DNA of 5,823 nt from Actinomycetes bacterium (GTDB lineage Bacteria; Actinomycetota; Acidimicrobiia; Acidimicrobiales; RAAP-2). Positions 1 to 5,823 of this stretch are shown here, piece after piece (positions within the stretch are counted from its first letter, which is position 1; each line of letters begins with the position of its first letter). Position numbers and translations under genes: made by a program. Under the pieces are notes generated by a model that saw only the letters and a program-made list of their open reading frames with translations, did no database searches and was not told the origin of the DNA. The stretch covers positions 1 through 5,823 of the forward strand of contig JAJYZN010000174.1 in assembly GCA_021799915.1 (NCBI GenBank), read 5' to 3'.

Positions 1-1050
1 TGGCGTACGCGCCTGGGAGCGAGCCCAGAGGTCGATGGGTCACGGTCGCCTCAGGCCCACAGCGACGGCGCGGTCGGTGTCCGTGGCGCCCGGCGCCTGC
101 TCACCCAGCGGCGGCTCCAGGTGGTCCTCGGGCTGATCTGGCTCCTCGATGCCGGCCTCCAGTTCCAGCCCTACATGTTCTCACGAGGGTTCGTCGCCAA
201 CTTCTTGGCCATGAACGACATGTTCCAGCCCCACGTGATCGCAGCGTCGATCGAGAACATCACGGAGTTCCTCGTTCCCCACGCCGCTGCTTGGAACACC
301 CTGTTCGCCACCACCCAGCTGGCCGTCGGCGTCGGCCTGCTCTTCCGACGCACGGTGAAGCCTGCGCTGTTGCTGTCCTTCGGCTGGGTCCTCGGCGTGT
401 GGGTGGTCGGCGAAGGGCTGGGCGGCCTGCTCACCCCCATCATGGGCTCGCCGCTGGCCGGGTTCCCCGGCCCGGTGCTCATCTACGGGCTGGTCGGTCT
501 TGTCCTTTGGCCGAGTGGCCGGCCGGGGCCAACGTGCGTTGCGAGCGCCGGGCCGCTCGGAGCGCATGGGACCCGGGTCCTGTGGGCGGCGCTCTGGTTC
601 GGCATGTCGATCGAGCAGCTACGTCCCGGCCCTGGTCTTTCGCCGAGCAGCGTCATGACGGTCATCGTGTCCATGAACGAGCCGGGCGAGCCAACCTGGC
701 TGGTCCACCTGGACAAGGTGGCGACGACGGCCATCAGCTCCATCGGGAGCCCCCTGGTCCTGGTCCTCGCGCTCATGGAGGTGACGATCGGAGTCCTCGT
801 CCTACGTGGCCATCAAGTGAAGGCTGCCCTCTGGGCGGCGATCGCGCTCTCGGCCCTCTTCTGGGTCGTCGGCCAGGACTTCGGTGGCATTCTCGCCGGG
901 CATGCCACCGACCCGAGCGCGGGGCCGCTCTACGTCCTCCTCGCCTTCAGCCTCTATCCCCTCGGCACCAATCGTCAGGGAGAAGAAGTCAGCGAAGCGA
1001 CGGCGGCGGGTGCCGCGATCGAGTCGGCCCCAGTCGAACTGCCCGCATGA
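1..1050 (+). CDS. Internally duplicated multi-pass membrane protein, DoxX-like in appearance (5' partial)
   Basis: The frame is open from the first base to TGA at 1048-1050, giving 349 codons in the window. The only in-frame usual start codon is GTG at 121. It has no good ribosome site, and starting there would remove an Arg-rich stretch (RGARRLLTQRRLQ) that fits a cytoplasmic lead-in to the first membrane helix. I therefore infer that the true start lies before the window. Counting from the GTG, hydrophobic segments lie near residues 1-15, 60-75, 82-104 and 117-131, then again near 154-163, 208-227, 234-260 and 270-280. The halves share a motif: WVVGEGLGGLL at 94-104 and WVVGQDFGGIL at 248-258. 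Each is preceded by a hydrophobic helix and a basic turn, and followed by a Gly-Pro-rich loop and a last helix ending in a Pro. This suggests a tandem duplication of a four-helix unit, as in DoxX-like proteins. The substrate is unknown. The gene runs convergently toward the regulator gene with 23 bp between stops, so it is not part of the mer operon transcript. Confidence 0.72.
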   Translation, partial: WRTRLGASPEVDGSRSPQAHSDGAVGVRGARRLLTQRRLQVVLGLIWLLDAGLQFQPYMFSRGFVANFLAMNDMFQPHVIAASIENITEFLVPHAAAWNTLFATTQLAVGVGLLFRRTVKPALLLSFGWVLGVWVVGEGLGGLLTPIMGSPLAGFPGPVLIYGLVGLVLWPSGRPGPTCVASAGPLGAHGTRVLWAALWFGMSIEQLRPGPGLSPSSVMTVIVSMNEPGEPTWLVHLDKVATTAISSIGSPLVLVLALMEVTIGVLVLRGHQVKAALWAAIALSALFWVVGQDFGGILAGHATDPSAGPLYVLLAFSLYPLGTNRQGEEVSEATAAGAAIESAPVELPA

Positions 1051-1073
1051 GCGGCACGTCTCCGCCCAGTCAA

Positions 1074-1487
1074 TTACGTCCGGCTCCCGTTCCCCTTCGG
1101 GATGAGGTGGCAGACACTCGATGGCGAGCAGTCCTCGGGACGGAGTCTGCGCGCCCGAGAGACGAGACCCTCAAGGACCGACCGAGCGTGCTGTAGCTCT
1201 ACGATTCGCTCGTCGATCTCCCTGCTGCGACGTCGGAGCAGATCAAGCACGTGGGCACACGGCACCTCGCCACGGTCCCGATAGGCGACAATCTCACCGA
1301 TCTCGCCAAGGCTCAGGCCGAGAGCCTGGCTGGCGCGAATGAACTGCAAGCGCTCGACCACCTCGGGTTCGTAGTCTCGGTACTTGGACGCTGAGCGCCG
1401 TGGCTCAGCGAGGACCCCGATCTCTTCGTAGTAGCGGATCGTCTTGACCGGGACCCCGGAACGATTGGCGGCCTCTCCGATGCGCAT
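1074..1487 (-). CDS. merR: MerR-family heavy-metal-responsive transcriptional regulator
   Basis: This 137-residue protein has the classic MerR layout. A winged helix-turn-helix occupies residues 1-70 (MRIGEAANRSGVPVKTIRYYE, then KYRDYEPEVVERLQFI and LGLSLGEIGEI). A long dimerisation helix spans about 79-112, and a short C-terminal metal-binding loop follows. Candidate ligands are Cys77, Cys120 and Cys126. In this family a Cys at the Cys77 position goes with sensors of divalent ions (MerR, ZntR, PbrR), while CueR-type monovalent sensors have Ser there. Compared with Tn501 MerR, the Cys82 and Cys126 equivalents are present. The Cys117 equivalent is missing from the LVSRARR stretch, and an extra Cys120 sits in a longer loop. 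The gene is divergent from merB and shares a control region with a MerR-type operator, so it very likely represses and activates the mer operon and itself. Hg(II) as the inducer is inferred from context; Zn, Pb or Cd cannot be excluded. The ATG at 1487 lies 6 nt after a TATCAT, which suggests a leaderless mRNA. Confidence 0.9.
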   Translation of the reverse strand: MRIGEAANRSGVPVKTIRYYEEIGVLAEPRRSASKYRDYEPEVVERLQFIRASQALGLSLGEIGEIVAYRDRGEVPCAHVLDLLRRRSREIDERIVELQHARSVLEGLVSRARRLRPEDCSPSSVCHLIPKGNGSRT

Positions 1488-1493
1488 GTCCTC

Positions 1494-1499
1494 ATGATA
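1494..1499 (-). promoter_or_regulatory. Putative -10 box of the regulator gene (leaderless start)
   Basis: On the minus strand the bases read TATCAT, followed by six bases and then the ATG at 1487. With the usual distance from -10 to the transcription start, +1 would fall on the A of that ATG, so the mRNA would lack a leader. The GAGGA between them is too close to the ATG to act as a ribosome site. No good -35 is seen at 16-18 bp upstream. The best 17-bp-spaced candidate is TGCCCA, which lies inside the operator dyad, consistent with autorepression. Confidence 0.45.
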
Positions 1500-1504
1500 C
1501 CCCC

Positions 1505-1536
1505 TTGACTCTCCAGTGGGCAGGAGGGTTTATCAT
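1505..1536 (+). promoter_or_regulatory. MerR-type operator-promoter of the merB operon
   Basis: A -35 TTGACT (1505-1510) and a -10 TATCAT (1531-1536) are separated by 20 bp. This over-long spacer is a hallmark of promoters activated by MerR-family proteins (19-20 bp, against the usual 17). The spacer region carries an imperfect dyad: ACTCTCC at 1508-1514 and GGAGGGT at 1523-1529, with 6 of 7 positions pairing, centred between 1518 and 1519. A regulator dimer bound here would twist the DNA and realign the two boxes when loaded with metal. The expected transcription start is near 1543, giving a leader of about 100 nt before merB. Confidence 0.8.
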
Positions 1537-1633
1537 CGACTTGGTGATCCACCGGCAACACCCACGGGTCCTGCGAACAGCCACGATGACTGCAGCACCG
1601 TGTGATCGGATCAAGTGGCGGCAATGCGCGAAG

Positions 1634-1640
1634 AAGGAGA
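1634..1640 (+). promoter_or_regulatory. Ribosome binding site that fixes the merB start
   Basis: AAGGAGA lies with its AGGAG core ending 5 nt before ATG 1645. The earlier in-frame starts, GTG 1615 and ATG 1624, have no such site, so ATG 1645 is chosen. Confidence 0.8.
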
Positions 1641-1644
1641 CGGC

Positions 1645-2295
1645 ATGGGGTGTTGCGTAGATTCATCGGACGAAGAGACCAAGGTGCCGGTGCTCTTCCG
1701 TGACCTTCCCGAGGACGTGCTCGCCATCCGTCGGGTCGCCTTCTCCGCACTGCGGCGCGAGGAGCGCCTCGATCCTGAACAGCTGGCTCTGCGTACCGGC
1801 CTTGACGACCACGCGATCGACTTGGCGTTGCGCCGGCTCCACGATGCCGGGCTTGTCGAACGAGATAGGAAGGGTTGCGTGGTCGGGATCGCCGGACTCA
1901 CCCTGGAGCCGACCAGACACCGACTCGTCCTTGATGGCCAGAGCCTGCACACCTGGTGTGCCATCGACGCAGTCGGTATCCCCGCTGCGTTGTCACTCGA
2001 CGCACACGTGACAACGAGCTGTGCACACTGTGGCGCTCAGCTCACGGTGGACATCGATCGCGGTGAGCCACCTTCGCAGTCATCGTTTCGAGGCTGGCTG
2101 CCGCCGACCGATTGCAAGGACGTCCGAGCCGACCTCTGTCCCCTTGCCAACCTGTTCTGCTCGCTTGCGCACCTGGAGCAGTGGCTAGACGGCGCGGGTG
2201 ATCCCTCGGGCGAAGCAGCCGATCTTGCCCGGTTCGCGGAGCTCGGACGACAGGCGTGGGGCGACCTCGCGCCAAGGGAGAACCAACATGGCTGA
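1645..2295 (+). CDS. merB: Organomercurial (alkylmercury) lyase MerB
   Basis: This 216-residue cytoplasmic enzyme is expected to break the carbon-mercury bond of organomercurials by protonolysis, releasing Hg(II) for MerA. Residues 20-85 form the helical, winged-helix-like N-terminal part (LPEDVLAIRR, then LALRTGLDDHAIDLALRRL). The catalytic domain follows. The catalytic set of R831b MerB (Cys96, Asp99, Cys159) maps to Cys105 and Asp108 in HTWCAIDAV and to Cys165 in DVRADLCPL. The non-essential Cys160 is Pro166 here. The length is close to the 212 residues of plasmid MerB. Unusual cysteines are present: a Cys3-Cys4 pair at the N-terminus and a CxxC at 126-129, where classical MerB has Cys117 followed by Thr. 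The gene is first in the operon and its end overlaps the merA start by 8 nt, so the two are probably translated in a coupled way. Some MerB-like proteins may not act on mercury. The intact catalytic set and the neighbouring merA make the call strong. Confidence 0.92.
   Translation: MGCCVDSSDEETKVPVLFRDLPEDVLAIRRVAFSALRREERLDPEQLALRTGLDDHAIDLALRRLHDAGLVERDRKGCVVGIAGLTLEPTRHRLVLDGQSLHTWCAIDAVGIPAALSLDAHVTTSCAHCGAQLTVDIDRGEPPSQSSFRGWLPPTDCKDVRADLCPLANLFCSLAHLEQWLDGAGDPSGEAADLARFAELGRQAWGDLAPRENQHG
2274..2280 (+). promoter_or_regulatory. Ribosome binding site that fixes the merA start
   Basis: AAGGGAG lies 7 nt before ATG 2288, inside the last codons of merB. It supports this start over the GTG at 2198, which would add 30 residues encoded over merB and unlike any MerA N-terminus. 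Confidence 0.75.
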
Positions 2296-3688
2296 CACGA
2301 GGCGCTACGACCTCGCGATCGTGGGTTCCGGCAGCGCAGCATTTGCAACCGCAATAGAAGCCCGGCGCAAGGAGGTCTCGGTCGTCATGATCGAGCAGGC
2401 CACGGTCGGTGGCACCTGCGTCAATGTCGGCTGCATCCCCTCCAAAGCACTCCTCGCTGCAGCAGACGCCCGTCACGTCGCTCTCAACCAGCACTTCCCA
2501 GGCATTGCCACCACGGCAGTAGGCGTGGACATGGCAGCGCTCGTCAGTGGCAAGGACGCCATCGTCGAGGCCCTGCGACTCGAGAAGTACGAGGAACTCG
2601 CTGGCTTGTACGGCTTCGACATCCTCCACGGCCATGCCCGCTTCATCCCCGGTCCCAGCCTTGAGGTGAACGGGGAGCGAATCGAGGCGGAGCACTACGT
2701 CATCGCAACCGGTGCCTCCCCTTGGGCTCCACCCATCCCAGGCCTCGATGAGGCGGGATACTTGACCTCGACGACCGCCATGGAACTGGACCACGTGCCC
2801 GCCTCGCTCGTCGTGATCGGCGGCGGCCTCGTCGGTCTGGAGCAGGGTCAGCTCTTCTCCCGGCTCGGTTCCACCGTCACGCTTGTAGTCCGGCGACGAA
2901 TTGCCCCGGTCGAAGAGCCGGAGATCTCCGAGGCGCTCACCGCCATCTTCTCCGAGGAAGGGATAGGCGTCCGACGCGGCGACGTCGGCAAGGTCGTTCG
3001 TGAGAACGGAGATGTTGCCGTCTCGCTCGAATCTGGCTCGGGCCACGAGGAGCTTCGAGCAGAGGCAGTGCTTGTCGCAACGGGCCGTCGGCCCAACACC
3101 GCAGACATCGGCCTCGACAACGTCGGCGTCACAGTCGGTGCACGAGGCGAAGTCGTTGTAGACGACGAGCTTCGCACCGCCAACCCACGCATCTTTGCTG
3201 CGGGTGACGTCACGGGTCACCCGCAGTTCGTCTACGTGGCAGGAACGCATGGCGGCATCGTCGCTGACAATGCGATCGATGGCGCGCATCGGCGTATCGA
3301 CTACCGCACCCTTCCCCGGGTGACCTTCACCTCGCCCTCCATTGCATCGGTCGGGATGACTGACGAAGAGGCGAATGCGCAGGGATTCGCTTGCGAGTGT
3401 CGGGTGCTCCCGCTCACCCAGGTCCCCCGAGCCATCGTCAACCGGGACACCCGGGGTCTTGCCAAGGTCGTGGCCGGGCGGGGCACCGGCAAGCTCCTCG
3501 GTGTCCACCTGCTGGCCGAGGGAGCCGGTGACGCCATCCTCGCTGCCGTGTACGCCCTCGAAGCGGGCTTCACCGTCGCAGAGCTCGCTCGAATGTGGTG
3601 CCCGTACCTGACCATGGCCGAGGCCATCAAGCTCGCCGCCCAGGCCTTTACCACCGACGTCGCCAAGCTGTCCTGCTGCGCCACCTGA
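2288..3688 (+). CDS. merA: Mercuric reductase MerA, core form without the HMA domain
   Basis: This 466-residue FAD-dependent pyridine nucleotide-disulfide oxidoreductase would reduce Hg(II) to volatile Hg(0) with NADPH in the cytoplasm. The FAD-binding motif GSGSAA is at residues 13-18. The redox-active pair Cys44 and Cys49 lies in GTCVNVGCIPSK. A second nucleotide-binding motif (VVIGGGLVGLE) is followed by VVRRR, whose arginines suit the NADPH 2'-phosphate. The second FAD motif is FAAGDVTG. The C-terminal dimerisation domain ends in LSCCAT, where Cys463-Cys464 is the diagnostic pair that delivers Hg(II) to the partner active site. The PYLTM tyrosine matches Tyr605 of Bacillus MerA, a residue near the metal. 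Together these separate MerA from lipoamide dehydrogenase and glutathione or mycothione reductases. There is no N-terminal GMTCxxC metal-binding (NmerA) domain: the protein starts directly at the FAD fold. ATG 2288 overlaps the last 8 nt of merB, and a gap of 32 nt follows before the next gene. Confidence 0.97.
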   Translation: MADTRRYDLAIVGSGSAAFATAIEARRKEVSVVMIEQATVGGTCVNVGCIPSKALLAAADARHVALNQHFPGIATTAVGVDMAALVSGKDAIVEALRLEKYEELAGLYGFDILHGHARFIPGPSLEVNGERIEAEHYVIATGASPWAPPIPGLDEAGYLTSTTAMELDHVPASLVVIGGGLVGLEQGQLFSRLGSTVTLVVRRRIAPVEEPEISEALTAIFSEEGIGVRRGDVGKVVRENGDVAVSLESGSGHEELRAEAVLVATGRRPNTADIGLDNVGVTVGARGEVVVDDELRTANPRIFAAGDVTGHPQFVYVAGTHGGIVADNAIDGAHRRIDYRTLPRVTFTSPSIASVGMTDEEANAQGFACECRVLPLTQVPRAIVNRDTRGLAKVVAGRGTGKLLGVHLLAEGAGDAILAAVYALEAGFTVAELARMWCPYLTMAEAIKLAAQAFTTDVAKLSCCAT

Positions 3689-3707
3689 GTGGCGCTCAAC
3701 AAGTGGG

Positions 3708-3713
3708 AAGGAG
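3708..3713 (+). promoter_or_regulatory. Ribosome binding site that fixes the start of the TlpA-like gene
   Basis: A near-perfect AAGGAG lies 7 nt before ATG 3721. It argues against an upstream in-frame GTG at 3595, which would run 94 nt into the 3' end of merA. Confidence 0.75.
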
Positions 3714-3720
3714 ATCAGCC

Positions 3721-4350
3721 ATGGCCGCACCACCCAGTCGCGCCGGCCGCCCACCGACCGGGCTGGCCGGAGCAGCACCCAGCCGGCGCAGGCGCCGTTG
3801 GCTCGGGGCGCTCGCCGCGGTGCTCGTGGTGGTGGGGCTGATGGTGGCCTTGGTCGTCAAGGGCCCGGGCCGGCCGGCAGGAAACCACACCGTCGCGCTG
3901 CGCCAGACGGGACAGAAAGCCAGCGCGGTGGTCGGCGGATCGGCCCCGGCCTTCACCGCCACCGCCGTCGACGGCCAGCGAGTCGTCTTCCCGACCGGGC
4001 ATCCGACGGCAGTGTTCTTCATGTCCGGGCTGTGCCCGAGCTGTGTCGCCGAGGCCCAGACCGCCGCGCAGGTCCAGGCGGCGTTCGCCGGGCGGGCCTC
4101 GGTGCTGGCGATCGACGCCGACCCGACGGACTCGGTTACGCTGATCCGCCAGTTCGAGCAGGCCGTTGGCGTGCCGATCCACTATCCCTTCGTCTCGGAC
4201 CCCTCGGGACGCCTCGTGGAGGCCTTCGGGGCCACCTCGACCGACGAGTGGGCGATCGTGACCGACGCCGCCGGCCGGGTCGTCTACCGTGGGCAGCTGA
4301 GCTACCCGGCGCTACGAGCCGCGCTGGTCCGGGCCGGGGCGCCTGCATGA
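3721..4350 (+). CDS. Membrane-anchored TlpA/ResA-like thioredoxin-fold protein
   Basis: This 209-residue protein has a short basic N-terminal tail (SRRRRRW at 21-27) and one hydrophobic helix at about 28-46. It is probably a non-cleaved anchor, with the rest outside the cytoplasmic membrane. A redoxin or TlpA-type domain follows from about 70. It opens with GGSAPAFTATAVDGQ (72-86), the usual lead-in of AhpC/TlpA families. A strand then leads into the active-site motif CPSC (Cys105 and Cys108, in SGLCPSCVAEAQ), and VLAIDADPTD is typical of the next strand. The position that normally holds the cis-proline is occupied by Asp175-Glu176, before WAIVTDAAGRVVYRG. The role is thiol-disulfide exchange outside the cell membrane, with electrons probably supplied by the CcdA-like protein whose ATG overlaps this stop codon (ATGA). 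Family relatives serve cytochrome c maturation. Placement behind merBA suggests mercury-related thiol chemistry instead, which is inference. Confidence 0.85.
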   Translation: MAAPPSRAGRPPTGLAGAAPSRRRRRWLGALAAVLVVVGLMVALVVKGPGRPAGNHTVALRQTGQKASAVVGGSAPAFTATAVDGQRVVFPTGHPTAVFFMSGLCPSCVAEAQTAAQVQAAFAGRASVLAIDADPTDSVTLIRQFEQAVGVPIHYPFVSDPSGRLVEAFGATSTDEWAIVTDAAGRVVYRGQLSYPALRAALVRAGAPA

Positions 4351-5261
4351 CCAGGCTGGCGTTTGCCTTCGGGGCCGGGCTGCTGTCCCCGCTCAACCCG
4401 TGTGGGTTCGCTCTGCTCCCGGCCTACCTCGCCTACTACCTCGGGGTGGGCGAGGAGTCTCACCGTCCGCTGCTCGAGCGGGTGTCCCAGGGCCTCTCCG
4501 TCGGCGGGGCGCTGAGCGCCGGCTTTGGCGGCGTGTTCGTCCTCGGGGGGCTGCTCGTCTCGTTGGGCCTGCGGTCGTTGATCACGGCTGTGCCGATCGG
4601 CGCGGTAGTGATCGGGGTGGTCCTCGCCGCAATCGGGGTGGCCATGCTCGCCGGCCGCCGGCTGGCGTTCCTGGCCAAGCGCCAGCTCTCCCCTGGCCGC
4701 GGGGTCGGGTACCGCCACATCGTGGTCTTCGGCGCCGGCTACGCCTTCGCCTCGCTGGCCTGCACCATCGCCGTGCTGCTGGCGGTGATCGCAGTGGCCC
4801 TGGGCGCCCACAACCCCGCCCAGCTGGTCGGCGTCTTCCTCGCCTACGGGACCGGGGCGGCCACGTTGCTCGTGGCGCTCACCGTGTCCGCGGCGCTGGC
4901 CAAGCAGTCCCTGCTGGCCGGGACGCGCCGCCTGCTGCCCTTCGTCGAGCGGGTCTCCGCCGTGCTGCTCGTCGCCTCGGGGGCCTACCTGGTGCTCACC
5001 AACCTACCCGGGCTCAAGAGCACCGCCCTGGCGGGCGACCTCTTCGCCCGGGTGAGCGGGCTGTCCTCCCGCCTGAGCAACCTGGTGGACCCGCACTGGC
5101 ACGCCTTCTTGCCGGTTGCCGGCGCGCTCGGCGCCCTGGTGGGGATCACCCTCTGGCGCCGTCGGCGGTCCCCGGGCCCGCGTCGTCGAGCCGACAACGC
5201 CCAGAACTGTGTGGACGGGATCGACGAGCCGGCGGCACGCTCCCAAAGCGCCGGGATGTGA
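4347..5261 (+). CDS. CcdA/DsbD-family membrane thiol-electron carrier
   Basis: This 304-residue integral membrane protein of the CcdA (DsbD transmembrane) family would carry electrons from cytoplasmic thioredoxin across the membrane to an extracytoplasmic thiol protein. The two signature cysteines are present. Cys19 lies in SPLNPCGFALLPAYLAYYLG in the first helix, and Cys139 lies in ASLACTIAVLL in the fourth. Helices are expected near 4-32, 50-74, 79-102, 124-152, 158-180 and 192-212, the usual six. After a polar linker there is a seventh hydrophobic stretch (253-270) preceded by DPHWH, then a basic tail with a lone Cys288. The ATG overlaps the stop of the TlpA-like gene by 4 nt, so translational coupling is likely and the two are probably partners. 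CcdA proteins usually sit beside cytochrome c maturation genes, none of which is present. Here it closes a mer operon. It could supply reductant to the TlpA-like protein or pass metal through its cysteines, and sequence cannot decide which. Confidence 0.9.
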   Translation: MTRLAFAFGAGLLSPLNPCGFALLPAYLAYYLGVGEESHRPLLERVSQGLSVGGALSAGFGGVFVLGGLLVSLGLRSLITAVPIGAVVIGVVLAAIGVAMLAGRRLAFLAKRQLSPGRGVGYRHIVVFGAGYAFASLACTIAVLLAVIAVALGAHNPAQLVGVFLAYGTGAATLLVALTVSAALAKQSLLAGTRRLLPFVERVSAVLLVASGAYLVLTNLPGLKSTALAGDLFARVSGLSSRLSNLVDPHWHAFLPVAGALGALVGITLWRRRRSPGPRRRADNAQNCVDGIDEPAARSQSAGM

Positions 5262-5769
5262 GGCTTGCCCGCTTCCAAGCACAACATCACCGTCCGCGTC
5301 CCGCGTCGGCGGTCGGGCGAGCTCGCGCGAACGTGATGCCGTGGGGGAGCCGGCGCTCGACGCCGTGGGCGACCCGGGCCCGAGATGAGGACCCCGCTCT
5401 CCCGGTACCGAACGTCATGCGGGTTTCTGTGGGCGCGGCTCGGGCTGCTCGTTGTCTCGGCACTGGTCGCCATCGACCTCGATGGCCGTCCTGTTTGCCG
5501 CACCGGCGTGGCACCTGGGCTCGCCGCGTAGGTGGTGGCGACGACCGCCATCAAACGTGGAGGCGTGTATCCCCGCAGCATCAGCCGTAGGAGAGAAGCC
5601 AGCGAAGTACCGGGGTCTGCCTCGCTCGCGGCGGACCCGGCCGAGCTGATTGCCTGACCGGCGCCGCCTCGGATCGGTCGGTGGCCGACTTCCCGTAGTG
5701 CTCCTCCTTTTCGACCCTCGCGACTTTTCGTGGCGGAGTAGCTACTACAGTGTATCGGAGGTCGTGCCG
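5262..5769. other. About 0.5 kb with no convincing gene
   Basis: No frame on either strand gives a recognisable protein. Directly after the CcdA-like stop there is a weak hairpin (GCTTG 5263-5267 with CAAGC 5276-5280) without a T tract. A 10-bp palindrome, GCGAGCTCGC, lies at 5317-5326. A small plus-strand frame at 5385-5531 (48 codons from ATG to TAG) has one hydrophobic stretch (LWARLGLLVVSALVAI) but no clear ribosome site. The same frame continues open after the TAG to TGA at 5655-5657. Another short hairpin, GTCGG-TGG-CCGAC, lies at 5677-5689. The region may be intergenic DNA with a decayed small gene. Confidence 0.5.
5737..5755. promoter_or_regulatory. Palindromic, operator-like stretch before the last gene
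   Basis: A perfect 10-bp palindrome (AGTAGCTACT, 5737-5746) runs into a second inverted repeat (TACA-G-TGTA, 5746-5754). Both lie 16-33 bases before ATG 5770, where a promoter would be expected. The bases resemble the TACA/TGTA half-sites of BlaI/CopY-type repressors, but those have a two-base centre, so the match is loose. The regulator is unknown. Confidence 0.3.
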
Positions 5770-5823
5770 ATGTCGGTGCAGGCAAGCGACGAGGCCGGCC
5801 GAGAGCTGTGCCTGGCAAGAGCA
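5770..5823 (+). CDS. Start of an unidentified gene (3' partial)
   Basis: An ATG at 5770 stands 8 nt after GGAGG (5757-5761) and opens a frame that runs to the window end. The 18 visible residues are MSVQASDEAGRELCLARA, too few to assign a family. The strong ribosome site and the palindromic stretch just upstream are the main support. It could be a new transcription unit independent of the mer operon. Confidence 0.45.
   Translation, partial: MSVQASDEAGRELCLARA

Follow-up and report, generated by a model that had tools for sequence, protein, structure and literature searches.

Elsewhere, proteins of the TlpA and CcdA families function in cytochrome c maturation; known CcdA proteins are electron carriers and are not known to carry metal. 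The occurrence of a TlpA-CcdA pair in mercury resistance (mer) loci is not new, as the pair is already annotated in the plasmid mer loci of S. longwoodensis (L001) and R. ruber (L002). It is also present in mer loci of Rhodococcus WAY2 and NJ-530, M. chubuense, Arthrobacter J3.40, R. qingshengii and Pseudarthrobacter and in a mer plasmid of Staphylococcus equorum (L155), and was absent within 6 kb in three other plasmid mer loci. The mer ORFs of S. lividans are presumably the same kind of pair, and we take the S. equorum plasmid to be pI258-like and the mer ORFs of pI258 to be the same pair. The excerpted text of PMC12195606 covers TrxA-/CcdA-region proteins of Gordonia, Rhodococcus and Myc. 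stephanolepidis, which carry the labels mercury transporter, mercury resistance transport protein and mercury resistance operon ORF3. The tabulated gene list of Boyd and Barkay (2012; PMC3466566), as excerpted, names neither TlpA nor CcdA. According to an excerpt of PMC6445937, transcripts of a Thermus thermophilus gene called tlpA are raised by Hg(II); kinship of that gene to the TlpA described here is not implied.

The window analysed here, a stretch of 5,823 nucleotides from an Actinomycetes bacterium (contig JAJYZN010000174.1), contains six genes according to the ORF list and profile searches: a MauE/DoxX-like gene, merR, merB, merA, tlpA and ccdA (Table 1). The same two families occur in L001 and L002, where they are likewise linked to merA/merB and the TlpA cis-proline is replaced by Ser. 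However, in those loci the pair is divergent from merA and is accompanied by an ArsR regulator and a CCAGP protein of ~100 aa, whereas the window has MerR, a co-directional gene order and no CCAGP protein, and its TlpA is 33-34% identical to theirs. The S. longwoodensis locus (L001, 2345-3440) additionally holds a VKOR-family gene and a second small CC protein. In S. equorum, one block holds merR, a small CC protein, a TlpA with Glu at the cis-proline position, CcdA and merA; this block differs from the window in its CcdA of 226 aa without a tail, its phylum and the position of the pair 5′ of merA.

Table 1. Coordinates of the features recognised in the window and the basis of each assignment.
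Feature	Position	Strand	Size	Details
MauE/DoxX-like membrane gene	1-1050	+		Left end open; Pfam MauE E 0.004, below cut-off
merR	1074-1487	-	137 aa	Divergent MerR-family regulator; profile searches
MerR-type operator/promoter	1505-1536	+		TTGACT, 20-base spacer, TATCAT; 5′ of merB
merB-merA-tlpA-ccdA operon	1645-5261	+		Behind the MerR-type operator
merB	1645-2295	+		Organomercurial lyase; WCAID motif and later aligned Cys present
merA	2288-3688	+		Mercuric reductase; TIGR02053; solved structure 5x1y
tlpA	3721-4350	+	209 aa	Membrane-anchored thioredoxin-fold protein, ResA-like fold
CPSC motif	4033-4044	+		Cys105/Cys108; sequence alignment
Asp175 at the thioredoxin cis-proline position	4243-4245	+		GATST[D]EWAIV; sequence alignment to DsbF 3ios
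ccdA	4347-5261	+	304 aa	CcdA-type membrane protein; Cys19, Cys139, third Cys288
GCEAC codons (tail dithiol of P0001)	5254-5268	+		Other frame, overlapping the ccdA stop

The merB and merA reading frames overlap, tlpA and ccdA overlap by ATGA, and the 32-base gap between merA and tlpA contains the stretch GGAAGGAG. Coordinates and translations thus confirmed the original prediction that merB-merA are followed by an anchored CPSC thioredoxin-fold protein and a CcdA-type protein with Cys19 and Cys139; the MerR-type operator, the absent cis-proline and the cut-off ccdA tail go beyond that prediction. No additional gene was recognised 3′ of ccdA within the window, and the sole terminator-like site 3′ of ccdA lies at 5469-5486 (shuffled sequence gives more such sites), so the operon looks complete. 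The MauE/DoxX-like gene converges on merR and was rejected as an operon member. A relative of this gene (42% over the tblastn match) lies at 14365-15564 (minus strand) in L006, 5.4 kb from the pair of that locus.

The best models for the merR product were CadR/PbrR and MerR, all under their cut-offs, and its best solved chain was 4ua1. The operator holds the dyad ACTCTCC-N8-GGAGGGT (1508-1529, 6/7 matched). Long spacers are typical of MerR-family promoters; the promoter scan, which allowed spacers of 16-18 bases only, reported no promoter. MerB passed the Pfam MerB cut-off (83.4 vs 27) and missed that of NCBIfam (86.2 vs 200). MerA passed TIGR02053 (574.8 vs 454.45 bits), lacks the N-terminal HMA domain and ends in SCCAT. 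L006 has an ArsR regulator, and its MerA carries an N-terminal GMTCDDC stretch. TlpA and CcdA of the window and L006 are 75 and 78% identical, whereas the MerA proteins are only 52% identical and the regulators differ; judged from these identities, the pair apparently came to lie immediately 3′ of two distinct merA genes. L006 also holds a second, canonical TlpA-CcdA pair with cis-proline (11527-12905) near its mer-type pair.

The linkage of the pair to mer genes was surveyed from both sides. The best 80 CcdA matches in genome contigs, fetched regardless of merA, gave 78 loci, and merA or merB was found within 4 kb in 34 of them, farther away in one and nowhere on the examined stretch in 43. 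The earlier proviso that the pair might be common next to unrelated genes and stand here by chance was not borne out: merA/merB lay within 4 kb in 11 of the first 12 matches (L012 and L013 being one genome), and on this ground and that of a mer-linked clade (below) a chance neighbourhood was rejected. In the converse survey, which covered 396 genomes from the phylum to which L009 belongs, MerA exceeded the cut-off in 31, at 33 places. A CcdA-type gene lay within 4 kb of merA at nine of the 33, which is a lower bound as several contigs end close to merA, and none at the other 24. The CcdA was of the mer type at eight of the nine places, including G003, the centre of the merA survey sample, while that of L133 groups with canonical CcdAs. 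The results showed that the pair is frequent near merA but not obligatory.

The structure model of TlpA shows a single N-terminal helix (residues 22-46), and ResA-type structures were among the top Foldseek matches of the predicted structure; a VIA-align comparison re-examined Foldseek's own matches only. As in the TlpA/ResA family, the thioredoxin fold and CxxC are present, and the Glu three residues past CxxC is kept. However, the cis-proline facing CxxC is absent, its place being taken by Asp175, which is invariant across a 10-row TlpA alignment, and Leu precedes CPSC in place of the usual Trp; the window TlpA thus differs at both sites from the thiol-disulfide oxidoreductases ResA and DsbF. 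The closest solved sequence by profile, an uncharacterised thioredoxin-like protein (PDB 3ha9), also has Asp at the cis-proline position. No relative of TlpA was found in a search of viral contigs (76 stretches). An excerpt of PMC2757866, citing Su 2007, states that cis-proline may prevent metal binding by CxxC.

Cis-proline was absent (D, S, G or T) in 34/35 TlpAs whose pair lies no more than 4 kb from merA/merB, the exception being L041 (2.1 kb from merA), and present in 39/40 other pairs, the exception being L010. The window, L001 and L002, from which the hypothesis arose, are themselves counted among the 35. Fisher's test gave p 5e-19, which was not used as proof because the rows are kin. 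Near-identical rows were kept in the counts (L060, L061, L065, L079; L037/L039; L115/L118). Dropped were repeated sequences, L084-L109 and L111-L113 (short copies of survey regions) and six 'far' rows with over 4 kb to the nearest merA/merB (four with Pro, one without, one without TlpA), as well as, for cis-proline, two mer and three non-mer rows without an assigned TlpA. Trp before CxxC was present in 31/40 non-mer and 13/39 mer rows (absent in 26/39; far rows included). Among merA-linked plasmid TlpAs added later, cis-proline was absent in 8/8 (S 4, D 2, G 1, E 1), although these records were fetched by similarity to the L002 or window TlpA and are therefore not independent of it. Three further plasmid pairs with no merA within 6 kb were also without cis-proline, merA lying elsewhere on both plasmids, and a Haloarcula TlpA match kept it. 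In plasmid pACHL02 (L151, 1527-7415), two cis-proline-less pairs lie amid DUF305/DUF3105 genes, ~8.5 kb or more from merA.

In the CcdA tree, which was built by a quick method and carries long-branch warnings, the window CcdA falls in a clade of 29 rows (SH-aLRT 99), 28 of them mer-linked. The 29th is L010, whose genome has merA on C28 at 51714-53129, the far end of apparently L010's own contig, so that merA would be near the pair if C28 were circular. A further mer-linked clade has six rows (support 99), and the two clades together take in most of the mer-linked rows. The window branch comprises the window, L006, L009 and the second pair of L007 (support 96). On the tree, linkage changes three times, cis-proline twice and the tail dithiol seven times, and only two independent pairs exist for linkage and cis-proline, one agreeing and one uninformative. 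With so few changes, the counts describe a subfamily tied to mer genes and do not amount to repeated evolution. The window CcdA lies inside a mer-linked clade, its gene pair adjoins merA and its TlpA is without cis-proline; the usual companion of the subfamily, a small MerT-like protein, was not found in the window. The literature matches listed apparently contain no description of cis-proline loss and the CcdA tail dithiol as marks of mer loci.

These data bear on whether the two genes are an ordinary ResA-CcdA pair for cytochrome c maturation that stands behind merA by chance. ResA-type and CcdA structures are among the first fold matches, as such a pair would have. However, the clade and the residues set the pair apart from non-mer pairs, 11 of the first 12 CcdA matches have merA/merB close by, and the six window genes include no cytochrome c maturation gene (ccsA/resB or others) besides the pair, as was originally noted. 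In addition, L006, L058 and L075 have, at 4.9-5.7 kb from merA, a separate second pair that retains the proline. This explanation is very improbable, and an ordinary cytochrome c pair was rejected on the missing cis-proline and Trp and the mer-linked clade.

Cys19 and Cys139 of CcdA are invariant in 33 rows and lie within the first and fourth predicted spans, which the model shows as helices 3-33 and 122-152. The CcdA structure 5vkv was the best profile match (E 0.0016) and the best fold match (prob 0.99, E 0.019, TM 0.32/0.41; no fold match at E 0.001); no Pfam match (PF02683) was obtained for the window CcdA, and some relatives match. The two membrane cysteines are shared with 5vkv, whereas the window CcdA adds a C-terminal span and a basic tail (8 K/R), which in relatives bears a dithiol. 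The tail dithiol (CC, CxC or CxxC located C-terminal to the final hydrophobic segment; the tail is basic and predicted to be cytoplasmic) was present in 18/37 mer-linked rows vs 1/43 others (L010); under this pattern, 19/37 mer-linked rows, the window included, were without it. A tblastn search of plasmids with the window CcdA gave no match though relatives are present there, perhaps due to the low-complexity filter.

P0001, 94% identical to the window CcdA, runs on to a GCEAC tail, and an ORF in a second frame of the window (5116-5388) contains the GCEAC codons and the same protein end as P0001, which points to a frame slip or a sequence error. The tails of P0002-P0004 read CASC, CEGC and CEC, so that all four closest relatives keep the dithiol. 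A real slip that ends ccdA before the dithiol would mean that the module is impaired in the window, while a sequencing error would leave nothing impaired. The motif across the stop and the four relatives speak for such a slip or error; however, the membrane domain is intact, and, given the 19 mer-linked rows without the dithiol, the tail seems dispensable in some. This explanation is improbable.

MerT/MerP resemble the pair in operon position and in having cysteine pairs both in the membrane and outside it, and no sequence relation to the window proteins was found (profiles, E 0.1). The original prediction that merT/merP-type importers are absent holds within the window: the six proteins gave no match to MerT, HMA or other importer families at E 0.1, and no window ORF of 35-220 aa had a CC pair inside a hydrophobic stretch. 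Its wider suggestion, a pair that replaces merT/merP, found no general support. When small proteins were counted as MerT-like on the strength of a CC or CPC motif within a hydrophobic stretch or of a profile match, one was found near 31/37 mer-linked CcdA rows, indicating that the two mostly coexist and do not exclude each other. The six without are the window, L006, L009 and the second pair of L007, which form one branch, L057_3886 (no TlpA assigned) and L133 (canonical-type CcdA). In L007, a MerT-like protein lies 6.6 kb from the ccdA of the second pair. This contig carries two different mer-type pairs (1079-2855 and 7183-9017), and a small CC protein lies beside one only. At the MerA loci L114, L115, L116, L118, L119 and L121, the MerT-like protein has CPC, not CC, and the CcdA is short (~230 aa). 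PF02411 matched 0/10 related genomes, but as no control matched either, this result is uninformative.

The pair belongs to a mer-linked branch of its families and probably either captures mercury outside the cell or maintains the capturing thiols in readiness. Both alternatives were in the original prediction; the lost cis-proline strengthens capture, and neither is singled out by the sequence. We tentatively propose, at somewhat less than even confidence, a mer-dedicated thiol module in which TlpA captures Hg(II) and CcdA hands it over to MerA. Outside the membrane, TlpA freed of cis-proline would bind Hg(II) via Cys105/Cys108 (the role of MerP). The two proteins would act as partners, TlpA passing the ion to CcdA, whose Cys19/Cys139 pair would move it inward (the role of MerT) and deliver it to MerA, in relatives via the cytoplasmic tail dithiol. 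The co-directional, overlapping genes behind a single MerR-type operator are consistent with hand-over, as are the mer-linked clade, the loss of cis-proline and the tail dithiols among mer-linked rows, and the association of similar pairs with dissimilar merA genes. Against it stand the window CcdA as read, which is without the tail dithiol like 18 other mer-linked rows, the electron cargo of known CcdA proteins and the MerT-like protein near most mer-linked rows, owing to which import need not be the task of CcdA. The retained proline of L041, the 24/33 merA places with no CcdA-type gene within 4 kb and the small number of independent pairs on the tree also count against it.

A close rival, which we consider a realistic possibility but short of an even chance, is that CcdA carries electrons: cytoplasmic reducing power would keep the thiols of TlpA, and of any MerT-like protein, reduced on the outer side, for Hg binding or for repair of damaged extracytoplasmic thiols. 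The CcdA-type sequence with its two membrane cysteines and the ResA fold and Glu of TlpA are retained, as expected of such a relay; the MerT-like protein, where present, could import, and the tail dithiol could serve as the electron entry point. However, the loss of cis-proline, and of Trp in 26/39 rows, sets these proteins apart from the TlpAs that accompany non-mer CcdAs, and electron transfer leaves mercury entry in the window branch unexplained, unless by diffusion or a carrier elsewhere. The hand-over reading, carried further, would make the pair a second, unrelated mercury import route, with a cis-proline-less thioredoxin as metallochaperone and CcdA conveying Hg(II) to a dithiol on the cytoplasmic side; the window branch would use this route alone, without a MerT-like protein. 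So extended, the proposal is rather unlikely.

In the window branch, no importer was found beside merA. A mer-linked pair with a residue-level mark, namely the missing cis-proline and, in many rows, the tail dithiol, brings the question of how Hg(II) reaches MerA there within reach of experiment. If the import-route reading is true, a redox relay would have been converted to metal handling.
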